A stretch of 64,000 bases of DNA from contig JAMNXV010000171.1 in the NCBI GenBank assembly GCA_023623185.1, forward strand, positions 1-64,000. The letters are read 5' to 3'. Source of the DNA: Bacillota bacterium. GTDB taxonomy: Bacteria > Bacillota > Sulfobacillia > Symbiobacteriales > Symbiobacteriaceae. The notes under the pieces are model-generated. The model saw only the letters and a program-made list of their open reading frames with translations, made no database searches and was not told the origin of the DNA. A program made the position numbers and the translations under genes. Position 1 is the stretch's first letter. The number at the start of each line of letters is the position of its first letter. This document shows, piece by piece, positions 1 to 64,000 of the stretch.

Positions 1-1
1 C

Positions 2-109
2 AGCGACGCCCGTTCGCTCACGATGGACCTGGCCCGGGACGGGGCCCGCGTGCTGGCGGGGCCCGGCCGCGAGCGGGACATGCTCGATCGCCCTCCCCAT
101 TGGGGATGA
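2..109 (+). CDS. Possible C-terminal end of a CDS entering from the left edge (...SLTMDLARDGARVLAGPGRERDMLDRPPHWG*)
   Basis: Open frame from the window edge to TGA at 107-109, followed by a terminator-like hairpin at ~134-160. Confidence 0.35.
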   Translation, partial: SDARSLTMDLARDGARVLAGPGRERDMLDRPPHWG

Positions 110-133
110 TGGCGTTCCTGGTCTGTTTGCAAG

Positions 134-164
134 GCCCGTCGCCAGCAGGCGCGGGCTCTTTCTC
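134..164 (+). terminator. Intrinsic terminator-like hairpin
   Basis: GCCCG(T)CGCC-AGCA-GGCGCGGGC followed by a TCTTTCTCTT tract. Confidence 0.6.
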
Positions 165-302
165 TTATGCGCCGTTACGGCGGGGGGCTCCGGGTCGCAG
201 GCGGTAGGGCTGCCGGAGTCGCGGGCGTTAATGACGGATCGACGGCGGGCATTGATGACGCATAGACGGCGGGCACTTATTGAGGGTTGAACGGTGACGA
301 TG

Positions 303-2588
303 TCAGCCGGGCCTCGTGCGTGGCCCCCGCCGCAGCCCGAGCCGGCGCAGGAGGTACGTGCGCCAGCCGTACCGGTCAAACAGCGCATCCTTGTGCGCGT
401 GCTCCGCGGGCACCGGCCGGCCCGGCGGGCCGTAGCGGGCGGCACTGTAGTCGGACGCGGCCTGCAGGACCTCTTCCCGCAGCGAGGGCAGACTCTCTGC
501 CACGCGCGCCGCGTACTCGTGGGCCGTCTGGTGGGGCTGGCGGCGCAGGCCGAACCGGGCCAGCAGCCAGGCGGCCTTCTCCCACGCTTCCTGTACTACC
601 GAGCGGGGGTCGCGGTAGCGGAAGCGCTCCTGTCCACGGAGCACCCGGGCGACCAGCAGCACGATGGCGATCAGCACGGCCAGCGGGGCGGCGAGCCAGG
701 TCCAGTCGCGCCCTGCCCCGGCCGGCGTCAGCCCGCTGAAGTCCATGGGCTCCGGCCTCTCCTGTTCCTCGGACGGGGGGAGCGGCAGGTCTGAAGCGGC
801 TTCGGCGCCGGGCTCATCGGGCGCCTCGGGCACAGGCGGCTCGTCGGCTGCCGAGGGGGTGGGGGAGGCGCTGCGGGAGATGACGGGCAGGTCGGCCCGC
901 GGCGTGGGGTCGAAGGTCACCCAGCCGTAGCCGGGGAAGTAGGCCTCCACCCAGGCGTGGGCCTGCGAGTTGCGGGCCTCGTACACGTACCAGCCGCGGG
1001 AGTCGAGGGTGAACGGCGCCGATGACGGAATGGCGAATCCCTCCACGAAGCGGGCGGGAATGCCCAGCTCGCGCAGCATCACCACCATGGCCGAGGCGTA
1101 GTAGGTGCAGTAGCCCTCCTGCAGGTCAAAAAGGAAGAAGTCCACGAAATCGCGCCCCCGCGGGGTGGGCGGCGGGGTCAGCGTGTAGTGCATCGTCCGC
1201 AGGTAGGATTCGATGGCCACCGCCTGGTCGAAGGGGTGCTCCCAGTCCGCAGTGATGCGCCTGGCCAGCGCGCCCACCCGGGGCGGAACCCTGGGGAGCT
1301 GCAGATACCGCTCCAGGTCGGGGACGGACTCATCCGGCGACGGCATCTGCCCCTCCGGACCGGGGCTGTAGGCGGGTGACTCGCGGATCTGGACGGCGCT
1401 GTACAGCGGGATGCGGGCGGTGACGGCGTAGGTCTCGCCCGGGGCGATGGGCCGGGCCGCGCGCAGGTTGGCCTCCGCGTCCGCGCTGTACCCGGGCAGC
1501 CCGTCGATGCGGACCGGCTCCAGCATGTGGAAGACTGTCCGCCCGAAGCCGAGCACGGGCGTGACCTCTGCCACCAGGTTGCGCCTCAGGGTCTCCTCAC
1601 CCATCTGCGAGGGCAGCATGCCGCCCTCCATTCTGACCTCGGGCGACTCGCCCGGTTCCCAGGTGGAGCCGGTGTACGTGAGGAAGGCGGCTCCCCGCAC
1701 GTACAGGGCCTGCGAAACCGGCCCGTTCACGGCGATGCGCAGGGCGACCCGGTCGTCCAGGGACACGGCGCCGCCGAGCCGGCCGAGGTCCGGCGTGAAA
1801 CCGGTGGAGGCCAGCGAGAAGTCCGCGATGGTGCGGACGCCGCCCCCGCGGAAGTCCTGCAGGGCGGGGATCGCAGTCTGCAACCGGCGGCCCAGCTCGC
1901 CCAGGCTGACCGGCCGGAAGTCGGAGGGCAGCACGGCGGCCACCAGCACGATGCCCAGGATGGCGGCGACCGCCGGGGTCAGCGGGGAGCGGCGGCCCAG
2001 GTGGCGCCCCTCGGCCCGCCAGCGGGCCTCCCGCAGGGCGGCCTGGCCCAGCACCCAGAGCAGCAGCGCCAGCACGGCGTAGGCCTGAAAGTAGCCCGCC
2101 GCGGGTTCGAAGTACCAGCCCCACTGGGTGCCGAAAAGCAGGAAGCCCAGCGCGAGGGTCCAGACGGTCCGGCCGCGGCGAAAGGCCTCGCCCGTGACGA
2201 CGAGTGCGCTGCCGAGCCCGGCCAGGGCGATCAGCACGGCGCCCAGGTTGGGGCCGAAGGAAGCGCCCAGGTTGCCGCCGGCCAGCTCCCGGGCCAGATC
2301 GGCCCCCTCGACTGCGGCGCGCAGCGCCCAGCGGGAGAACTCCGGCAGCCGGCGGACCGCCACCAGCGCGGCGAGCCCGACCGCCGCCGTGCTGAGGAGC
2401 CCCAGCCTGCGGCTCTGCCACCAGAGCCAGCCCCAGAGTACGCTGACCAGAGCCAGAAGCAGCGCCTGCTCCAGGGGCAGATCCATGTGCCAGAACTGGT
2501 TGAGCGACTGCAGCACCAGGGCCACCAGCCCGGCCGAGACCAGCGCCAGGGCTAGCTGGTAGCCGACGGATGGGCGCGCGGTCGCCAT
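303..2588 (-). CDS. Transglutaminase-like membrane protein (multi-TM N-terminus plus transglutaminase core)
   Basis: Motifs GYCTYYASAMVVMLRELGIPARFVEGF and AHAWVEAYFPGYGWVTFDPTP. Likely start [11 protein letters not shown] at 2588; the longer upstream ORF overlaps the DUF58 gene. Confidence 0.88.
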   Translation of the reverse strand: MATARPSVGYQLALALVSAGLVALVLQSLNQFWHMDLPLEQALLLALVSVLWGWLWWQSRRLGLLSTAAVGLAALVAVRRLPEFSRWALRAAVEGADLARELAGGNLGASFGPNLGAVLIALAGLGSALVVTGEAFRRGRTVWTLALGFLLFGTQWGWYFEPAAGYFQAYAVLALLLWVLGQAALREARWRAEGRHLGRRSPLTPAVAAILGIVLVAAVLPSDFRPVSLGELGRRLQTAIPALQDFRGGGVRTIADFSLASTGFTPDLGRLGGAVSLDDRVALRIAVNGPVSQALYVRGAAFLTYTGSTWEPGESPEVRMEGGMLPSQMGEETLRRNLVAEVTPVLGFGRTVFHMLEPVRIDGLPGYSADAEANLRAARPIAPGETYAVTARIPLYSAVQIRESPAYSPGPEGQMPSPDESVPDLERYLQLPRVPPRVGALARRITADWEHPFDQAVAIESYLRTMHYTLTPPPTPRGRDFVDFFLFDLQEGYCTYYASAMVVMLRELGIPARFVEGFAIPSSAPFTLDSRGWYVYEARNSQAHAWVEAYFPGYGWVTFDPTPRADLPVISRSASPTPSAADEPPVPEAPDEPGAEAASDLPLPPSEEQERPEPMDFSGLTPAGAGRDWTWLAAPLAVLIAIVLLVARVLRGQERFRYRDPRSVVQEAWEKAAWLLARFGLRRQPHQTAHEYAARVAESLPSLREEVLQAASDYSAARYGPPGRPVPAEHAHKDALFDRYGWRTYLLRRLGLRRGPRTRPG

Positions 2589-3847
2589 GGGCGCACCCCC
2601 TCTCCCACGTGCACGCGCAGGTCGGCCAGCCGGCGCAGGTCCGCGCCGGCCGGCACCACGTAGACCCACAGCCCCCTCCGGGCCAGCAGGTCGATCAGCC
2701 GCGGGTCCGCGGCGCCGATCTGCCGCCGCGCGAGGCCCGGCGGTGCGAAGGTGGCGGCATCCAGCAGGATCAGGGCCACCCGGTGCCGGGCCCGCAGGGC
2801 CGCGAGCCGGTCGCAGAGGCGCGGCGTCAGCCGCGGGGTGATGATGACCAGCGTCGCTCTGTGGGCCAGGTGGCCGGTCTCGGTTTCGAGGAGCTGCTCC
2901 AGCATGACGTCGCCGGCAGGCTCCACCTGCGCCAGGGCCTCCATGATCTCCCGGAAGGCCCGCTCGCCCCTGCCGGGGCCCACGGCGAAGCGGGCCTGCC
3001 CCGTGCATAAGAGCCCGGTCTCCATCTTGCGGCGGATGCCCAGGGCGGCCAGAGAGGCTGCGATCTCCGCGGCCATCTCCGCGGTGGAGTGGCCCCCGGC
3101 GGCCGTTCCGTCCACGTGCACCTCCCGGTGGAAGTCCGCGAGGAGGATGAGCTGCGTGGTCGCGTTCAATTCGTGCTGGCGGGTCATGAGGGTGCCCATG
3201 CGGGCGGAGGTCCGCCAGTGGATGTGGCGGGGATTGTCGCCGGGCACGTAGCGGCGGATCTCGGCGTGGTTGGAGGGGTCCTCGAACGCGCGCTCCTGGG
3301 TGCGCACCGGGCCGAAGGGCTGGGCCAGCGGCACGGGCAGGTCCTCGATGGGATGCACCCGGGGGTAGATGGTGATCTGCGCGTCTGGGCGCAGGACCGT
3401 TTCGCGCGTGAAGAGCCCCAGCGCGTCCCCGGTGCGGATGCGGTAGGGCCCCACCAGGCACTGCCCCCGGCGGCGGGCGGTGAGGGTGAGCTGCACGACG
3501 TGGCTGCCCACCAGCGGCAGGGAGGTGGCCAGACGGGGCCGGTCGCCGGCGAGCAGGTGCGGCGGCGTTCCGTCCTCAACCTCCACCCAGGGAACCGGCA
3601 CCCAGCCCTCGTTCTCCAGCCGGAGTTTGACCTGGATCGCCTCGCCCACCTCGATCCGCCGCCGGTCGACGGCCACGGATCCGGCGATGCGGCGCGAGGC
3701 GTACTGCGTATACGCCCAGGCGCCGGCCCACAGCAGGAGCAGCAGGTAGAGGACGAAGTACGGGAGGCTGCCGCCGCTGAGCCGGGCCACCAGATAGGCG
3801 ACCGCGATCAGGGCCGGCAGCCGCCACTCACGCCCGCCGCGCCGCAT
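2552..3847 (-). CDS. DUF58 domain protein
   Basis: [35 protein letters not shown] is the typical DUF58 signature; adjacent to MoxR ATPase and transglutaminase genes. Confidence 0.9.
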
Positions 3848-4793
3848 GGCTCCTCAGTCCCGCAGGCACGGGCACCTGGGCCAGCAGGTCCTCCACCAGC
3901 GCCTCCGCGCCGCCGCCCCGCAGCTGCGCTTCGGGCCGCAGGATGATCCGGTGCGCCAGCACCAGCGGCGCCATCTCCTTCACGTCGTCGGGCGTGACGT
4001 AATTGCGGCCCCGGGTCAGGGCGATCGCCTGGCTGGTGCGGTACAGCGCGATGGAGCCGCGGGGCGAGGCGCCCAGGTAGACGTCCGGGTGCTCGCGCGT
4101 GGCCTGCACGAGCCGCACGATGTACTCCAGAACCGATTCATCCACGTGCACGTCCTTCACCACCTGTTGCAGGTGGAGCACCTCGTCGGCCGTGAGCACC
4201 TGGCCCAGCTCCTCCAGCGGCGGCCGCCGGGAGCGCTCGACGACGGTCATCTCCTCCCGGAGCGAGGGGTAGCCCAGCCGCAGCTTGATCAGGAAGCGGT
4301 CGAGCTGCGCCTCGGGCAGGGGGAAGGTGCCCTCGTACTCGATGGGGTTCTGGGTGGCCAGCACCAGGAAGGGGCGCGGCAGGCGCCGGGTGACGCCGTC
4401 GACGGTCAGCTGCCCCTCCTCCATGCACTCCAGGAGCGCGGACTGGGTCTTGGGCGACGTGCGGTTGATCTCATCCGCCAGGACGATCTGGCTCATGATG
4501 GGACCGGGCCGGAACTCGAACTCGCCGGTCTTCTGGTTGTAGACGGAAACCCCCGTGACATCGGAGGGAAGCAGGTCGGGGGTAAACTGGATGCGGCGGA
4601 AGTCGCAGCCCAGCGACCGGGCCAGGCTGCGGACCAGGGTGGTCTTGCCCACGCCGGGCACGTCCTCGATCAGCACGTGCCCCTGGCAAAGGAGGGCGAC
4701 CAGGACGTACTGGATCTCGCGCCGCTTCCCGACGACCGCCCGCTCGATGTTCTGGGTGACTCGGGACAGCGCCTCGCTGGCCTTCAAGGACAA
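3828..4793 (-). CDS. MoxR-type AAA+ ATPase
   Basis: Walker [13 protein letters not shown], Walker [46 protein letters not shown]. Confidence 0.95.
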
Positions 4794-4948
4794 CCTCTCC
4801 TTCGGTGGAATCCGATACCGGACGGCCGGCCCCGAGGGGACGGCGTGCCGCGCAAGATGCTCACAATGTCAATACGTCAGAAGAGCAAGTAATGTTCGGT
4901 GTGAACAAGAAGAATGTCAGGGGGGAGTTGTGACCCAAACTGCTGTGG

Positions 4949-4954
4949 TATACT
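4949..4954 (+). promoter_or_regulatory. Candidate -10 (TATACT, TGTGG upstream) for the TlpA-like gene
   Basis: TGTGGTATACT about 40 nt upstream of the likely start; the same TGTGGTA context recurs at other promoters in the window. Confidence 0.5.
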
Positions 4955-4995
4955 GGCGATAATGTGATGTGTGTGAGGAATGGGGTGTGCTCATC

Positions 4996-5730
4996 ATGTT
5001 CAGACTGGCGGAGTTGCGTGCCGTGCGACGGAGTGCCCTTTCCCTGCTGGCCCTCGCGCTGCTGCTCGCGGGCTGCGGCGGGGTGCGGGCGAATGTGGAG
5101 GTTGGGGATTCTCCGGCACAGCCCGCCGGCGCCGGCGGCGACCCGGCGGCTGAGCAGGCGCCCGCTGAGGTCCTGGAGGTGAAGCCGCTGCCCGGCTACC
5201 TGGCGGCGGACTTCCGGGTGAAGGACGTGTTCACCGGCGAGGTCATCACCCTCTCCGACCTGAAGGGCACACCGGTCTTTCTGAACTTCTGGGCGACCTG
5301 GTGCCCCCCGTGCAAGGACGAGATGCCCGAGATGGAGGAGTTCCACCAGCAGATGGGCGATGAGGTCCGCGTGGTGGCGGTGAGCGGCGATCCCTCCGAC
5401 TCGCCGCAGAAGATCGCCGCCTTTGCGGAGGCGATGGGCCTCACGTTCAGCGTGGCGCACGACGGCGGGAGCGCGGCCAGGGCCTACCGGGTCACGGGGC
5501 TGCCGACCTCCTTCTTCATCGACGCCGACGGCGTGATTCAGGTGCGGTACATGGGCCAGCTCTCCCTGGAGCAGATGAAGGAGTACGCGGAACTGGCCTC
5601 GAACCCAGCAGAGGATCAAGCTGATTCAGAGGAACCGGCAGATGCGGACGAACCGGCCGAACCGGCAGATCCGGCAGAGGCAGCGGAGCCGGCCGGGTCG
5701 GCAGAGCCTGAAGAATCGGCAGATCCGTAA
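4996..5730 (+). CDS. TlpA/ResA-like thioredoxin-fold lipoprotein with acidic EPAD-rich C-terminal tail
   Basis: Lipobox LLLAGCGG, FLNFWATWCPPCKDEMPEM, cis-Pro region GLPTSFFID. Start chosen at 4996 (SD GAGGAATGGGG). Confidence 0.9.
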   Translation: MFRLAELRAVRRSALSLLALALLLAGCGGVRANVEVGDSPAQPAGAGGDPAAEQAPAEVLEVKPLPGYLAADFRVKDVFTGEVITLSDLKGTPVFLNFWATWCPPCKDEMPEMEEFHQQMGDEVRVVAVSGDPSDSPQKIAAFAEAMGLTFSVAHDGGSAARAYRVTGLPTSFFIDADGVIQVRYMGQLSLEQMKEYAELASNPAEDQADSEEPADADEPAEPADPAEAAEPAGSAEPEESADP

Positions 5731-5758
5731 TCCCACCGCGAGGGGCTAATATCGGGGA

Positions 5759-6370
5759 ATGACCTGGTTACTGGGCTTTCTGCGGAGCGTCGCCCACGAC
5801 CGGCGATGGTGGTGGGCGCTCCTCACCGTAAACTTCCTGGGTTCGCTCTACGGTTTCTACTGGTACTGGCCACAGCTCTCGCAGACGCCGCCGGTCCGGT
5901 GGTTCATCGTGCCCGACAGCCCGGGCGCGACCTTCCTCTTCACCATCTGGCTGGGGCTCCTGCTCGCCGGTGCAGACTGGCGCAGGCCCGGCATGCAGCT
6001 CCTGGGAGCGGTGGCCTTCGTCTCGAATATGAAGTACGGCCTGTGGACCGCCATCGTGCTGCCCCAGGCCGGCATCAAGTATGGGTGGGAGTTCGAGTTT
6101 GTCCACCTGACCCTGTCACACCTGGCCATGTGGGCGCAGGGGATGCTGTTCGCGCGCCACTACCGGCCCGGGCCGACCGCGGCAGCGCTGGCCCTGGTGT
6201 GGATGATCGTGCAGGATGCGGTGGACTACCGCCTGTGGATGACGCACCCGACGCTGCCGTACCAGGCGGAGTTCGGGTTTGCCCGGGGTGTGGCAGGCAC
6301 GCTGTCGCTCATCTGGGGGCTGTTCCTGGTGGCGCAGGCCCTGTCTCACGGGCGGCGGGTCCACGGGTGA
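5759..6370 (+). CDS. DUF1405-like integral membrane protein
   Basis: Multi-TM; NFLGSLYGFYWYWPQL and NMKYGLWT match the family style. Confidence 0.7.
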   Translation: MTWLLGFLRSVAHDRRWWWALLTVNFLGSLYGFYWYWPQLSQTPPVRWFIVPDSPGATFLFTIWLGLLLAGADWRRPGMQLLGAVAFVSNMKYGLWTAIVLPQAGIKYGWEFEFVHLTLSHLAMWAQGMLFARHYRPGPTAAALALVWMIVQDAVDYRLWMTHPTLPYQAEFGFARGVAGTLSLIWGLFLVAQALSHGRRVHG

Positions 6371-6393
6371 GGAAGGAGGAGGAGGTCATCCCC

Positions 6394-6690
6394 ATGGCGG
6401 AGAAGCGGCCCAGCGTGCGCGTGCCGCTGGTGCGGGACAAGGATGGGATCCTCTCCCGGCTGAAGAAGATCGAGGGCCAGGTGCGGGGCCTGCAGCGCAT
6501 GGTGGAGGAGGACCGGTACTGCGTCGACATCCTCAACCAGGTGGCGGCGGTGGAGGCGGCCCTGAACCGGGTGGGCCTGATGCTGCTGGAGGGGCATGTG
6601 AAGGGCTGCATGGCGGCCGCCGTGCGGCGTGGCGAGGGCGATGAGGCGGTGGCCGAACTCATGGAAGTGCTGAGGCGGTTTGTGAAATGA
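6394..6690 (+). CDS. CsoR/RcnR (DUF156) metal-sensing repressor
   Basis: ILSRLKKIEGQVRGLQRMVEEDRYCVDILNQVAAVEAAL...EGHVKGCM; C-H-C ligand pattern. Confidence 0.9.
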   Translation: MAEKRPSVRVPLVRDKDGILSRLKKIEGQVRGLQRMVEEDRYCVDILNQVAAVEAALNRVGLMLLEGHVKGCMAAAVRRGEGDEAVAELMEVLRRFVK

Positions 6691-7079
6691 GCGGGAAGGA
6701 GGCGCGAAGGCGGGGGCGGGCACAGCGATGGGCCCCCGTGGTGATCACCGCGCTCTTCTCCCTGCCGCTCCTGGCCGACCTGGTGGCGCAGGGCCTGGGC
6801 TACGAGGTGTTCTACTTGGCCGATCCGAAACTGCAGGCCGTGTGGGGAACCCTGGTCCAGGTCGTTGGCGGCGGGTCCGTCTACGTGCACGCGCTGCGGC
6901 AGGTGGCGGGCCGCCGCGTCTCACAGGCGGTGCTGTTGACCCTGCTTTCCACCCTGATTTACGCCATGGGGTTGTACGTCGCAGCGCTCAACCGGCAGGC
7001 AAATCTCTACTTCCTCGCCGCAGGCTGGACGCTGCTGGCAGGCTACCTGCTGGATGTGCGTGACAGCCACATCGAGTGA
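6687..7079 (+). CDS. Small multi-TM membrane protein
   Basis: Overlaps the CsoR stop (ATGA); hydrophobic helices. Confidence 0.6.
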   Translation: MSGKEARRRGRAQRWAPVVITALFSLPLLADLVAQGLGYEVFYLADPKLQAVWGTLVQVVGGGSVYVHALRQVAGRRVSQAVLLTLLSTLIYAMGLYVAALNRQANLYFLAAGWTLLAGYLLDVRDSHIE

Positions 7080-7104
7080 TCCGCGCCGAACCCGATAAAG
7101 ATCA

Positions 7105-7134
7105 AAGGGCCGTGGGTGTCTCCCACGGCCCTTG
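7105..7134. terminator. Hairpin terminator between convergent genes
   Basis: AAGGGCCGTGGG-TGTC-TCCCACGGCCCTT. Confidence 0.6.
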
Positions 7135-7198
7135 CGCGATTTCAGCGCAGGCGGCTGGGTCCTGCCGGACCCATTTGGTCTCGCAATGTAGGGAAGGA

Positions 7199-7441
7199 TC
7201 AGATGCCGAACCAGCCCGGGTACCCGGCAATGCCCGGGATGCCCGCAGTGGTGGGGTACGCGGATGGTACCGTGGCCACGGTGGTGACCGGGACGGCGTA
7301 CTCGTAGACGCGGTAGACCGTTGCGTTGGCGGCGGGGTAGGCGGCCGCCCCCGGCCAGATCGCCAGGTCATTGGCGCCGGCCTGGGCGCCAATGAACGGG
7401 GAGAAGGCGGCGATGTCGGTGCCGAATCCACCAAAGTTCAT
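7199..7441 (-). CDS. Small Gly/Ala/Tyr/Pro-rich protein (80 aa), unknown function
   Basis: MNFGGFGTDIAAFSPFIGAQAGANDLAIW...; SD GGAG upstream on the minus strand. Confidence 0.55.
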   Translation of the reverse strand: MNFGGFGTDIAAFSPFIGAQAGANDLAIWPGAAAYPAANATVYRVYEYAVPVTTVATVPSAYPTTAGIPGIAGYPGWFGI

Positions 7442-7536
7442 CCGCTTGCGCTCCTTTCGACTCGTGACCTGCGGGGTCCTCATGGAGAGGGGCCTTGCTC
7501 CCACACTATGTGAGGCCACGGGTCGAGGTGACAGCG

Positions 7537-8109
7537 CTAGCCTGCCCCGGACCCGCCCGGATGCGGGTACGCCAGGAAGTGGAAGGCGTAGTCGCCCTCG
7601 GCATCTTCGTAGCGGGCGACGAGCGCCCGAAGCTCCTTCAGGAACGCCTCACGCCGTACGGCGCCGAGCCTCAGGCGGTACAGCCCGTGATGGGTCGTGC
7701 CGGCGCCCTCGCCGTCCTTTCCGGTTTGATCCCGGCTGGTTTGGCAGGCCCGCAGGAAGTCCGACTGAATCTGGTTCAGCTCGCGCACCAGGCCGGCCTC
7801 CAGCCGGCTGCGGCCCCCGGACTGGGCCGCCAGCAGGGGGTCCGTCTGGAACTCCTTCGCGATGGCCTGGTAGTACTTCTCCACGATGCCGTTCTGGGTC
7901 TCGCGGGTGAACTTCAGTTCCACCAGGCCGACCTTCAGCAGCTGCTTCACGTGGTAGCTGGTCTTGGCCGGCTCCTCGCCGAACAGGTCAGCCAGCTGCT
8001 TGGCGGTCATGGGCTTTTCGGTCAGCGTGGCGAGGATGCGCACGCGCGTCGCGTGGCTGAGCGCTTTCAGTTGGCGGATGTCACGAATGGTATAGGACTC
8101 CAGCACCAA
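7537..8109 (-). CDS. ArsR-like winged-helix transcriptional regulator
   Basis: IRQLKALSHATRVRILATLTEKPMTAKQLADLFGEEPAKTSYHVKQLLKVGLVEL. Confidence 0.88.
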   Translation of the reverse strand: MVLESYTIRDIRQLKALSHATRVRILATLTEKPMTAKQLADLFGEEPAKTSYHVKQLLKVGLVELKFTRETQNGIVEKYYQAIAKEFQTDPLLAAQSGGRSRLEAGLVRELNQIQSDFLRACQTSRDQTGKDGEGAGTTHHGLYRLRLGAVRREAFLKELRALVARYEDAEGDYAFHFLAYPHPGGSGAG

Positions 8110-8189
8110 GTCGTCGCCCCTTCATACATTTCCTGTGCACCGTCATTTTGCACATCAAGTTTAACATGCGAGGGTGAGATATCAAGTCC

Positions 8190-9029
8190 CTAAAGTATCT
8201 TCGTGGCGACGGCCTCCACGGCCGACCAGGTGAAGGGAAAGCCCGTGGGCCAGGCCATGGCCATGAGCTGCGCCGCGGCGCTTTGCACCCGGCTGACCTC
8301 GGCCTCGGTGAGGTCGCCGGGCCAGGTGGGGGCGATGACCGACATGAGCTGCACGAAGGGGACCGGTTCGGTGATCTGCTCGCGCTGTATACGGTTCTGC
8401 AGCCGTTCGACGACGAACCCGGCCTGCTGCATCAGGCCGGCCAGCTCGCCGGGGGTGGGCAGTTCGGGGATCGGCGGCGCACGGTCCGGGCCCAGCACGG
8501 CGCGGATGACGGCGTCGATGAGCAGAAACCACTCGCGGAAGCCCGGAGCGGTGGCGGTGATGAGCACCAACTGCCCGCCTGGCTTCAGCACGCGGGCCAG
8601 TCCGCGCATGGCGGACGGCCGGTCCCGGAACCAGTGGAAGACGGAATTGCAGATCACCAGATCAAAGGCGGCATCGGGGAATGGCAGCTGCTCCGCGTCG
8701 CCCAGGAGGATGGTCGCGGGGATTCCCAGCTGCCGGGCCTTCGCGGTGGCCACCGCGACCATGCCCGGCGAGATGTCGATGCCGACCAGAGGGCCTGTGG
8801 GAGCGAACCAGCGGGCGGCTTCGAAGAGGTTGAGTCCAGTGCCGCAGCCGACGTCGAGGATGGCCGGCCGCGGCCCCACCCGCACATAGGGCAGCACTCG
8901 GCGGATCGCGGCCAGGTAACTCTGTCCGGCCAGCAGGTCATACAGCGCCGACGTGCGCGAGTACCCCATGGCCAGCCGCGCCTTTTCGCCATCCACAGGA
9001 CTGCACCCCCCGGACCTCAGCATATTCAC
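8190..9029 (-). CDS. Class I SAM-dependent methyltransferase
   Basis: PAILDVGCGTGLNLFEAARWFAPTGPLVGIDISPGMVAVA...FDLVICNSVFHWF. Start uncertain. Confidence 0.88.
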   Translation of the reverse strand: MNMLRSGGCSPVDGEKARLAMGYSRTSALYDLLAGQSYLAAIRRVLPYVRVGPRPAILDVGCGTGLNLFEAARWFAPTGPLVGIDISPGMVAVATAKARQLGIPATILLGDAEQLPFPDAAFDLVICNSVFHWFRDRPSAMRGLARVLKPGGQLVLITATAPGFREWFLLIDAVIRAVLGPDRAPPIPELPTPGELAGLMQQAGFVVERLQNRIQREQITEPVPFVQLMSVIAPTWPGDLTEAEVSRVQSAAAQLMAMAWPTGFPFTWSAVEAVATKIL

Positions 9030-9120
9030 ACGGGGCAGATCCGTCCCAGGGACCGATTCGGCCGCACCTCCATAAGATGGCGTCAGTCATGCGAAATGCG
9101 CCCTGAGAGGTGGTTGACCG

Positions 9121-10065
9121 ATGCGACACGGTTTCATCGCCGCGCCGCCCTTCATCCCGCCGGGCGGAATGCGAATACCCGGTCCCCCGCCCGCGATGCC
9201 TCCTTTGCCCGTCCACATGCCCCTGCCCCCCGCCGCCTCGCAGTCCTCCCAGCTCGCCGGGCCCTCTGCTGCACAGCCCGGGCCGGCCGGATCGGTTTCA
9301 CCGGGGGCTCCCGCAGATCCGACCCAGGGGTTTCCGCCGCTGACGGCGCAGGGCTTCCCGGGCATGCCGGCGTCGGGCGTTCCGGGGTTGGCGCTGCAGG
9401 GTGTGCCGGGCGTGCCGGTTCAGGGTGTCTCCGGGCCGGCGCCGAATGGGCTCCCGGGTGCGCCGGCGCAGGGCCTCCCGGGTTTACCCGTCCAGGCGCT
9501 TCCGACCCCGCTTGCCGGCACGGCTCCCCAAGGCATTCCGAGCCCGGGCGCGCAGGGCTTCCCGATGCCGCCGGGCTTTGGGGGCATGGCGCCGCAAGGC
9601 GTTCCCGGCATGATGGCGCAAGGCTTCCCGGGTCTTTCGCAGCAGGCTGCACCCGGCTCGCAGGACCTCTTCGGCCTTCCGGCGTCCTCCGCCGAGGCCT
9701 TCGCGGCTGAAGCGGCCTCGGCCGGCACGGCCTCGACTGATGCGGGCACGGCCTCGACTGCTGCGGGCACGACCTCCACTGCTGCGGGCACTGCGCCGGC
9801 TCCCGCAGGCGCATTCCCGGGCGCCGATCCGTTCTGGGCGCAGCGGCAGGCGCTGGCCCAGCAACTCCTGGCGCAGCAGGCGGTTCAGCAGCAGGCGGCC
9901 TTGGCGGCGATGCTGCCCGGTATGGCGGACCAGGCCTTTGGGGCATCTGAGACAGCCGCGCCGGAGCCCGACGCGCCGGCCCCTGCCCCTTCCACACAGC
10001 GTCGGCTGAGAGCCGGTACCTACTCGACCAGAGGCCTCGGGGGCGGTTATTCGACCCGGGGCTGA
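9121..10065 (+). CDS. Gly/Pro-rich repeat protein (QG[hydrophobic]PG repeats), unknown function
   Basis: About ten QGFPG/QGVPG/QGLPG units, then A/T/G-rich and Q-rich segments. Confidence 0.7.
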   Translation: MRHGFIAAPPFIPPGGMRIPGPPPAMPPLPVHMPLPPAASQSSQLAGPSAAQPGPAGSVSPGAPADPTQGFPPLTAQGFPGMPASGVPGLALQGVPGVPVQGVSGPAPNGLPGAPAQGLPGLPVQALPTPLAGTAPQGIPSPGAQGFPMPPGFGGMAPQGVPGMMAQGFPGLSQQAAPGSQDLFGLPASSAEAFAAEAASAGTASTDAGTASTAAGTTSTAAGTAPAPAGAFPGADPFWAQRQALAQQLLAQQAVQQQAALAAMLPGMADQAFGASETAAPEPDAPAPAPSTQRRLRAGTYSTRGLGGGYSTRG

Positions 10066-10085
10066 ACGGGTCCATCTGGCACATA

Positions 10086-10117
10086 CCCGGGGGCTCCGCA
10101 GGCGCGGAGCCCCCGGG
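10086..10117 (+). terminator. Strong hairpin, probable terminator
   Basis: CCCGGGGGCTCCGC-agg-CGCGGAGCCCCCGGG; weak T-tract. Confidence 0.55.
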
Positions 10118-10173
10118 CTGTTCGCGCGGTGGAGCCAAATCCGACATTTTTATCTTCGAAACGTCAATGACAC

Positions 10174-10202
10174 TTCCACACAGGCTGAAGAGTTGGTACT
10201 AT
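10174..10202 (+). promoter_or_regulatory. Candidate promoter of the icd operon
   Basis: TTCCAC-N17-TACTAT; the -10 lies inside inverted repeat GGTACTAT...ATAGTACC. Confidence 0.45.
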
Positions 10203-10444
10203 AGTGCATGAGGACGACCATCCTAATAGTACCGATGTGCACAGGCCATCCTCCCCTGTGCTCATTCTGTGATAGTTTTCACGAGCTTTGGCCAGGGCGG
10301 GCAGCCCACCGCCCTCTGGCCAAATGGCGATAATCGGAGGGATCAGGCTTCCCTTGCCCCGCGCCTCACCGGGGCCGTCTCCAGCAGGCTGCCTGCGCCC
10401 TCCACGCGGCCCTGAAGGCCGTAAAGGACGATGGAGGTGCTGAT

Positions 10445-11710
<1,266 letters not shown>

Positions 11711-11741
11711 TTCAACTGCAGCAGGGAAAGGGGCAGGGATT

Positions 11742-12692
11742 TTGATGAAGCGGAACAAGATCGCGATTATTGGCTCTGGCTTCACCGGTCAGGGAACTGC
11801 CCTGTTCGCGGCTGCCCGCGACCTGGGGGACATCGTGCTGGTCGACCTGCCGGTCAAGGAGAACTTTGCCAAGGGCGTCGCCCTGGACCTGATGGAGGCC
11901 ATGCCCGTCTACGGCAGCGACACCCGCCTGACGGGCACCGCCGACTACGCTGACATCGCCGGGGCAGACGTGGTCGTGATCACCGCCGGCGTGCCGCGCA
12001 AGCCCGGCATGAGCCGCGAGGACCTGGTCAACACCAACGCCGCCATCGTGAAGGATGTAGCCGAGAAGGTGGCGAAATATGCGCCCAACTCGGTGATCAT
12101 CGTCCTCTCGAACCCCGTCGACTCCATGACCTACGTGGCCCTGAAGGCCTCGGGCTTCCCCAAGAACCGGGTGATCGGCCAGTCCGGCGTGCTGGACACC
12201 GCGCGCTTCCGGACCTTCCTGGCTGAGGCCATCGGCTGCTCCTTCCAGGACGTCGTCGGCTGCGTCCTCGGCGGCCACGGCGACGATATGGTGCCCCTGG
12301 TGCGGTACACCTCTGCCGGCGGCATCCCGGTGGAGAAGCTGCTGCCGAAGGAGACCATCGACGCCATCGTCGAGCGCACCCGCAAGGGCGGCGGCGAGAT
12401 CGTCAACCTCATGGGCACCTCCGCCGGCTACGCCCCGGGCATGGCCCTGGTCGAGATGATCGAGGCGATCCTGAAGGACCGCAAGCGCATTCTGCCCTCC
12501 ATCGCCTACCTGGAGGGCGAGTACGGGTACAACGACATGTGCCTGGGCGTGATGACCCTGCTCGGCGGCAACGGTTTGGAGCGGGTGATCGAGATCGACC
12601 TGACGGATGAGGAGAAGGCTGCGCTGGACAAGGGCGCCCGGGGCGTGAAGCAGCTCATCGAGATGCTGAAGGCGGGCGTCCTGGCGCAGTAG
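11742..12692 (+). CDS. mdh: Malate dehydrogenase (LDH-like MDH)
   Basis: [60 protein letters not shown]. Confidence 0.95.
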
Positions 12693-12729
12693 CCGGCCGA
12701 GGACATCGAACCGGGGAGGGAAGGAGATC

Positions 12730-14049
12730 GTGTCACAGTTGAAGGCGACCCTGGCGCGGAAGGTCGAAGAGCATCGCGTTCGGACACAGCGCCTGCTGAA
12801 AGAGTACGGCCACGTGGTCATCGATGAGGTGACGATCGCGCAGGCCATCGGCGGGGCGCGGGATGTCCGCTGCCTGGTCACCGACATCTCCTACCTGGAT
12901 CCGCTGGAGGGGATCCGGTTCCGCGGCAAGACCATCGCCGAGACGTTCGAGGCGCTGCCCAAGGCGCCGGGCGGCGAGTACCCGACGGTGGAGGCGTTCT
13001 GGTACTTCCTGCTCACCGGCGAGGTGCCGACCCCGGAGCAGGCGGATGAGGTCGTCGCCGAGTGGAAGCAGCGGCGGGTGGTGCCTGCGTACGTCTACGA
13101 CGTGATCCGGGCCCTGCCCAAGGACAGCCACCCGATGACCATGCTCTCCGCGGGCATCCTCGCGATGCAGCGGGAGTCCAAGTTCGCGCAGTACTACCAC
13201 TCGGGCGAGTACAACAAGCAACGGGCCTGGGAGTACATGTACGAGGACGCGAGCGACCTGGTGGCCCGCATCCCGATGATCGCCGCCTATATCTACCGCT
13301 ACAAGTACAAGGATGACGTCCATATTCCGCCCGACCGCGATCTGGACATGGGCGCCAACTTCGCCCACATGATGGGCGTGCCGAAACCGTACGACGATGT
13401 CTCCCGCATGTACTTCATCCTGCACTCCGACCACGAGTCGGGCAACGTCTCCGCCCACACCGGCCACCTGGTGGCCTCGGCGCTGTCGGACGCGTACTAT
13501 GCGTACTCGGCGGCCCTGAACGGGCTGGCCGGCCCCCTGCACGGGCTGGCCAACCAGGAGGTCCTGCGCTGGATCATGCAGTTCCAGCAGAAGCTGGGCG
13601 AGGGCGTGGAGCCGACCCGGGAGAACGTCACGCAGGCGCTGTGGGATACGCTCAACGCCGGCCAGGTCATTCCGGGCTACGGCCACGCCGTGCTGCGCAA
13701 GACCGACCCGCGCTACACCGCGCAGCGGGAGTTCTGCCTGAAGCACCTGCCCGACGACCCGCTGTTCAAGCTGGTCAGCATGATCTACGAGGTCGCCCCG
13801 GGCGTGCTGATGGAGCACGGCAAGGCCAAGAACCCCTGGCCGAACGTTGACGCCCAGTCCGGCGTCATCCAGTGGCACTACGGCGTGCGGGAGTGGGACT
13901 TCTACACCGTTCTGTTCGGCGTGGGCCGGGCCCTGGGGGTCATGGCCAACATCACGTGGGACCGGGCCCTGGGTTACCCGATCGAACGGCCGAAGTCGGT
14001 CACCACCGACATGCTGGAGGAGTGGGGGGCGGCCGGAGGCCGCAAGTAG
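12730..14049 (+). CDS. Citrate synthase, mitochondrial/eukaryotic-type
   Basis: LDPLEGIRFRGKTI, LPKDSHPMTMLSAGILAMQRES, FILHSDHESGNVSAHTGHLVASALSDAYYAYSAALNGLAGPLHGLANQEVL, PGYGHAVLRKTDPRY. Confidence 0.95.
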   Translation: MSQLKATLARKVEEHRVRTQRLLKEYGHVVIDEVTIAQAIGGARDVRCLVTDISYLDPLEGIRFRGKTIAETFEALPKAPGGEYPTVEAFWYFLLTGEVPTPEQADEVVAEWKQRRVVPAYVYDVIRALPKDSHPMTMLSAGILAMQRESKFAQYYHSGEYNKQRAWEYMYEDASDLVARIPMIAAYIYRYKYKDDVHIPPDRDLDMGANFAHMMGVPKPYDDVSRMYFILHSDHESGNVSAHTGHLVASALSDAYYAYSAALNGLAGPLHGLANQEVLRWIMQFQQKLGEGVEPTRENVTQALWDTLNAGQVIPGYGHAVLRKTDPRYTAQREFCLKHLPDDPLFKLVSMIYEVAPGVLMEHGKAKNPWPNVDAQSGVIQWHYGVREWDFYTVLFGVGRALGVMANITWDRALGYPIERPKSVTTDMLEEWGAAGGRK

Positions 14050-14071
14050 CGAGGGTTAGTGTGCCCAAGCT

Positions 14072-14110
14072 CCGGGAGGAGATGCACGGTGCGTTTCCTC
14101 CCGGCTTTTC
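14072..14110 (+). terminator. Intrinsic terminator after citrate synthase
   Basis: CCGGGAGGA...TCCTCCCGG then CTTTTCTT. Confidence 0.75.
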
Positions 14111-14243
14111 TTGTTTCAGGCGTGCGCAGTCACCCCGGACGGGCCGGCGGAATAGGATTCGGAGAGCAGATGGGCTGCAGACCGAACCTGAGGGCGGCTT
14201 TTTGCGTGTATAGATGGGATGGAGCCGTGCAGGAGGTGTGTCG

Positions 14244-16040
14244 ATGCCGGCGGTTGTGCGGTGGTGGGCGGGCGCGGTCCTGCTCATCGCGGCCATGCTG
14301 CTTGGTCGGCCGGCCGCGGCACAGGAGGTTCAGGAGGCGCCGTACAGCCAGTTCGTCCAGGACGTGCAGGCGCGCCGGGTGGCCCACGCCCGCATATCGG
14401 GACAGCGGCTGGAGGCGGCCTACCGGGACGGCGCCGCGAAGGTCGTCATCCTGCCGCCCGGCGACGTGCGCCTGCCGGGCCTGCTGATGCAGTACGGGGT
14501 GCGGGTGGAGTACATCCGGCAGGCGGATCCGGTCGCGTTCCGAACCCTGCTGCGCCTGGTGCCCCCGCTCCTCATCCTGGGCGCGATCCTGTGGCTGAGC
14601 CGCCGTTCCGCGGGCGGCAGCGGCGGGCTGCTGACCATGGAGCAGAGCCCGGCGCGCCTCTTCCGGGCCGGGGAGGGCAGCGTGACGCTGGCGGACGTGG
14701 CCGGACTCGACGAGGTGAAGGCGGAGCTGCAGGAGGTCGTCGACTTCCTGCGCGAGCCGGAGCGCTACGCGGCCCTGGGCGCCCGCATCCCCCGGGGCAT
14801 CCTGCTCTCGGGCCCGCCGGGCACGGGGAAGACGCTGCTGGCCCGGGCCCTGGCCGGCGAGGCGGACGTGCCCTTCTTCTCGGCCTCCGGCTCCGACTTC
14901 GTGGAGATGTTCGCCGGCACCGGCGCTGCCCGGGTGCGGGCGCTCTTTGCCCGGGCCCGGGAGTCGGCCCCCTGCATCGTGTTCATCGACGAGATCGACG
15001 CCCTGGCCCGCCGGCGCGGGGTCAGCGTGGGCGGCGGCGCCGAGGAGCGGGAGCAGACCATCAACCAACTGCTGGTGGAGATGGATGGCTTCGAGGGCGG
15101 CGACGGCGTCCTGGTGGTGGCCGCGACCAACCGGCCAGACGTGCTGGACCCGGCGATCCTCCGCCCCGGCCGCTTTGACCGGCACCTGACCGTGGATCCG
15201 CCTGACCGGAAGGGGCGGGAGCAGATCCTGGCGGTGCACGCCCGCGCGAAGCGGCTGAGCCAGACGGTGGCCCTGGCAGAGGTGGCCCGGCTCACCCCGG
15301 GCTTCACCGGCGCCGATCTGGCCAACCTGCTCAACGAGGCGGCCCTGCTGGCTGTGCGGGCAGGGGAGCGGGAGATCGGCTGGTCCCAGGTGGCGATGGC
15401 GCTGGAGCGGGTGGTGAGCGGCGGGCCGCCGCGCCGGGTGCGCGGCGCCGCGGCCGACCGGGTGCGGGCCGCCTACCACGAGGCCGGCCACGCGCTGGCG
15501 GGCGTCTGCCTGCGGGGCCCCGGCCGCCTGGTCAGGGTGTCGGTGCTGCCCCACGGGCGCGCCCTGGGCCACACGCTCTTCCGGGACGACGATGAGGAGC
15601 GGTACCTGCACAGCCGGCGCCACGCGCTCGATCGCCTGACCGAGCTCATGGCCGGCCGGGCGGCGGAGGAGCTGGCCCTGGGCGAGCCCAGCGCCGGAGC
15701 GGCCGACGACCTGGAGCGGGCCACCCGGCTCGCCCGCGCGATGGTGACGCGCTGGGGCATGGACCCGGAGATCGGCCCGGTGCGACTCCGGCACGAGGTG
15801 GAGGGGGAGGAGAGCCAAAGGCAGGCGGACCGGGCGATGCGGGCCCTGGTGGAGGAGGCCGGGCGCGCCGCCCGGGCGCTGCTGGAGGCCCGCATGCCGG
15901 CCCTGGAGCGGCTGGCCGCGGCCCTGCTGGAGCGGGAACGGCTGGAAGGCGAAGAGGCGGAGGCCCTGCTGGAGTTGACACCCGGCGCAAACCCTTCTAT
16001 AATCGTGGCTAATACTTCACGCGATGAAGGGAACCAGTAG
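14244..16040 (+). CDS. ftsH: FtsH-like ATP-dependent zinc metalloprotease
   Basis: [46 protein letters not shown] region [18 protein letters not shown], zinc motif [10 protein letters not shown]. Confidence 0.92.
15975..16003 (+). promoter_or_regulatory. Perfect consensus sigma-A promoter TTGACA-N17-TATAAT for the T-box/proBA transcript
   Basis: TTGACA at 15975-15980, 17-nt spacer, TATAAT at 15998-16003, inside the 3' end of the ftsH-like CDS. Confidence 0.85.
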
Positions 16041-16283
16041 AAGGGCACCAGCCCTACACAGAGAGCCGGGCCTTGTGGTGCAAGCCCGGCTGGGCGCTGG
16101 CCTTTGAACCCATCCCGGAGCTGGCGGCGAAGAGTCGTCCCGGGAAGCCCGGCCCGTTATCCCCGGGGGCGCCTTGGTTGGGCGCTGCGCAATGAGTGGG
16201 CGCGCGGGCAGAGGTCCGCGGCTCAGGCTGGTGGTACCACGGGAGAAAACCCCGTCCGGCATGGACGGGGTTATTATTTTTCG
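16015..16283 (+). ncRNA. T-box leader, probable Pro specifier (CCC)
   Basis: T-box core GGCTGGTGGTACCACGGGAG (16226-16245), terminator ACCCCGTCCggcatGGACGGGGTTATTATTTTT, specifier context GAA-CCC-A at 16106-16112, located upstream of proBA. Confidence 0.88.
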
Positions 16284-16309
16284 GATCAACGACGAGGGAG
16301 GCGGCGGGT

Positions 16310-17098
16310 TTGCGTGCGCGTCTACGGCAATGTAAGCGGATCATTATTAAGGTGGGTACATCGACGCTGACCCATCCCGGCGGCCACCTGCACCTTGGCC
16401 GCATGGAGGCGCTGGTCCGGCAGATCGCCGACCTGCACTTCGAGGGGCGCCAGGTGATCCTGGTGACCTCGGGGGCGGTGGGCGCCGGCCTGGGCAAGCT
16501 GGGCCTCACCGAGCGGCCGGCGGAGGTGGCCGCCAAGCAGGCCCTGGCGGCGGTGGGCCAGGGGCTCCTGATGCAGCGGTACGAAGGGCTCTTCGGCGAG
16601 TACGGGCTGGTGGTGGGGCAGGTGCTGCTTACCCGGGAGGACCTGGAGGATCCCGGCCGGCGGGAGTCCTCGGCCCAGGTGATGGAGCGGCTGCTCGAAT
16701 GGGGGGTCGTCCCCATCGTCAACGAGAACGACACGGTGACCAGCGAGGAGATCCGGGTGGGTGACAACGACACGCTGTCCGCCCGGGTGGCCGCGCTGGT
16801 GGGCGCCGATCTGCTGATCCTGCTCTCGGATGTGGAGGGGCTCTACCCCGCCGATCCGCAACTGCACCCGGGGCTCTCGCCGCTCTCGGTGGTCTCGCCC
16901 GACGACGACCTCGACAGCATGGCCGGCGGGGCCGGCAGCGCCAACGGCACGGGGGGGATGGTGACCAAGGTGGCGGCCGCCCGCATCTGCGCGGAGCACG
17001 GCATCCCGATGGTCCTGGCCAGGGGCGAGCGGCAGGATGTGCTCAGGCAGATCATGGCCGGCGAGGAGATCGGCACACTGTTTATTCGGGAGGGGTAA
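16310..17098 (+). CDS. proB: Glutamate 5-kinase
   Basis: RIIIKVGTSTLTH...LVTSGAVGAGLGKLGL, IVNENDTVTSEEIRVGDNDTLSARVAALVGADLLILLSDVEGLY. Probable TTG start at 16310. Confidence 0.93.
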   Translation: MRARLRQCKRIIIKVGTSTLTHPGGHLHLGRMEALVRQIADLHFEGRQVILVTSGAVGAGLGKLGLTERPAEVAAKQALAAVGQGLLMQRYEGLFGEYGLVVGQVLLTREDLEDPGRRESSAQVMERLLEWGVVPIVNENDTVTSEEIRVGDNDTLSARVAALVGADLLILLSDVEGLYPADPQLHPGLSPLSVVSPDDDLDSMAGGAGSANGTGGMVTKVAAARICAEHGIPMVLARGERQDVLRQIMAGEEIGTLFIREG

Positions 17099-17102
17099 CG
17101 CC

Positions 17103-18443
17103 ATGGCGATGGATGTGCGGAGCATGGCCCGGCAGGCCCGGGCGGCCCAGCGGCGGCTGGAGCTGACGACGACGGAGGAGCGGAACGCGGCCCTGGAGGC
17201 GATCGCCCGGGCGCTGGAGGCGCACGCGGAGAGAATCGTGGCGGCCAACGCGGCTGACCTGGCCGCTGCGGAGGAGGCCGGCCTCTCCGGCCCGATGATC
17301 GCCCGGCTCAGGCTGGATGAGGCGAAGCTGGCGGGGGTGATCCGCGGCGTGCGGGCGGTGGCCGAGCTGCCCGACCCGCTGGCGGCGGAGCCCGAGGCCT
17401 GGGTGCGTCCCAACGGGCTGCGCATCCAGCGGGTGCGGGTGCCCCTGGGGGTCATCGGCATCATCTACGAGTCGCGCCCCGGCGTCACGGTGGACGCCGC
17501 CGTCCTGTGTCTGAAGGCGGGCAACGCCGTGCTGCTGAAGGGCGGCAAGGAGGCGGCCCGTTCCAACGCGGCCCTGGGCGAGGCGATGGCGGCGGGGCTG
17601 CGGGACGCGGGGCTGCCGGTGGAGCTGGCGCAGGTGCTGCCCTCCTCCCGGGAGGCGGCGGCGGAGCTGATGGCGGCCCACGGGCTGGTGGACGTGTTGA
17701 TCCCCCGCGGCGGGGCGGGGCTCATCCGGGCCACGGTGGAGCAGTCGCGGGTGCCGGTGATCGAGACGGGCACGGGGGTGTGCCACGTGTACGTGCACGC
17801 CGCGGCGGACCTGGGCATGGCCCGGGAGATCGTCCTCAACGCCAAGCTCTCCAACCCGGCGGTCTGCAACGCGGCTGAGACCTTGCTGGTGGACCGGGAG
17901 GTGGCCGGTCGCTTCCTGGCCGACGTGGGCCCGGCGCTCCTGGCCGCGGGGGTGCGCCTCCGGGCATGCCCGGAGGCCCTGGCGCTGCTGGCGGAGGCGG
18001 GCGTTGGCGCAAGTGCTGGTGCTGGGGCTGGTGCCGGCGTTGGGGTTCGCGCGGGTGTGGGCGCTGGCGAAGGTGCAGCCGCCGGCGCTGCGGTGGAGCC
18101 GGCCCGGGAGGATGACTGGGCGGCGGAGTACCTGGGCCTCACCCTGGCGGTGAAGGTGGTGGCCGGCCTGGACGAGGCCCTGGCGCACATCGCCCGCTAC
18201 GGCACCGGCCACTCGGAGGCGATCGTCACCGCCGACGCCGCGGTGGCCGACCGCTTCCTGCGCTCCGTGGACGCCGCGACCGTCTACCACAACGCCTCCA
18301 CGCGCTTCACCGACGGCGGAGAGTTCGGCTTCGGCGCGGAGATCGGCATCTCCACCCAGAAGCTGCACGCCCGGGGTCCCATGGGGCTGGCTGAACTGAC
18401 GACGTACAAGTACGTGGTGCTCGGGTCAGGGCAGGTGCGGTGA
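17103..18443 (+). CDS. proA: Gamma-glutamyl phosphate reductase with Gly/Ala-rich insertion
   Basis: RVPLGVIGIIYESRPGVTVDAAVLCLKAGNAVLLKGGKEAARSN, VIETGTGVCHVYVH, NAAETLLV, NASTRFTDGGEFGFGAEIGISTQKLHARGPMGL. Confidence 0.95.
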   Translation: MAMDVRSMARQARAAQRRLELTTTEERNAALEAIARALEAHAERIVAANAADLAAAEEAGLSGPMIARLRLDEAKLAGVIRGVRAVAELPDPLAAEPEAWVRPNGLRIQRVRVPLGVIGIIYESRPGVTVDAAVLCLKAGNAVLLKGGKEAARSNAALGEAMAAGLRDAGLPVELAQVLPSSREAAAELMAAHGLVDVLIPRGGAGLIRATVEQSRVPVIETGTGVCHVYVHAAADLGMAREIVLNAKLSNPAVCNAAETLLVDREVAGRFLADVGPALLAAGVRLRACPEALALLAEAGVGASAGAGAGAGVGVRAGVGAGEGAAAGAAVEPAREDDWAAEYLGLTLAVKVVAGLDEALAHIARYGTGHSEAIVTADAAVADRFLRSVDAATVYHNASTRFTDGGEFGFGAEIGISTQKLHARGPMGLAELTTYKYVVLGSGQVR

Positions 18444-18680
18444 TTGATCGCGAACCGCGATCAACACCCAACGATTATTCAATCAAATGTTGCAGAACGC
18501 CGTTCCCTCTGGCGGAACGGCCTGTGGTAGAATGGGGCCGAGGTCACTGTCCCAATGGGGCGGGGGCGGGAGGCTGGAGACCCGCGCCCGCCGGAGGCAT
18601 TCAGTCGGACCCGGAAGCGGCCGGGGTGGGCTGGCCCTGTGCCGCAGCCGGGGCGACTCCCTCAGAGGGGAGGGAGATGG

Positions 18681-19421
18681 CTGAAGGAAGAAGGACAAAC
18701 GATCCGGTCTGTCGAGCGCGCCCTGGACGTCCTGCTCTGCTTCGCCGGCGAGCGGGGCGGCCTGGGCGTGACCCAAATTGCGGAGAAGGTCGGACTGTAC
18801 AAGTCGACCGTGCACCGGATTCTGGCGGTCCTGGAGTCGCGCGGCTTCGTGCGGCGTGAGCCGGAGACGGGCCGGTACCACCTGGGGCTGAAGGCGCTGG
18901 AACTGGCCCAGGTCTACCTCTCCTCCGGCGACCTGCCGACGATCGCCCTGGGCGAGATGCTGCAGCTGCGGGACCTGGCCCAGGAGACCGTGAGCCTCTA
19001 CGTGCGCGACGGCGCCGAGCGCGTGCGCGTGCAGCGGGCGGAGGGCCCGCTGACGGTGCGCCGGGTGGTCGGACTGGGCGAGCGGCTGCCGCTCTACCTG
19101 GGCGCGTCGGGCAAGATCCTGCTGGCCTGGTGCCCGCCGGAGGAGCGGGCGCGCATCCTCGATGAGCAGCTTCCTCCAGGGTTCGACCGGGCCGGGCTGG
19201 AGGCCCGGCTGGAAGAAGCCCGGGAGCAGGGCTGGGCCCTGAGCCTGGAGGAGCGGGAGGAGGGCGTGGCCTCTGTGGCGGCGCCGATCATCGACCGCGC
19301 AGGCCGCTGCGCGGCTGCGCTGGCCATCTCGGGTCCGGTGAGCCGGTTCGACGAGGAGCGGGTGGCCCTGTTCAGCCGCGCCGTGCAGGCGACGGCCCGG
19401 GCCATCGGGATGAAGTTGTAG
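18681..19421 (+). CDS. IclR family transcriptional regulator (start uncertain)
   Basis: IRSVERALDVLLCFAGERGGLGVTQIAEKVGLYKSTVHRILAVLESRGFVRREPETGRYHLGLKALELA. No good ATG in frame close to the domain start. Confidence 0.88.
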   Translation: MKEEGQTIRSVERALDVLLCFAGERGGLGVTQIAEKVGLYKSTVHRILAVLESRGFVRREPETGRYHLGLKALELAQVYLSSGDLPTIALGEMLQLRDLAQETVSLYVRDGAERVRVQRAEGPLTVRRVVGLGERLPLYLGASGKILLAWCPPEERARILDEQLPPGFDRAGLEARLEEAREQGWALSLEEREEGVASVAAPIIDRAGRCAAALAISGPVSRFDEERVALFSRAVQATARAIGMKL

Positions 19422-19432
19422 CTGGATCAGTG

Positions 19433-19470
19433 AAAGCGGGGCCATGCCGTGGAGGCATGGCCCCGCTTTT
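19433..19470 (+). terminator. Intrinsic terminator
   Basis: AAAGCGGGGCCATGCC-gtgga-GGCATGGCCCCGCTTTT, perfect stem. Confidence 0.9.
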
Positions 19471-19580
19471 CTGCGCGCTGCCGGGCGAAGCGCTGTGACA
19501 CACGCCGGGATCCAACATAGGCTGCATGGGGCAATTCGCCGTGGTATGATTAGTCATGAAGTTGGCAAAGGGGTGATGGC

Positions 19581-20054
19581 ATGAGCCTGTTCTGGGACGA
19601 GCTGGGGATGAGCTTCAGCGAACTCTACGTCGGGCAGAAGGCCACGTACAGCCGCAAGGTGAGCAAGCAGGACGTGCTGCAGTATATGAGCCTGTCGGGG
19701 GACCTCAACCCGCTGTACGGCGATGCCACCTACGCCGGGCGCACCACCTACGGCCACCCGATCGTTCCCGCAAACATGCTGGCGGGCTTTGCGATGGGGG
19801 CCGTGGCCGCCGTGCTGCCGGGGCTGGGGTCGGTTACCCACGCGCACAGCTACCGGCTCCTGCACCCGCCCCGCATCGGCGACGAGGTTACCGCCGAGAT
19901 GGAGATCGTGGAGCTGCACCCGGATACGCAGCGAGTGGTCATCAAGTACCTGATCCGGGACCAGAACGGGCGGGAGCTGCAGCACGGCACCATGGAGGTG
20001 GAGCCCCCGCAGCAGCTGAGGCCGATGCTCCGCCACGATTACGAGACCTTTTGA
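19581..20054 (+). CDS. MaoC-like (R)-hydratase/dehydratase
   Basis: SLSGDLNPLYGDATYAGRTTYGHPIVPANMLAGF, hot-dog hydratase signature. Confidence 0.88.
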   Translation: MSLFWDELGMSFSELYVGQKATYSRKVSKQDVLQYMSLSGDLNPLYGDATYAGRTTYGHPIVPANMLAGFAMGAVAAVLPGLGSVTHAHSYRLLHPPRIGDEVTAEMEIVELHPDTQRVVIKYLIRDQNGRELQHGTMEVEPPQQLRPMLRHDYETF

Positions 20055-20204
20055 CCTAACGCAGAGCGTCTTTCTATACCAAAATAACTAGGGATATGGT
20101 ACTTTAGGGCTGACTTGTGTCACCTGATTTGCTACAGTGGAGATAGGTGAAATTCACCCCTGTATATGCTGGGGTAGACCCGGGCGCTCGAGGAGGCGAA
20201 AGCT

Positions 20205-21047
20205 GTGCGGGAGATTCACGTGGACCAGGTGGCCGACGCCGTCGCCCGCCTGGTGCAGGAGGCGAACTTCAAGCTGTCGGACGACGTGGTCCGGGCCCTG
20301 TCGCAGGCGCAGTCGCTGGAGGAGGCCCCGGTGGGGCAGACGGTGCTCATGCAGATCGTGGAGAACTACACCATCGCAGAGACCGAACAGGTGCCGATGT
20401 GCCAGGATACCGGCGTCGCGCTGGTCTTCCTGGAGATCGGGCAGGACGTGCATCTGGTGGGCGGCGACCTGTACGAGGCCATCAACCGGGGCGTCGCCAG
20501 GGGTTACACCGAGGGCCGCCTGCGCATGTCGATGCTGAACGATCCGATTCAGCGGGTGAACACCCGGGACAATACCCCGGCGATGATCTATGTCGACATC
20601 GTGCCCGGCGACCGCCTGAAGATCAAGGTCGACACCAAGGGCGGCGGCTCGGAGAACATGAGCCAGCTGAAGATGCTGCCGCCGTCGGCCGGGTGGGAGG
20701 GCGCGAAGCAGTTCATCGTGGAGACCGTGGCCGCGGCCGGCCCCAACGCCTGCCCGCCGCTGCTTGTCGGCGTGGGCATTGGCGGAAACTTCGACAAGTG
20801 CGCCCTGCTTGCGAAGAAGGCCCTGCTGCGCGAGGTGGGCTCGCCCCATCCCGATCCTGAGTGGGCCGCCCGGGAGCAGGAGCTGCTGGAGGAGATCAAC
20901 AAGCTGGGCGTCGGCCCGATGGGGCTCGGCGGGGTCGTCACCGCGCTCGCCGTGCACATCGAGGTCATGGGCTGCCACATCACCGCACTGCCAGTTGCCG
21001 TCAACATCGAATGCCACAGCCACCGGCACAAGGAGGTGACGCTCTGA
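20205..21047 (+). CDS. Class I fumarate hydratase, alpha subunit
   Basis: PMCQDTGVALVFLEIGQDVHL, KGGGSENMSQLKMLPPSAG, ACPPLLVGVGIGGNFDKCALLAKKALLR, GPMGLGG. Confidence 0.94.
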   Translation: MREIHVDQVADAVARLVQEANFKLSDDVVRALSQAQSLEEAPVGQTVLMQIVENYTIAETEQVPMCQDTGVALVFLEIGQDVHLVGGDLYEAINRGVARGYTEGRLRMSMLNDPIQRVNTRDNTPAMIYVDIVPGDRLKIKVDTKGGGSENMSQLKMLPPSAGWEGAKQFIVETVAAAGPNACPPLLVGVGIGGNFDKCALLAKKALLREVGSPHPDPEWAAREQELLEEINKLGVGPMGLGGVVTALAVHIEVMGCHITALPVAVNIECHSHRHKEVTL

Positions 21048-21640
21048 TGGCCCGGATCCACGTGACCACGCCCATCACCCCCGAGCAGGTGCGCCAGATC
21101 AGGGCGGGAGACGAGGTGCTCATCACCGGCGAGATCTACACGGCCCGCGATGCCGCGCACAAGCGCATGGTGGAGGACCTGGCGGCCGGGCGGCCGCTGC
21201 CCTTCGACCCGGAGGGGGCGGTCATCTACTACGTCGGACCGACCCCGCCCAAGCCGGGCCAGGTGATCGGCTCGGCCGGTCCCACGACGTCCTACCGCAT
21301 GGACAAGTACACGCCGACGATGCTGCGCCACGGGGTGCGGCTCGTGATCGGCAAGGGCTACCGCAGCGATGAGGTGAAGGCCGCGCTGCAGGAGTACGGC
21401 GGCGCCTACCTGGTCGCCACCGGCGGGGCGGGGGCCCTGCTGGCCCGCAGGATCGAGGAGGCAGAGGTCATCGCATACGAGGACCTGGGCGCGGAGGCGA
21501 TCCGCCGCCTGCGGGTGCGGGAGTTCCCCACCATCTGCATCAACGATGTCCACGGCGGCGACCAGTACTTCGCCGGGCAGTCGCAGTGGGTGAAGCCGGA
21601 CGCCATGGTGAAGCCGAAGCCGCCGGTCGCCAGCGAGTAA
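21047..21640 (+). CDS. Class I fumarate hydratase, beta subunit
   Basis: TPITPEQVRQIRAGDEVLITGEIYTARDAAHKRM, YVGPTPPKPGQVIGSAGPTTSYRMDKYTP, GKGY; ATGA overlap with the alpha subunit. Confidence 0.94.
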   Translation: MARIHVTTPITPEQVRQIRAGDEVLITGEIYTARDAAHKRMVEDLAAGRPLPFDPEGAVIYYVGPTPPKPGQVIGSAGPTTSYRMDKYTPTMLRHGVRLVIGKGYRSDEVKAALQEYGGAYLVATGGAGALLARRIEEAEVIAYEDLGAEAIRRLRVREFPTICINDVHGGDQYFAGQSQWVKPDAMVKPKPPVASE

Positions 21641-21683
21641 AGGACGCAGAAAGCAGTCCGGCGAACGGCCGCCGTGCGCAGGC

Positions 21684-21730
21684 GCCAACAGCCAGGCCCC
21701 GGCAGCAGTCGGAGCCGCCGGGGCCTGTGC
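21684..21730 (+). terminator. Probable terminator hairpin after fumarase
   Basis: CAGGCCCCGGC...GCCGGGGCCTG 11-bp inverted repeat; no clear T-tract. Confidence 0.45.
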
Positions 21731-21870
21731 GTGCGGAGGAGCGGGCGTGCCAGGGAGCTGGCGTGCGGAGCGGCAGGCGAACGAAGGGGCGGGTGTGTGA
21801 GGGGCAGGCGTGCCAGGGAGCAGGCGTCCGGGCCGCGGGCGTGCGAAGAGGCGGGCGCGCGGGCATGCTA
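21730..21870. repeat. Degenerate ~16-bp tandem repeat (GGCGTGCnnGGGAGCn-like)
   Basis: Repeated ggcgtgccagggagc / ggcgtgcggagcggca / ggcgtgccagggagca / gggcgtgcgaagaggc. Confidence 0.55.
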
Positions 21871-21907
21871 CCGGGAGGAAACCACCTACGTCAGGAGGCC
21901 TGGTGCG

Positions 21908-23140
21908 ATGGATATGAAGGATGCCGCCCTGCGCCTGCACGCAGAGAACCGGGGCAAGTGGGCGACGGTGTCCAAGGTGCCGCTGGCCACCCAGGATGAC
22001 CTCTCCCTGGCCTACTCGCCGGGGGTTGCCGAGCCCTGCCGGGCGATCGCCGCCGACCGCGAGGCCGTCTTCCGGTACACCGCCCGGGGCAATCTGGTGG
22101 CGGTGGTCTCGGACGGCAGCGCGGTCCTGGGGCTGGGCGACATCGGTCCGGAGGCCGCCCTGCCGGTCATGGAGGGCAAGGCCCTGCTGTTCAAGGCGTT
22201 CGCCGACATTGACGCGGTGCCGCTGGTGCTGGCGGAGCGAGACGTGGATGAGCTCGTCCGCACGGTGGCGCGCCTCGCCCCCACCTTCGGCGGGATCAAC
22301 CTGGAGGACATCGCGGCCCCGCGCTGCTTCGCCGTGGAGCGGCAGCTGCAGGCTGCGGTCGACATTCCGGTCTTCCACGACGACCAGCACGGCACGGCCA
22401 TCGTGGTGGCGGCCGGGCTGCAGAACGCCCTGAAGGTGGTCGGCAAGCGGCTGGAGGATGTCCGCGTGGTGGTGGAGGGGGCGGGGGCCGGCGGCCTGGC
22501 CACGGCCGCGCTGCTCCTGGACCTGGGCGTCACCGATCTGACGCTGGTGGACTCCCGGGGGACCCTCTACCCCGAACGCCAGGAGGGGATGAACCCCTTC
22601 AAGGCCGAGCTGGCCCGGCGCACCAACCCCCGCCGGGTGCGGGGCGGGCTGGCGGAGGCTCTGGCCGGCGCCGACGTGGCCATCGGGCTGGCCCGGGGCG
22701 GCAGCATGACCCGGGGGATGGTGCGCGCCATGGCCGCCGACCCGGTCATCCTCGCCCTGGCCAACCCCGACCCGGCCATCTGGCCGGAGGACGCGAAGGC
22801 GGCCGGCGCGGCGGTGGTCGCCACGGGCCGCTCCGACTATCCCAACCAGCTCAACAACGTCCTCGCGTTCCCCGGCCTCTTCCGCGGCGCCCTGGACGTA
22901 CGGGCACGGATAATTAATGAAGCGATGAAGCGCGCCGCGGTCTCCGCCATCGCCGATCTGGTCGCGCCGGGCGAGCTGTCGGCGGAGTACATCATCCCCG
23001 CGCCCCTCGATTCCCGCGTGGCGCCGGCCGTGGCCGCAGCGGTGGCCGAGGCCGCCGTCCGGAGCGGCGTCGCCCGCAGCCCGCGCCCGCCCGAGGAGGT
23101 CGCTGCCAGATGCCTGCGTAAACACACATTTTACCCATAG
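21908..23140 (+). CDS. NAD(P)-dependent malic enzyme
   Basis: LAYSPGVAEPCRAIA, VAVVSDGSAVLGLGDIGPEAALPVMEGKALLFKAFADIDAVPLVL, FHDDQHGTAIVVAAGLQNAL, NPDPAI. Confidence 0.95.
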   Translation: MDMKDAALRLHAENRGKWATVSKVPLATQDDLSLAYSPGVAEPCRAIAADREAVFRYTARGNLVAVVSDGSAVLGLGDIGPEAALPVMEGKALLFKAFADIDAVPLVLAERDVDELVRTVARLAPTFGGINLEDIAAPRCFAVERQLQAAVDIPVFHDDQHGTAIVVAAGLQNALKVVGKRLEDVRVVVEGAGAGGLATAALLLDLGVTDLTLVDSRGTLYPERQEGMNPFKAELARRTNPRRVRGGLAEALAGADVAIGLARGGSMTRGMVRAMAADPVILALANPDPAIWPEDAKAAGAAVVATGRSDYPNQLNNVLAFPGLFRGALDVRARIINEAMKRAAVSAIADLVAPGELSAEYIIPAPLDSRVAPAVAAAVAEAAVRSGVARSPRPPEEVAARCLRKHTFYP

Positions 23141-23159
23141 ATTCGACGCTCCAAATGAT

Positions 23160-23188
23160 TTCCAAAGAGATATTATGTGTGGTAGAAT
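23160..23188 (+). promoter_or_regulatory. Candidate sucCD promoter
   Basis: TTCCAA-N17-TAGAAT, flanked by ACGCTCCAA...TTGGAGCGT inverted repeat. Confidence 0.55.
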
Positions 23189-23251
23189 TCGTTGGAGCGT
23201 TCCCGGTTCCGGCACGCCATCGACGGACCGCAATCACGTGGAGGTGGACGG

Positions 23252-24373
23252 ATGAAGCTGTACGAGTACCTGGCCAAGCAGATGTTCGCCGAGCATGGGG
23301 TTCCCACGGGGAACGGCATCGTCTGCACCACGCCGGAGGAGGTGGAGGAGGCCGCGCGCAAGATTGGCCCGTGCGCCGTCAAGGCGCAGGTTCTCGTGGG
23401 GGGCCGCGGCAAGGCCGGCGGCATCAAGCTGGCCGACACGCCCGAGGAGGCCAGGGCGCGGGCTGAGGAGATCCTGGGCATGAACCTGAAGGGGTACATC
23501 GTGGACAAGGTCCTGGTGGACCCCCAGATCAAGATCGAGAAGGAGTACTACGTCTCGATCACCCTCGATGGCATGGCCAAGAAGCCGCTGATCATGGCTT
23601 CGGCGTACGGCGGCGTGGAGATTGAGTCGGTCCCGCACGACAAGATCGTCTTCGAACACGTCGACATCGCCACGGGGCTCATGCCGTTCCAGGCCCGCGA
23701 GATCGCCCGCAAGATCGGCCTCACGGGCGACCTGGCCGACCAGTTCACCAAGATCCTGGTCGGGCTGTACAGGGCGTTCCGCAAGTACGACGCCGAGCTG
23801 GTGGAGATCAACCCGCTGGCGCTTACGGACAACGGCACGCGGCTCATCGCCGCCGACGGCCGCTTCAACGTGGAGGATGACGCGCTCTTCCGCCACCCCG
23901 AGTTCCCGCGCGTGGAGGAGGGGACCGAGCTGGAGAAGAAGGTGCGCGCCATCGGCCTCGCCTTCGTCCAGCTGGACGGCGACATCGCCGTCATGGCCAA
24001 CGGCGCCGGCATGGCGATGGGCACCCTCGATACCCTGGCCTACTACGGCGGCCGGCCGGCCAACTTCCTGGATGCCGGCGGCGGCTCCGGCGTGGAGCCC
24101 ACGGCCCAGGCCTTCGACGCGCTCCTGGGCACGCGGCCCAAGGCCATCTTCGTCAACATTTTCGGCGGCATCACCCGCTGCGATCTGGTGGCAGAGGCCA
24201 TCGTGCAGGTGAAGAAGGCCAAGGGGATCGACGTCCCGCTGGTCGTCCGCATGGTGGGCACCAATGACGTGCGCGGCCGGGAGATCCTGGCCGAGGCGGG
24301 CATTCAGGCGTACACCGACATGGGCGAGGCGGCGAAGGCCGCGGTCGAGGCCGCTTACGGCAAGGGGGCGTAA
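23252..24373 (+). CDS. sucC: Succinyl-CoA synthetase beta subunit
   Basis: MKLYEYLAKQMFAEHGVPTGNG, VGGRGKAGGIKLA, EINPLALTDNG, ANFLDAGGGSGVEPTAQAFDALL, FVNIFGGITRCDLVA. Confidence 0.96.
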   Translation: MKLYEYLAKQMFAEHGVPTGNGIVCTTPEEVEEAARKIGPCAVKAQVLVGGRGKAGGIKLADTPEEARARAEEILGMNLKGYIVDKVLVDPQIKIEKEYYVSITLDGMAKKPLIMASAYGGVEIESVPHDKIVFEHVDIATGLMPFQAREIARKIGLTGDLADQFTKILVGLYRAFRKYDAELVEINPLALTDNGTRLIAADGRFNVEDDALFRHPEFPRVEEGTELEKKVRAIGLAFVQLDGDIAVMANGAGMAMGTLDTLAYYGGRPANFLDAGGGSGVEPTAQAFDALLGTRPKAIFVNIFGGITRCDLVAEAIVQVKKAKGIDVPLVVRMVGTNDVRGREILAEAGIQAYTDMGEAAKAAVEAAYGKGA

Positions 24374-24380
24374 GAACAAT

Positions 24381-25253
24381 ATGGCTGTCATCATCGATCG
24401 GAACACGCGCGTTATTGTACAGGGCATTACAGGTTCGCAGGGGCAGTTCCACACCGGCCAGATGCTGGCCTTCGGCACCAACATCGTCGGTGGGGTCAAC
24501 TTTCGGAAGGCCGGGCAGGAGGTCCACGGCGTGCCGGTCTTCGCCACCGTGCACGAGGCCGTCGAGAAGACCGGCGCCAACGCGTCCGTCATGTTCGTCC
24601 CCGCGCCCGGGGTCAAGGACGCCGCCTTCGAGGCCATCCACGCGGGCATCAAGGTGCTGGTGCTCATCCCCGAGCACGTGCCGACCCAGGAGACCATGGA
24701 GATCATGGCCTACGCCGAGCGGCACGGCGTGAGGGTCATCGGGCCCAACACCTTCGGCATCATCTCGCCGGGCGAGAAGGTGAAGATGGGCATCATGCCC
24801 AACCACATCTACAAGCCCGGGCCGGTGGGCATCGTCGCCCGCTCGGGCACCCTCTCCTACGAGATCGCCTATAACCTGTCCAACAGCGGCCTGGGCCAGA
24901 CCACGGTCATCGGCATGGGCGGCGACCGGGTGATCGGCACGAACTTCGTCGACGCGCTCGAACTCTTCAACGCCGATCCCGCGACCGAGGCTATCGTCAT
25001 GGTGGGCGAGATCGGCGGCATTCAGGAGGAACTGGCCGCCGAGTACATCAAGGAGCACGTGCGCAAGCCGGTGGTGGCCTACCTGGCCGGCAAGTCCGCA
25101 CCGCCCGGGAAGCGCATGGGCCACGCCGGCGCCATCATCGAGGGGAACCGGGGCACCTACGAGTCCAAGGTGGAGGCCCTCACCGCCGCCGGCGTGAAGG
25201 TGGCCGCCCTTCCGTGGGAGATCCCCGACCTGGTGCGCGATGCGCTGAAGTAG
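24381..25253 (+). CDS. sucD: Succinyl-CoA synthetase alpha subunit
   Basis: [93 protein letters not shown]. Confidence 0.96.
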
Positions 25254-25283
25254 TGGAGGAGTTCGCCGATCGTGCACCTGCGG

Positions 25284-25316
25284 GGCAGCAGCGCTCTGGC
25301 TGCTGCCCTTTTTGCG
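25284..25316 (+). terminator. Intrinsic terminator after sucD
   Basis: GGGCAGCAG-cgctctg-(g)CTGCTGCCC-TTTTT. Confidence 0.85.
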
Positions 25317-25423
25317 TTCCGAAGGGCGGCCGGGCCGGTTGCCAGGAGATTGGGCTGATGCGGTAGAATTTATAACGTGAAATGGTGCATGTGACGCGTA
25401 CGACGAGGAGGGACCAGTGTCAG

Positions 25424-25639
25424 ATGCTCAAACCCGAGGTCGGACGTCAGTACAGGCTCGTGCGCAATTTCGAGATCCACGATCAGGAGACCGGGACGCT
25501 GCGGCATCTGATCCGCGCCGGCGAGGTTGTGAAGGTCAGGAAGATCGAGGAGGAGAAGGACCTCATCTACCTGGAGGGCATGTCAACACCGGCTTTCTTC
25601 AGGGCCTTCCAGATGCACATCGTGCCCGCGGAGGAGTGA
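25424..25639 (+). CDS. Small conserved-looking protein (71 aa), unknown
   Basis: MLKPEVGRQYRLVRNFEIHDQETGTLRHLIRAGEVVKVRKIEEEKDLIYLEG...; promoter-like TAGAAT upstream. Confidence 0.55.
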   Translation: MLKPEVGRQYRLVRNFEIHDQETGTLRHLIRAGEVVKVRKIEEEKDLIYLEGMSTPAFFRAFQMHIVPAEE

Positions 25640-26068
25640 CGGGTGGGGCAGGCCGAGCGGATCGCCGGTCTGCCCTTTGACCGCACGCACCATGGCCAGA
25701 ACGGTGAGCAGGGTGCCCAGCAGGGCGGCCCAGCGGAAGAGTTCGGCGTTCAGGTGCCAGGCCTGGTTCAGCAGGGGGATGCCGGTGTGGTACCAGGCCC
25801 TGTACCACACTTCTGCCAGCAGGGAGAGCGCCAGCAGCAGTCCGTTTACCTGCACGGCCCAGAGCAGGCCGGTGCGCGCGTGGGCAGCCACGAACGGCGA
25901 ACGGCCCCGGGCGGCGAGCCAGAGCAGACCGGCCAGCAGGAGCCCCGCAGGCACCGTGTAGAGCCAGTCCGGCACCACCCAGAGCGTGAGGGGAAGCCTG
26001 ATGGCCCCGGTGTAAGGCAGAACCGCGAGGGCGCGTTCGAATGGACGCGGCATCGCAAGCACCTCCAC
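25583..26068 (-). CDS. Multi-TM membrane protein (161 aa)
   Basis: Hydrophobic helices; C-terminus overlaps the opposite-strand ORF at 25583-25639. Confidence 0.6.
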   Translation of the reverse strand: MEVLAMPRPFERALAVLPYTGAIRLPLTLWVVPDWLYTVPAGLLLAGLLWLAARGRSPFVAAHARTGLLWAVQVNGLLLALSLLAEVWYRAWYHTGIPLLNQAWHLNAELFRWAALLGTLLTVLAMVRAVKGQTGDPLGLPHPSLLRGHDVHLEGPEESRC

Positions 26069-26104
26069 TGGCAGGATTACCCCGCGCGGGGCAGACTATG
26101 CCCC

Positions 26105-27064
26105 ATGGATCTCTATCTTTTCGGCGCCGGCGCCTCCGCCGCCGAGGGCGCGCCGGCCACGCGCGATCTCTTCCCCATGGCCTACCGGGACCTGGGGCCC
26201 CGGTTCGACCCGCGCGTAGCGGAGGTCTGGGAGTTCCTCGAGGCCGTCTTCCAGCGGCCGGTGGACGGGCCGGACGCGTTTCAGCACCTGCCCTCCCTCG
26301 ATGAGGTGATCAGCCTCGTTGACTGGTCCCTCCACGTGGACCAGGGGCTGGGGCCGGAGTACGACCCGCACCGGCTCTACCGCATCCGGCAGGCCCTGGA
26401 GCACCTGGTGTGCAGCGTGCTGGACGCGGTGCGCGACCGCCGGCGGCCCGCCGATGGCCCGCACGCCCGGTTTGCGCGCGCCCTGGCAGCCAGGTCCCCG
26501 GGGAGTTACGCCCTGCTCTCACTCAACTACGACACGCTGCTGGATGACGCACTGCGGGCCGCCGGGCTCTCCCCCGACTACGGGCTGGAGCCGGGGGAGA
26601 GCCCGGCGGGCCCCCTGCTGCTGAAGCTGCACGGCTCCTTGAACTGGGTTCACTGCCCGGCCTGCGATCAGATCGCCGTACTCCGGGAGCAGGTGGCCCA
26701 CCTGCTGCCCCGGTCCGCGGGCCTCGCCTGCGGCCGGTGCGGCAGCCGGCGGCTGGCCGGGGTGGTGATCTCACCGACGTGGCTGAAGCGCTACTCGCCC
26801 GGCCGGCTCACCCGGGTCTTCGAGCACGCCCTGGAGGCGGTGCGACGGGCCCGGCGCATCGTCATCATCGGCTACTCGATGCCCCCCGCCGACGTCGCGG
26901 TGCACCACCTGCTGCGCCGGGGCCTGCTCACCCGCCCGCAGCCGGAGCCGCCGAAGGTGGCGGTGATCACCCGGCGCCCGTCCGAGACGGTGGTGGACCG
27001 GTTCCGCCGGCTCTTCGGCCCGGATGTCGATTTCGACTTTAGTGGGTTCCGGGGTCAGGCCTGA
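26105..27064 (+). CDS. SIR2-like family protein with zinc-ribbon cysteines
   Basis: MDLYLFGAGASAAEGAP...SLNYDTLLDDAL...KLHGSLNWVHCPACDQ...CGRCGSRRLAGVVISPTWLKRY...IVIIGYSMPPADVAVHHLL. Confidence 0.82.
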   Translation: MDLYLFGAGASAAEGAPATRDLFPMAYRDLGPRFDPRVAEVWEFLEAVFQRPVDGPDAFQHLPSLDEVISLVDWSLHVDQGLGPEYDPHRLYRIRQALEHLVCSVLDAVRDRRRPADGPHARFARALAARSPGSYALLSLNYDTLLDDALRAAGLSPDYGLEPGESPAGPLLLKLHGSLNWVHCPACDQIAVLREQVAHLLPRSAGLACGRCGSRRLAGVVISPTWLKRYSPGRLTRVFEHALEAVRRARRIVIIGYSMPPADVAVHHLLRRGLLTRPQPEPPKVAVITRRPSETVVDRFRRLFGPDVDFDFSGFRGQA

Positions 27065-27130
27065 CGCCCGGGCCCGTGCCGAAAAATTGACAGGACCGCG
27101 TAACCTTTTGCATGCCCGCTCCGTTAATCG

Positions 27131-27748
27131 GTGTGGAGCGAGTACCGGGAGGTGCGGTACCGACGGGAGGGACCGCCTACGCATCGCCCAGAGATAGTGG
27201 AGACGTACAGCGATGAGCAGCGCCTGGTCCAGCGGGCGCAGCGCGATCCCGAAGCCTTTGGAGAGCTGTACGATATGCATTTTGATCGTATCTATGCGTA
27301 TATACATCGGAAGACCGGGGATCGCCAGGTGGCGGAGGACCTCACCGCCGACACCTTCCTGAAGGCACTCGCTCACATCCAGAGCTATCGTTACACAGGG
27401 CAGCCGTTCGCCGCCTGGCTCTACCGCATCGCCGCCAACGTCGTCATCGACTACTACCGGGTGCGCCGGCCCACCGTGCAGCTCGACGAAGGGCTGTCGG
27501 CGGCGTTCGGGGGCCCTGAGCCCGAGGAGGCCGCGCTGGCCCTCGACGACCGGCAGGCGGTCAGCCTGGCGATGCAGGCGCTCTCACCCGACCAGCAGGA
27601 TGTCATCATCATGCGGTTCGGTGGAGATATGAAGTTGAAGGAGATCGCAGCGGCCCTGGGCAAGACCGAGGGAGCGGTGAAGGCGCTCCTGTTCCGGGCT
27701 CTGGGCACGCTGCGCAGGAAGCTGAGCGAAAGCGGGGTGCAGCCGTGA
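27131..27748 (+). CDS. ECF-type sigma-70 family RNA polymerase sigma factor
   Basis: FGELYDMHFDRIYAYIHRKTGDRQVAEDLTADTFLKAL...SPDQQDVIIMRFGGDMKLKEIAAALGKTEGAVKALLFRALGTLRRKL. Confidence 0.93.
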   Translation: MWSEYREVRYRREGPPTHRPEIVETYSDEQRLVQRAQRDPEAFGELYDMHFDRIYAYIHRKTGDRQVAEDLTADTFLKALAHIQSYRYTGQPFAAWLYRIAANVVIDYYRVRRPTVQLDEGLSAAFGGPEPEEAALALDDRQAVSLAMQALSPDQQDVIIMRFGGDMKLKEIAAALGKTEGAVKALLFRALGTLRRKLSESGVQP

Positions 27749-28872
27749 GGCGCTACGCCGACGTCACGGAACTGATTGCAGAGCAGGCTGCTGATTCCAC
27801 CGAGCAGAAAGCGCTGGAGGCGGTGGCCCGCCGGGTTGCGCACGAACTGGAGCGGCCGGTGCCCTACCGGCCCAAGTTCAAGGCGGAACTGCGACAGGAG
27901 CTGCTGCGCGCGGCCCGCCGGCGCCTGCGCCCCTGGTACGGCCGACCGGCCGTGGTCGGCCCCGGCCTGGCGGCGGTGGCCGCCGCCGTGGCTCTGGCAA
28001 TCGGCCTGCAGATGGCCCGGCCGCCCGCCGCGCAGGGGCCTGAGCAGGTCGCGGAGGAGCAGCCCGCGGCACCCGAGGCCCCGGCGCCGCCCTCGGTGAC
28101 CGGCGATGAACCTACCTCGTACCTGGTCCACCTGCCGGCGGATCTGCCGGAGGTGCGCCTGGCCGACGAGCGCACCCGCCTGGACAGGCAGCTGCTGGCG
28201 CCTGCGAGCACCGCGGTGGTCGGGAGCGTGCAGCTCATGCGGCTGACCGCCCGCCCGGGCGAGGCCGACTTCCGGGCGATGGCCAGCCGGCTGGGCTTCC
28301 GCGGCGAGAGCCGCCGCACCGACCGGGGCTGGGTGGTGGCCGACGAGGACCGGTCTCTGACCATGACGACGGACGGGACTGTGCAGTACGCCGACCTGTC
28401 TGAGCCGGACGCCGACGCCGCGCCGGTGGACGCGCAGGCGGCCGGCCAGGCTGCGCAACGGTTCCTGGATCAGGCGGCGCTGCCGGTGCACAGCCAGCCC
28501 GACATCTCGCCCCGGGAAGACGGCTTCATGGTCGTCTACACGGAGCACGTGGACGGGCGGCCGGTGGTCAACGCCCGCACGGAGATCGCCGTGAACCAGG
28601 CCGGCACGGTGGTGCGGGCGCGGGCGTTCGTGCCGTCGGGCGTCACCCTGCACGCCACCTATACGGAGTTCGTCAGCGAGCAGGAGGCTGTGCAGCTGGC
28701 CGCGGAGCGGGGCGGCAGCTTCCAGGGGGCCGAACTGGTCTGGGTGCGCAGCGTGGGCGACGGCACGGTCTACCTGCAGCCGGCCTGGCGGGTGCTCGGC
28801 ACCAACGCGCAGGGCGCGCCGGTCGCACGCTACGTGGGCGCGCTGGTGCACGAGGACTCGTCGGGTCAGTGA
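27745..28872 (+). CDS. Putative membrane-anchored anti-sigma factor
   Basis: ATGA-type overlap with the ECF gene; cytoplasmic N-terminus, one TM (VVGPGLAAVAAAVALAIGLQM), long extracytoplasmic domain. Confidence 0.72.
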   Translation: MRRYADVTELIAEQAADSTEQKALEAVARRVAHELERPVPYRPKFKAELRQELLRAARRRLRPWYGRPAVVGPGLAAVAAAVALAIGLQMARPPAAQGPEQVAEEQPAAPEAPAPPSVTGDEPTSYLVHLPADLPEVRLADERTRLDRQLLAPASTAVVGSVQLMRLTARPGEADFRAMASRLGFRGESRRTDRGWVVADEDRSLTMTTDGTVQYADLSEPDADAAPVDAQAAGQAAQRFLDQAALPVHSQPDISPREDGFMVVYTEHVDGRPVVNARTEIAVNQAGTVVRARAFVPSGVTLHATYTEFVSEQEAVQLAAERGGSFQGAELVWVRSVGDGTVYLQPAWRVLGTNAQGAPVARYVGALVHEDSSGQ

Positions 28873-28889
28873 CGGAGCAGAGCTGAGCA

Positions 28890-28930
28890 GGGCGGTCCCC
28901 TCGCCGAAGGCGCGAGGGGCCGCCCTTTCT
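28890..28930 (+). terminator. Intrinsic terminator
   Basis: GGGCGGTCCCCTCG...CGAGGGGCCGCCC-TTTCT. Confidence 0.8.
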
Positions 28931-29079
28931 GTTGCGCAGGGGACGCAGGGCGCCGCACGGGTGGAAGCGCGTGTTGCCGGGGAACCTGAATGGGGCAGGA
29001 GAGTGGGGGCGAGTGGCGAAGCAATGACCATCCGACCCCGAGCACGGATCGAGGTAACGTAGGAGGTAGAGATTCATTC

Positions 29080-29658
29080 ATGTCTGAAGCACGCACAACG
29101 GTCATCAACGTCAGCGCCCGGCACGTTCACCTCAGCCCCGAGCACCTCGAGGCCCTCTTCGGGCCGGGCTACCAGTTGACGGTGAGGAAGGAACTGATGC
29201 AGCCCGGGCAGTTTGCGGCGGAGGAGACCGTTGCCGTTATCGGGCCGAAGGGCTCGTTCCCGCGCGTCCGGGTGCTTGGCCCCGCGCGGGGCAAGTCCCA
29301 GGTGGAGATCTCGGCCACCGACGCGCGCACCCTCGGGGTGCCCGCAATGGTGCGGCTGAGCGGGAACGTCGCCGGCACGCCGGGGGTCATCCTGGAAGGG
29401 CCGAAGGGCCGGGTGGAGCTCGAGGAAGGCGTGATCATCGCCCAGCGGCACATCCACATGACCCCGGCCGACGCCGAGAAGTACGGCGTGACCGACGGCC
29501 AGGTGGTCCGGGTGAAGACCCGCGGCACCCGCCCGCTCACCTTTGACGACGTCGTCATCCGGGTGCGGGACGATATGGCCCTGGAGATGCACATCGACAC
29601 CGACGAGGCCAACGCCGCCGGCCTGAAGGACGGCGACATCGGCGAGATCCTGGTGTAG
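29080..29658 (+). CDS. pduL: PduL-type phosphate acyltransferase
   Basis: NVSARHVHLSPEHLEALFGPGYQLTVRKELMQPGQFAAEETV, IIAQRHIHMTPADAEKYGVTDGQ. Confidence 0.92.
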   Translation: MSEARTTVINVSARHVHLSPEHLEALFGPGYQLTVRKELMQPGQFAAEETVAVIGPKGSFPRVRVLGPARGKSQVEISATDARTLGVPAMVRLSGNVAGTPGVILEGPKGRVELEEGVIIAQRHIHMTPADAEKYGVTDGQVVRVKTRGTRPLTFDDVVIRVRDDMALEMHIDTDEANAAGLKDGDIGEILV

Positions 29659-29676
29659 CCTCTGTATCCGGCACGG

Positions 29677-29706
29677 GACCGGGGGAGCGATCCCCCGGTC
29701 TTTTTT
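29677..29706 (+). terminator. Intrinsic terminator
   Basis: GACCGGGGGA-gcga-TCCCCCGGTC-TTTTTT. Confidence 0.92.
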
Positions 29707-29892
29707 CTTGGCTGAGGGGTGGCGGGGCTCGGCTCTGTGGGATGTATGTCTGCATATCCTAAGGAAAACGCGCCAATGATTAGGAGGAATTTCGCGCCCC
29801 GGCGCGAAATAATACCAGACAGAACCATTGCAGACGTGATCATTGCCATCGAGCCCCGACCCGCCGGTCGGAGGATGACGGGAGGCCGGTGA

Positions 29893-30678
29893 ATGTTCGC
29901 CAATCGCATCTACAACGCTGACGCCCGAGACATGAGCTTCATCCCCGACGGGGTGGTGGACCTGGTGGTGACCTCACCACCCTACAACGTCGGAAAGAAG
30001 TACGCCACCCACGACGACTGCCTGTCGATGGAGGAGTACCTGGACCTGCTGGAGCAGGTGTGGCGGGAGTGCTACCGGGTCATGGCGCCCGGGGGCCGCA
30101 TCGCCATCAACGTGGCGGGGGTCGACCGCAAGCCCTACCTGCCCCTGCATGCGTACATCACCCTGCAGATGAACCGGCTGGGGTTCCACATGCGGGGTGA
30201 GATCATCTGGAACAAGGGGGCGTCGGTGGGCGTTTCCACCGCCTGGGGCTCGTGGTGCAGCCCTTCCAACCCGACCCTGCGCGACCTGCACGAGTACATC
30301 CTGGTCTTCTCCAAGGAGGACTGGCGTCTCAGGCACAAGGGCGAGACCGACCTGGTGCCCGAGGAGTTCGTGACGTACACCAAGTCGATCTGGGAGTTCC
30401 CCACGGTCTCGGCCAAGAAGGTGGGCCACCCGGCGCCGTTCCCGCTGGAGTTGCCAAGTCGTCTCATCAAGCTCTACACTTATAAGGGTGACGTGGTGCT
30501 CGATCCCTTCAACGGCAGCGGCACCACCTGCCAGGCGGCTGCGCTCCTGGGGCGGCGCTGGATCGGCGTCGACATCGACCCCGGCTACTGCGCCCTGGCG
30601 GAGAAGAACATGCGCGCCCTGCTCGAGGTCGGCGGCGGCGCCGGGGCCGAGAGCGCCTCGGGCGTGGCGGGCGCATAA
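29893..30678 (+). CDS. Beta-class DNA methyltransferase (N6-adenine or N4-cytosine)
   Basis: Motif IV VTSPPYNVGKKYATHDDCLSMEEYL, motif I region VVLDPFNGSGTTCQAAALLGRRWIGVDID. Confidence 0.93.
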   Translation: MFANRIYNADARDMSFIPDGVVDLVVTSPPYNVGKKYATHDDCLSMEEYLDLLEQVWRECYRVMAPGGRIAINVAGVDRKPYLPLHAYITLQMNRLGFHMRGEIIWNKGASVGVSTAWGSWCSPSNPTLRDLHEYILVFSKEDWRLRHKGETDLVPEEFVTYTKSIWEFPTVSAKKVGHPAPFPLELPSRLIKLYTYKGDVVLDPFNGSGTTCQAAALLGRRWIGVDIDPGYCALAEKNMRALLEVGGGAGAESASGVAGA

Positions 30679-30693
30679 GGAACGTCAGGAGGG

Positions 30694-31794
30694 GTGGAGA
30701 TGATGGCAGGGCAACCGGTCCCGATTCTGCGCACGGCCTTGCACGCGCTGGTGCGCGGCCCGTGGCGGCAACTCTGGCTCGTCTCCCCCAGTCTGCACTT
30801 TTCGGCCCTTCAGGGGCTGCTCCCGGAGCTGGAGCGGGAAGGGGCAAAGATCCGGGTGCTGACCGACCTGTCGTATCAGGCCATCGGCGAGGGTCGGGTC
30901 GAGCTGACCGCGCTGCAGCGCCTGCGCCGGCTGGAGGGCTGTGAGGTGCGGTGGCAGCCGGACCTGGGCGCCTGCGTCTACGCCGCCGACGAGGGCGGCG
31001 CCCTGGTGGGCAGCGGCCCCCTGACCGTCGCCGGGCTGGATGGCCCGCACCAGTACGGCGTGCATCTGCCCGAAGCCGCTCCGGTGATCGCTGACCTCGA
31101 GATGTGGTGGGAGTCGGCCCGCCGGCTCTCGCCGCAGGAGTGGGAGGCGCTGGAGGAGCGGGTGGGGCTGCGGCGGAGCGCGCTGCGGGTCGGGTCGGAG
31201 ATCGCCCGGCTCGGCGCGTTCGTGCGGGTGAGCGCGCACGGCACCCGGCGGAGCCGCAGGCTGGATCCCCGGGACTTTGGTGCGCTGTCGCTGGGCAACG
31301 TCCGCCTGCGCCCGATGGACGTGACGCTCTTCCGGCTGGACCCGGTCAGCCGGGCCAAGGAGGAGCTGGACGCGATCCTGGCCGAGCGGGGGCTGGAGTG
31401 GAACGGCCAGTACCTGGTTCCCCGCTACTTCCTGGAGCAGGAGTGGCCGGGCATCTTCGCGGCCCGGGAGCGGCAGCTGGCGGCGGACCTGCGCTCGCCC
31501 GAGCAGCAGGCGGCGGTCGCGGCCCAGCTGGCGGAGGCCAGGAACGCCATCGCTTCTTACCTGGGCGACCTCTATCCGTTTGTCGACGCGGACGGCGCGC
31601 CGGCGGATGCGTGGGTGGCGCAGCAGGTCGAGCGGCTGGTGCCCGAGGGGATGGCCGCCGCGGTCTGCGCGGAGGCGGGGCTGCAGTACCGGGTGCTCAC
31701 CATCCTGCCCGAGGACGCCCGCTCCATCGCCGAGCTGGATCAGCTGCTCAAAGACCCGCGCCTCCGGTCCGTGCAGATGACGCTGCCAATTTGA
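30694..31794 (+). CDS. Protein with N-terminal degenerate phospholipase-D-like fold, unknown function
   Basis: LWLVSPSLHFSALQGLLPELEREGAKIRVLTDLS and GACVYAADEGGALVGSGPLTVAGLDGPHQYGVHL resemble a PLD half-domain without HxK; 15 bp downstream of the methyltransferase. Confidence 0.6.
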   Translation: MEMMAGQPVPILRTALHALVRGPWRQLWLVSPSLHFSALQGLLPELEREGAKIRVLTDLSYQAIGEGRVELTALQRLRRLEGCEVRWQPDLGACVYAADEGGALVGSGPLTVAGLDGPHQYGVHLPEAAPVIADLEMWWESARRLSPQEWEALEERVGLRRSALRVGSEIARLGAFVRVSAHGTRRSRRLDPRDFGALSLGNVRLRPMDVTLFRLDPVSRAKEELDAILAERGLEWNGQYLVPRYFLEQEWPGIFAARERQLAADLRSPEQQAAVAAQLAEARNAIASYLGDLYPFVDADGAPADAWVAQQVERLVPEGMAAAVCAEAGLQYRVLTILPEDARSIAELDQLLKDPRLRSVQMTLPI

Positions 31795-31812
31795 GTGAAG
31801 CTGAGACGACTG

Positions 31813-31838
31813 CCCTGCGGCCCAGGCCGCAGGGTTTT
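31813..31838 (+). terminator. Intrinsic terminator
   Basis: CCCTGCGGCC-ca-GGCCGCAGGG-TTTT. Confidence 0.85.
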
Positions 31839-31852
31839 CATGTGCGCCCGGC

Positions 31853-31990
31853 ATGGGCGCTGACTTGGCGGTGAACCGGGAAGAGGGCGTGGCGCCCGAA
31901 GAGGTGGCGCCCCCGACCCTGCGGCCGCTGTTCGTCGAGGTCGAGCTGGCCCGGTTCGCCGGGGCGCGGGAGGGGGATGGCGATGCGTAA
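31853..31990 (+). CDS. Possible 45-aa small protein overlapping the start of the FAD oxidoreductase
   Basis: ATG GGC GCT ... GAT GCG TAA, not in the ORF track; overlaps the downstream ATG at 31977. Confidence 0.35.
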   Translation: MGADLAVNREEGVAPEEVAPPTLRPLFVEVELARFAGAREGDGDA

Positions 31991-33137
31991 GTCCTACGAT
32001 GTGATCATCCTGGGCGCGGGCAGCGTGGGCACCCCGGCGGCGTGGGCCATGGCCCGGCAGGGGCTGCGGACCCTGGTGATCGACCCGGTCCCCAGTCCGG
32101 GGCAGGGCTCCAACAAGGCGGCCATTGGCGGCATCCGGGCCACCCACTCCGACCCGGCCAAGATCCGGCTCTGCCGGCGCAGCCTGGAGATCTTCGCGAC
32201 CTGGGAAGAGCAGCACGGCCAGGACATCGGCTGGCAGCAGGGGGGCTACCTCTTCGTGGCGTACACGCCCCGGGAGGAGGCGCTGCTGAAAGAGTTGCTC
32301 GCCACGCAGAAGGCACACGGGCTGAGCGTCGACTGGTATGGCCGGGACGCCGTGCTGGAGATCGTCCCCGACCTCCGGGCCGACGGCCTGATCGGCGGCA
32401 CCTTCTCGCCTGAGGACGGCTCGGCCTCGCCCCTGCTCAGCGCACACGCCTTCTGGAGGGAGGCGGCGCGCCTGGGGGCCGACTTCCGCTTCCGGGAGCG
32501 GCCGTTGGCGATCCTGCAGGCCGGCGGCCGGGTGACGGGGGTCCGCACGGACGGCGGCGAGTACTTCGCCCCGGTGGTGGTGAATGCGGCCGGCGCCCTG
32601 GCCCGGCAGGTGGCCCGACTCGCCGGCAGCGATGTGCCGGTGAGGCCGGATCTGCACGAGGCGGCGATCACCGAACCGGTGGCCCCGTTCCTGCGGCCGA
32701 TGGTGGTGGACATCCGCCCGGGCCCGGGCTCGGCCAGCGTCTACTTTTGCCAGCACAAGACCGGCCAGGTGATCTTCTGCATCACGCCCGACCCGCCCAT
32801 CTGGGGCGACGACCGGGGCGAGACCAGCAGCTTCCTGCCGCTGGCGGCGCCGCGTCTGCTGGGCCTGATGCCCCGGCTGGCCTCGCTGCGGGTCCGCCGC
32901 ACCTGGCGGGGCATGTACCCGATGACGCCGGACGGCTCCCCCATCGTGGACTGGGCGCCGGAGGTGGAGGGGCTGCTCCACGCCGTGGGGATGTGCGGCC
33001 AGGGCTTCATGCTCAGCCCCGGCCTGGGGGAACTGCTCGCACGCATGGTGACTGGGAGCCTGGCGCCCGGGGACCAGGAGGTGCTGGGGGCCCTGGCGCT
33101 GAACCGTACGTTTACGACGCAGGAGGCGCTGAAGTAG
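31977..33137 (+). CDS. FAD-dependent oxidoreductase (DAO/sarcosine oxidase-like)
   Basis: YDVIILGAGSVGTPAAWAMARQGLRTLVID, Rossmann motif; DAO-family C-terminus MTPDGSPIVDWAPEVEGLLHAVGMCGQGFMLSPGLGEL. Confidence 0.9.
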   Translation: MAMRKSYDVIILGAGSVGTPAAWAMARQGLRTLVIDPVPSPGQGSNKAAIGGIRATHSDPAKIRLCRRSLEIFATWEEQHGQDIGWQQGGYLFVAYTPREEALLKELLATQKAHGLSVDWYGRDAVLEIVPDLRADGLIGGTFSPEDGSASPLLSAHAFWREAARLGADFRFRERPLAILQAGGRVTGVRTDGGEYFAPVVVNAAGALARQVARLAGSDVPVRPDLHEAAITEPVAPFLRPMVVDIRPGPGSASVYFCQHKTGQVIFCITPDPPIWGDDRGETSSFLPLAAPRLLGLMPRLASLRVRRTWRGMYPMTPDGSPIVDWAPEVEGLLHAVGMCGQGFMLSPGLGELLARMVTGSLAPGDQEVLGALALNRTFTTQEALK

Positions 33138-33238
33138 GGGGGCTGCGGCGGGGCTGTGCAGGCGGGGGTGAACTTCCGGCGTGCACATCCGCGTCTTGCA
33201 TGCCGGAGACACGATGCAGGGGAAGGGGGGTTCCGCAG

Positions 33239-33625
33239 GTGTACAGTGATCCCGTCTTCGGGCCATTTGGCGGCGGACTGTTCAACGTATTGTTTACGAT
33301 CGTGCCCATTATCGTGATCGGCGGCGTTATCTTCGTTTTCGGCTCCATCATCTACAGGGCGGTAACCAACGTCCAACAACCGCTCCTCACCCGGCGTGCG
33401 CGGGTAGTCGCAAAGCGCATGCGCCATTCCACGCACCATCATCACCACGGCGACCACCACCACAGCTCGGTGCACACGGCGTACTTCGTCACTTTCGAGT
33501 TCGATGACGGCAGCCGGGAGGAGTTCTCGGTGAGGGGCGATCAGTACGGCCTCCTGGCCGAGGGTGACATCGGCACCCTGCAGTCGCAGGGGACCTGGTT
33601 CAAGGGGTTTGACCGGGATCTGTGA
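33239..33625 (+). CDS. DUF2500-like membrane protein with His-rich stretch
   Basis: GTG start; one TM; RRARVVAKRMRHSTHHHHHGDHHHSSVHTAYFVTFEFDDGSREEFSVRGDQYGLLAEGDIGTLQSQGTWFKGFDR. Confidence 0.78.
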   Translation: MYSDPVFGPFGGGLFNVLFTIVPIIVIGGVIFVFGSIIYRAVTNVQQPLLTRRARVVAKRMRHSTHHHHHGDHHHSSVHTAYFVTFEFDDGSREEFSVRGDQYGLLAEGDIGTLQSQGTWFKGFDRDL

Positions 33626-33639
33626 TGGCCCGCCTGTTG

Positions 33640-33780
33640 CCGCGGCGGCGGTTCTGGCTGAGTGGCGGTTGCGGCTGAGTGGCGGTTGCGGCTGGGCGCG
33701 GTTCTGGCCCGGCGGTGGTTCTAGCCGGATGGAGATTGCGGTCCGGTGACTGTTCCCGCCGGGCGGCGGTTGCGGCCCGG
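33640..33780. repeat. Degenerate 17-bp tandem repeat (~8 units, cggttgcggctgagtgg-like)
   Basis: cggttgcggctgagtgg / cggttctggcccggcgg / tggttctagccggatgg / agattgcggtccggtga / ctgttcccgccgggcgg. Confidence 0.6.
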
Positions 33781-33788
33781 GCTGTAAT

Positions 33789-34592
33789 GTGGGGAGGGGC
33801 GGCGGCGTGGGCGAGACCCGTGGGTCGGTCAGGCAGATCGACCTGAACTGTGACATGGGGGAATCCTTTGGGGTGTACAGGCTGGGGGCGGATGAGGAGA
33901 TCATGCCCCTGATCACGTCGGCCAACATCGCCTGTGGTTTTCACGGGGGCGACCCGCAGGTGATGCGGCGCACGGTGCGGCTGGCCCGCAAGCACGGGGT
34001 GGCGGTCGGGGCGCACCCCGGGTACCGGGACCTGGCGGGCTTTGGCCGGCGGCCGTTGGTCTGCGCCCCCGACGAGGTCTTTGCTGACGTGCTCTATCAG
34101 ATCGGGGCGCTCGCTGCCTTCTGCCGGGCGGAGGGGGTTCAGCTGCGGCACGTGAAGCCGCACGGGGCCCTGTACAATACGGCTGCGTCGGACCCCGCAA
34201 CGGCGGGGGCCATTGCGGGGGCGGTGGCGGCCTTCGACCGGTCGCTGGCGCTCTACGCCCCGCCGGGCTCGGCCCTGGAGCGGGCGGGCCTTGAGGCCGG
34301 GCTGCGCGTCGTGCGGGAGGGCTTCGCGGACCGGGGTTACGCAGCGGACGGGACGCTGCTGCCGCGGTCGCACCCGGGGTCGGTGCTGTTTGATCCGGAG
34401 GTGGCCGCCGCCCAGGCCCGCCAGCTCGCGTGTGCCCGCACGGTGACGGCGCACACGGGCGAGGCTGTGCCGGTGCCCGCCGGCACGATCTGTGTGCACG
34501 GCGATCACCCGAAAGCGGTTCTGCTGCTGCGCCGGATCAGGGAGGAGCTGGCGGCGGCCGGGGTGTCGGTGGCTGCACCCCATGCGGGGTGA
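33789..34592 (+). CDS. pxpA: LamB/YcsF family protein (5-oxoprolinase subunit A)
   Basis: IDLNCDMGESFGVYRLGADEEIMPLITSANIACGFHGGDPQVMRRTVRLA, HVKPHGALYN, FADRGYAADGTLLPRSHPGSV, ICVHGDHPKAV. Confidence 0.94.
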   Translation: MGRGGGVGETRGSVRQIDLNCDMGESFGVYRLGADEEIMPLITSANIACGFHGGDPQVMRRTVRLARKHGVAVGAHPGYRDLAGFGRRPLVCAPDEVFADVLYQIGALAAFCRAEGVQLRHVKPHGALYNTAASDPATAGAIAGAVAAFDRSLALYAPPGSALERAGLEAGLRVVREGFADRGYAADGTLLPRSHPGSVLFDPEVAAAQARQLACARTVTAHTGEAVPVPAGTICVHGDHPKAVLLLRRIREELAAAGVSVAAPHAG

Positions 34593-34722
34593 ACGGCTGT
34601 ATGGTGACCTGCGTCACCTCTGTTGGAACGAGGATCGGGTAAAATTACCGGGGATCCACCTTCGCAGGGGTGGAAGGAAGTCAGGTCACACCCGACACAC
34701 TATCGGCAAGGAGGACGAGTTT

Positions 34723-35073
34723 ATGCGTATTGCCATTCCGCTGGCTGACGGAAACGTCGCGCCGCACGTGGGCCACTGCAAGAGCTACCTCATCGCAGAC
34801 GTGGAGGATGGAAAGGTCGTCCGCACGGAAGAGGTGGCGAATCCGGGTCACGGCCCCGGCGGTCCGCCGCCCGTCTTTCTCGCCAACCAGGGCGTGAAGA
34901 TGGTTCTGGCCTGGGGCATACCCCAGCACGCCCGCCAGCTGTTGCAGCAGCACGGCGTGGAGTTCATCGCCGGCTGCACGGGTGAGGCCAGTCAGGTTCT
35001 GCAGGACTACCTGGCGGGCACCCTGAAGCTGACGGATGAAGGGCTGGAGGGCGACGGCAGCTGCTGTCATTGA
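34723..35073 (+). CDS. NifB/NifX-family (dinitrogenase Fe-Mo cofactor biosynthesis-like) protein
   Basis: MRIAIPLADGNVAPHVGHCKSYLIADVEDGKVV...FLANQGVKMVLAWGIPQHARQLLQQHGVEFIAGCTGEA. Confidence 0.85.
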   Translation: MRIAIPLADGNVAPHVGHCKSYLIADVEDGKVVRTEEVANPGHGPGGPPPVFLANQGVKMVLAWGIPQHARQLLQQHGVEFIAGCTGEASQVLQDYLAGTLKLTDEGLEGDGSCCH

Positions 35074-35087
35074 TCGTTCTGGCAGGA

Positions 35088-35158
35088 GATACCTCCTCGG
35101 GGGTCGAAGGGCAGACCTGTAACACAAGGTCGAGCCCGCAGAGCCCCGAGGAGGTATC
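35088..35158 (+). promoter_or_regulatory. Long inverted repeat sequestering a Shine-Dalgarno; candidate cis-regulatory RNA
   Basis: GATACCTCCTCGGGG (35088-35102) is the exact reverse complement of CCCCGAGGAGGTATC (35144-35158); nested GGGC/GCCC and GACCT/AGGTC inside. Confidence 0.7.
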
Positions 35159-35161
35159 CTG

Positions 35162-35554
35162 TTGAACAAGGCGCAGATGTATTACGAGTTCTTGAAGGAA
35201 GAGGGTTACGTACCCCGCTACGACGCCGACGGTGACATTGTGTTCAAGGTCGAGGGAATGTCATATGTGCTCTTCCCCTCCGAAGATGACGACGAGTACT
35301 TCCGGCTGAGTCTGCCTAACTTCTGGAAGATCGAGAGCGATGAGGAGAGGCAGCGGGCGCTGGTCGCTGCCTGCCGGGTGAACGCCGAGATCAAGGTGGT
35401 GAAGGTTTACCCGGTGGCCGATAATGTCTGGGCCTCGGTGGAGATGCTTTTCGATCCCCCTGATGCGTTCAAGCCGGTGTTCAGCCGTGCGCTGCGGGTG
35501 ATTCGGGCGGGAGTCGAGCACTTCGCCAGCATCATGCGCACGCCGGTGCAGTGA
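35162..35554 (+). CDS. YbjN-like small protein (130 aa)
   Basis: TTG start 6 nt after GGAGGT; KAQMYYEFLKEEGYVPRYDADGDIVFKVEGMSYVLFPSEDDDEYFRLSLPNFW. Confidence 0.75.
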   Translation: MNKAQMYYEFLKEEGYVPRYDADGDIVFKVEGMSYVLFPSEDDDEYFRLSLPNFWKIESDEERQRALVAACRVNAEIKVVKVYPVADNVWASVEMLFDPPDAFKPVFSRALRVIRAGVEHFASIMRTPVQ

Positions 35555-35565
35555 GTGAATCTTAC

Positions 35566-35600
35566 CCCCGCCGCCCCTGCCGGGACGGCGGGGCCCTTGT
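35566..35600 (+). terminator. Intrinsic terminator
   Basis: CCCCGCCG...CGGCGGGG-CCCTTGTT. Confidence 0.65.
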
Positions 35601-35705
35601 TAGGGCGATCTGGGTCCGGTGGGCGGGGGCACGTTGGGGAACTGCTTCGGGCCCCCGGCGCTGCCGGGGGCGGCGCCGCGGGGCGGGGGTGTAGGGCCGG
35701 CGCTG

Positions 35706-36154
35706 ACCTGGGGGGATGCCCCGGGTCCAAGGCGTTGGTAACAATGTGCACTTTCGTGAAGTCCTTGCGGCAGAGGGGGTGCAGCGGTCGCGCACTCGGA
35801 AATGCTTGCGATGCGGGGACTTGAGGGAAGTGCACATTCTTTCCAGTGGCGCCGGTGGTGTTGGGGCAGCACCGGTGGGCGTGGGTGGATGGGCAGGCGA
35901 CGACGATGGGGACGCGTCGATGGGTGGGGGTGCAGGGCTGGCCATGACCCTGGGGGATGCCCCGTGGCCCAGGCGTTGGTAACAATGTGCACTTTCGTGA
36001 AGTCCTTGCGGCAGAGGGGGTGCAGCGGTCGCGCGCTCGGAAATGCTTGCGGTGCGGGGAGTTGAGGAAAATGCACATTCTTTCCAGTGGCGCCGGTGGT
36101 GTTGGGGCAGCACCGGTGGGCGTGGGTGGATGGGCAGGCGACGACGATGGGGAC
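35706..36154. repeat. Two direct copies of a ~210-bp element at 241-bp spacing, each with a ~100-bp imperfect palindrome
   Basis: ggcgttggtaacaatgtgcactttcgtgaagtccttgcggcagagggggtgcagcggtcgcgc begins at 35731 and 35972; both copies end gggcaggcgacgacgatgggga. Confidence 0.9.
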
Positions 36155-36310
36155 TACGCCGGCGGGTGGGGGCGGATGGACAGGCGATGACGTTGGGGCT
36201 GGGCGGCCGAGTGGGACGGCAGCTGGTGTCCGGGAACCGGGCCAAACAGGATTTCATCGAAGCGGAGCGAACTGGGAGGAACAGGAAAACAGACCCCGGT
36301 GAGGTGATGG

Positions 36311-37345
36311 ATGGTGAGGCTCACTGAGGTGGCCGTGCCCTTCCAACTCCTGAATGACAAAGAGTTGACGGACAGCGCCAGGATGCTATGGTGCTACCTG
36401 AGAGCGATCAGGAAACATCAGCCGCGCCTGACCTGGGCGGAACTGCGACGAGCGACCGGCATGCCGCAATACCGCCTGAAGCAGCACATGATCAACCTGG
36501 ATGAACTCCGTTGGATCCAGTTCGACCCCCTGGGAGTCAGAGAGTTCGAGTGCCACGCTTCTTGGCGTGGCACCCGCGCCTTTACGATCCCGGTGGACCT
36601 GGTCTTGGACCGGCGTGTTCCCCATGGCGCCAAGTGGCTTTGGGTTCAAATTCGGGAGCTGGGCGAGTTCGATTACCCCAAGATCCAGCAAGTGATGAGG
36701 TGCTCCAGAAAGAGCCTGACCAAGTACATTCAGTGCCTGATCCAGTGCGGATGGCTGGTGGGAGAGGTGCGTCGATCCGGTCCCAGGAAAGTATTCAAGT
36801 TCGAGACCCTGAACATCGTCGAGGAAAACCGCCACGCAGACGTCCAGGATTTCTATGAGGGCTTGCGCATCGCCAGGAGTAAGGAACGGTACTCGGTTGG
36901 CCAGTACATCCTGAAGTGCATCGTGGCCACACTGGTGGTAGACGAACTGCTGATTGAGCACGGGGAGTTGCTCGGGCTTGTCAATCCCTTCACGGGTGGC
37001 CGGCTGCATTACGACCTGCTCCTTCCCGCCTCCCGAGTGGCCTTGGAATTCCAGGGGCCGCAGCACTATCGGACCACGGAGCGGTACCCGTCGGAAAAGG
37101 ACTTGCGGGAGCAGCAGATGCGCGACGAAGTCAAGCGGCGGTTCAGCCAGACCCGCGGAATCGCCCATATTGAGGTTACAGCCGCCGACCTGAGTATTGA
37201 GAGCATCGCCGCCCTGCTGCGGCGACACAACGTCCCGCTCAGAGCCCATCTGGACGATCAGAGGCACCTGGTGGATGCCATTGAGGCCGAAGCGGCAAAG
37301 TATCGCCGGTGGGCGGAGCGGCTTGGCAAGCGGTCCTCTCGGTGA
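36311..37345 (+). CDS. Putative wHTH-nuclease fusion (tandem winged-helix plus EDxHD/Vsr-like endonuclease domain)
   Basis: TWAELRRATGMPQYRLKQHM and YPKIQQVMRCSRKSLTKYIQCLIQCGWL helices; C-terminal RLHYDLLLPASRVALEFQGPQHYRTTERYPSEKDLREQQMRDEVKRRF. Confidence 0.75.
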   Translation: MVRLTEVAVPFQLLNDKELTDSARMLWCYLRAIRKHQPRLTWAELRRATGMPQYRLKQHMINLDELRWIQFDPLGVREFECHASWRGTRAFTIPVDLVLDRRVPHGAKWLWVQIRELGEFDYPKIQQVMRCSRKSLTKYIQCLIQCGWLVGEVRRSGPRKVFKFETLNIVEENRHADVQDFYEGLRIARSKERYSVGQYILKCIVATLVVDELLIEHGELLGLVNPFTGGRLHYDLLLPASRVALEFQGPQHYRTTERYPSEKDLREQQMRDEVKRRFSQTRGIAHIEVTAADLSIESIAALLRRHNVPLRAHLDDQRHLVDAIEAEAAKYRRWAERLGKRSSR

Positions 37346-37465
37346 GCAGTGCACACCCAGGCGTGTGTCGGGCCCAGGCATGTGCCGCCGCCCAAGCCTA
37401 GACGAAGCAAGAGGGGTCTACACGGCAAAGGCCTGTCCGGATTCGGACACCGTCTGGGCCGTTTG

Positions 37466-37494
37466 TTGACACGTGTATAGCCCATTGCTACATT
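37466..37494 (+). promoter_or_regulatory. Sigma-A promoter for the ABC transporter operon
   Basis: TTGACA-N17-TACATT. Confidence 0.75.
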
Positions 37495-37574
37495 GGGTAA
37501 GGATTTTGGCTATAGCCATATTGAGGGATCCAAAGATAGACTGCCTACAGCGGCGATTGGAGGACGACAGCTCT

Positions 37575-38579
37575 ATGAAAACCAACCTCGTGCGGGTTCT
37601 GGCCGCAGTGCTCACCATCGGTCTACTGGCGGGCTGCGGCGGGAGACCGCAGGATGCATACCAGAAAGAACCTGCCACGCCGTCCGCGCCGGAGCCCGTG
37701 GCCACGCTGAAGATCGGGCAGATCCCGACGATCGACGGCCTGCCCTTCTGGGTAGCTCAGAGCAAGGACTACTACCGGCAGCAGGGCGTCGAGGTCGAAC
37801 TGGTCCGGTTCAAGTCGGCCACCGAGCGTGACGCCGCCCTGGCCAGCGGGCAGATCGACGGCACGCTCACCGACATCATGGGCGCCGTGACCCTGCACGA
37901 CAACGGCACGCCGGTGCAGATCACCTCCATCAACCTGGGGGCCACCATCGAGGAGGGGCCGTTCGCCATCATCTCCGCCCCCGGATCGGGCATCACCAAG
38001 GCCGAGCAGCTGAAGGATGTCGAGATCGCGATCGCGACCAACACCATCATCCACTACGTCACCGAGAAGCTGCTGCTGGAGAACGGCTTCGCCCCGGAGG
38101 AGATCAAGACCATTTCCATCCCGCAGATCCCGCTGCGGTTTGAAAACCTGATCAACGGCACCATCAAGGCAGCCACTCTTCCCGAACCGCTGCTCTCCCT
38201 GGCGGTGGCCAAGGGCGGCACCGTGGTGCTGAACGACGCCGAGGCCAAGCGGAACTACTCGCAGTCCGTCATCGTGTTCCGGGAGGACGCGGTGCGGGAG
38301 AAGGCCGACGCGATCAAGCGCTTTTTCGTGGCCTACAACATGGCGGTGATCGACATCAAGGAGGATCCCGAGGCGTACAAGGAGCTGCTGGCCACCGAGG
38401 CCAACCTGCCGCCCGAGATCAAGGACTCCTGGAAGGTGATCACCTTCTCGCCCGCACAGGCTCCGGGCCGGGCTGAGGTCGAGGACGTCGTGGACTGGCT
38501 GCTGGAGAAGGGGTTCATCTCCAAGCCGGTGTCGTACGAGGAGATCGTCAACACCACGCTCTATCCTCAGGGGCAGTAA
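37575..38579 (+). CDS. ABC transporter substrate-binding lipoprotein (NMT1/SsuA-like)
   Basis: Lipobox LLAGCGG; LKIGQIPTIDGLPFWVAQSKDYYRQQGVEVELVRF. Confidence 0.9.
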   Translation: MKTNLVRVLAAVLTIGLLAGCGGRPQDAYQKEPATPSAPEPVATLKIGQIPTIDGLPFWVAQSKDYYRQQGVEVELVRFKSATERDAALASGQIDGTLTDIMGAVTLHDNGTPVQITSINLGATIEEGPFAIISAPGSGITKAEQLKDVEIAIATNTIIHYVTEKLLLENGFAPEEIKTISIPQIPLRFENLINGTIKAATLPEPLLSLAVAKGGTVVLNDAEAKRNYSQSVIVFREDAVREKADAIKRFFVAYNMAVIDIKEDPEAYKELLATEANLPPEIKDSWKVITFSPAQAPGRAEVEDVVDWLLEKGFISKPVSYEEIVNTTLYPQGQ

Positions 38580-38754
38580 CGCCCTGCACGACGGACATAG
38601 CCTCCAGACGTGAATGTGAGCGGGCGACGCCTGTGTGGAGGCGCCTACAGGAGCACCGGACGGCGTGTGCCGGCGACCCCCGGGCGGAGGCACGGAACGT
38701 CGAGGAGAGCCGGGCGCGGTGTGCGACACCGACGCCCGGTTGGAGGAGCCAAAT

Positions 38755-39480
38755 ATGATCAAAGCACGCAACGTGAGTTATGCTTATGGGGAGACGGTCG
38801 CGTTACGCGACGTCTCCTTTGACCTGCCTCAGGGAGAAACACTGGCGGTGGTAGGGCCCTCCGGCTGCGGCAAGACCACTCTGCTGGGGCTCATCGCCGG
38901 GCTCATGCCCATCACCGGCGGGGAGCTCCTGGTGGACGGGGCGCCGGTACAGCCCCGCCGCCCGGGAACTGCGCTGATCCTGCAGGATTATGGGCTGCTT
39001 CCCTGGAAAACCGTTCGTGAGAACGCCGCGCTGGGCCTGCGCATCCGCCGGCTGCCGCCGGACGGGGCGGACCAGGCCCTGCGGGAGGTGGGCATCGCCG
39101 ACCTGGCCAGCCGCTGGCCGCACCAGCTCTCGGGCGGCCAGCAGCAGCGGGTGGCCATCGCCCGCTCGCTGGCGCTGGGGCCCGACCTCCTGCTCATGGA
39201 CGAGCCCTTCTCCGCGCTGGACGCCCTCACGCGGGAGGAGATGCAGGACCTGCTGCTGGCTATCTGGCGCAAGCGGAAGACCAGCCTGGTGCTCGTCACC
39301 CACTCCATCACCGAGGCGGTCTACCTGGGCCAGCAGATCATGGTGCTTTCGCCCCGCCCCGGGCGCGTTGTCGGCCTGTTCGAAAACCCCGCTGTGGGCG
39401 ACCGGCGGGCCGCCGCCTTCCACAGCATGGTCAACCAGGTGCGCGACGCCCTGGAGAAGGGGGTGAACGGCGGTGCCTAA
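38755..39480 (+). CDS. ABC transporter ATP-binding protein (SsuB/TauB-like)
   Basis: GPSGCGKTTLLGLIAGL, LSGGQQQRVAIARSLALGPDLLLMDEPFSALDALTREEM. Confidence 0.95.
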   Translation: MIKARNVSYAYGETVALRDVSFDLPQGETLAVVGPSGCGKTTLLGLIAGLMPITGGELLVDGAPVQPRRPGTALILQDYGLLPWKTVRENAALGLRIRRLPPDGADQALREVGIADLASRWPHQLSGGQQQRVAIARSLALGPDLLLMDEPFSALDALTREEMQDLLLAIWRKRKTSLVLVTHSITEAVYLGQQIMVLSPRPGRVVGLFENPAVGDRRAAAFHSMVNQVRDALEKGVNGGA

Positions 39481-40222
39481 GTACCGCTGGTATCACTACG
39501 CCATCTCCCTGGCGATCCTCGCCCTGCTGTGGGAGGGTCTGGCCATCTGGCTCGACATCGCCGCCTTCCCCAGGCTGGGAGCGGCGCTCAGCGCCTTCAT
39601 CAAGGGGGTCGGGCCCGGCGGGGAGCTGGTGGAGCACTTCCTCATCTCGGCCTACCGCGTGGCCGCCTCAACCCTGATCTCCCTGGCCGTCGGGGTGCCG
39701 CTTGGGCTCTATCTGGGCCGCGCGGGCGGCCCCATCGGGTCGGTGCTGCTCTACCTGACCTATCCGGTGCCCAAGGTGGTCTTCCTGCCGGTGATCATGG
39801 TCGTGCTGGGGATCGGTGATACATCGAAGATCTTCCTGATCACGCTGGTGATCTTCTTCCAGATCCTCGTGACGGTGAAGGATGCCGCCGCCAACGTCCC
39901 GCGCGGGCTGATCCGCTCGGTGCAGTCGCTGGGCGGCAGCGAGTGGCAGATCTACCGGCACGTCATCCTGCCGGCCGCGCTGCCCGCGATCTTCACCGCT
40001 CTCCGGTTGAGCACGGGCACGGCCGTGGCCGTCCTGTTCTTCGCCGAGACCTACGCCACCCGGGTGGGGCTGGGTTCGTTCGTGTGGGATACCTGGTCGA
40101 TGCACGCGTACGGTAAGATGTTCGCCGGCGTCATGGCGATGGCGCTGATGGGTTTTGGCTTCTACGTGCTGCTGGATGTCGCGGAGCGACTCCTCTGCCC
40201 GTGGGCGGAGAAGCAGCGGTAA
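39473..40222 (+). CDS. ABC transporter permease (SsuC/TauC-like)
   Basis: EAA-loop-like GLIRSVQSLGGSEWQIYRHVILPAALPAIFTALRLSTGTA; overlaps the ATPase gene. Confidence 0.92.
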   Translation: MPKYRWYHYAISLAILALLWEGLAIWLDIAAFPRLGAALSAFIKGVGPGGELVEHFLISAYRVAASTLISLAVGVPLGLYLGRAGGPIGSVLLYLTYPVPKVVFLPVIMVVLGIGDTSKIFLITLVIFFQILVTVKDAAANVPRGLIRSVQSLGGSEWQIYRHVILPAALPAIFTALRLSTGTAVAVLFFAETYATRVGLGSFVWDTWSMHAYGKMFAGVMAMALMGFGFYVLLDVAERLLCPWAEKQR

Positions 40223-40223
40223 T

Positions 40224-40367
40224 GTTCACCTGCTGATGTGCGGCCGCAACGGCGGCAATGTTCGCCTACGGCTGTGCAGCCGCAACAGGGGTGATGTTCG
40301 CCTGCTGCTGTGCAGCCGCAGCAGCAGTGGTGTTCGCTAACGGCGGTGCGCAGCCGCACCGTTGATG
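40224..40367. repeat. Four tandem 36-bp units starting 2 nt after the permease stop
   Basis: Units begin gttcacc (40224), gttcgcc (40260), gttcgcc (40296), gttcgct (40332), each with a central inverted repeat around tgcagccgc. Confidence 0.75.
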
Positions 40368-40420
40368 CAGATAGGTTGATGCAGACAGGTTCCACGTACA
40401 CAAGTTGAGGAGGCGTTTTG

Positions 40421-41176
40421 ATGGCCCCAGGCTACCAGCCTCCGGCCCCGGAGGAGAAGGAGCAATACGTCCGCGAGCTCTTCGACAAGATCGCGGAGAA
40501 CTACGACGCGATGAACCAGGTGATGTCGGCCGGCCAGTGGGAGCGGTGGCACCGGGAGTTCGTCGGCCACACCCAGTTCCGGCCCGGCGACACCATCCTG
40601 GACGTGGCCTGCGGCACCGGCGATCTGACCCTGCTTGACGCCGCGCAGGTTGCCCCCGACGGCAAGGTCGTCGGGGTGGACATCTCCGAGGGGATGCTGG
40701 AGGTGGGCCGGCGCCGGGTGGCGGCCTCGCCGTATAAAGACATCATCACCCTGCAGCTCGGCAACGCCATGGACCTGCCGTTTCCCGACAACACCTTCGA
40801 CGGGGTGACCATGGGCTGGGCGATGCGCAACGTCGCATCGATTCCCCGGACCCTGGCGGAGATCCACCGCGTCCTGAAGCCCGGCGGCCGCTTCATCTGC
40901 CTGGAGGCCGCCAAGCCCTTCAGCCGGGTCATCCGCTTCGGCTTCTTTGTGTACTGGAAGACGTTCCTGCCCCTCATCGACTGGTTCGTGGTGAAGGCGG
41001 GCCGCCAGGCCAAAATGCGCCCGTACACCTACCTCTCCCGGTCGCTGGACAACTACCCCTTCCCGGACCAGCTGGAGGATCTCTTCCGGGAGGCCGGCTT
41101 CGTGGAAACGGATTACCAGCTCCTGATGCTGGGGACGGTGGCGATTCATGTGGGAACCAAACCCCGCGAAGGGTAG
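40421..41176 (+). CDS. ubiE: Demethylmenaquinone methyltransferase
   Basis: YVRELFDKIAENYDAMNQVMSAGQWERWHREF, ILDVACGTGDLTLLDAA, GWAMRNVASIPRTLAEIHRVLKPGGRFICLE. Confidence 0.94.
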   Translation: MAPGYQPPAPEEKEQYVRELFDKIAENYDAMNQVMSAGQWERWHREFVGHTQFRPGDTILDVACGTGDLTLLDAAQVAPDGKVVGVDISEGMLEVGRRRVAASPYKDIITLQLGNAMDLPFPDNTFDGVTMGWAMRNVASIPRTLAEIHRVLKPGGRFICLEAAKPFSRVIRFGFFVYWKTFLPLIDWFVVKAGRQAKMRPYTYLSRSLDNYPFPDQLEDLFREAGFVETDYQLLMLGTVAIHVGTKPREG

Positions 41177-41654
41177 CGAAGGGGCAGCGGTCCGCATCCG
41201 CCCGTTCGACTACGTGACGGACACCGGAGCGCTCCTCTCCTTCATGCCCGAACTCTACGAGACGAACTTCCCCGGGTTCGTCGTGGACGTCGAGTTCATG
41301 GCCCGCAGGCGCAGCCAGCTGCGGGCGGCGGTCCGCGACCCTTCCCAGAAGGTGCTGGTGGCCGAGGACAGCCTCGGTGTGTGCGGCTTCATCTGGCTGG
41401 TCATGGAGCAGGAGTTCAGCCGGCGCCGCCGGGGCGAGGTGAGCGCCATTTACGTGCACCCCCGGGCGCGGGGCCGGGGCGTCGGCCGCCAGTTGATGGA
41501 GGCCGGCGAGGAGCACCTGCGGTCCTGCGGGTGCCAGTCCGTGATGCTCATGGTGACCGCCACCAACCAGGCCGCGCTGTCGCTCTACAGGTCGCTGGGC
41601 TACGAGACCACCCGCTATCAGATGGAGAAGCCGCTTCCCCGCAAGTCCAGGTGA
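41148..41654 (+). CDS. GNAT family N-acetyltransferase
   Basis: EVSAIYVHPRARGRGVGRQLMEAGEEHLRSCGCQSVMLMVTATNQAALSLYRSLGYETTRYQMEK. Confidence 0.92.
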   Translation: MWEPNPAKGSEGAAVRIRPFDYVTDTGALLSFMPELYETNFPGFVVDVEFMARRRSQLRAAVRDPSQKVLVAEDSLGVCGFIWLVMEQEFSRRRRGEVSAIYVHPRARGRGVGRQLMEAGEEHLRSCGCQSVMLMVTATNQAALSLYRSLGYETTRYQMEKPLPRKSR

Positions 41655-41769
41655 TGCGGGGTTCGTGGCCGGGCAACGGCGGGCGAACTTTTGGTCGGTT
41701 GAACCGCTCCCATCGCGGGGCGATGATCGTCCATACAAATGGAACATTGGTCTAAAGGAGGATGCAGAA

Positions 41770-42342
41770 GTGTACGATGTCGCGATTGTGGGTGGAGGGC
41801 CCGCCGGTGCGAGCGCTGCGACGTTCACCGCCCGGGCCGGGCTGCAGACGCTGCTCCTGGATGCCGACCAGTCCATGACCCGCCGTGCCTGGATTCCCAA
41901 CCACCTGGGCTTCCCCGATGGGGTGTCGGGCCCCGATCTGGTGGACCTGGGCAAGCAGCAGGCCCAGACCGCCGGGGCCAACCTGGTGAAGGCCAAGGTG
42001 ACGGCCGTCCGCCGCGAGGGCGAGGGGTTCCGCCTGGAGACCGAGGGCGGGGAGACCTATGAGGCCCGTCAGGTGATCCTCTGCCTGGGCGCCAACTGCG
42101 AGCTGGCCCGGCAGGCGGGGGCGGAGATCGTCGAGGGGCCGGAGCCCCGCATCAAGGAGGTCGTCGCCGTGGACCGGGAGGGCCGGACCAGGGTCGAGGG
42201 CCTCTGGGCCGCCGGCACCTGCGCCGGCGTCAGCGTGCACACCATCATCACCGCCGGCGACGGGGCGCGGGTGGCCATCAACCTGGTCAGCGCGGTCAAG
42301 GGCGCCCGGCACGTGGACCACGAGGTCATCGCTTCCAACTGA
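41770..42342 (+). CDS. Thioredoxin-reductase-like FAD/NAD(P) oxidoreductase lacking CxxC
   Basis: YDVAIVGGGPAGASAATFTARAGLQTLLLDAD; GLWAAGTCAGVSVHTIITAGDGARVAINL. Probable GTG start. Confidence 0.85.
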   Translation: MYDVAIVGGGPAGASAATFTARAGLQTLLLDADQSMTRRAWIPNHLGFPDGVSGPDLVDLGKQQAQTAGANLVKAKVTAVRREGEGFRLETEGGETYEARQVILCLGANCELARQAGAEIVEGPEPRIKEVVAVDREGRTRVEGLWAAGTCAGVSVHTIITAGDGARVAINLVSAVKGARHVDHEVIASN

Positions 42343-42357
42343 AGCAGAAACGAGACA

Positions 42358-42396
42358 GCGGGCGGCTCCTGCCTGTGAGGGCTGGGAGCCGCCCGC
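42358..42396. terminator. Bidirectional hairpin between convergent genes
   Basis: GCGGGCGGCTCC...GGAGCCGCCCGC. Confidence 0.65.
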
Positions 42397-42403
42397 CGCG
42401 CGG

Positions 42404-43600
42404 TTACGCCGTCTCCGCGCTGGGGTGCGGCGATGGCTCGCCCCAGGCCCGGCGGGTCCAGAGGTAGAACAGCAGGTAGACCGCCAGGGCCGAGGCGAAG
42501 GGGGCCCAGTCCTGCCACAGGTAGACCAGGCCCGCCCACGCCGGGGCGACGGTGCGCCCCAGGGCGTCAAACGCGCTCTGGATGCCCATGGTGATGCCCT
42601 GCTCCATGCGGGTGCGCCGGGAGAGGAGCGCCGTGATCAACGGGCGGATCAACGAGATCGCCAGGGTGATCAGGATCATGCCCAGGAAGACGGCGCCCAG
42701 CGAGCGGGCCACGATGAAGGCGGCCATGCCCGCCATGCCGGCGATGAGCGCCCACCGCACCGGCCGCTCATCGCCGAAGCGCCGGCTGGCCCAGTTCACC
42801 AGCAGCCCCTGAAAGAGGATGCCGGCGAGGCCCTGGACGGTGAACGCCAGCGAGGTGACCGCCTCGGAGTCGACCCCGAGCCGGTCCATCAGGAAGTAGC
42901 CGAGCATCGAGAACATGGTGGAGCCGCCGAACGTGCCGGCGAAGGCCAGCAGGAAGAGCAGCGCGTGGGGGCCGCCCAGGGCCATGCGCACGGCCTGGAC
43001 GCCCGAAAAGCCCTTTTCGCGGCCCTCGCGGCGGCTGCGGTGCGGCGGCTCGGGCAGCGCCAGGAGTGCGACGATCCAGTTGAAGCCGGCCACCGCCGCC
43101 GCCACCAGAATCGCCTCCCGGTAGTTCAGACCGGCCGCGGCCAGCATGCCGCCGGCCGTGGGGCCGCCGATGAACCCCAGGTTGATGGCCACGCCCACCA
43201 GCGCCATGCGCCCGGTCCGCTCCTCGGCGGGGGTGGTGTCGGCGATGTACGCCTGGGCAGTGGGGATGGTGGCCGCTGACAGCACCCCGCCCAGAAAGCG
43301 GGCCCCCAGGGCCAGCCAGATGTTCTGCGCGAGCGCGATCATGCCGAAGTGCAGGGCGTTGCCCAAGAGGCCCAAAAGCAGGACGGGCCGCCGCCCGATC
43401 CGGTCGCTGAGCGTGCCCCACAGCGGCGCAAACAGGAACTGGGCCCCTGCCCACACCGTGACCAGCAGCCCCATGTGCACGGAGCTGGCGCCCAGGTCCC
43501 GCGCGAAGAAGGGCAGAATCGGGACCATGATGCCGAAGCCCAGCATCACCTGGAACAGTGTGAACAGAAGAATGTGCTGCGCGCGCCGTCCCCCTCGCAC
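42404..43600 (-). CDS. MFS transporter
   Basis: 12-TM pattern; LWGTLSDRIGRRPVLLLGLLGNALHFG, RFLGGVLSAATIPTAQAYIADTTPAEER. Confidence 0.93.
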   Translation of the reverse strand: MRGGRRAQHILLFTLFQVMLGFGIMVPILPFFARDLGASSVHMGLLVTVWAGAQFLFAPLWGTLSDRIGRRPVLLLGLLGNALHFGMIALAQNIWLALGARFLGGVLSAATIPTAQAYIADTTPAEERTGRMALVGVAINLGFIGGPTAGGMLAAAGLNYREAILVAAAVAGFNWIVALLALPEPPHRSRREGREKGFSGVQAVRMALGGPHALLFLLAFAGTFGGSTMFSMLGYFLMDRLGVDSEAVTSLAFTVQGLAGILFQGLLVNWASRRFGDERPVRWALIAGMAGMAAFIVARSLGAVFLGMILITLAISLIRPLITALLSRRTRMEQGITMGIQSAFDALGRTVAPAWAGLVYLWQDWAPFASALAVYLLFYLWTRRAWGEPSPHPSAETA

Positions 43601-43633
43601 GAAACCCCTCCCTGGAGCGCTGGCGGGCGTCCG

Positions 43634-43900
43634 TCAGCGCATCATCATCGTCGCGATGATGGAGAAGATCATCACCACAAAAAAGAAGCCCACCACCCAG
43701 ACCATGGACATACAGCCGGAGCGCAGCGCCGCGTCCTGTTCAGGCGTGCCCCGGTCGGCGTCGTCCCCCATCTCCTCCAGTTCCCGGAGCTCCCGCTCCG
43801 ACCACGTCTCGATGCGCTTTCGCGGCACGCGGCGCACCACGCGGAAGCGGCGCGCCCGCTCCTGCGCGGGAGACTGCTCCCCCTTCTGATCCCTAGTCAT
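43634..43900 (-). CDS. Small protein with C-terminal TM segment (88 aa)
   Basis: MVWVVGFFFVVMIFSIIATMMMR tail; RBS-compatible spacing behind the MFS gene. Confidence 0.5.
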   Translation of the reverse strand: MTRDQKGEQSPAQERARRFRVVRRVPRKRIETWSERELRELEEMGDDADRGTPEQDAALRSGCMSMVWVVGFFFVVMIFSIIATMMMR

Positions 43901-44122
43901 CTTTCTTGCTTCACCTCGCCGCTTCGTTGCGGGTACTCTTGCAGCTGTGGCCGCCCGGTCCTGCCGGAAGCGGGGGGCGGTGCCCTGCCCCTATGCTTAG
44001 GACGAGGAGGGTGCGACGGCAGGTTCGCACGCGGCGTCGGCGCACCTGCGGCCGACGGGAAGTCGAACGCCCCGGACCCGGGTTGCCGGGTGCCGGGGCG
44101 TTGTGGTCGGGGCAGCTCCGCC

Positions 44123-45013
44123 TCAGCGGGACGGGGCCATCGGGGGACGGTACAGGTCGGTGGGATCGAACCGCAGCACGGGGCCATAGACCATGGCGGG
44201 GCTCGGGTTCGTGACCGGGCCGGTCCCGGTGCCGACGAACGCGGCGATGGTGACGCTGGGGCCGGCGAAGTCCGAGACGGCGGCCAGCGGCCGGGTGACC
44301 AGGTAGCCCTCCCCACGGGGCAGCGGGGTCACCTCGCTGGCCAGGAAGCCGAACGGCCTGTCCGGCACCACCTCGAACAGCGCCCAGCTCAGCTTGAAGC
44401 CCTCGCTGGCAGCGGCGTCGCGCACCCGCCGGGCTGCGGCGGTGAGCCAGCGGGTCAGCTCGTCCTCGTAGTCCTGCGCCGCGGTGAGCCAGTTGTTGTA
44501 CTCGGCGATCTTGATGATGCCCACCAGCATGGTGTCGTAGTTGATGTCGCGGGCCAGCTGATAGTCCACGTGAAACCACTCGCGCCCGCCGGCCGTGAAC
44601 GTGTTGAACTCGCTCGCCAGCACCGTGCGGGCCTCGACCAGGGTCCTGACCTCCGCCACCGCCGGGCCGGCCGCTGAAGGGGCGGGCACCGTGTAGGTGG
44701 CGTCGTCCACCGGAGGCGGCAGCAGGACCGCGGTTTCGGCGGCGGTTGACGCGTCCGGATCGGACGGGTCGCCCGGGCCCGGACCCTGCCAGGGGGACGG
44801 CGGCGACGGGGCGTCGGCGGGCGCCGAGGGCTCCTGCTCCGGTGGGGCGGGGACCACGATCTCCTCAGCGGGGGCGGCCCACGGCCCGTAGGCGGAGGCA
44901 GCGACCCCGACGACCAGCCCCAGCGCCAGCGCGGCCGGCGCGAAGGCCCACACCGCCCACCGAGGCAGGCTCCGGGGCGCGGGCGGTTCGGGGCGATGAG
45001 CGTGCTGGTACAA
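44123..45013 (-). CDS. Membrane-anchored protein of unknown function
   Basis: N-terminal TM FAPAALALGLVVGVAASAYG, Pro/Ala linker, globular C-terminal domain. Confidence 0.65.
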   Translation of the reverse strand: MYQHAHRPEPPAPRSLPRWAVWAFAPAALALGLVVGVAASAYGPWAAPAEEIVVPAPPEQEPSAPADAPSPPSPWQGPGPGDPSDPDASTAAETAVLLPPPVDDATYTVPAPSAAGPAVAEVRTLVEARTVLASEFNTFTAGGREWFHVDYQLARDINYDTMLVGIIKIAEYNNWLTAAQDYEDELTRWLTAAARRVRDAAASEGFKLSWALFEVVPDRPFGFLASEVTPLPRGEGYLVTRPLAAVSDFAGPSVTIAAFVGTGTGPVTNPSPAMVYGPVLRFDPTDLYRPPMAPSR

Positions 45014-45078
45014 AACCGCTCCCTCCGTTTCTTGTAGAGCCGTAGGCGTTGCGGGCCGCCGCGGCGAATGGAGAATGC

Positions 45079-47034
45079 ATGGTGAGAAGAGACGTTCTTG
45101 GGTTGGTCGTTCTGATCGGCCTGGGGGCGGGCGCGTTCTGGGACGGCCTCTACGCCCCCGGCCAGCAGATGCTGGCCGCGGCCCTGGCTGCGCTGTTCGC
45201 CCTGGCTGCCCCGGCCGTCGCGCTGGAGCGGACCGAGTGGGCGGCCCTGCTGCTGATGCTGGCCGGGGCCGCCGGCAGCCTCGCGCGCCCGGCGGCCGCC
45301 GGGGCCGCGGCGCACGGGCCCGTCGTGGCCCTGGGCTGGATCCTCGCGCTGGTGGCCGGCCGGGCCTGCCGGATGCGCCGGCCCGGTGAAGCCGAGGCGG
45401 CGCTCAGCCGCTTCTGGGCGGTGACAGGCGCCCTCATGGCTTTCGGCGGCCTGCTGCTCATCTCCTTCACCCCGCCGCACCACTCGGGCCGGCTGGCCTC
45501 GTTCCTGGGATATCCCATCGCCGTGGGCATGCTGGGGCTGCTGGGGCTGGCCGGATCGCTGCCCGATCTGGCCGCCGGCCGCACCTGGGCCGCGGCGCTT
45601 GCCCTGGGATGTGGCCTGGGGCTGCTGCTTTCGGGGTCCCGGGGAGTCTGGCTGGCCGCGCTGCTGCTGGCCGCCTTCCTCTGGTGGGCGGCCCGGCCGC
45701 TTGTGCTCGCCTCGCTGCCCCGGACCGGACGGGTGCTTGGCGCGGCGCTGGCGGCAACGGTCTGGGCGGTCCCGGCGGTGGAGGCGCACGACGCAGTCCG
45801 ATTGTGGCTCGTGGTTCTGCCCGCCCTATTGACGGTCCTTGTGAGCGAACAGTTTCAACATGTGCGGGCCGTGCGCCGGGGATTCGCGGTGGCCGTTGCG
45901 GCGGCCCTGCTGACCGCCCCCGGCTGGGGCTGGCTCTGGGGCCGCGCCTCCACCGTGCCGCTGACCGACACGTCGTCGGCCGAGCGGATGGCGTTTCTGC
46001 GGGACGGCCTCTCGCTGGCCGCGGACCTGCCCTGGGGCGCGGGCTACCGGGCGTGGGCGGCCCTGCACCTGCAGGCGGCCAGCTACGGTTACTACTCGGC
46101 CGAGGTCCACTCGGCCCTGCTGGACATCGCACTCTCTTTCGGCTGGGCCGGCGCGGCGGGCTTTGCGCTGCTCGCGGCGCGCTTTCTCCTGGGACTGCGC
46201 TTCGCCCGGCGCTGGAGCTGGGCGCAAACCGCTCTGCACGGGGGCCTGGGGGCGCTGGTCGTACACGCGCTGGTGGACTGGGATCTGAGCTACGCCCTCT
46301 TTGCCTTCCCGCTGTGGTTCGGCTTCGGTCTTGCGGGCGATCCGTCCGGGGGGACGGGACTGCAGGGCATCCCGCCGGGCCAGGCAGGCCAACCGTCCGG
46401 TGGGCAGCGGGCGCAACCCCGGCTTCCCTGGCCCCGGGCGCTGACCGTGTTTCTGGCGGGCATTGTCCTGGCCGGGGCGGTCCTGCTGGGGACCGGCGAC
46501 GGGCTGACGGAGCTGGCTGCCCGCAGCCTCCGGCAGGGGGCGCCGGGGGCGGCCCTTCGGCACGCGGGCGCGGCCGCTGCCCTCACGCCGTGGAATGACG
46601 CGGCTCACGCCTGGCGGGGAGCGGCCCTCTCGCAGCTGGGCCGGGGCCACGAGGCGCTCGCCGCGCTGGCACGGGCCCGTGAGCTCGGTCCCAACGAGCC
46701 CTGGTACGCGCAGCTGGCCGCGCTGGAGCTGGGGAAGCAGGGACGGTGGGCCGAGGCGGCCGCGGCGTGGGCCGAATACGTGCGGCTCTGGCCGTGGGAG
46801 GCGGAGGCGTACGCTGAGGCGATCGCTGCTCACCTCACCTATATGGACGCGGCCGAAGGGGCCGGCGATCGCGAGGCCGCGGTCCTGCTGGCCGAGAGCG
46901 GCCAGCGGCTGCTCGCGGCGATGGAGCGGCAGAAGGCCCGGGAGCCCGCCGGCGCGCCCCGGCGGGGGATGGACGTGGACCGGCCGGTCTTCGCCGAGGC
47001 CCGTGAGCGCTTTGCCGCCGTGCTGGCGCGCTGA
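45079..47034 (+). CDS. O-antigen-ligase-like multi-TM protein with C-terminal TPR-like region
   Basis: Multi-TM; SGSRGVWLAALLLAAFLWW; C-terminal AAAALTPWNDAAHAWRGAALSQLGRGHEALAALARARELGPNEPWYAQLAALELGKQGRW. Confidence 0.75.
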   Translation: MVRRDVLGLVVLIGLGAGAFWDGLYAPGQQMLAAALAALFALAAPAVALERTEWAALLLMLAGAAGSLARPAAAGAAAHGPVVALGWILALVAGRACRMRRPGEAEAALSRFWAVTGALMAFGGLLLISFTPPHHSGRLASFLGYPIAVGMLGLLGLAGSLPDLAAGRTWAAALALGCGLGLLLSGSRGVWLAALLLAAFLWWAARPLVLASLPRTGRVLGAALAATVWAVPAVEAHDAVRLWLVVLPALLTVLVSEQFQHVRAVRRGFAVAVAAALLTAPGWGWLWGRASTVPLTDTSSAERMAFLRDGLSLAADLPWGAGYRAWAALHLQAASYGYYSAEVHSALLDIALSFGWAGAAGFALLAARFLLGLRFARRWSWAQTALHGGLGALVVHALVDWDLSYALFAFPLWFGFGLAGDPSGGTGLQGIPPGQAGQPSGGQRAQPRLPWPRALTVFLAGIVLAGAVLLGTGDGLTELAARSLRQGAPGAALRHAGAAAALTPWNDAAHAWRGAALSQLGRGHEALAALARARELGPNEPWYAQLAALELGKQGRWAEAAAAWAEYVRLWPWEAEAYAEAIAAHLTYMDAAEGAGDREAAVLLAESGQRLLAAMERQKAREPAGAPRRGMDVDRPVFAEARERFAAVLAR

Positions 47035-47073
47035 TGCGCCGCACTGGGGCGGCGCACCGTTCTGCAGATGTTC

Positions 47074-47189
47074 CGTTTGAATGCGGGCGGTCTGTCCGCC
47101 CCTCAGCCGTGGTGTTTGGATGCGGGGGCCTGTCCGCCCCTCAGCCGTGGTGTTTGGATGCGGGGGCCTCTGCGCACCTCAGCCGTCAC
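47074..47189. repeat. Three tandem 38-bp units
   Basis: tgtttggatgcgggggcctgtccgcccctcagccgtgg repeated with few changes; period not divisible by 3. Confidence 0.8.
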
Positions 47190-47871
47190 GTTTGGCGGCG
47201 GCCGGGCCCTCTGCCGCCAGCTCGCCGTGCTGCAGGATGAGCAGGTCGATGGCCATCTCCAGCACGTCGGGCCGGATGCCGGCGGCGGCGGCCTTTTCGA
47301 TGATCCGGGCGTAGGCGGCCAGGCGCGCCGGCGGGATGCTGGCCGTCAGCTGACCGACGTAGCCGGCCATGAACCAGTGGGCGGGGATGGCGGTGAGCTG
47401 CTCCAGCCGCTCGGCCATGGCCGCCACCTGGTCATCGGTCAGCGCCAGGTCGCCCGGGCCCGCCAGCCGGCGCAGCTCCTCGACGGAGAGCGAGAGCCGG
47501 TCGGCCAGGGTTTCCGGGGGGAACTCCGCGGGGTACTCGGACATCAGAAATTGGAGCACCAGGCGAAGGCGGGTGAGCGGTGAGGCGAAGTAGAGGCGGC
47601 CCCGATCTTCGGGCGGAAGCCTGCGCAGGGCCCCCTCGAACTCGCGGTGCGGGTCGCGGCCGGTGAGCAGGTACTCCACGGTGACACCGTACCCGTCCGC
47701 GATCTTGCGCAGGGTTGAGTTCAGGCTGGCGCTGGCTTGCCCGGATTCCAGCCGGCCGATGGTCGTGTGGCTGACGCCGGTGCGGGCAGCGGCCTGACGC
47801 AGCGAGTCGCCGTGCGCCGCCCGCAGGGCGGCGATGCGCCGACCGATCTGCCAAGGGTTGCTCTTGCTCAT
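47179..47871 (-). CDS. XRE-family HTH transcriptional regulator
   Basis: IGRRIAALRAAHGDSLRQAAARTGVSHTTIGRLESGQASASLNSTLRKIADGYGVTVEYLLTG. Confidence 0.9.
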   Translation of the reverse strand: MSKSNPWQIGRRIAALRAAHGDSLRQAAARTGVSHTTIGRLESGQASASLNSTLRKIADGYGVTVEYLLTGRDPHREFEGALRRLPPEDRGRLYFASPLTRLRLVLQFLMSEYPAEFPPETLADRLSLSVEELRRLAGPGDLALTDDQVAAMAERLEQLTAIPAHWFMAGYVGQLTASIPPARLAAYARIIEKAAAAGIRPDVLEMAIDLLILQHGELAAEGPAAAKRDG

Positions 47872-48078
47872 ACATCACCCATCCTTCGCAACTGCTTGTC
47901 CCCCCCGGTGTGCCGCCGCGCGTTCACCCCTCTTAAACAATATTGAAGATATAAAGAGAAAAACGTCAAGCCAGGGCCGGCCAAATGCGCGTCTGATCCG
48001 GAGATTGAATAGGCCGGCTTGTGTTATACTGAGCATGGCCCTGTAAACAAATCCCACGGGAAAGGTGTGGTGCGAGCT

Positions 48079-49047
48079 ATGGAGTACCGCCGACTGGGAT
48101 CGAGCGGCCTGAAGCTGAGCGAGATCTCCCTGGGCAGCTGGCTGACCTACGGCACCCGGGTGGAGGCGGAGGCCGCCAAGGCCTGCATCCGAACAGCTTA
48201 CGAGCATGGCATCAACCACTTCGACTGCGCCGTGGTCTACGGAGCAGAGCCGCACCAGGCCGAGGAGGTCGTGGGCGAGGCCCTCCGCGAATTTCCGCGT
48301 CATACCTACACCGTGACCTCCAAGGTGTTCTGGAAGGTCGGCCCTTCCACTTACGACCAGGGGCTCTCCCGCAAGCATCTCATCGAGCGGGTCGAGATGA
48401 GCCTGAAGGCGATGAAGCTGGACTATATCGACATATACTATGCACACCGTTTCGATCCGGACACCGACCTGGAGGAGACCCTGCGGGCCTTTGACGACCT
48501 GGTGGCCCAGGGGAAGATCCTCTACTACGGCTTCTCGATGTGGTCGGCGGCCCAGATCGAGCGCGCGGCCGCCATCGTGGACAAGCGGAACCTGCGGCGT
48601 CCGGTGGTGAGCCAGCCGCTGTACAACATGCTGGACCGGAGCATCGAGAAGGAGATCATGCCGATCTGCGCCCGGGAGGGCATCGGGCAGGTCGTGTACT
48701 CCCCCCTGGCCCAGGGCGTGCTGACCGGCAAGTACAAGCCGGGCATGCCGCTGCCTGAGGGCAGCCGGGGCGCCGATCCCGAACTCGGCAAGGGCATGCA
48801 GCGCCGCTACCTCTCGGACAATGAACTGCTGGAGCGCATCCAGCAGCTTCGACCCATCGCCGAGCGGAACGGGCTGACCATGGCGCAGCTGGCCCTGGCC
48901 TGGGTGCTGCGCCGGCCCGAGGTGACCTCGGCCCTGATCGGCGCCAGCCGCCCGGAGCAGGTGGTGGAGAACGTGAAGGCCGCCGGCGTGAAGCTGCCGG
49001 AGGAGGACCTGAAGGAGATCGACGCGCTGCTGGGGTTTGCCGAGTAG
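48079..49047 (+). CDS. Aldo/keto reductase (Kv-beta-like)
   Basis: MEYRRLGSSGLKLSEISLGSWLTYG, HFDCAVVYG, DYIDIYYAHRFDPDTDLEETLRAFDDLVAQGKILYYGFS. Confidence 0.95.
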   Translation: MEYRRLGSSGLKLSEISLGSWLTYGTRVEAEAAKACIRTAYEHGINHFDCAVVYGAEPHQAEEVVGEALREFPRHTYTVTSKVFWKVGPSTYDQGLSRKHLIERVEMSLKAMKLDYIDIYYAHRFDPDTDLEETLRAFDDLVAQGKILYYGFSMWSAAQIERAAAIVDKRNLRRPVVSQPLYNMLDRSIEKEIMPICAREGIGQVVYSPLAQGVLTGKYKPGMPLPEGSRGADPELGKGMQRRYLSDNELLERIQQLRPIAERNGLTMAQLALAWVLRRPEVTSALIGASRPEQVVENVKAAGVKLPEEDLKEIDALLGFAE

Positions 49048-49115
49048 CGCAGTCCCGGCACGCGTCGCCCCTGCATGCGCTGCCGCTCGGGCCGTCTCTG
49101 CGCCCGGTCCGCGTA

Positions 49116-49205
49116 CAGTCGCGGGCCGGGCGTTCCGCATACCGTCCACGTGCAGCTGTGGCCGGGCGTTTCGCATGCGTTTCATGTGCAGCTGCGGGCG
49201 GGCTT
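49116..49205. repeat. About 2.5 tandem 36-bp units downstream of the aldo/keto reductase
   Basis: gggcgttccgcataccgtccacgtgcagctgtggcc / gggcgtttcgcatgcgtttcatgtgcagctgcgggc / gggctttccgcatcc. Confidence 0.7.
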
Positions 49206-49286
49206 TCCGCATCCGGGCAGGGATCGTGGGTTTCAACCCAGAAATTTCGGGGACGACACAGATTCCGTCGCAGAAGGAGGCCCCCG

Positions 49287-50504
49287 ATGGACCAGATCGA
49301 CCGCGAACGACTGAAAGAAGTGCTGCAGTTCATCCGCAGCCACGTGCCCCGGGCCGTGCTGAACAGCCTGGAGGCGGAACTGGCCATCATTGAGCAATAC
49401 ATCGTCAATGCCAGAGCGCCCCGGATTGCCCTTGTGGGCAGGCGGGGCTCGGGCAAGTCCAGCCTGGTCAACGCCGTCTTCGGCGAGCCCCTGGCCGAGA
49501 CCGGTGCGGTCCTCTCCACCACGACGGCGGGCACCTGGTACCAGTACGAGGGGCCGAACGGGTCGCTGGAGGTGCTGGACACCCGCGGCCTGGGCGAGGG
49601 GGAACGCCCGGAGGGCGCCACCGAGGAAGACGCGGTGGCCGAGAACCTGAAGGCGGTGCGCGACCGCTGCCCCGACGCGATCCTCTTCCTGATCAAGGCG
49701 GCCGACGTCGACGTATGGATCAACGAGGACCTGGAGCGGGTGGCCGCCCTGCGGGGGGCCATCTCCCGGCGGCACGGGTTCGAGCCGCCGGTGATCGGCG
49801 TGCTGACCCAGGTGGACCTGCTGGCCCCAGCCGACGTGGCGGAGCCTCCGTACGACGATCCGGAGAAGCAGGCCAACATCGCGCTGGCCCGGGAGAAGCT
49901 GGCGGAGCGGATGGCGCGGGCGTTGGACCGGCCGATCCGGGTCTTCGCCACCTCCGCGTACATGCGCTACCGGGACGGCGAGCTGGTGGTGGACCGCCGG
50001 TGGGGGATCGACGAGCTGGTGACCTACCTGGTGGAGACCCTGCCCGGCGAGGCGCAGCTCACCATGGGGCGGGTGGCCGGGGTCAGGCAGGCCCAGACCA
50101 AGATCGCCGCGGCCCTCATCCAGTCCACCGCCTCGGCGGCCGGCGCCCTGGCGGCGACGCCGATTCCCCTGGCAGACATGCCCATCCTCACGGGCATGCA
50201 GGTGCTGATGGTCACCGGCATCGCCTACCTGGCGGGGCGGCGGCTCTCGCGGGAGGCGGCCCTGGAGTTCATCGGCGCCCTGGGGGTGAACGTGGGCGCG
50301 GGCTTCGCCCTGCGCGAGCTGGCCCGGGGGCTCTCCAAGTGGCTGCTGCCCGGCGGCGGCTCCCTGATCTCGGCCGGCGTGGCCTACTGGGGCACCTACG
50401 CCCTCGGGCAGGCCGCGGTGGCCTACTACGTTGAGAACCAGCCGATCGAGGCCGCCCGGAAGCTGCTGGAGCAGGGCAGGGATAAAATCTTAAGGAAGCC
50501 GTAA
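49287..50504 (+). CDS. GTPase with C-terminal hydrophobic DUF697-like region
   Basis: IALVGRRGSGKSSLVNAVFGEPLAETGAVLSTTTAGTWY, LDTRGLGEG; C-terminal membrane segments. Confidence 0.85.
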   Translation: MDQIDRERLKEVLQFIRSHVPRAVLNSLEAELAIIEQYIVNARAPRIALVGRRGSGKSSLVNAVFGEPLAETGAVLSTTTAGTWYQYEGPNGSLEVLDTRGLGEGERPEGATEEDAVAENLKAVRDRCPDAILFLIKAADVDVWINEDLERVAALRGAISRRHGFEPPVIGVLTQVDLLAPADVAEPPYDDPEKQANIALAREKLAERMARALDRPIRVFATSAYMRYRDGELVVDRRWGIDELVTYLVETLPGEAQLTMGRVAGVRQAQTKIAAALIQSTASAAGALAATPIPLADMPILTGMQVLMVTGIAYLAGRRLSREAALEFIGALGVNVGAGFALRELARGLSKWLLPGGGSLISAGVAYWGTYALGQAAVAYYVENQPIEAARKLLEQGRDKILRKP

Positions 50505-50507
50505 GAT
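50489..50507 (+). promoter_or_regulatory. Candidate response-regulator box (CTTAAGGAAGCCGTAAGAT)
   Basis: TTAAG/GTAAG half-sites 11 bp apart; matching element at 53187-53205. Confidence 0.55.
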
Positions 50508-50568
50508 TTACGTTGCGCCCGCTGTAAGAACCAGGCGGTAGGCTGGAGGCAGGATGGGGTGACGGTCG

Positions 50569-51270
50569 ATGGCGGATCCGCTGATTCTGGTGGTGGACGA
50601 CGAGCAGGCGATTGCCGACCTGATTGAGATCCACCTGCTCGCTGAGGGCTACCGGGTGCGCAAGGCCGACAATGGCGCAGATGCCCTGCGCATCGTGGCC
50701 GAGGAGGATCCCGACCTGGTGGTGCTGGACATCATGATGCCCGGCATGGACGGCCTGGAGGTCTGCCGGGCGATTCGGCGGGAGCGCAACGTGCCGATCC
50801 TGATGCTGAGCGCCAAGTCGGAGGACGTGGACAAGATCCTCGGCCTGAAGACCGGCGCCGACGACTACCTGACCAAGCCGTTCAACCCGCTGGAGCTGAC
50901 GGCCCGGGTGAAGGCGCAGCTCAGGCGGTACCTCGCCCTGAACCCGGCGTCAGCCATGGCCAGGGAGGCGGGGGTCATCGCCGTCGGCGGCCTTCGCATT
51001 GACCAGCGGGGCCGGTCCGTTACGAAAGACGGGCGCGAGATCGCCCTCACGCCCACGGAGTACGACATCCTGGTGCTGCTGGCGTCGCACCCGGGGCGGG
51101 TCTTCAGCTCGGAGGAGATCTTCGAGCGGGTCTGGAAGGAGCGCTACTTTCAGTCCAACAACACGGTGATGGTCCACATCCGCCGGCTCCGGGAGAAGGT
51201 CGAGGACGACCCCAGCCATCCCACCCTCATCCGGACCGTCTGGGGGGTTGGCTACAAGATTGAGAGCTAG
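50569..51270 (+). CDS. OmpR/PhoB-family (VanR-like) response regulator
   Basis: ILVVDDEQAIADLI, VVLDIMMPGMDGLEVCRAIR, TGADDYLTKPFNPLEL, trans_reg_C TPTEYDILVLLASHPGRVFSSEEIFERVW. Confidence 0.95.
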   Translation: MADPLILVVDDEQAIADLIEIHLLAEGYRVRKADNGADALRIVAEEDPDLVVLDIMMPGMDGLEVCRAIRRERNVPILMLSAKSEDVDKILGLKTGADDYLTKPFNPLELTARVKAQLRRYLALNPASAMAREAGVIAVGGLRIDQRGRSVTKDGREIALTPTEYDILVLLASHPGRVFSSEEIFERVWKERYFQSNNTVMVHIRRLREKVEDDPSHPTLIRTVWGVGYKIES

Positions 51271-52381
51271 AAACGCCCTGAGCCTTCGCTGGCAGATCGT
51301 CCTGACGTTTTTGGCCAGCGGCGTCCTGGCGGTCGGCACGACCGTCGTGCTGCTCTTCATGGCGGCGACGGTGGGCAGCATGCTCCCGCCGCTCAACTTC
51401 ATGTTGAATTTCCTGGCGAGCACGGTGGGCGTCTGGCCGGTAATCTTCGCGGTCACCGTCGTGCTGCTCTTCGTCTGGTACCTGCTGCTCAGCCAGCCGA
51501 TGATCCGCTACATCGAGGCATTGAGCCGGGCGACGAACGAGGTCGCGCAGGGCAAGTACGATGTAACGCTGCCGCCCCGGGGCGCTGATGAGCTGGGCAT
51601 CCTGGGGCAGAACCTGACGGCCATGGCGGAACAGGTGAAGCTCTCCCTCGTCCGGGAGCGGCAGGCGAACCAGGCCCGGTACGAGCTCATCACCGCCGTC
51701 TCCCACGACTTGCGGACGCCGCTCACCTCGGTGCTGGGCTACCTGCAGCTCATCGACGAGGACCGCTACCGGGATGAGGTGGAGCTGCGCTACTACGTGG
51801 ACATGGCCTACGAGAAGTCCAAGCAGCTCAAGCGGCTGATCGACCAGCTCTTCGAGTTCACCCGCACCAGCCACGGGGGCATCGTGCTCCGCCCGGTGGC
51901 CATCAACCCGGCGGAGCTGCTGGAGCAGGTGGCGGAGGAGTTCGTGCCCGCGCTGCGTGAGGCGGACATGGAGTACCGGCTCCGGCTGCCGGAGGAGCGG
52001 GCGACGATCCACGCCGACCCCGACCTGCTGGTGCGGGTGTTGGAGAACCTGATCTCCAACGCCATCCGCTACGGGCGGGAGGGCAAGGTGGTGGAGCTGG
52101 AGCTGGAGGTGCGCCGGGCCGAGCGGGCGGCGCTCCTGCGCGTGGCAAACCGGGGCAGTCCGATTCCGGCGCACCAGCTGGAGCACATCTTCGACAGCTT
52201 CTACCGGGGCGAGCGCTCCCGCTCGGGCCGCACCGGCGGCGCCGGGCTGGGGCTGGCCATCGTGAAGAACATCGTCACGCTGCATGGCGGCACCGTGCGG
52301 GCGATTAACGAGACTGACCGCACGGTTTTCGAGGTGCGGCTGCCGATGGGGGCGCCGGCGGGGCTTGCAGGGCCCGGCTAG
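51248..52381 (+). CDS. Sensor histidine kinase (VanS-like)
   Basis: H-box LITAVSHDLRTPLTSVLGYLQLID, HAMP-like linker, GAGLGLAIVKNIVTLHGG. Confidence 0.94.
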   Translation: MATRLRARNALSLRWQIVLTFLASGVLAVGTTVVLLFMAATVGSMLPPLNFMLNFLASTVGVWPVIFAVTVVLLFVWYLLLSQPMIRYIEALSRATNEVAQGKYDVTLPPRGADELGILGQNLTAMAEQVKLSLVRERQANQARYELITAVSHDLRTPLTSVLGYLQLIDEDRYRDEVELRYYVDMAYEKSKQLKRLIDQLFEFTRTSHGGIVLRPVAINPAELLEQVAEEFVPALREADMEYRLRLPEERATIHADPDLLVRVLENLISNAIRYGREGKVVELELEVRRAERAALLRVANRGSPIPAHQLEHIFDSFYRGERSRSGRTGGAGLGLAIVKNIVTLHGGTVRAINETDRTVFEVRLPMGAPAGLAGPG

Positions 52382-53052
52382 CCCAGGTGCGGAGGGATAT
52401 AGAGCCCCAGGAAGACCGGCACCGCCAGGTTGCCCAGGTCGACGAGGACGTGGGACGCCAGGGCCCACCGGAGCGTCCCGGTCCGGCGGTAGGCGGCGGC
52501 CCAGGCGGCGCCCATGAGCAGGAGGGCGGCCAGGGCCGCCCCGTCGCGGTTGGCAACCGAGAAGACGCCGGCCACCAGCGGGTGAAACGCCACGAAGAGC
52601 GCAGTGGAGTAAGCCGCCCCGGCCCACGCGGGCCAGTGGGCGGTCGCGTCCAGCAGGAGCCCCCGCCAGTAGAACTCCTCGAACCACGGGTTGATGAGGG
52701 CGAACAGCAGCCAGGCGACCAGGATGGTGGGATCCGCCAGCAGGTGCAGGTTCTGCAGCAGGATCGGCAGGGGGATGAGGCCGACGAGCAGGGCCAGCGC
52801 CGTCCAGCCCCGGGCCCCGCGGGCGGGGGCGGTCCAGCGTCTCAGGGATCCGGGCTCACGGCCCAGGGCGATGGCGCCCCCAAGGAGGCCCCAGTAGAGC
52901 AGGACCGTCGGCGCCCAGCCCCAGGGGCCCAGCGCGCGCAGCGCAACCCGGGCGGCGACGTGGCAGGCGGCGATGATGAGGATCGGGGAGAGGATCAGGT
53001 ACCGGCGGTTCATCGTGGCACCTCCTTCGTGGCGGTGGCACCCGCGTGACAT
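52378..53052 (-). CDS. CPBP (type II CAAX/Abi) family intramembrane metalloprotease
   Basis: NPWFEEFYWRGLLLD, FVAFHPLVAGVFS, LASHVLVDLGNL. Confidence 0.9.
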   Translation of the reverse strand: MSRGCHRHEGGATMNRRYLILSPILIIAACHVAARVALRALGPWGWAPTVLLYWGLLGGAIALGREPGSLRRWTAPARGARGWTALALLVGLIPLPILLQNLHLLADPTILVAWLLFALINPWFEEFYWRGLLLDATAHWPAWAGAAYSTALFVAFHPLVAGVFSVANRDGAALAALLLMGAAWAAAYRRTGTLRWALASHVLVDLGNLAVPVFLGLYIPPHLG

Positions 53053-53186
53053 AACAGCATAATATTGTTACGAGGCGGAATTGGCAATACCAGGTCTCTG
53101 GCGTGCGCCCGCCCGTACGGCGGCGGGTTCGCCTGGCGCGGGATGCGGGGCGGGCTGCGGCGCCGCGGTATGCCGGCTTCTGTAAC

Positions 53187-53205
53187 CTTAAGGAACTCGT
53201 AAGAT
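53187..53205 (+). promoter_or_regulatory. Second copy of candidate response-regulator box (CTTAAGGAACTCGTAAGAT)
   Basis: 16/19 identical to 50489-50507. Confidence 0.55.
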
Positions 53206-53273
53206 ATAGGTGAACAGGAAGCAAGGTCCCTGCGGTACGGTAGGGGTATCAAGCTGGATGGAGGATACCCCTG

Positions 53274-53840
53274 GTGTACAGTCGCAGATGGCTGCTTCCG
53301 CTGCTCCTGTTGCTTGCTCTCCCACTCACCGTCTGGGGTGCGCTGCCGACCGCGGCGGTGGATCCTGGGCGGGACGTGCAGGCGATCGGCCGCTGGATCC
53401 GGGACCGGCAGGACCCGGCGGCGCCCGCCCCGCAGTCTCCTTTCGCCTGGCCGGCTCCCGGGCACACCGAGATCACGTCGGACTACGGCTTCTGGCTGCA
53501 CCCGCTGCTGAAGCGGCTCCGGCTGCACGCAGGCGTCGACATCGGCGCACCCGAGGGGGCGGCTGCGGTCGCGTGCTTCGACGGCGTCGTGATCGCCGCA
53601 GCAGAGCTCCCGGCTTACGGGCAGGTCGTCGTGCTGGACCACGGTGGGGGGCTGGCCAGCGTCTACGCCCACCTGTCGGCGATCGCCGTGGAGGAGGGCG
53701 ACCGGCTGCAGCGCGGCGACGAGGTGGGGCGCATCGGCGCGACCGGTCAGGTGACGGGCCCGCACCTGCACTTTGAGCTGTGGCAGGGCGGCGAGCCGGT
53801 GGATCCCCTGCGCCTCGCGAACCTGGCGGGCTTGCCCTAG
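53274..53840 (+). CDS. M23 family metallopeptidase
   Basis: TSDYGFWLHPLLKRLRLHAGVDIGAPEGAAAVACFDGVV, GQVVVLDHGGGLASVYAHL, TGQVTGPHLHFELWQGGEPVDP. Confidence 0.93.
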   Translation: MYSRRWLLPLLLLLALPLTVWGALPTAAVDPGRDVQAIGRWIRDRQDPAAPAPQSPFAWPAPGHTEITSDYGFWLHPLLKRLRLHAGVDIGAPEGAAAVACFDGVVIAAAELPAYGQVVVLDHGGGLASVYAHLSAIAVEEGDRLQRGDEVGRIGATGQVTGPHLHFELWQGGEPVDPLRLANLAGLP

Positions 53841-53887
53841 GGAGTGGAGGTTGCTATACTGTCCCCAAACAATTCAATACCCGCTCG

Positions 53888-53995
53888 ATTCATCGAGAGT
53901 GGCGGAGGGACTGGCCCCATGATGCCACGGCAACCGCTCCGGTCTGGAGAACGGTGCCAAGTCCAGCGGACGTCAGGTCCGAGAGATGAAGCGTG
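53888..53995 (+). ncRNA. SAM-I (S-box) riboswitch aptamer
   Basis: attcatcGAGAGtggcgGAGGGActGGCCCcATGAtgCCacGGCAACCgctccggtctggagaacGGTGCcAAgTCCagcggacgtcaggtccgagAGATGAa; upstream of metF. Confidence 0.95.
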
Positions 53996-54013
53996 CGCAG
54001 CAGTCGGCTGTCT

Positions 54014-54044
54014 GCGAACCCTTCGTTCTCGAAGGGTTCTTTAT
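54014..54044 (+). terminator. Riboswitch expression-platform terminator
   Basis: CGAACCCTTCG-ttct-CGAAGGGTTC-TTTATG. Confidence 0.85.
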
Positions 54045-54070
54045 GTCTAAAGAGATAAGGAGGGAGCGCC

Positions 54071-54973
54071 ATGGCCCGCTTGATGCACAGGCTGCAGCAG
54101 GGCGCGTTCTGCGTCACGGTGGAGATCGACCCGCCCAAGGGGGCGAGCGTCACGAAGACATTGGAGCGGGTACGGCGCTTCGGCGACCGGGTCGATGCGG
54201 TGAACGTGGCGGACTGCCCGATGGCCAACGTGCGGATGAGCCCCATCACCCTGGCCCACCTGCTGCAGCGGGACGGCCAGGTGGAGGCCATCTTCCACCT
54301 GACCACCCGGGACCGCAACGTCATCGGCCTGCAGGCCGAACTGCTGGGCGCGGCGGGGCTGGGGGTCCGCAACATCCTGGCCCTGCGCGGCGACAACCCG
54401 GAGCAGGGCGACCACCCCGGCGCCCGGGGCGTGTTCGAGGTGGACACCATCGGGCTGATCCGGCTGGCGGCCACGCTGAACCGGGGGCAGACGCTCGCGG
54501 GTGGCGCCCTGGAGCAGGGCACCGACTTCGCCATCGGCTGCGCCTGCAATCCGGCGGCGGAGGACCTGGAGGCCGAGGTCTCCCGGCTCGAGCAGAAGGT
54601 GGAGGCCGGGGCACACTTTGCGCAGACCCAGCCCATTTACGACCCCCGTCAGCTGGAGCGGTTCCAGGCGAAGCTGGCGGGCCGGGTGAAGATCCCGATC
54701 CTCTACGGCATCCTGCCGCTGAAGAGCTATGAGTTTGCCGACCGGCTGAACCGGACCGTGCCGGGCATCGTCATTCCCGACTGGGCCCTGGAGCGGATGC
54801 GGGGCAAGGGCGAGGAGGAGGGGCTGCGGCTCGTCGCCGAGCTGCTGCGGGAGATCGGGCCCCACGTTCACGGGGTGCACATCTTCCCGATGAACAGCGC
54901 AAAGCGGGTCGTGGCGGTCCTGGATATCATCGACGAACTGGGACTGCGCCAGTCGGCCCGCGCGGGGGTGTAG
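54071..54973 (+). CDS. metF: Methylenetetrahydrofolate reductase
   Basis: FCVTVEIDPPKGASVTKTLERVRRF, NVADCPMANVRMSPITLAHLLQRDGQVEAIFHLTTRDRN, GAHFAQTQPIYDPRQLERF. Confidence 0.93.
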   Translation: MARLMHRLQQGAFCVTVEIDPPKGASVTKTLERVRRFGDRVDAVNVADCPMANVRMSPITLAHLLQRDGQVEAIFHLTTRDRNVIGLQAELLGAAGLGVRNILALRGDNPEQGDHPGARGVFEVDTIGLIRLAATLNRGQTLAGGALEQGTDFAIGCACNPAAEDLEAEVSRLEQKVEAGAHFAQTQPIYDPRQLERFQAKLAGRVKIPILYGILPLKSYEFADRLNRTVPGIVIPDWALERMRGKGEEEGLRLVAELLREIGPHVHGVHIFPMNSAKRVVAVLDIIDELGLRQSARAGV

Positions 54974-55005
54974 GCAAGCTGCAGCACACGATTCTGCGCC
55001 CGGCC

Positions 55006-55698
55006 GTGGACGAGCTTGCGGCTCCGCTTCCCGAGGTGCTCCGCCTGCTGGGCTACCGGCAAGGGCGCACGCGGCTTTCCCAGCGTGATCTGGCCCTGGT
55101 GGAGCGAGGCCTCGCCCTGGCGCGGGAGGCGGCGACGCCGGCCGCCAGTGTGGCCTACTGCGCCGTCACCGTGGAGGGGGATGGGGTCCGCGCCGGCGTG
55201 CCGGGGATCGGGTGGCGCTCCCGCAGCCTGGCCCGGCTGCTGGCGGGGGCCGACGGCGTCTCGCTGGTGGCGGCCACCCTGGGTCCGGGCGTGGACGAAC
55301 TGACTCGGGATCTGTTCGCACGGGACGAGTACGCCCTCGCCGCGGTGGTGGATGCGGCGGGCTCGGTCCTGGTGCAGGGGCTCGCGGAGTGGGTGCGGGA
55401 GGCGCTGCTGCACCGGGCTGGTCTTGCACACGCCGGCGCCGGTCAGGTCGGCGTGAAGCTGACGCCGCTGTACGGCCCCGGCTACGGCGACTGGCCGGTG
55501 GAGGAGCAGATCGGGCTGGTGACCCTGGCGGGCGGCCCGCAGATCGGCCTTAGTTGCACGCCGACGTGTTACCTGGTGCCGCAGAAGTCGCTGGTGGGTC
55601 TGATCGGGTGGCTGCCTCCGGAAGGGCGGGACTGGTCGCCGGTGGGCTGCACCCGCTGCACGCTGGTGGACTGTGCGTACCGGGTGGGGAGACGGTAG
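55006..55698 (+). CDS. Stand-alone methionine-synthase activation-domain-like protein
   Basis: SLVAATLGPGVDELTRDLFARDEYALAAVVDAAGSVLVQGLAEWV...RLTPLYGPGYGDWPVEEQ (MetH activation-like domain); downstream of metF. Confidence 0.82.
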   Translation: MDELAAPLPEVLRLLGYRQGRTRLSQRDLALVERGLALAREAATPAASVAYCAVTVEGDGVRAGVPGIGWRSRSLARLLAGADGVSLVAATLGPGVDELTRDLFARDEYALAAVVDAAGSVLVQGLAEWVREALLHRAGLAHAGAGQVGVKLTPLYGPGYGDWPVEEQIGLVTLAGGPQIGLSCTPTCYLVPQKSLVGLIGWLPPEGRDWSPVGCTRCTLVDCAYRVGRR

Positions 55699-55832
55699 AT
55701 CCACCTCGGGTTTGCCGCCGTTCCGACTGCCCGTGCCCCGGGGGTGGCGCTGCTCGTTGAATCGGACTCCGGACTTAGCATGCACGCCGTAACTACCCTC
55801 GGCCGTGCCGCGGACGAACTGCGGCGAGTTGC

Positions 55833-56150
55833 GACTTCGCCCGCCGGCCAAGTGGAAATCCACCGCAGTTCGCACGCTTCGCCCGACTTCTACACGGGCT
55901 AGCGACTCGGGCCATGGCTCGTCGTTGCGGACCAAGTGCGTCCAATTTCGACTTCGCCCGCTGGCCAAGTGGAAATCCACCGCAGTTCGCACGCTTCGCC
56001 CGACTTCTACACGGGCCAGCGACTCGGGCCATGGCTCGTCGTTGCGGACCAAGTGCGTCCAATTTCGACTTCGCCCGCTGGCCAAGTGGAAATCCGTCGC
56101 ACTTCGCACGCGTCGCTCGACTTCTAAACGGGTCGGCGACCCGGCCCAGG
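55833..56150. repeat. About 2.7 tandem copies of a 117-bp unit
   Basis: gacttcgcccgctggccaagtggaaatccaccgcagttcgcacgcttcgcccgacttctacacgggcc begins at 55833, 55950 and 56067. Confidence 0.9.
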
Positions 56151-56218
56151 GCTCGCCGATGGCGGAAGGCACCAGTGTAGCGGCGGGCAAGGTGCTTCTG
56201 GAGGCTCCCCCGAGTGGG

Positions 56219-56270
56219 AACCGCAAGTTTTACGCTTTGGTCTGAAGGCGGAAGCGAAAAAGTGGCGGTT
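56219..56270. repeat. 52-bp imperfect-palindrome element, copy 1
   Basis: AACCGCAAGTTTTACGCTTTGG...GGAAGCGAAAAAGTGGCGGTT; arms are near reverse complements. Confidence 0.8.
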
Positions 56271-56429
56271 CCGGGATGGCCCCGGCGGGGTTGGATGCCT
56301 GCGTACTCGTTCGTGGCTCCAGTGCGCCGCTGCGGATCGACCGCTAGGCGACATAAGATGGCTGCTAGGTTGACGTAATGCGTCGTTGGGGCGTGGGCCA
56401 CAGGTTTCTGGGGGCCGCTCCCGAGTGGG

Positions 56430-56481
56430 AACCGCAAGTTTTACGCTTTGGTCCGAAGGCGGAAGCGAAAAAGTGGCGGTT
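56430..56481. repeat. 52-bp imperfect-palindrome element, copy 2
   Basis: Differs from copy 1 at one base (ggtctgaagg versus ggtccgaagg); 211 bp away, same orientation. Confidence 0.8.
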
Positions 56482-56587
56482 GCGACGAGGCGCCGGAGTG
56501 GCGAGGGGAACGCTGCTACTGGCGGCACAGTCAGAAACCGGCGCGATCGCCGGCGTCGGGGAACGAGCCAGGAGGAGGAGCAAGACA

Positions 56588-59254
56588 ATGAAGCTGGACG
56601 AGATGCTGGGCCGCGAGATCCTGGTTTTCGACGGCGCCATGGGCACGATGCTCCAGGCCCGGGGGCTGCCCGCAGGGGCGTGCCCGGACCTGTGGAACAT
56701 CGAGCGCCCGGATGAAGTGATCGCCGTGCACCGGGAATACGTCGAGGCCGGGGCGCAGATCATCGAGACCAACACCTTCGGCGCCACCCCGTTGCGGCTC
56801 AGCCACTACGGCCTGCAGGACCGGTGCCATGAGATCACGGTCGCCGGGGTGCGCTGCGCCCGGGAGGCCGCCGCCGGGCGCGCCTGGGTCGCCGGTTCGA
56901 TGGGGCCGCTGGGGGCCCTGGTGGAGCCCCTCGGCGAGCTGCCCTTCGACGAGGCCTACGCCCAGTTCGCCGCCCAGGCCCGGGCGTTCGCCGAGGCGCA
57001 GCCGGACTTCATCATCATCGAGACCATCGCCGACCTGAACGAACTGCGGGCGGCGGTGCTGGCCTGTAAGGATCACGCGCCGGGCATCCGGATCATCGCG
57101 CAGATCACCGTCGACCCCAGCGGCCGGGCGTTCACCGGCACCGACCCCGAGACCGCCGCGCTGGTGCTGCAGTCGCTGGGGGCCGATGTCATCGGCTTCA
57201 ACTGTTCGGTGGGACCCGACGTGCTGGTGGACGTCGTGGCCCGCATGGCCCGGGTCGCCCGGGTGCCGATCTCGGTGCTGCCCAACGCCGGGCTGCCGCT
57301 GCTCCAGCCGGACGGCTCCACCCGGTTCCCGATGGGGCCTGAGGAGTTCGCGGCGTACGGGCCGAAGCTGGTCGCGGCCGGGGCATCGCTGGTGGGCGGG
57401 TGCTGCGGCACGACGCCGGAGCACATCCGGCAGCTGCGGGCCGCGGTGGACGGGCTGAAGCCGCCGGGCCGCCAGGGCCCCCTCGCCCATACCCTGGGCC
57501 TGGCCTCCCGCACCCGGTCGCTCTTCTTCGTCGAGCAGAACCTGCCGGTGGTGATCGGCGAGCGCATCAATCCCACAGGCCGGAAACTACTGACCAAGGA
57601 TATTAAGGAAGGCATCTTCGCGCGTGTAAGAACCGAGGCGAAGCGGCAGGTGGCCGCCGGCGCCGCGGTGCTGGACGTGAACGTGGGTGTGCCGCTCATC
57701 GACGAGGCGGCGGCCATGGCCCGGGCCGTGCGGGTGATCCAGGATGCCGTGGATGTGCCCCTCTGCCTCGACTCGCCAGACCCCGCCGCCCTGGAGGCGG
57801 GGCTGAAGGCCTGTGTGGGCAAGCCCCTGCTCAACTCCTTCAGCCTGGAGGAGGGGCGGGCCGAGGCGGTGCTGCCGCTGGCGAAGCGCTACGGCGCCGC
57901 GGTGCTGGGCCTGACCATCGACGAGCAGGGCATTCCCGCCTCCGCCGAGCAGCGGCTGGCGATCGCCCGGCGGCTGGTGGCGGCAGCCGAGGCGCACGGC
58001 ATTCCACGCCACGACGTGGTCATCGATCCCCTGGCGCTCACCGCCGGCGCCCAGCAGGCGGAGGCGAAGGAGACGCTGAAGGCGATCCGCTGGATTACGG
58101 AGGAGCTGGGGGTGCAGACCTCCCTGGGGGTGTCCAACATCTCGTTCGGGCTGCCCAACCGGCACTTCCTCAACGCCGTCTATCTGAACATGGCGGTGAC
58201 CCAGGGGCTCGCCATGGCGATCATGAACCCCCTGGACGAGCGGATGATGGACACCGTGCGGGCCCTGCGGCTCTTCCTCAACCGGGACCGCAACGCTGCG
58301 GTCTACATGCAGGTGGTGGGGCCGAAGCGGCTGGCCCACACGGTGGAGGAGGCGCTGAAGGTCGCCGCGAAGGCGGGGGCGATCGCGCCAGCCACGCCCG
58401 TGCAGGAGGCGGCGGCGGGCGCTGTGCCGCAGGCAAAGGCGCCTGCAGCTGCCGGGTCCGCCCCGGCGGTAGGCGCCAAAGCGGGCGGTGCGGCAACAGA
58501 AGGTTCCGCAACGGAAGGTGCCACAACGGATGGTACCCCAGCGGAAAGCACCTCAGCGGAAGGTATCGCAACGGAAGCCAGGACGGCGGAAACCGATGCG
58601 CTCGGCCGCCGGCTCTACGACGCCATCCTGGAGGGCGACCGGGACGCCATCCTGCCCCTCGTGGAGCAGGGGCTTGCCGAGGGGCGCGATCCCATGGCCA
58701 TGCTCAACCGGCACCTCATCCCGGCGATCGAGGAGGTTGGCCGGCTGTTCGGCGAGGGCGTCTACTTCCTGCCCCAGCTTATGCTCTCCGCCCAGGCGAT
58801 GAAGAAGGCCTTCTCCCGGCTGAAGCCCGAGATCCAGAAGGCGAAGGTGGGCCAGAGCGAGATCGGCACGGTGGTGCTGGCCACGGTGCAGGGCGACATC
58901 CACGACATCGGCAAGAACATCGTCGCCGTGCTGCTGGAGAACTACGGCTTCAAGGTCGTCGACCTGGGGCGCGATGTGAAGAACGAGGTGGTGCTGGAGG
59001 AGGCCCGCCGGGTCGGGGCGGACATGGTCGGCCTCTCTGCCCTGATGACCACCACCATGCCCCAGATGAAGCGGGTGATCGACCTCTTCGCCCGGGAGGG
59101 CTTCGACTGCCCGGTGCTGGTGGGCGGCGCGGCCACAACGAAGGCGTTCGCCGAGCAGATCGGCGCCCGGGGGCACGGGCGGGACGCGCAGGAGGCCGTG
59201 GCCCTCGCCCTGGAGGTGTTGAAGGAGCGGCGGGGCGCGAGACCGGATGCTTAG
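56588..59254 (+). CDS. metH: Cobalamin-dependent methionine synthase lacking the C-terminal activation domain
   Basis: FDGAMGTMLQARGL, VGGCCGTTPEHIRQL, GERINPTGRKLL, B12 module TVQGDIHDIGKNIVAVLLENYGFKVVDLGRDV. Ends after the B12-binding domain. Confidence 0.94.
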   Translation: MKLDEMLGREILVFDGAMGTMLQARGLPAGACPDLWNIERPDEVIAVHREYVEAGAQIIETNTFGATPLRLSHYGLQDRCHEITVAGVRCAREAAAGRAWVAGSMGPLGALVEPLGELPFDEAYAQFAAQARAFAEAQPDFIIIETIADLNELRAAVLACKDHAPGIRIIAQITVDPSGRAFTGTDPETAALVLQSLGADVIGFNCSVGPDVLVDVVARMARVARVPISVLPNAGLPLLQPDGSTRFPMGPEEFAAYGPKLVAAGASLVGGCCGTTPEHIRQLRAAVDGLKPPGRQGPLAHTLGLASRTRSLFFVEQNLPVVIGERINPTGRKLLTKDIKEGIFARVRTEAKRQVAAGAAVLDVNVGVPLIDEAAAMARAVRVIQDAVDVPLCLDSPDPAALEAGLKACVGKPLLNSFSLEEGRAEAVLPLAKRYGAAVLGLTIDEQGIPASAEQRLAIARRLVAAAEAHGIPRHDVVIDPLALTAGAQQAEAKETLKAIRWITEELGVQTSLGVSNISFGLPNRHFLNAVYLNMAVTQGLAMAIMNPLDERMMDTVRALRLFLNRDRNAAVYMQVVGPKRLAHTVEEALKVAAKAGAIAPATPVQEAAAGAVPQAKAPAAAGSAPAVGAKAGGAATEGSATEGATTDGTPAESTSAEGIATEARTAETDALGRRLYDAILEGDRDAILPLVEQGLAEGRDPMAMLNRHLIPAIEEVGRLFGEGVYFLPQLMLSAQAMKKAFSRLKPEIQKAKVGQSEIGTVVLATVQGDIHDIGKNIVAVLLENYGFKVVDLGRDVKNEVVLEEARRVGADMVGLSALMTTTMPQMKRVIDLFAREGFDCPVLVGGAATTKAFAEQIGARGHGRDAQEAVALALEVLKERRGARPDA

Positions 59255-61010
59255 TCGCAGCCCAGCCCCCGGGAGCGGGCTGAAAAAGGGGGGGCCTACG
59301 GTGCAGTATCGGGTGACGGCTGCGGGCCGGGAGTTCTCAGTGCCCGCGGGATCGGTGCTTTCGCACGCCCTGAACCAGCATGAGCCCTTCGTGGAGACCC
59401 CCTGCGGCGGACGGGGACAGTGCCGCAAGTGCCTGGTGCGGGTGCTGGGGGAGGCCCCCGCGCCGACCCCCGCCGACCGGGAGCAGCTCACCCGGGCCGA
59501 GCTGGAGCAGGGCTTCCGCCTGTCGTGCCAGCTCCGGGTGGCGCTGGACCTGGAGGTGGCCGTGGTGCCCGCGGCGGCCCTGGATCCCCGCAAGGCGCGC
59601 CTGGGCGCCCTGACCGGGCCGGTGGAGGTGGATCCCTGGGCGCCGCTGAACCCGTCGGGCCGCTCGCTGGGTTTCGCCCTCGACGTCGGCACGACGGGCA
59701 TGGCCGGCGCCCTGCTGGACCTGCGCACCGGCGAGGAGCTGGCGGTGCACGCGGTCGCGAACCCGCAGGCCGCCTACGGCGCCGATCTGATGAGCCGCCT
59801 GGCCCACGCCATCCGGGGTGGCGAGCAGCAGGCGGAGCTGACCCGGGCGGTGCGTGAGGCTGCTCAGGCACTCCTGAAGCGGCTGCTCAGCAAGGCCGGG
59901 GCCCGGTACGACGAGGTGGCGGCCGCCACGCTGGTGGGCAACACGGCCATGCATCATCTGTTCCTGGGGCTGCCCGTCCGGGATCTGGCGGTCGCTCCCT
60001 ACACCCCGGCGGTGCTGGAGGGGCGGATCTTTGACATCCCCGGGTTTCCGACGCTGTACGCCCTGCCCAACATCGCCGGCTTCGTCGGCGCGGACGCGGT
60101 GGCCGCGGCCGTGGCCGCCGGGCTCGACCAGGAAGAGGAGACGGCGCTGCTGGTTGACGTCGGCACCAACGGCGAGGCGCTGCTCAGGCACCGAGGGCAG
60201 GTCTACGCCTGCTCGGCGCCCGCGGGTCCCGCCTTTGAGGGGGGCGAGATCAGCCAGGGGATGCGGGCAGGTCCCGGCGCCATCGAGGCGGTGCGGTTCG
60301 ACGGGACCGACCTGTCGGTGACGGTGATTCCCGGCGGCCCGGGGCGCAGGGGGGGCGACCGCACGACCGGCGATGAGACGGCGGGCGATGGGACTACGGG
60401 CGATGGGACTACGGGCGATGGGACTACGGGCGATGGGACCACGGGCGGTGGGACTACGGGCGATGGGACCACGGGCGGTCGGACGGCGGCCCGGGGGATC
60501 TGCGGCTCCGGACTGCTGGATGCCGCCGCCGCCCTGCTGGACGCCGGGCTGCTGGACTGGACGGGCAGGCTGAAGGCAACCGGCCCCGCCGCACACCGTG
60601 TGGTGGACGGCGGCCGGGCCGTGGCCCTGGCCCCGGGGGTGGCGCTGACCCAGAAGGACCTCCGGGCGTTCCAGCTGGCCAAGGGAGCCATCCGGTCGGG
60701 GGTGGAGGTGCTGCTGCGCACCGCGGGGATCGGCCCGGAGGCCCTGGATGCGGTGCTGCTGGCGGGCGCGTTCGGCAACTACCTGCGCCGGGAGAGCGCA
60801 GTCGCCACCGGCCTGCTGCCCCCGGTGGACCCGGCGCGCATCCAGCCCGTCGGCAACGCAGCAGCCGCAGGCGCCAAGCTGGTTCTGCTCTCCCGCGGGG
60901 CCCGGGCGCGGGCGGAGGCCCTGGCGCGGGGCGTCCGGTTCGTGGAGCTGGCCACGCATCCGGACTTCGAGGAGATCTTCATGGAGGCGCTGAACTTCCC
61001 GAGGCGGTAG
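59247..61010 (+). CDS. RACE/RamA-type reductive corrinoid activator (2Fe-2S ferredoxin plus ASKHA/DUF4445-like domains)
   Basis: VETPCGGRGQCRKCLVRVLGE, GFALDVGTTGMAGALLDLRTGEEL, LVDVGTNGEALL, GICGSGLLDAAAALLDAGLLD. Confidence 0.9.
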   Translation: MLSRSPAPGSGLKKGGPTVQYRVTAAGREFSVPAGSVLSHALNQHEPFVETPCGGRGQCRKCLVRVLGEAPAPTPADREQLTRAELEQGFRLSCQLRVALDLEVAVVPAAALDPRKARLGALTGPVEVDPWAPLNPSGRSLGFALDVGTTGMAGALLDLRTGEELAVHAVANPQAAYGADLMSRLAHAIRGGEQQAELTRAVREAAQALLKRLLSKAGARYDEVAAATLVGNTAMHHLFLGLPVRDLAVAPYTPAVLEGRIFDIPGFPTLYALPNIAGFVGADAVAAAVAAGLDQEEETALLVDVGTNGEALLRHRGQVYACSAPAGPAFEGGEISQGMRAGPGAIEAVRFDGTDLSVTVIPGGPGRRGGDRTTGDETAGDGTTGDGTTGDGTTGDGTTGGGTTGDGTTGGRTAARGICGSGLLDAAAALLDAGLLDWTGRLKATGPAAHRVVDGGRAVALAPGVALTQKDLRAFQLAKGAIRSGVEVLLRTAGIGPEALDAVLLAGAFGNYLRRESAVATGLLPPVDPARIQPVGNAAAAGAKLVLLSRGARARAEALARGVRFVELATHPDFEEIFMEALNFPRR

Positions 61011-61088
61011 GATCGGCGCATAGCGCCCCGGCTGCAGGCAAATACCAGGTCTGCAGCAGGATCCAGCACACCTGGGAGGGAAAGCCAC

Positions 61089-63020
61089 ATGTCCGCGTCT
61101 CCGGTTCCGGCGGCCGCCCGGCGGCTCGCCGCACTGCTCATCTGTTCGCTCGTGCTGAGTCTCCTGACAGCCTGCGGCCGGGGCGGGCCGCCCGACGACG
61201 CGGCGCCTGGCGGTGAGCCCCCGGGCGTCGGGACCGAACCGGGCGATAGGCCGGATCCCACTGAGCCGCCGCCGGCGTCGGCCGTGCCCGGCTGGCTGGC
61301 GTACCTGACCCTGGAGGAGAAGCTCGGCCAGCTCTTCTGGGTGGGGCTGCCGGGCACCGAACTAACCGAGGAGAGCCGGCAGCTTCTGGCTGAGGGGAAG
61401 GTGGGGGGCTTCATCTTTTTCGGCCGGCAGGGGAGCGACCCCGAGGTGCTGCGCCGGCTGACCGGAGAGCTACAGGCGGCGGCCGCGGCCCGCGACCGGG
61501 CGGCCCCCGGGCTCGTCATTGCAGTGGACCATGAGGGCGGCCTGGTGCAGCGGTTCGGTCCCCCGTTCACCCAGTGGCCCGGGGCCATGACGCTGGGCGC
61601 CGCCGGATCGGCCGCCTACGCCGAGGCGATGGGCCGGGCCATGGCCCGGGAGCTCAGGGCGGTGGGGGTAAATATGAACCTGGCCCCTGTAGCCGATGTC
61701 AACAACAACCCGGCGAACCCCGTGATCGGCACCCGCTCCTTCGGCGAGGAGCCGGGGCTCGTCGCGGAGATGGCCGCTGCCCTGGCGGCGGGCATGCAGG
61801 AGGAGGGGGTCAGCGCGGTCGCCAAGCACTTCCCCGGCCACGGCGACACGGCGGTGGACAGCCACCTGGACCTGCCCGTCATCTCCCATGACCGCGAGCG
61901 GCTGGACCGGGTGGAGCTGGTTCCCTTCCGGGCGGCCATCGACGCCGGCATCGATGCCATCATGGCCGCGCACATCGTCTTCCCCGCTGTGGCGCAGGAC
62001 GGCCGGCCCGGCAGCCTGTCGCCCGACGTGCTCACCGGCCTCCTGAAGGAGGAGCTTGGCTTCGCCGGGGTGGCGATGACCGACGCCATGAACGGCATGG
62101 CGGCGATCACGGATTACTATGGTGTGGACGAGGGGCTGGTGCTGGCCGTGCAGGCCGGCGCCGACGTGGTGATGGTCACCGAGTCCTTCGGCGGGCAGCA
62201 GGCCCTGTACGAGCACCTCCTGCAGGCGGTGCAAGAGGGGCGGATTCCGGAGAGCCGGATCGACGACGCCGCCGGGCGGGTGCTCGCCCTGAAGGAGCGG
62301 CGGGGGCTCCTGCCACCGCTGCCGGGGGCCGCCGGCGCCGGTGGGGCGCATACGGCGGCGGGAGACGGGGATCCCGGCGCTGCTCTTGGTGCACCTGCGC
62401 ATCAGGCCCTGACGGAGCAGATCGGGGTTCCGGCGCACCAGACCCTGGCGGAGCAGATCGGGGCCCCGGCGCACCAGGCCCTGGCGGAGCAGATCGGCGC
62501 AGACGCCCTCACCCTGGTGCGCAATGCGCACCTGCCGCTGTCGCTCACCCCCGATGAGCAGATCGTGGTGATCGGCCCCGCCTACGCCCGCCCGCTGGAC
62601 GGGCCAGAGGGCGTCGTCACCGCCCTGGGCGCCAGTATCAGGGATCTGCACGCCAACACTGCAGAGGTGGCGCTGGGCTGGGACCCCGACCCGGAGGCCG
62701 TGGCCCGCGCCCGGTCGCTGGCGGAGGGGGCCGCGGTGGTTGTCTACGCCGTGAGCGACGGCCACGACGCGCCGGCGCACCGGGCCCTGATGGCCGAACT
62801 CATCGCCGCGGGCAAACCGGTCATCGTGGTCGGGCTGGGCATGCCCTACGAGCTGACGGCGGTGCCGGAGATCGAAACCTACGTCGCCGCCTACGGCTTC
62901 CGGGATGCCAACCTGAAGGGCATCGGGCCGCTGCTGTTCGGACGGGCGCAGGCCCGGGGGCGGCTGCCGGTGGCCATCCCCGGCCACTACCCGGCGGGGC
63001 ATGGCCTCAGCCTGCCGTGA
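61089..63020 (+). CDS. nagZ: GH3 beta-N-acetylhexosaminidase (NagZ-like) lipoprotein
   Basis: Lipobox LLTACGRG, LAPVADVNNNPANPVIGTRSFGEEPGLVAEMAAALAAGMQEEGVSAVAKHFPGHGDTAVDSHLDLPV, VAMTDAMNGMAAI. Confidence 0.92.
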   Translation: MSASPVPAAARRLAALLICSLVLSLLTACGRGGPPDDAAPGGEPPGVGTEPGDRPDPTEPPPASAVPGWLAYLTLEEKLGQLFWVGLPGTELTEESRQLLAEGKVGGFIFFGRQGSDPEVLRRLTGELQAAAAARDRAAPGLVIAVDHEGGLVQRFGPPFTQWPGAMTLGAAGSAAYAEAMGRAMARELRAVGVNMNLAPVADVNNNPANPVIGTRSFGEEPGLVAEMAAALAAGMQEEGVSAVAKHFPGHGDTAVDSHLDLPVISHDRERLDRVELVPFRAAIDAGIDAIMAAHIVFPAVAQDGRPGSLSPDVLTGLLKEELGFAGVAMTDAMNGMAAITDYYGVDEGLVLAVQAGADVVMVTESFGGQQALYEHLLQAVQEGRIPESRIDDAAGRVLALKERRGLLPPLPGAAGAGGAHTAAGDGDPGAALGAPAHQALTEQIGVPAHQTLAEQIGAPAHQALAEQIGADALTLVRNAHLPLSLTPDEQIVVIGPAYARPLDGPEGVVTALGASIRDLHANTAEVALGWDPDPEAVARARSLAEGAAVVVYAVSDGHDAPAHRALMAELIAAGKPVIVVGLGMPYELTAVPEIETYVAAYGFRDANLKGIGPLLFGRAQARGRLPVAIPGHYPAGHGLSLP

Positions 63021-63100
63021 GCGCCCCGGCGGGGCACGGCCTTGACCTGCCGTGAGCGGCGAAACCGAAGCGGGCGTGAGCACGAAAGGAGGAGCGTGCC

Positions 63101-63457
63101 GTGAGACCTGAGACCGAGGCCGAGCGGGCGGCGCGCCACGCCGCGACGATCCGCGCGTTCCGCGCTCTGGTGGACCCTGCCCATCCCCCGCGGGAGCCGT
63201 TCGTGCTGGAGCAGCACTTCTTCGCCGGGGAAGGCGGCGACATCGATGGCCTGGCGGCAGCCCTGGAGGAACGGGGGTTCAAGGTGGAGAGCCTGGTCTA
63301 CGATCCCGAGAGCCGCGACCGGGCCTGGCGGCTGGTCGCGGTTCGGCTCGAGCTCCTGGAGGAGAGGCGGCTGCTGGCGGTCTCGGACGAACTGGACGCG
63401 CTGGCCCGGGCGCACGACGTGATGTACGACGGCTGGCTGACCCATGTGGCGGGGTGA
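63101..63457 (+). CDS. RraB-like (ribonuclease E inhibitor B family) protein
   Basis: FVLEQHFFAGEGGDIDGLAAALEERGFKVESLVYDPESRDRAWRLVAVRLELLEERRLLAVSDELDALARAHDVMYDGW. Confidence 0.72.
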   Translation: MRPETEAERAARHAATIRAFRALVDPAHPPREPFVLEQHFFAGEGGDIDGLAAALEERGFKVESLVYDPESRDRAWRLVAVRLELLEERRLLAVSDELDALARAHDVMYDGWLTHVAG

Positions 63458-63530
63458 GAAATGTCAAGTCTACCTCTGTCTGCCGGGAGTTGTTACAATG
63501 CCCCGTGTCAGATAGGGGGGCAGACCCGAC

Positions 63531-64000
63531 TTGTCCAAGCTCGAAGCGATCGTACACGGTCTCAATCCGGCACAGCGGGCGGCCGCCCTGCATCAGGACG
63601 GCCCCCTTCTCGTTATCGCCGGCGCCGGCGCCGGCAAGACCCGCACGGCGACCCACCGCCTGGCCTGCCTGCTGGCCAGGGGCGTGCCGCCGGAGGCGAT
63701 CATGTGCATCACGTTCACCAACAAGGCGGCCCGGGAGATGCGGGACCGGGCCATCGCTCTGGTGGGGGCGGATGCCCGCCGGGTGATGATCCGCACCTTC
63801 CACTCCGCCGCCATGGTGCTTCTCAGGCAGTACATCGGCGACTTTCCCGAAAGCGGCCGGACACCGGCCTTTTCCATCGCCGATCCCACGGTCCAGCTGG
63901 CGCTCCTGAAGGAGGCCATCGCCGAGCGCAACTTCGACCTGAAGGCCAACCGGCCCGAATCGTTCCTCTGGCGCATCGGGCGCTACAAGAACGAGATGGC
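63531..64000 (+). CDS. UvrD/PcrA-type superfamily I helicase, N-terminal part (truncated by window end)
   Basis: TTG start; LNPAQRAAALHQDGPLLVIAGAGAGKTRTATHRLACLLARGVPPEAIMCITFTNKAAREMRDRA. Confidence 0.93.
   Translation, partial: MSKLEAIVHGLNPAQRAAALHQDGPLLVIAGAGAGKTRTATHRLACLLARGVPPEAIMCITFTNKAAREMRDRAIALVGADARRVMIRTFHSAAMVLLRQYIGDFPESGRTPAFSIADPTVQLALLKEAIAERNFDLKANRPESFLWRIGRYKNEM

Follow-up and report, generated by a model that had tools for sequence, protein, structure and literature searches.

A sigma-H-type promoter in the left arm of a hairpin over the Shine-Dalgarno sequence of a YbjN-like gene: a probable lock on read-through messages

We found that a long hairpin over the Shine-Dalgarno sequence (SD) of a YbjN-like gene, a small gene of chaperone-like type, has its left arm wholly within a sigma-H-type promoter motif, a feature that is not in the earlier note in which the hairpin was described. 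The reading that we regard as probable is that the promoter and the hairpin together form a lock on this gene, in which, most likely, just the messages started by sigma-H escape the hairpin and are translated, and the messages that read through from the NifX-like gene upstream are silent. Computation gave the stem and the promoter motif with its conservation, and it showed how accessible the SD is in two transcript forms. Throughout, the window is the whole 64 kb stretch of DNA that was analysed, and the features of the locus are collected in Table 1.

The hairpin and its neighborhood in the window

The earlier note had described a 15-bp stem burying the SD of the YbjN-like gene, a nested stem-loop inside it, and an SD lying 6 nt before the TTG start, and each of these was found at its place. 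The main stem is perfect over its 15 bp, and the start codon lies at 35162. The region 35070-35190 folds with -63.8 kcal/mol (z = -7.2), and 0 of 200 shuffled sequences folded equally well. In the minimum free energy structure, the helix extends past the 15-bp stem, taking in GGCAGGA (35081-35087) and reaching as far as the TTG start codon. Of 63,885 positions in the window, only 7 have a perfect inverted partner of 15 nt located no more than 60 nt upstream, and the hairpin, taken as an imperfect repeat, is number five among the inverted repeats listed for the window. Opening the SD requires 19.2 kcal/mol, which is the highest value among the 67 candidates in the window with an SD and a start codon (mean 5.0, standard deviation 3.3).

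The start at 14089, which is the second-most occluded of these 67 candidates, was rejected because its open reading frame is spurious and overlies a hairpin with a T-rich run behind it. This strong hairpin, at 14072-14106, pairs CTCCGGGAGGAG with a CTTTCCTCCCGG-type sequence; it is probably a terminator that only resembles a masked SD.

Table 1. Features of the YbjN-like locus, in window coordinates
Feature	Position	Strand	Basis or remark
Palindrome GGTGACCTGCGTCACC, putative CRP/FNR-like operator of the NifX-like gene	34603..34618	+	GTGA-N6-TCAC in three species
TAAAAT, likely -10 box of the NifX-like gene	34640..34645	+	TAA(A/G)AT in three species
NifX-like gene, 116 aa	34723..35073	+	PF02579, E 7e-18; also the neighbor in G001 and G002
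Sigma-H-type promoter GGCAGGAGAT-N12-GTCGAAG	35081..35109	+	Orthologous motif in four genomes; overlaps the left arm
Main stem, left arm, anti-SD ACCTCCT	35088..35102	+	GATACCTCCTCGGGG
Nested stem, left arm	35109..35118	+	Fold
Predicted transcription start, between the arms	35117..35121	+	Placed ~10 nt past the -10 element
Nested stem, right arm	35127..35137	+	Fold
Main stem, right arm, contains SD AGGAGGT (35149-35155)	35144..35158	+	CCCCGAGGAGGTATC
YbjN/TY-Chap1-like gene, TTG start, 130 aa	35162..35554	+	PF22551, 27.2 bits (cut-off 27)

A search of the whole genome for other copies of the hairpin returned only its own locus and its own reverse arm; thus, the hairpin is not a dispersed repeat. 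In the earlier note, the hairpin had not been recognised as a member of a known family. An Rfam scan of the whole window gave no match to it. The sole match of that scan is a SAM (S-box) riboswitch at 53887-53992 (93 bits).

Upstream, the NifX-like gene ends with the TGA at 35071-35073, as the earlier note had it. In all three species with the gene pair (G000, the species of the window, and its congeners G001 and G002), a GTGA-N6-TCAC palindrome is kept, centered at about -41 from the TAA(A/G)AT box. We read this layout as a class II promoter activated by a CRP/FNR-type protein, the family being assigned from the layout. The stretch between the NifX-like and the YbjN-like genes shows no terminator-like site. 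Since such a site was not found and a conserved promoter-like region precedes the NifX-like gene, it is plausible that a growth-phase message from the NifX-like gene reaches the YbjN-like gene. Downstream, the intergenic region at 35736-36140 holds two tandem units, near-identical and about 245 nt long, both of which contain an inverted repeat (AATGTGCACTTTCGTGAAGTCC ... GAAGTGCACATTCTT). In G002, several copies of similar GTGCACTTT-type units lie next to the orthologous gene (locus L005).

A conserved promoter motif and a variable mask

The comparison covered 154 genomes of the class and GTDB contigs, in which relatives are few: just G001 and G002 have the NifX-like/YbjN-like pair, and G057, from another family, has a YbjN-like homologue with a different upstream gene. 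The YbjN-like orthologues start at the equivalent place, but with GTG. In the alignment of the four homologues, the conserved upstream blocks besides the SD are GGCAGGA and GAAG, which are separated by 18 bases in the three congeners and by 17 in G057. Although G057 lacks a NifX-like gene, the motif is present there. Among the distant homologues other than that of G057, no comparable upstream motif was found except a weak AGGA-type match in L049, whose start call is uncertain.

The published sigma-H consensus is RNAGGAWWW / RNNGAATWW (PMC8510167). The conserved element fits this consensus in its AGGA core and its spacing, but its -10 element reads GAAG and not GAAT. In three genomes, GGCAGGA-N17..20-GAAT occurs 21, 18 and 14 times, compared to 1, 1 and 2 times for the reversed control, and the GAAG form is weakly enriched genome-wide (15, 18 and 10 occurrences versus 6, 10 and 10 for the control). 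SigH itself is encoded in G000, G001, G002 and G057 (TIGR02859 above its cut-off). The genes spoIIAA and spoVG are classic sigma-H targets in B. subtilis, and in these genomes they carry AGGA-N18-GAAn with equal spacing and a variable last base, GAAG and GAAC included; spoIIAA of G002 carries the exact form GGCAGGA-N18-GAAG. A YbjN-like gene is not known to be a sigma-H target. Because the GAAG form is weakly enriched and a GCAGGA-N17-GAAG match is also present within the NifX-like coding region, the case for the promoter rests on conservation at the orthologous place, including in G057. Taken together, the prediction that GGCAGGA-N17/18-GAAG before the YbjN-like gene is a sigma-H-type promoter is well supported, and we infer that sigma-H is the factor that uses it.

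The GAAT form, GGCAGGA-N17/18-GAAT, precedes orthologous genes of the genus at L010, L018, L022, L023 and L027. The genes with this form upstream include a ParA/Soj-like and an acyl-CoA-dehydrogenase-like gene, which are candidate members of the sigma-H regulon.

As a general rule, some 10 nt separate the -10 element from the transcription start downstream of it, which would place the start of the YbjN-like message near 35119. Since this predicted start falls between the two arms, the local transcript would be without the left arm. In G000 at 37 °C, the opening energy of the SD is 3.8 kcal/mol in this short form, compared to 19.2 kcal/mol in the long form; at 60 °C, the values are 2.9 and 14.3 kcal/mol, respectively. 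The difference is smaller in G002 (9.8 kcal/mol in the long form and 5.0 in the short form at 37 °C), and G001 is without masking (2.3 in the long form and 3.4 in the short form). Masking is also missing in G057.

The promoter boxes were then held fixed, the spacer alone was shuffled 2000 times, and the pairing between the promoter and the SD region was scored. The native spacer of G000 beats 2000 of the 2000 shuffles, with p = 0.02 for G002, 0.20 for G001 and 0.74 for G057. In the alignment of the three congeners, compensatory pairs were found at 0 of the 15 positions of the main stem, most departures being broken pairs; the main stem is absent in G001, whose YbjN-like protein is the most similar among the relatives. 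The nested stem shows three two-sided changes in the same three sequences, located in a poorly aligned part. Therefore, the opening energies, the shuffles and the stem alignment together indicate that the promoter is conserved and that the masking is a species-level addition, which is predicted to be very strong in G000, weaker in G002 and absent in G001. With neither G001 nor G057 showing it, masking can hardly count as a function conserved at this locus. Masking as a general trait of the sigma-H-type genes of the genus was also considered and rejected, as a survey shows that most of them are unmasked; thus, the arrangement at the YbjN-like gene is local.

Possible explanations for the masked SD

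In the proposed lock, the sigma-H-type promoter of the YbjN-like gene would sit behind the NifX-like gene, and its DNA, once transcribed as part of the NifX-like read-through message, would become the left arm of the hairpin. This arm would pair with the SD and the start codon and would block translation on the read-through message. A polymerase carrying sigma-H would start at about 35119, past the left arm, and its message, lacking the left arms of both the main and the nested stem, would leave the SD free to be translated. Production of the YbjN-like protein would thus fall mainly in periods of sigma-H activity, at the transition to the stationary phase or in sporulation, and growth-phase read-through would not be its source. 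In this scheme, we infer not only the use of sigma-H but also where transcription starts, that read-through takes place and what the arrangement is for.

The main rival to the lock is a sigma-H-type promoter acting alone, where the complementarity between the spacer and the SD in G000 is a by-product or drift with no regulatory role, because little read-through reaches the gene. This would suit a promoter that is present in all four genomes while the stem is strong in one and partial in one, but a perfect 15-bp stem exactly on the SD is unlikely to come from drift, as 0 of the 2000 spacer shuffles reach it, and a second species, G002, also exceeds most of its shuffles; we consider this reading unlikely. 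It is quite improbable that the hairpin is an element of RNA processing or stability, such as an RNase III site or a 3′ protection of the NifX-like mRNA. A long stable intergenic stem could serve in this way, but it is absent in G001 though the gene pair is shared, and such a role leaves unexplained why the SD forms one arm and the promoter the other.

The earlier note had proposed that translation is shut unless the stem is opened, and that the opener could be a riboswitch ligand, heat or the ribosomes that finish the NifX-like gene. The first part holds for any transcript that contains the left arm, and the openers found no support. A cis-acting sensor (a riboswitch, an RNA thermometer or a protein-bound leader), whose stem would yield to a ligand, to heat or to a protein, would agree with a very stable fold that buries the SD and with the two-sided changes in the nested stem. 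We nevertheless regard it as very unlikely, for the Rfam scan gave no match, the main stem shows no compensatory pair and is lost in G001, no conserved loop or aptamer-like sequence was seen in the alignment of the upstream regions, opening the SD takes 14.3 kcal/mol even at 60 °C, and the promoter already explains the left arm. Preservation of the stem by compensatory changes, on which the earlier note had staked such a reading, is not seen in the main stem of the three sequences compared, so that a ligand- or temperature-sensing RNA is largely refuted. Translational coupling, in which ribosomes completing the NifX-like gene would melt the stem and go on to initiate at the YbjN-like gene, would draw on two adjacent, co-oriented genes that stay together in three species, but it is hardly probable at all: 88 nt separate the NifX-like stop from the start codon and about 15 nt separate it from the perfect stem that follows, so that a ribosome terminating there could reach no further than the base of the stem, and the motif is found in G057 without a NifX-like gene. 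Ordinary coupling is thus disfavored because the stop is too far from the start. Taken together, the earlier interpretation of the hairpin is partly supported, and the predicted sigma-H-type start between the arms suggests that the SD is freed by a switch of promoter.

A hairpin that covers an SD is therefore not necessarily a sensor: with a promoter in its left arm, the relevant message may never contain the hairpin. More tentatively, the choice of sigma factor could set translation through the form of the transcript, with the growth-phase operon mRNA carrying a sigma-H gene in silent form and the promoter sequence acting as its anti-SD; in the genus, this might be a recent, species-specific tightening of a conserved member of the sigma-H regulon. 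The YbjN-like gene would join the predicted sigma-H regulon of Symbiobacterium-type bacteria.

Comparison with known systems

The element resembles sigma-H (Spo0H) promoters in its layout (-35 AGGAGAT, N12, -10 GTCGAAG) and has the spacing of spoIIAA and spoVG in the genus; unlike the consensus, the last base of its -10 element is G and not T. The logic of the lock is established for gene e and I-TevI of phage T4, and in the leaders of T4 gene e, soc, 49 and I-TevI the SD is sequestered in the long early mRNA (PMC3014915, PMC2988022). The YbjN-like locus is alike in that the SD is predicted to be sequestered in a long transcript. It differs in that the T4 cases involve a phage late promoter and gp55 and were tested experimentally, whereas here the arrangement lies on a bacterial chromosome, the promoter is of the sigma-H type and the case is computed.

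In B. subtilis sigG, a hairpin of more than 20 bp was proposed to block translation of the spoIIG read-through mRNA, and it is unable to form in the mRNA made from the sigG promoter (PMC5942855). The present locus would share with sigG an endospore-former type of bacterium, a developmental sigma promoter between the upstream gene and the target, and a long hairpin directed against read-through mRNA that does not form in the mRNA of the local promoter. In sigG, the promoter is a sigma-F/sigma-G promoter and the target is a sigma factor gene, while here the promoter is of the sigma-H type and the target is a YbjN-like gene. We think it fairly probable that the YbjN-like locus is a new place for a principle already known from T4 and B. 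subtilis sigG, and it would offer a simple, testable case of control by transcript form beyond phages and B. subtilis sigG.

Follow-up and report, generated by a model that had tools for sequence, protein, structure and literature searches.

In REPIN-RAYT systems, the case known so far, an enzyme of bacteria has long coexisted with many short palindromes, which raises the question of why hosts retain such systems. The enzyme, a REP-associated tyrosine transposase (RAYT, or TnpA-REP), acts in trans, is vertically inherited and has its own group of palindromes beside its gene, each with two inverted arms and a spacer that varies; elsewhere lie non-autonomous copies and, with flanks, tandem clusters, and copy number is tied to the presence of the gene (PMC3116915; PMC8049555). 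Two further kinds of protein are relevant here. I-Bth0305I, an EDxHD enzyme, forms a dimer on a target nearly 60 bp long (PMC3943268), and plasmid Rep initiators bind their iterons cooperatively, in dependence on the helical phase of the iterons (PMC4980987).

The window, the whole stretch of 64,000 nucleotides analysed here, comes from G000, a Symbiobacterium-type MAG of 226 contigs. Like REPIN-RAYT, the system found in it has cognate palindromes beside the enzyme gene, non-autonomous palindromes dispersed in the genome and an enzyme gene that is vertically inherited, with orthologous loci in three genomes and one gene-plus-array block missing in G000; repeat copy number likewise depends on whether the gene is there. 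It differs in that the enzyme is a predicted winged-helix EDxHD/Vsr-like nuclease and not an HUH (Y1) transposase, that each genome has several paralogous pairs, and that the palindromes mostly form regular arrays with fixed spacing. Since the enzyme is unrelated to RAYT, the system is not a member of the REPIN-RAYT family but appears to work like one, and by analogy it looks like an independently evolved counterpart. The reading we favour, at about even confidence, is a dedicated nuclease with its own non-autonomous palindromes, organised like REPIN-RAYT around an unrelated enzyme. Literature searches of open-access papers turned up no account of it, either in Symbiobacterium or for such proteins. 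The features of the window are as follows.

35667..35907, forward strand: repeat unit 1, 241 bp, with palindrome arms inside at 35736-35764 and 35817-35845
35908..36148, forward strand: repeat unit 2, with arms at 35977-36005 and 36058-36086, 92% identical to unit 1
36311..37345, forward strand: predicted gene of a 344-aa tandem winged-helix and EDxHD/Vsr-like nuclease, ATG start
36311..36808, forward strand: coding region of two predicted winged-helix domains, about residues 1-166 (AlphaFold secondary structure, profile matches, Foldseek)
36881..37240, forward strand: coding region of the predicted nuclease domain, about residues 191-310, with Q198, D235, E246, H252, D272 and K275
55810..56155, forward strand: orphan array (three 117-bp units) of the family of palindromes that belongs to the paralog L071 on contig C83

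The two 241-bp direct repeats (2.0 copies, 93% match by TRF) end 162 bp 5' of the 344-aa gene, and each unit contains an imperfect palindrome. In unit 1 the arms of this inverted repeat are 29 nt long, 83% complementary and 52 nt apart. The exact pattern GTGCACTTTC-N(60-80)-GTGCAC matched once in the window and not at all in 100 shuffles. The sequence-only reading had noted palindromic repeats directly before the gene and DNA less GC-rich than the flanks, and both observations were borne out: positions 36001-37000 form the window's lowest 1-kb bin, with a GC content of 60.7% against 63.6-76.4% in the other bins. Because the locus has an orthologous counterpart in a second species, this low GC is no sign of recent insertion, and a recently inserted island was excluded. 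The orphan array at 55810-56155 is flanked by an ORF at 55006-55698 and, on its other side, by a large one at 56378-59254 that by eye resembles metH. A 36-bp tandem repeat of 3.4 copies at 40214-40358 starts at the 3' end of an ABC permease-like ORF; a significant inverted repeat was looked for in its unit and none was found.

The 344-aa protein is predicted to consist of tandem winged helices and a Vsr/EDxHD-type nuclease. The AlphaFold2 model, made from an alignment of 20 homologs, had a pLDDT of 90.8 and agreed with the domains read earlier from the letters; it shows two winged helices, then an alpha/beta nuclease domain and then a long C-terminal helix. Profiles of MarR/ArsR-type winged helices matched residues 31-80 and 116-164. 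The nuclease domain was matched by homing endonucleases, VSR, DUF2726 and DUF559 proteins when Foldseek was run against viral proteins, and by the PHROGs homing endonuclease family phrog_9084 (E=2e-12, residues 230-305). Sequence search of the PDB found the winged helices only and no nuclease. A match to an HUH (Y1) transposase was sought with Pfam, NCBIfam, PHROGs and Foldseek, and none was found; winged helices and a Vsr/homing nuclease domain were found instead.

The active site was well conserved. D235, E246, G249, H252, D272 and K275 were at or near 100% across 90 homologs, so the proposed catalytic residues withstood the check that had been suggested for them. The ordered E-D-x-H-D motif read from the sequence stood for D235, E246, H252 and D272, but not for its first E, which is Q198 in the window protein; 66 of 87 homologs have E there. 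Between close homolog pairs, dN was 0.12-0.24 and dS 0.8-2.0 (dS partly saturated), which indicates purifying selection on the nuclease genes. The protein shares its predicted nuclease domain and most of its active-site pattern with EDxHD/Vsr-like homing endonucleases (I-Bth0305I type, with DUF559 and DUF2726 relatives). It differs from them in having tandem winged helices where they usually have modular DNA-binding regions, in the Q at the first position of the motif in its clade, and in being encoded on the chromosome beside repeat arrays and not in introns or phages. By analogy, the I-Bth0305I dimer on its target of nearly 60 bp suits paired half-sites.

We found 20 homologs in three Symbiobacterium-type genomes, seven in G000 (the window gene being one of these paralogs), seven in G002 and six in G001. 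G002 is a complete genome in a single contig of 3,566,135 bp, which we take to be S. thermophilum IAM 14863. As counted by self-BLAST of the 1 kb 5' of each gene, repeats were present at 15 of the 19 testable homologs of the genus and at 8 of 56 control genes (Fisher p=5e-7); no repeat excess was found downstream of the Symbiobacterium-type homologs. Nearly all of these have an array just 5' of the gene, with locus-specific units of 25 to ~326 bp that are mostly palindromes. Two exceptions to the 1-kb rule, L070 and L074, have their arrays 3.3 and 5.8 kb 5', and the arm CTCTCAAACCGT is common to the L074 array and that of its positional ortholog L080 in G001. The arrays of L069 and L075 consist of short units, and a search for a clear palindrome in them found none. 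The association of such genes with adjacent repeats, which the earlier reading had proposed to check, is thus recurrent. It was weaker among distant homologs (Fermentithermobacillaceae, Limnochordia, Thermaerobacter and other Bacillota MAGs), with upstream repeats in 19 of 70 against 0 of 22 controls (p=0.005) and no significant downstream excess.

The palindromes also occur far from the nuclease genes. Each repeat family takes its name here from its nuclease's locus (fam1 is the window's family), and copy counts of dispersed elements are lower bounds. The core of the 241-bp unit was found at at least 33 places in G000, as single elements or arrays, and no homolog was found in the stretches retrieved around the fam1 copies outside the window. 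The fam1 counterpart in G002 had at least 24 matches, at the nuclease locus and elsewhere, and two other palindrome families in that genome had at least 89. Many G000 contigs (C4, C33, C69, C90, C134, C184, C200) end in or beside palindromic arrays; the arrays therefore probably break short-read assembly and are undercounted.

With few exceptions, the palindrome families were confined to genomes that carry the cognate nuclease. The family fam1 is present in G000 and G002, whose nucleases L066 and L073 are orthologous and 76% identical, and had 0 matches in G001, G003 and G004, all of which are without a close ortholog of its nuclease. Searches of G001 for fam77, fam78 and fam79 also gave 0 matches, and fam77 is present in G000, where its nuclease also occurs. 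The families of the G001 nucleases L082, L084 and L085 matched at least 50 times in G001, twice and weakly in G002, and never in G000. Arms are common to the orthologs L066/L073, L071/L077 and L080/L074, while L072, L078 and L082 occupy one locus in three species yet have different arms. Between L072 and L078 the winged helices are 58% alike and the nuclease 73%; two pairs with related arms trend similarly.

In the mechanism we propose, the nuclease would bind, cut and mobilise the palindromes, as inferred from sequence. The winged helices would bind the palindrome arms, with copies of the protein lining the DNA in register, and the nuclease would nick or cut array units. Gene conversion or unequal exchange during repair would then copy and homogenise the units and occasionally seed new sites. 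The array before the gene probably also limits expression of the nuclease gene itself. Counted against this mechanism, a nuclease targeting many sites in its own chromosome needs restraint, and movement was not caught in the act, the nuclease loci and several orphan arrays lying at orthologous places. More tentatively, and at somewhat less than even confidence, this may be an undescribed class of bacterial repeat system that evolved independently of RAYTs, with several orthogonal pairs of nuclease and phased array per genome; enzyme specificity and array sequence of orthologs would switch together between species, and the nuclease would amplify and homogenise the arrays. A counterpart of REPIN-RAYT whose enzyme is unrelated, which has several independent pairs in each genome and in which specificity has changed naturally, would allow one to ask which features are essential. 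It would also supply many ready enzyme-site pairs, thermophilic ones included, for studying how double winged helices read DNA.

The arrays have a regular geometry. The distance from arm to arm was 70 bp in fam1 (46 pairs), 23 bp in fam78 (64 pairs) and 19 bp in fam79 (58 pairs), and the same arms and spacing recur at unlinked loci with divergent, unrelated-looking spacers. The palindrome period was nearly constant across unlinked arrays, at 74-75 bp for fam78 (six loci) and 115-116 bp for fam77 (four loci); the fam79 periods of 74-75, 85-86, 106-107 and 126 bp are near helical steps. Periods below 130 bp cluster at the helical repeat of ~10.5 bp (permutation p=0.0004). Over all arrays the phasing was weaker (Rayleigh p ~0.002 at 10.5 bp, a post hoc value from partly related arrays), and the long fam1 periods of 175-254 bp had no clean helical phasing.

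Such phasing is one argument for a different reading, in which a Rep-like double winged-helix protein coats the phased arrays, represses its own gene and regulates or organises the dispersed loci, the nuclease being active rarely or on other substrates. Plasmid Rep initiators such as RepE54 were the best PDB fold matches in Foldseek (~216 columns), the cooperativity of Rep depends on the helical phase of iterons (PMC4980987), the arrays lie directly 5' of the gene, and orphan arrays lie at conserved places. Like the Rep/iteron pairs of RepE, TrfA and pi, the system has an array beside the gene and helically phased sites; its predicted tandem winged helices resemble the Rep fold with modest TM. 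Unlike them, it is chromosomal with orphan arrays, the protein has a predicted nuclease domain, and the repeats are palindromes, most of them spaced by 74-250 bp. We consider this reading rather unlikely. The Rep match was modest (TM 0.43 by target and 0.31 by query, rmsd 6.4-6.5), the near-invariant nuclease residues of the 90 homologs imply that cleavage is selected for, and arrays that are homogeneous within a locus and divergent between loci suggest active copying.

Another reading is a free-standing homing endonuclease gene, whose nuclease would cut an array-free allele and be copied into it, with the arrays left as repair debris. The nuclease domain of the window protein matches homing endonucleases, and the L079 block of nuclease and array is wholly missing from the orthologous site in G000 (where another short tandem repeat, of 39 bp and 3.4 copies, lies at L093:1493-1623). 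We hold homing to be very improbable, as the genes remain at orthologous loci across the species of the three genomes and palindromes also lie far from any nuclease. One pattern scan of 2.9 million viral contigs gave 3 partial relatives, which likewise speaks against homing and against a phage origin. Array sequence changes fast between species and is uniform within an array, that is, it undergoes concerted evolution. Insertion boundaries and target duplications were sought at the single elements L097 and L099 and none could be mapped, the flanks being too diverged. The sequence-only reading had suggested homing, transposition or a repeat-targeting defence element. The constant locus spoke against homing into genes, and transposition in the narrow sense fared no better, no terminal repeats around the gene or target-site duplications being seen. 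Mobility is low, as judged from these sequences, in which nuclease loci and several orphan arrays keep orthologous positions between species.

A defence or toxin-type module, with a nuclease that attacks foreign DNA and arrays that restrain it as decoys, is at least conceivable since the host genome, with its many binding sites, could titrate the nuclease. PADLOC matched 0 families at E<=1, so the suggested anti-phage role found no backing there, and decoys would not account for orphan arrays that are specific to a family and keep a fixed spacing at many loci; we regard this possibility as highly improbable. By analogy, slower, REPIN-RAYT-like maintenance of the repeats in trans, the reading favoured here, fits better than homing, transposition or defence.

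The arrays might instead be templates of a structured RNA bound by the protein, as in type III toxin-antitoxin or HEARO/OMEGA-like systems. On either strand, single elements folded better than shuffled sequences did (z -2.8 to -6), but such folding is expected of any palindrome. In the fam1 alignment the arms were near-invariant and compensatory change was essentially nil (covariation term 0.18), which favours recognition as DNA, i.e. proteins on DNA. There was also no Rfam match at the gathering score, and array spacing follows the DNA helix. A structured RNA was accordingly disfavoured, and we give it very little credence.

Ordinary tandem repeats from replication slippage, lying beside a nuclease gene by chance, were excluded and are scarcely credible: tandem repeats are common in these genomes (39 of 387 control 700-bp windows), but repeats are enriched 5' of the homologs, inverted-repeat scores exceed shuffles in most element arrays and not in unrelated arrays, the same arms and fixed spacing recur at unlinked loci with unrelated spacers, and the repeat families co-occur with their cognate gene.

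Among the distant homologs, L201 and L204 have short regular palindromes AGTGCAAACCTCGTTGGCACT 3' of the gene, about every 42 bp. These lie 200-700 (L201) and 350-1000 (L204) 3' of the gene in Fermentithermobacillaceae and consist of ~21-bp palindromes with ~21-bp divergent spacers. One Fermentithermobacillaceae array was found again outside its locus, both in the same genome and in a relative's. The ~21-bp palindrome arrays of this family are superficially CRISPR-like and could be miscalled as CRISPR.
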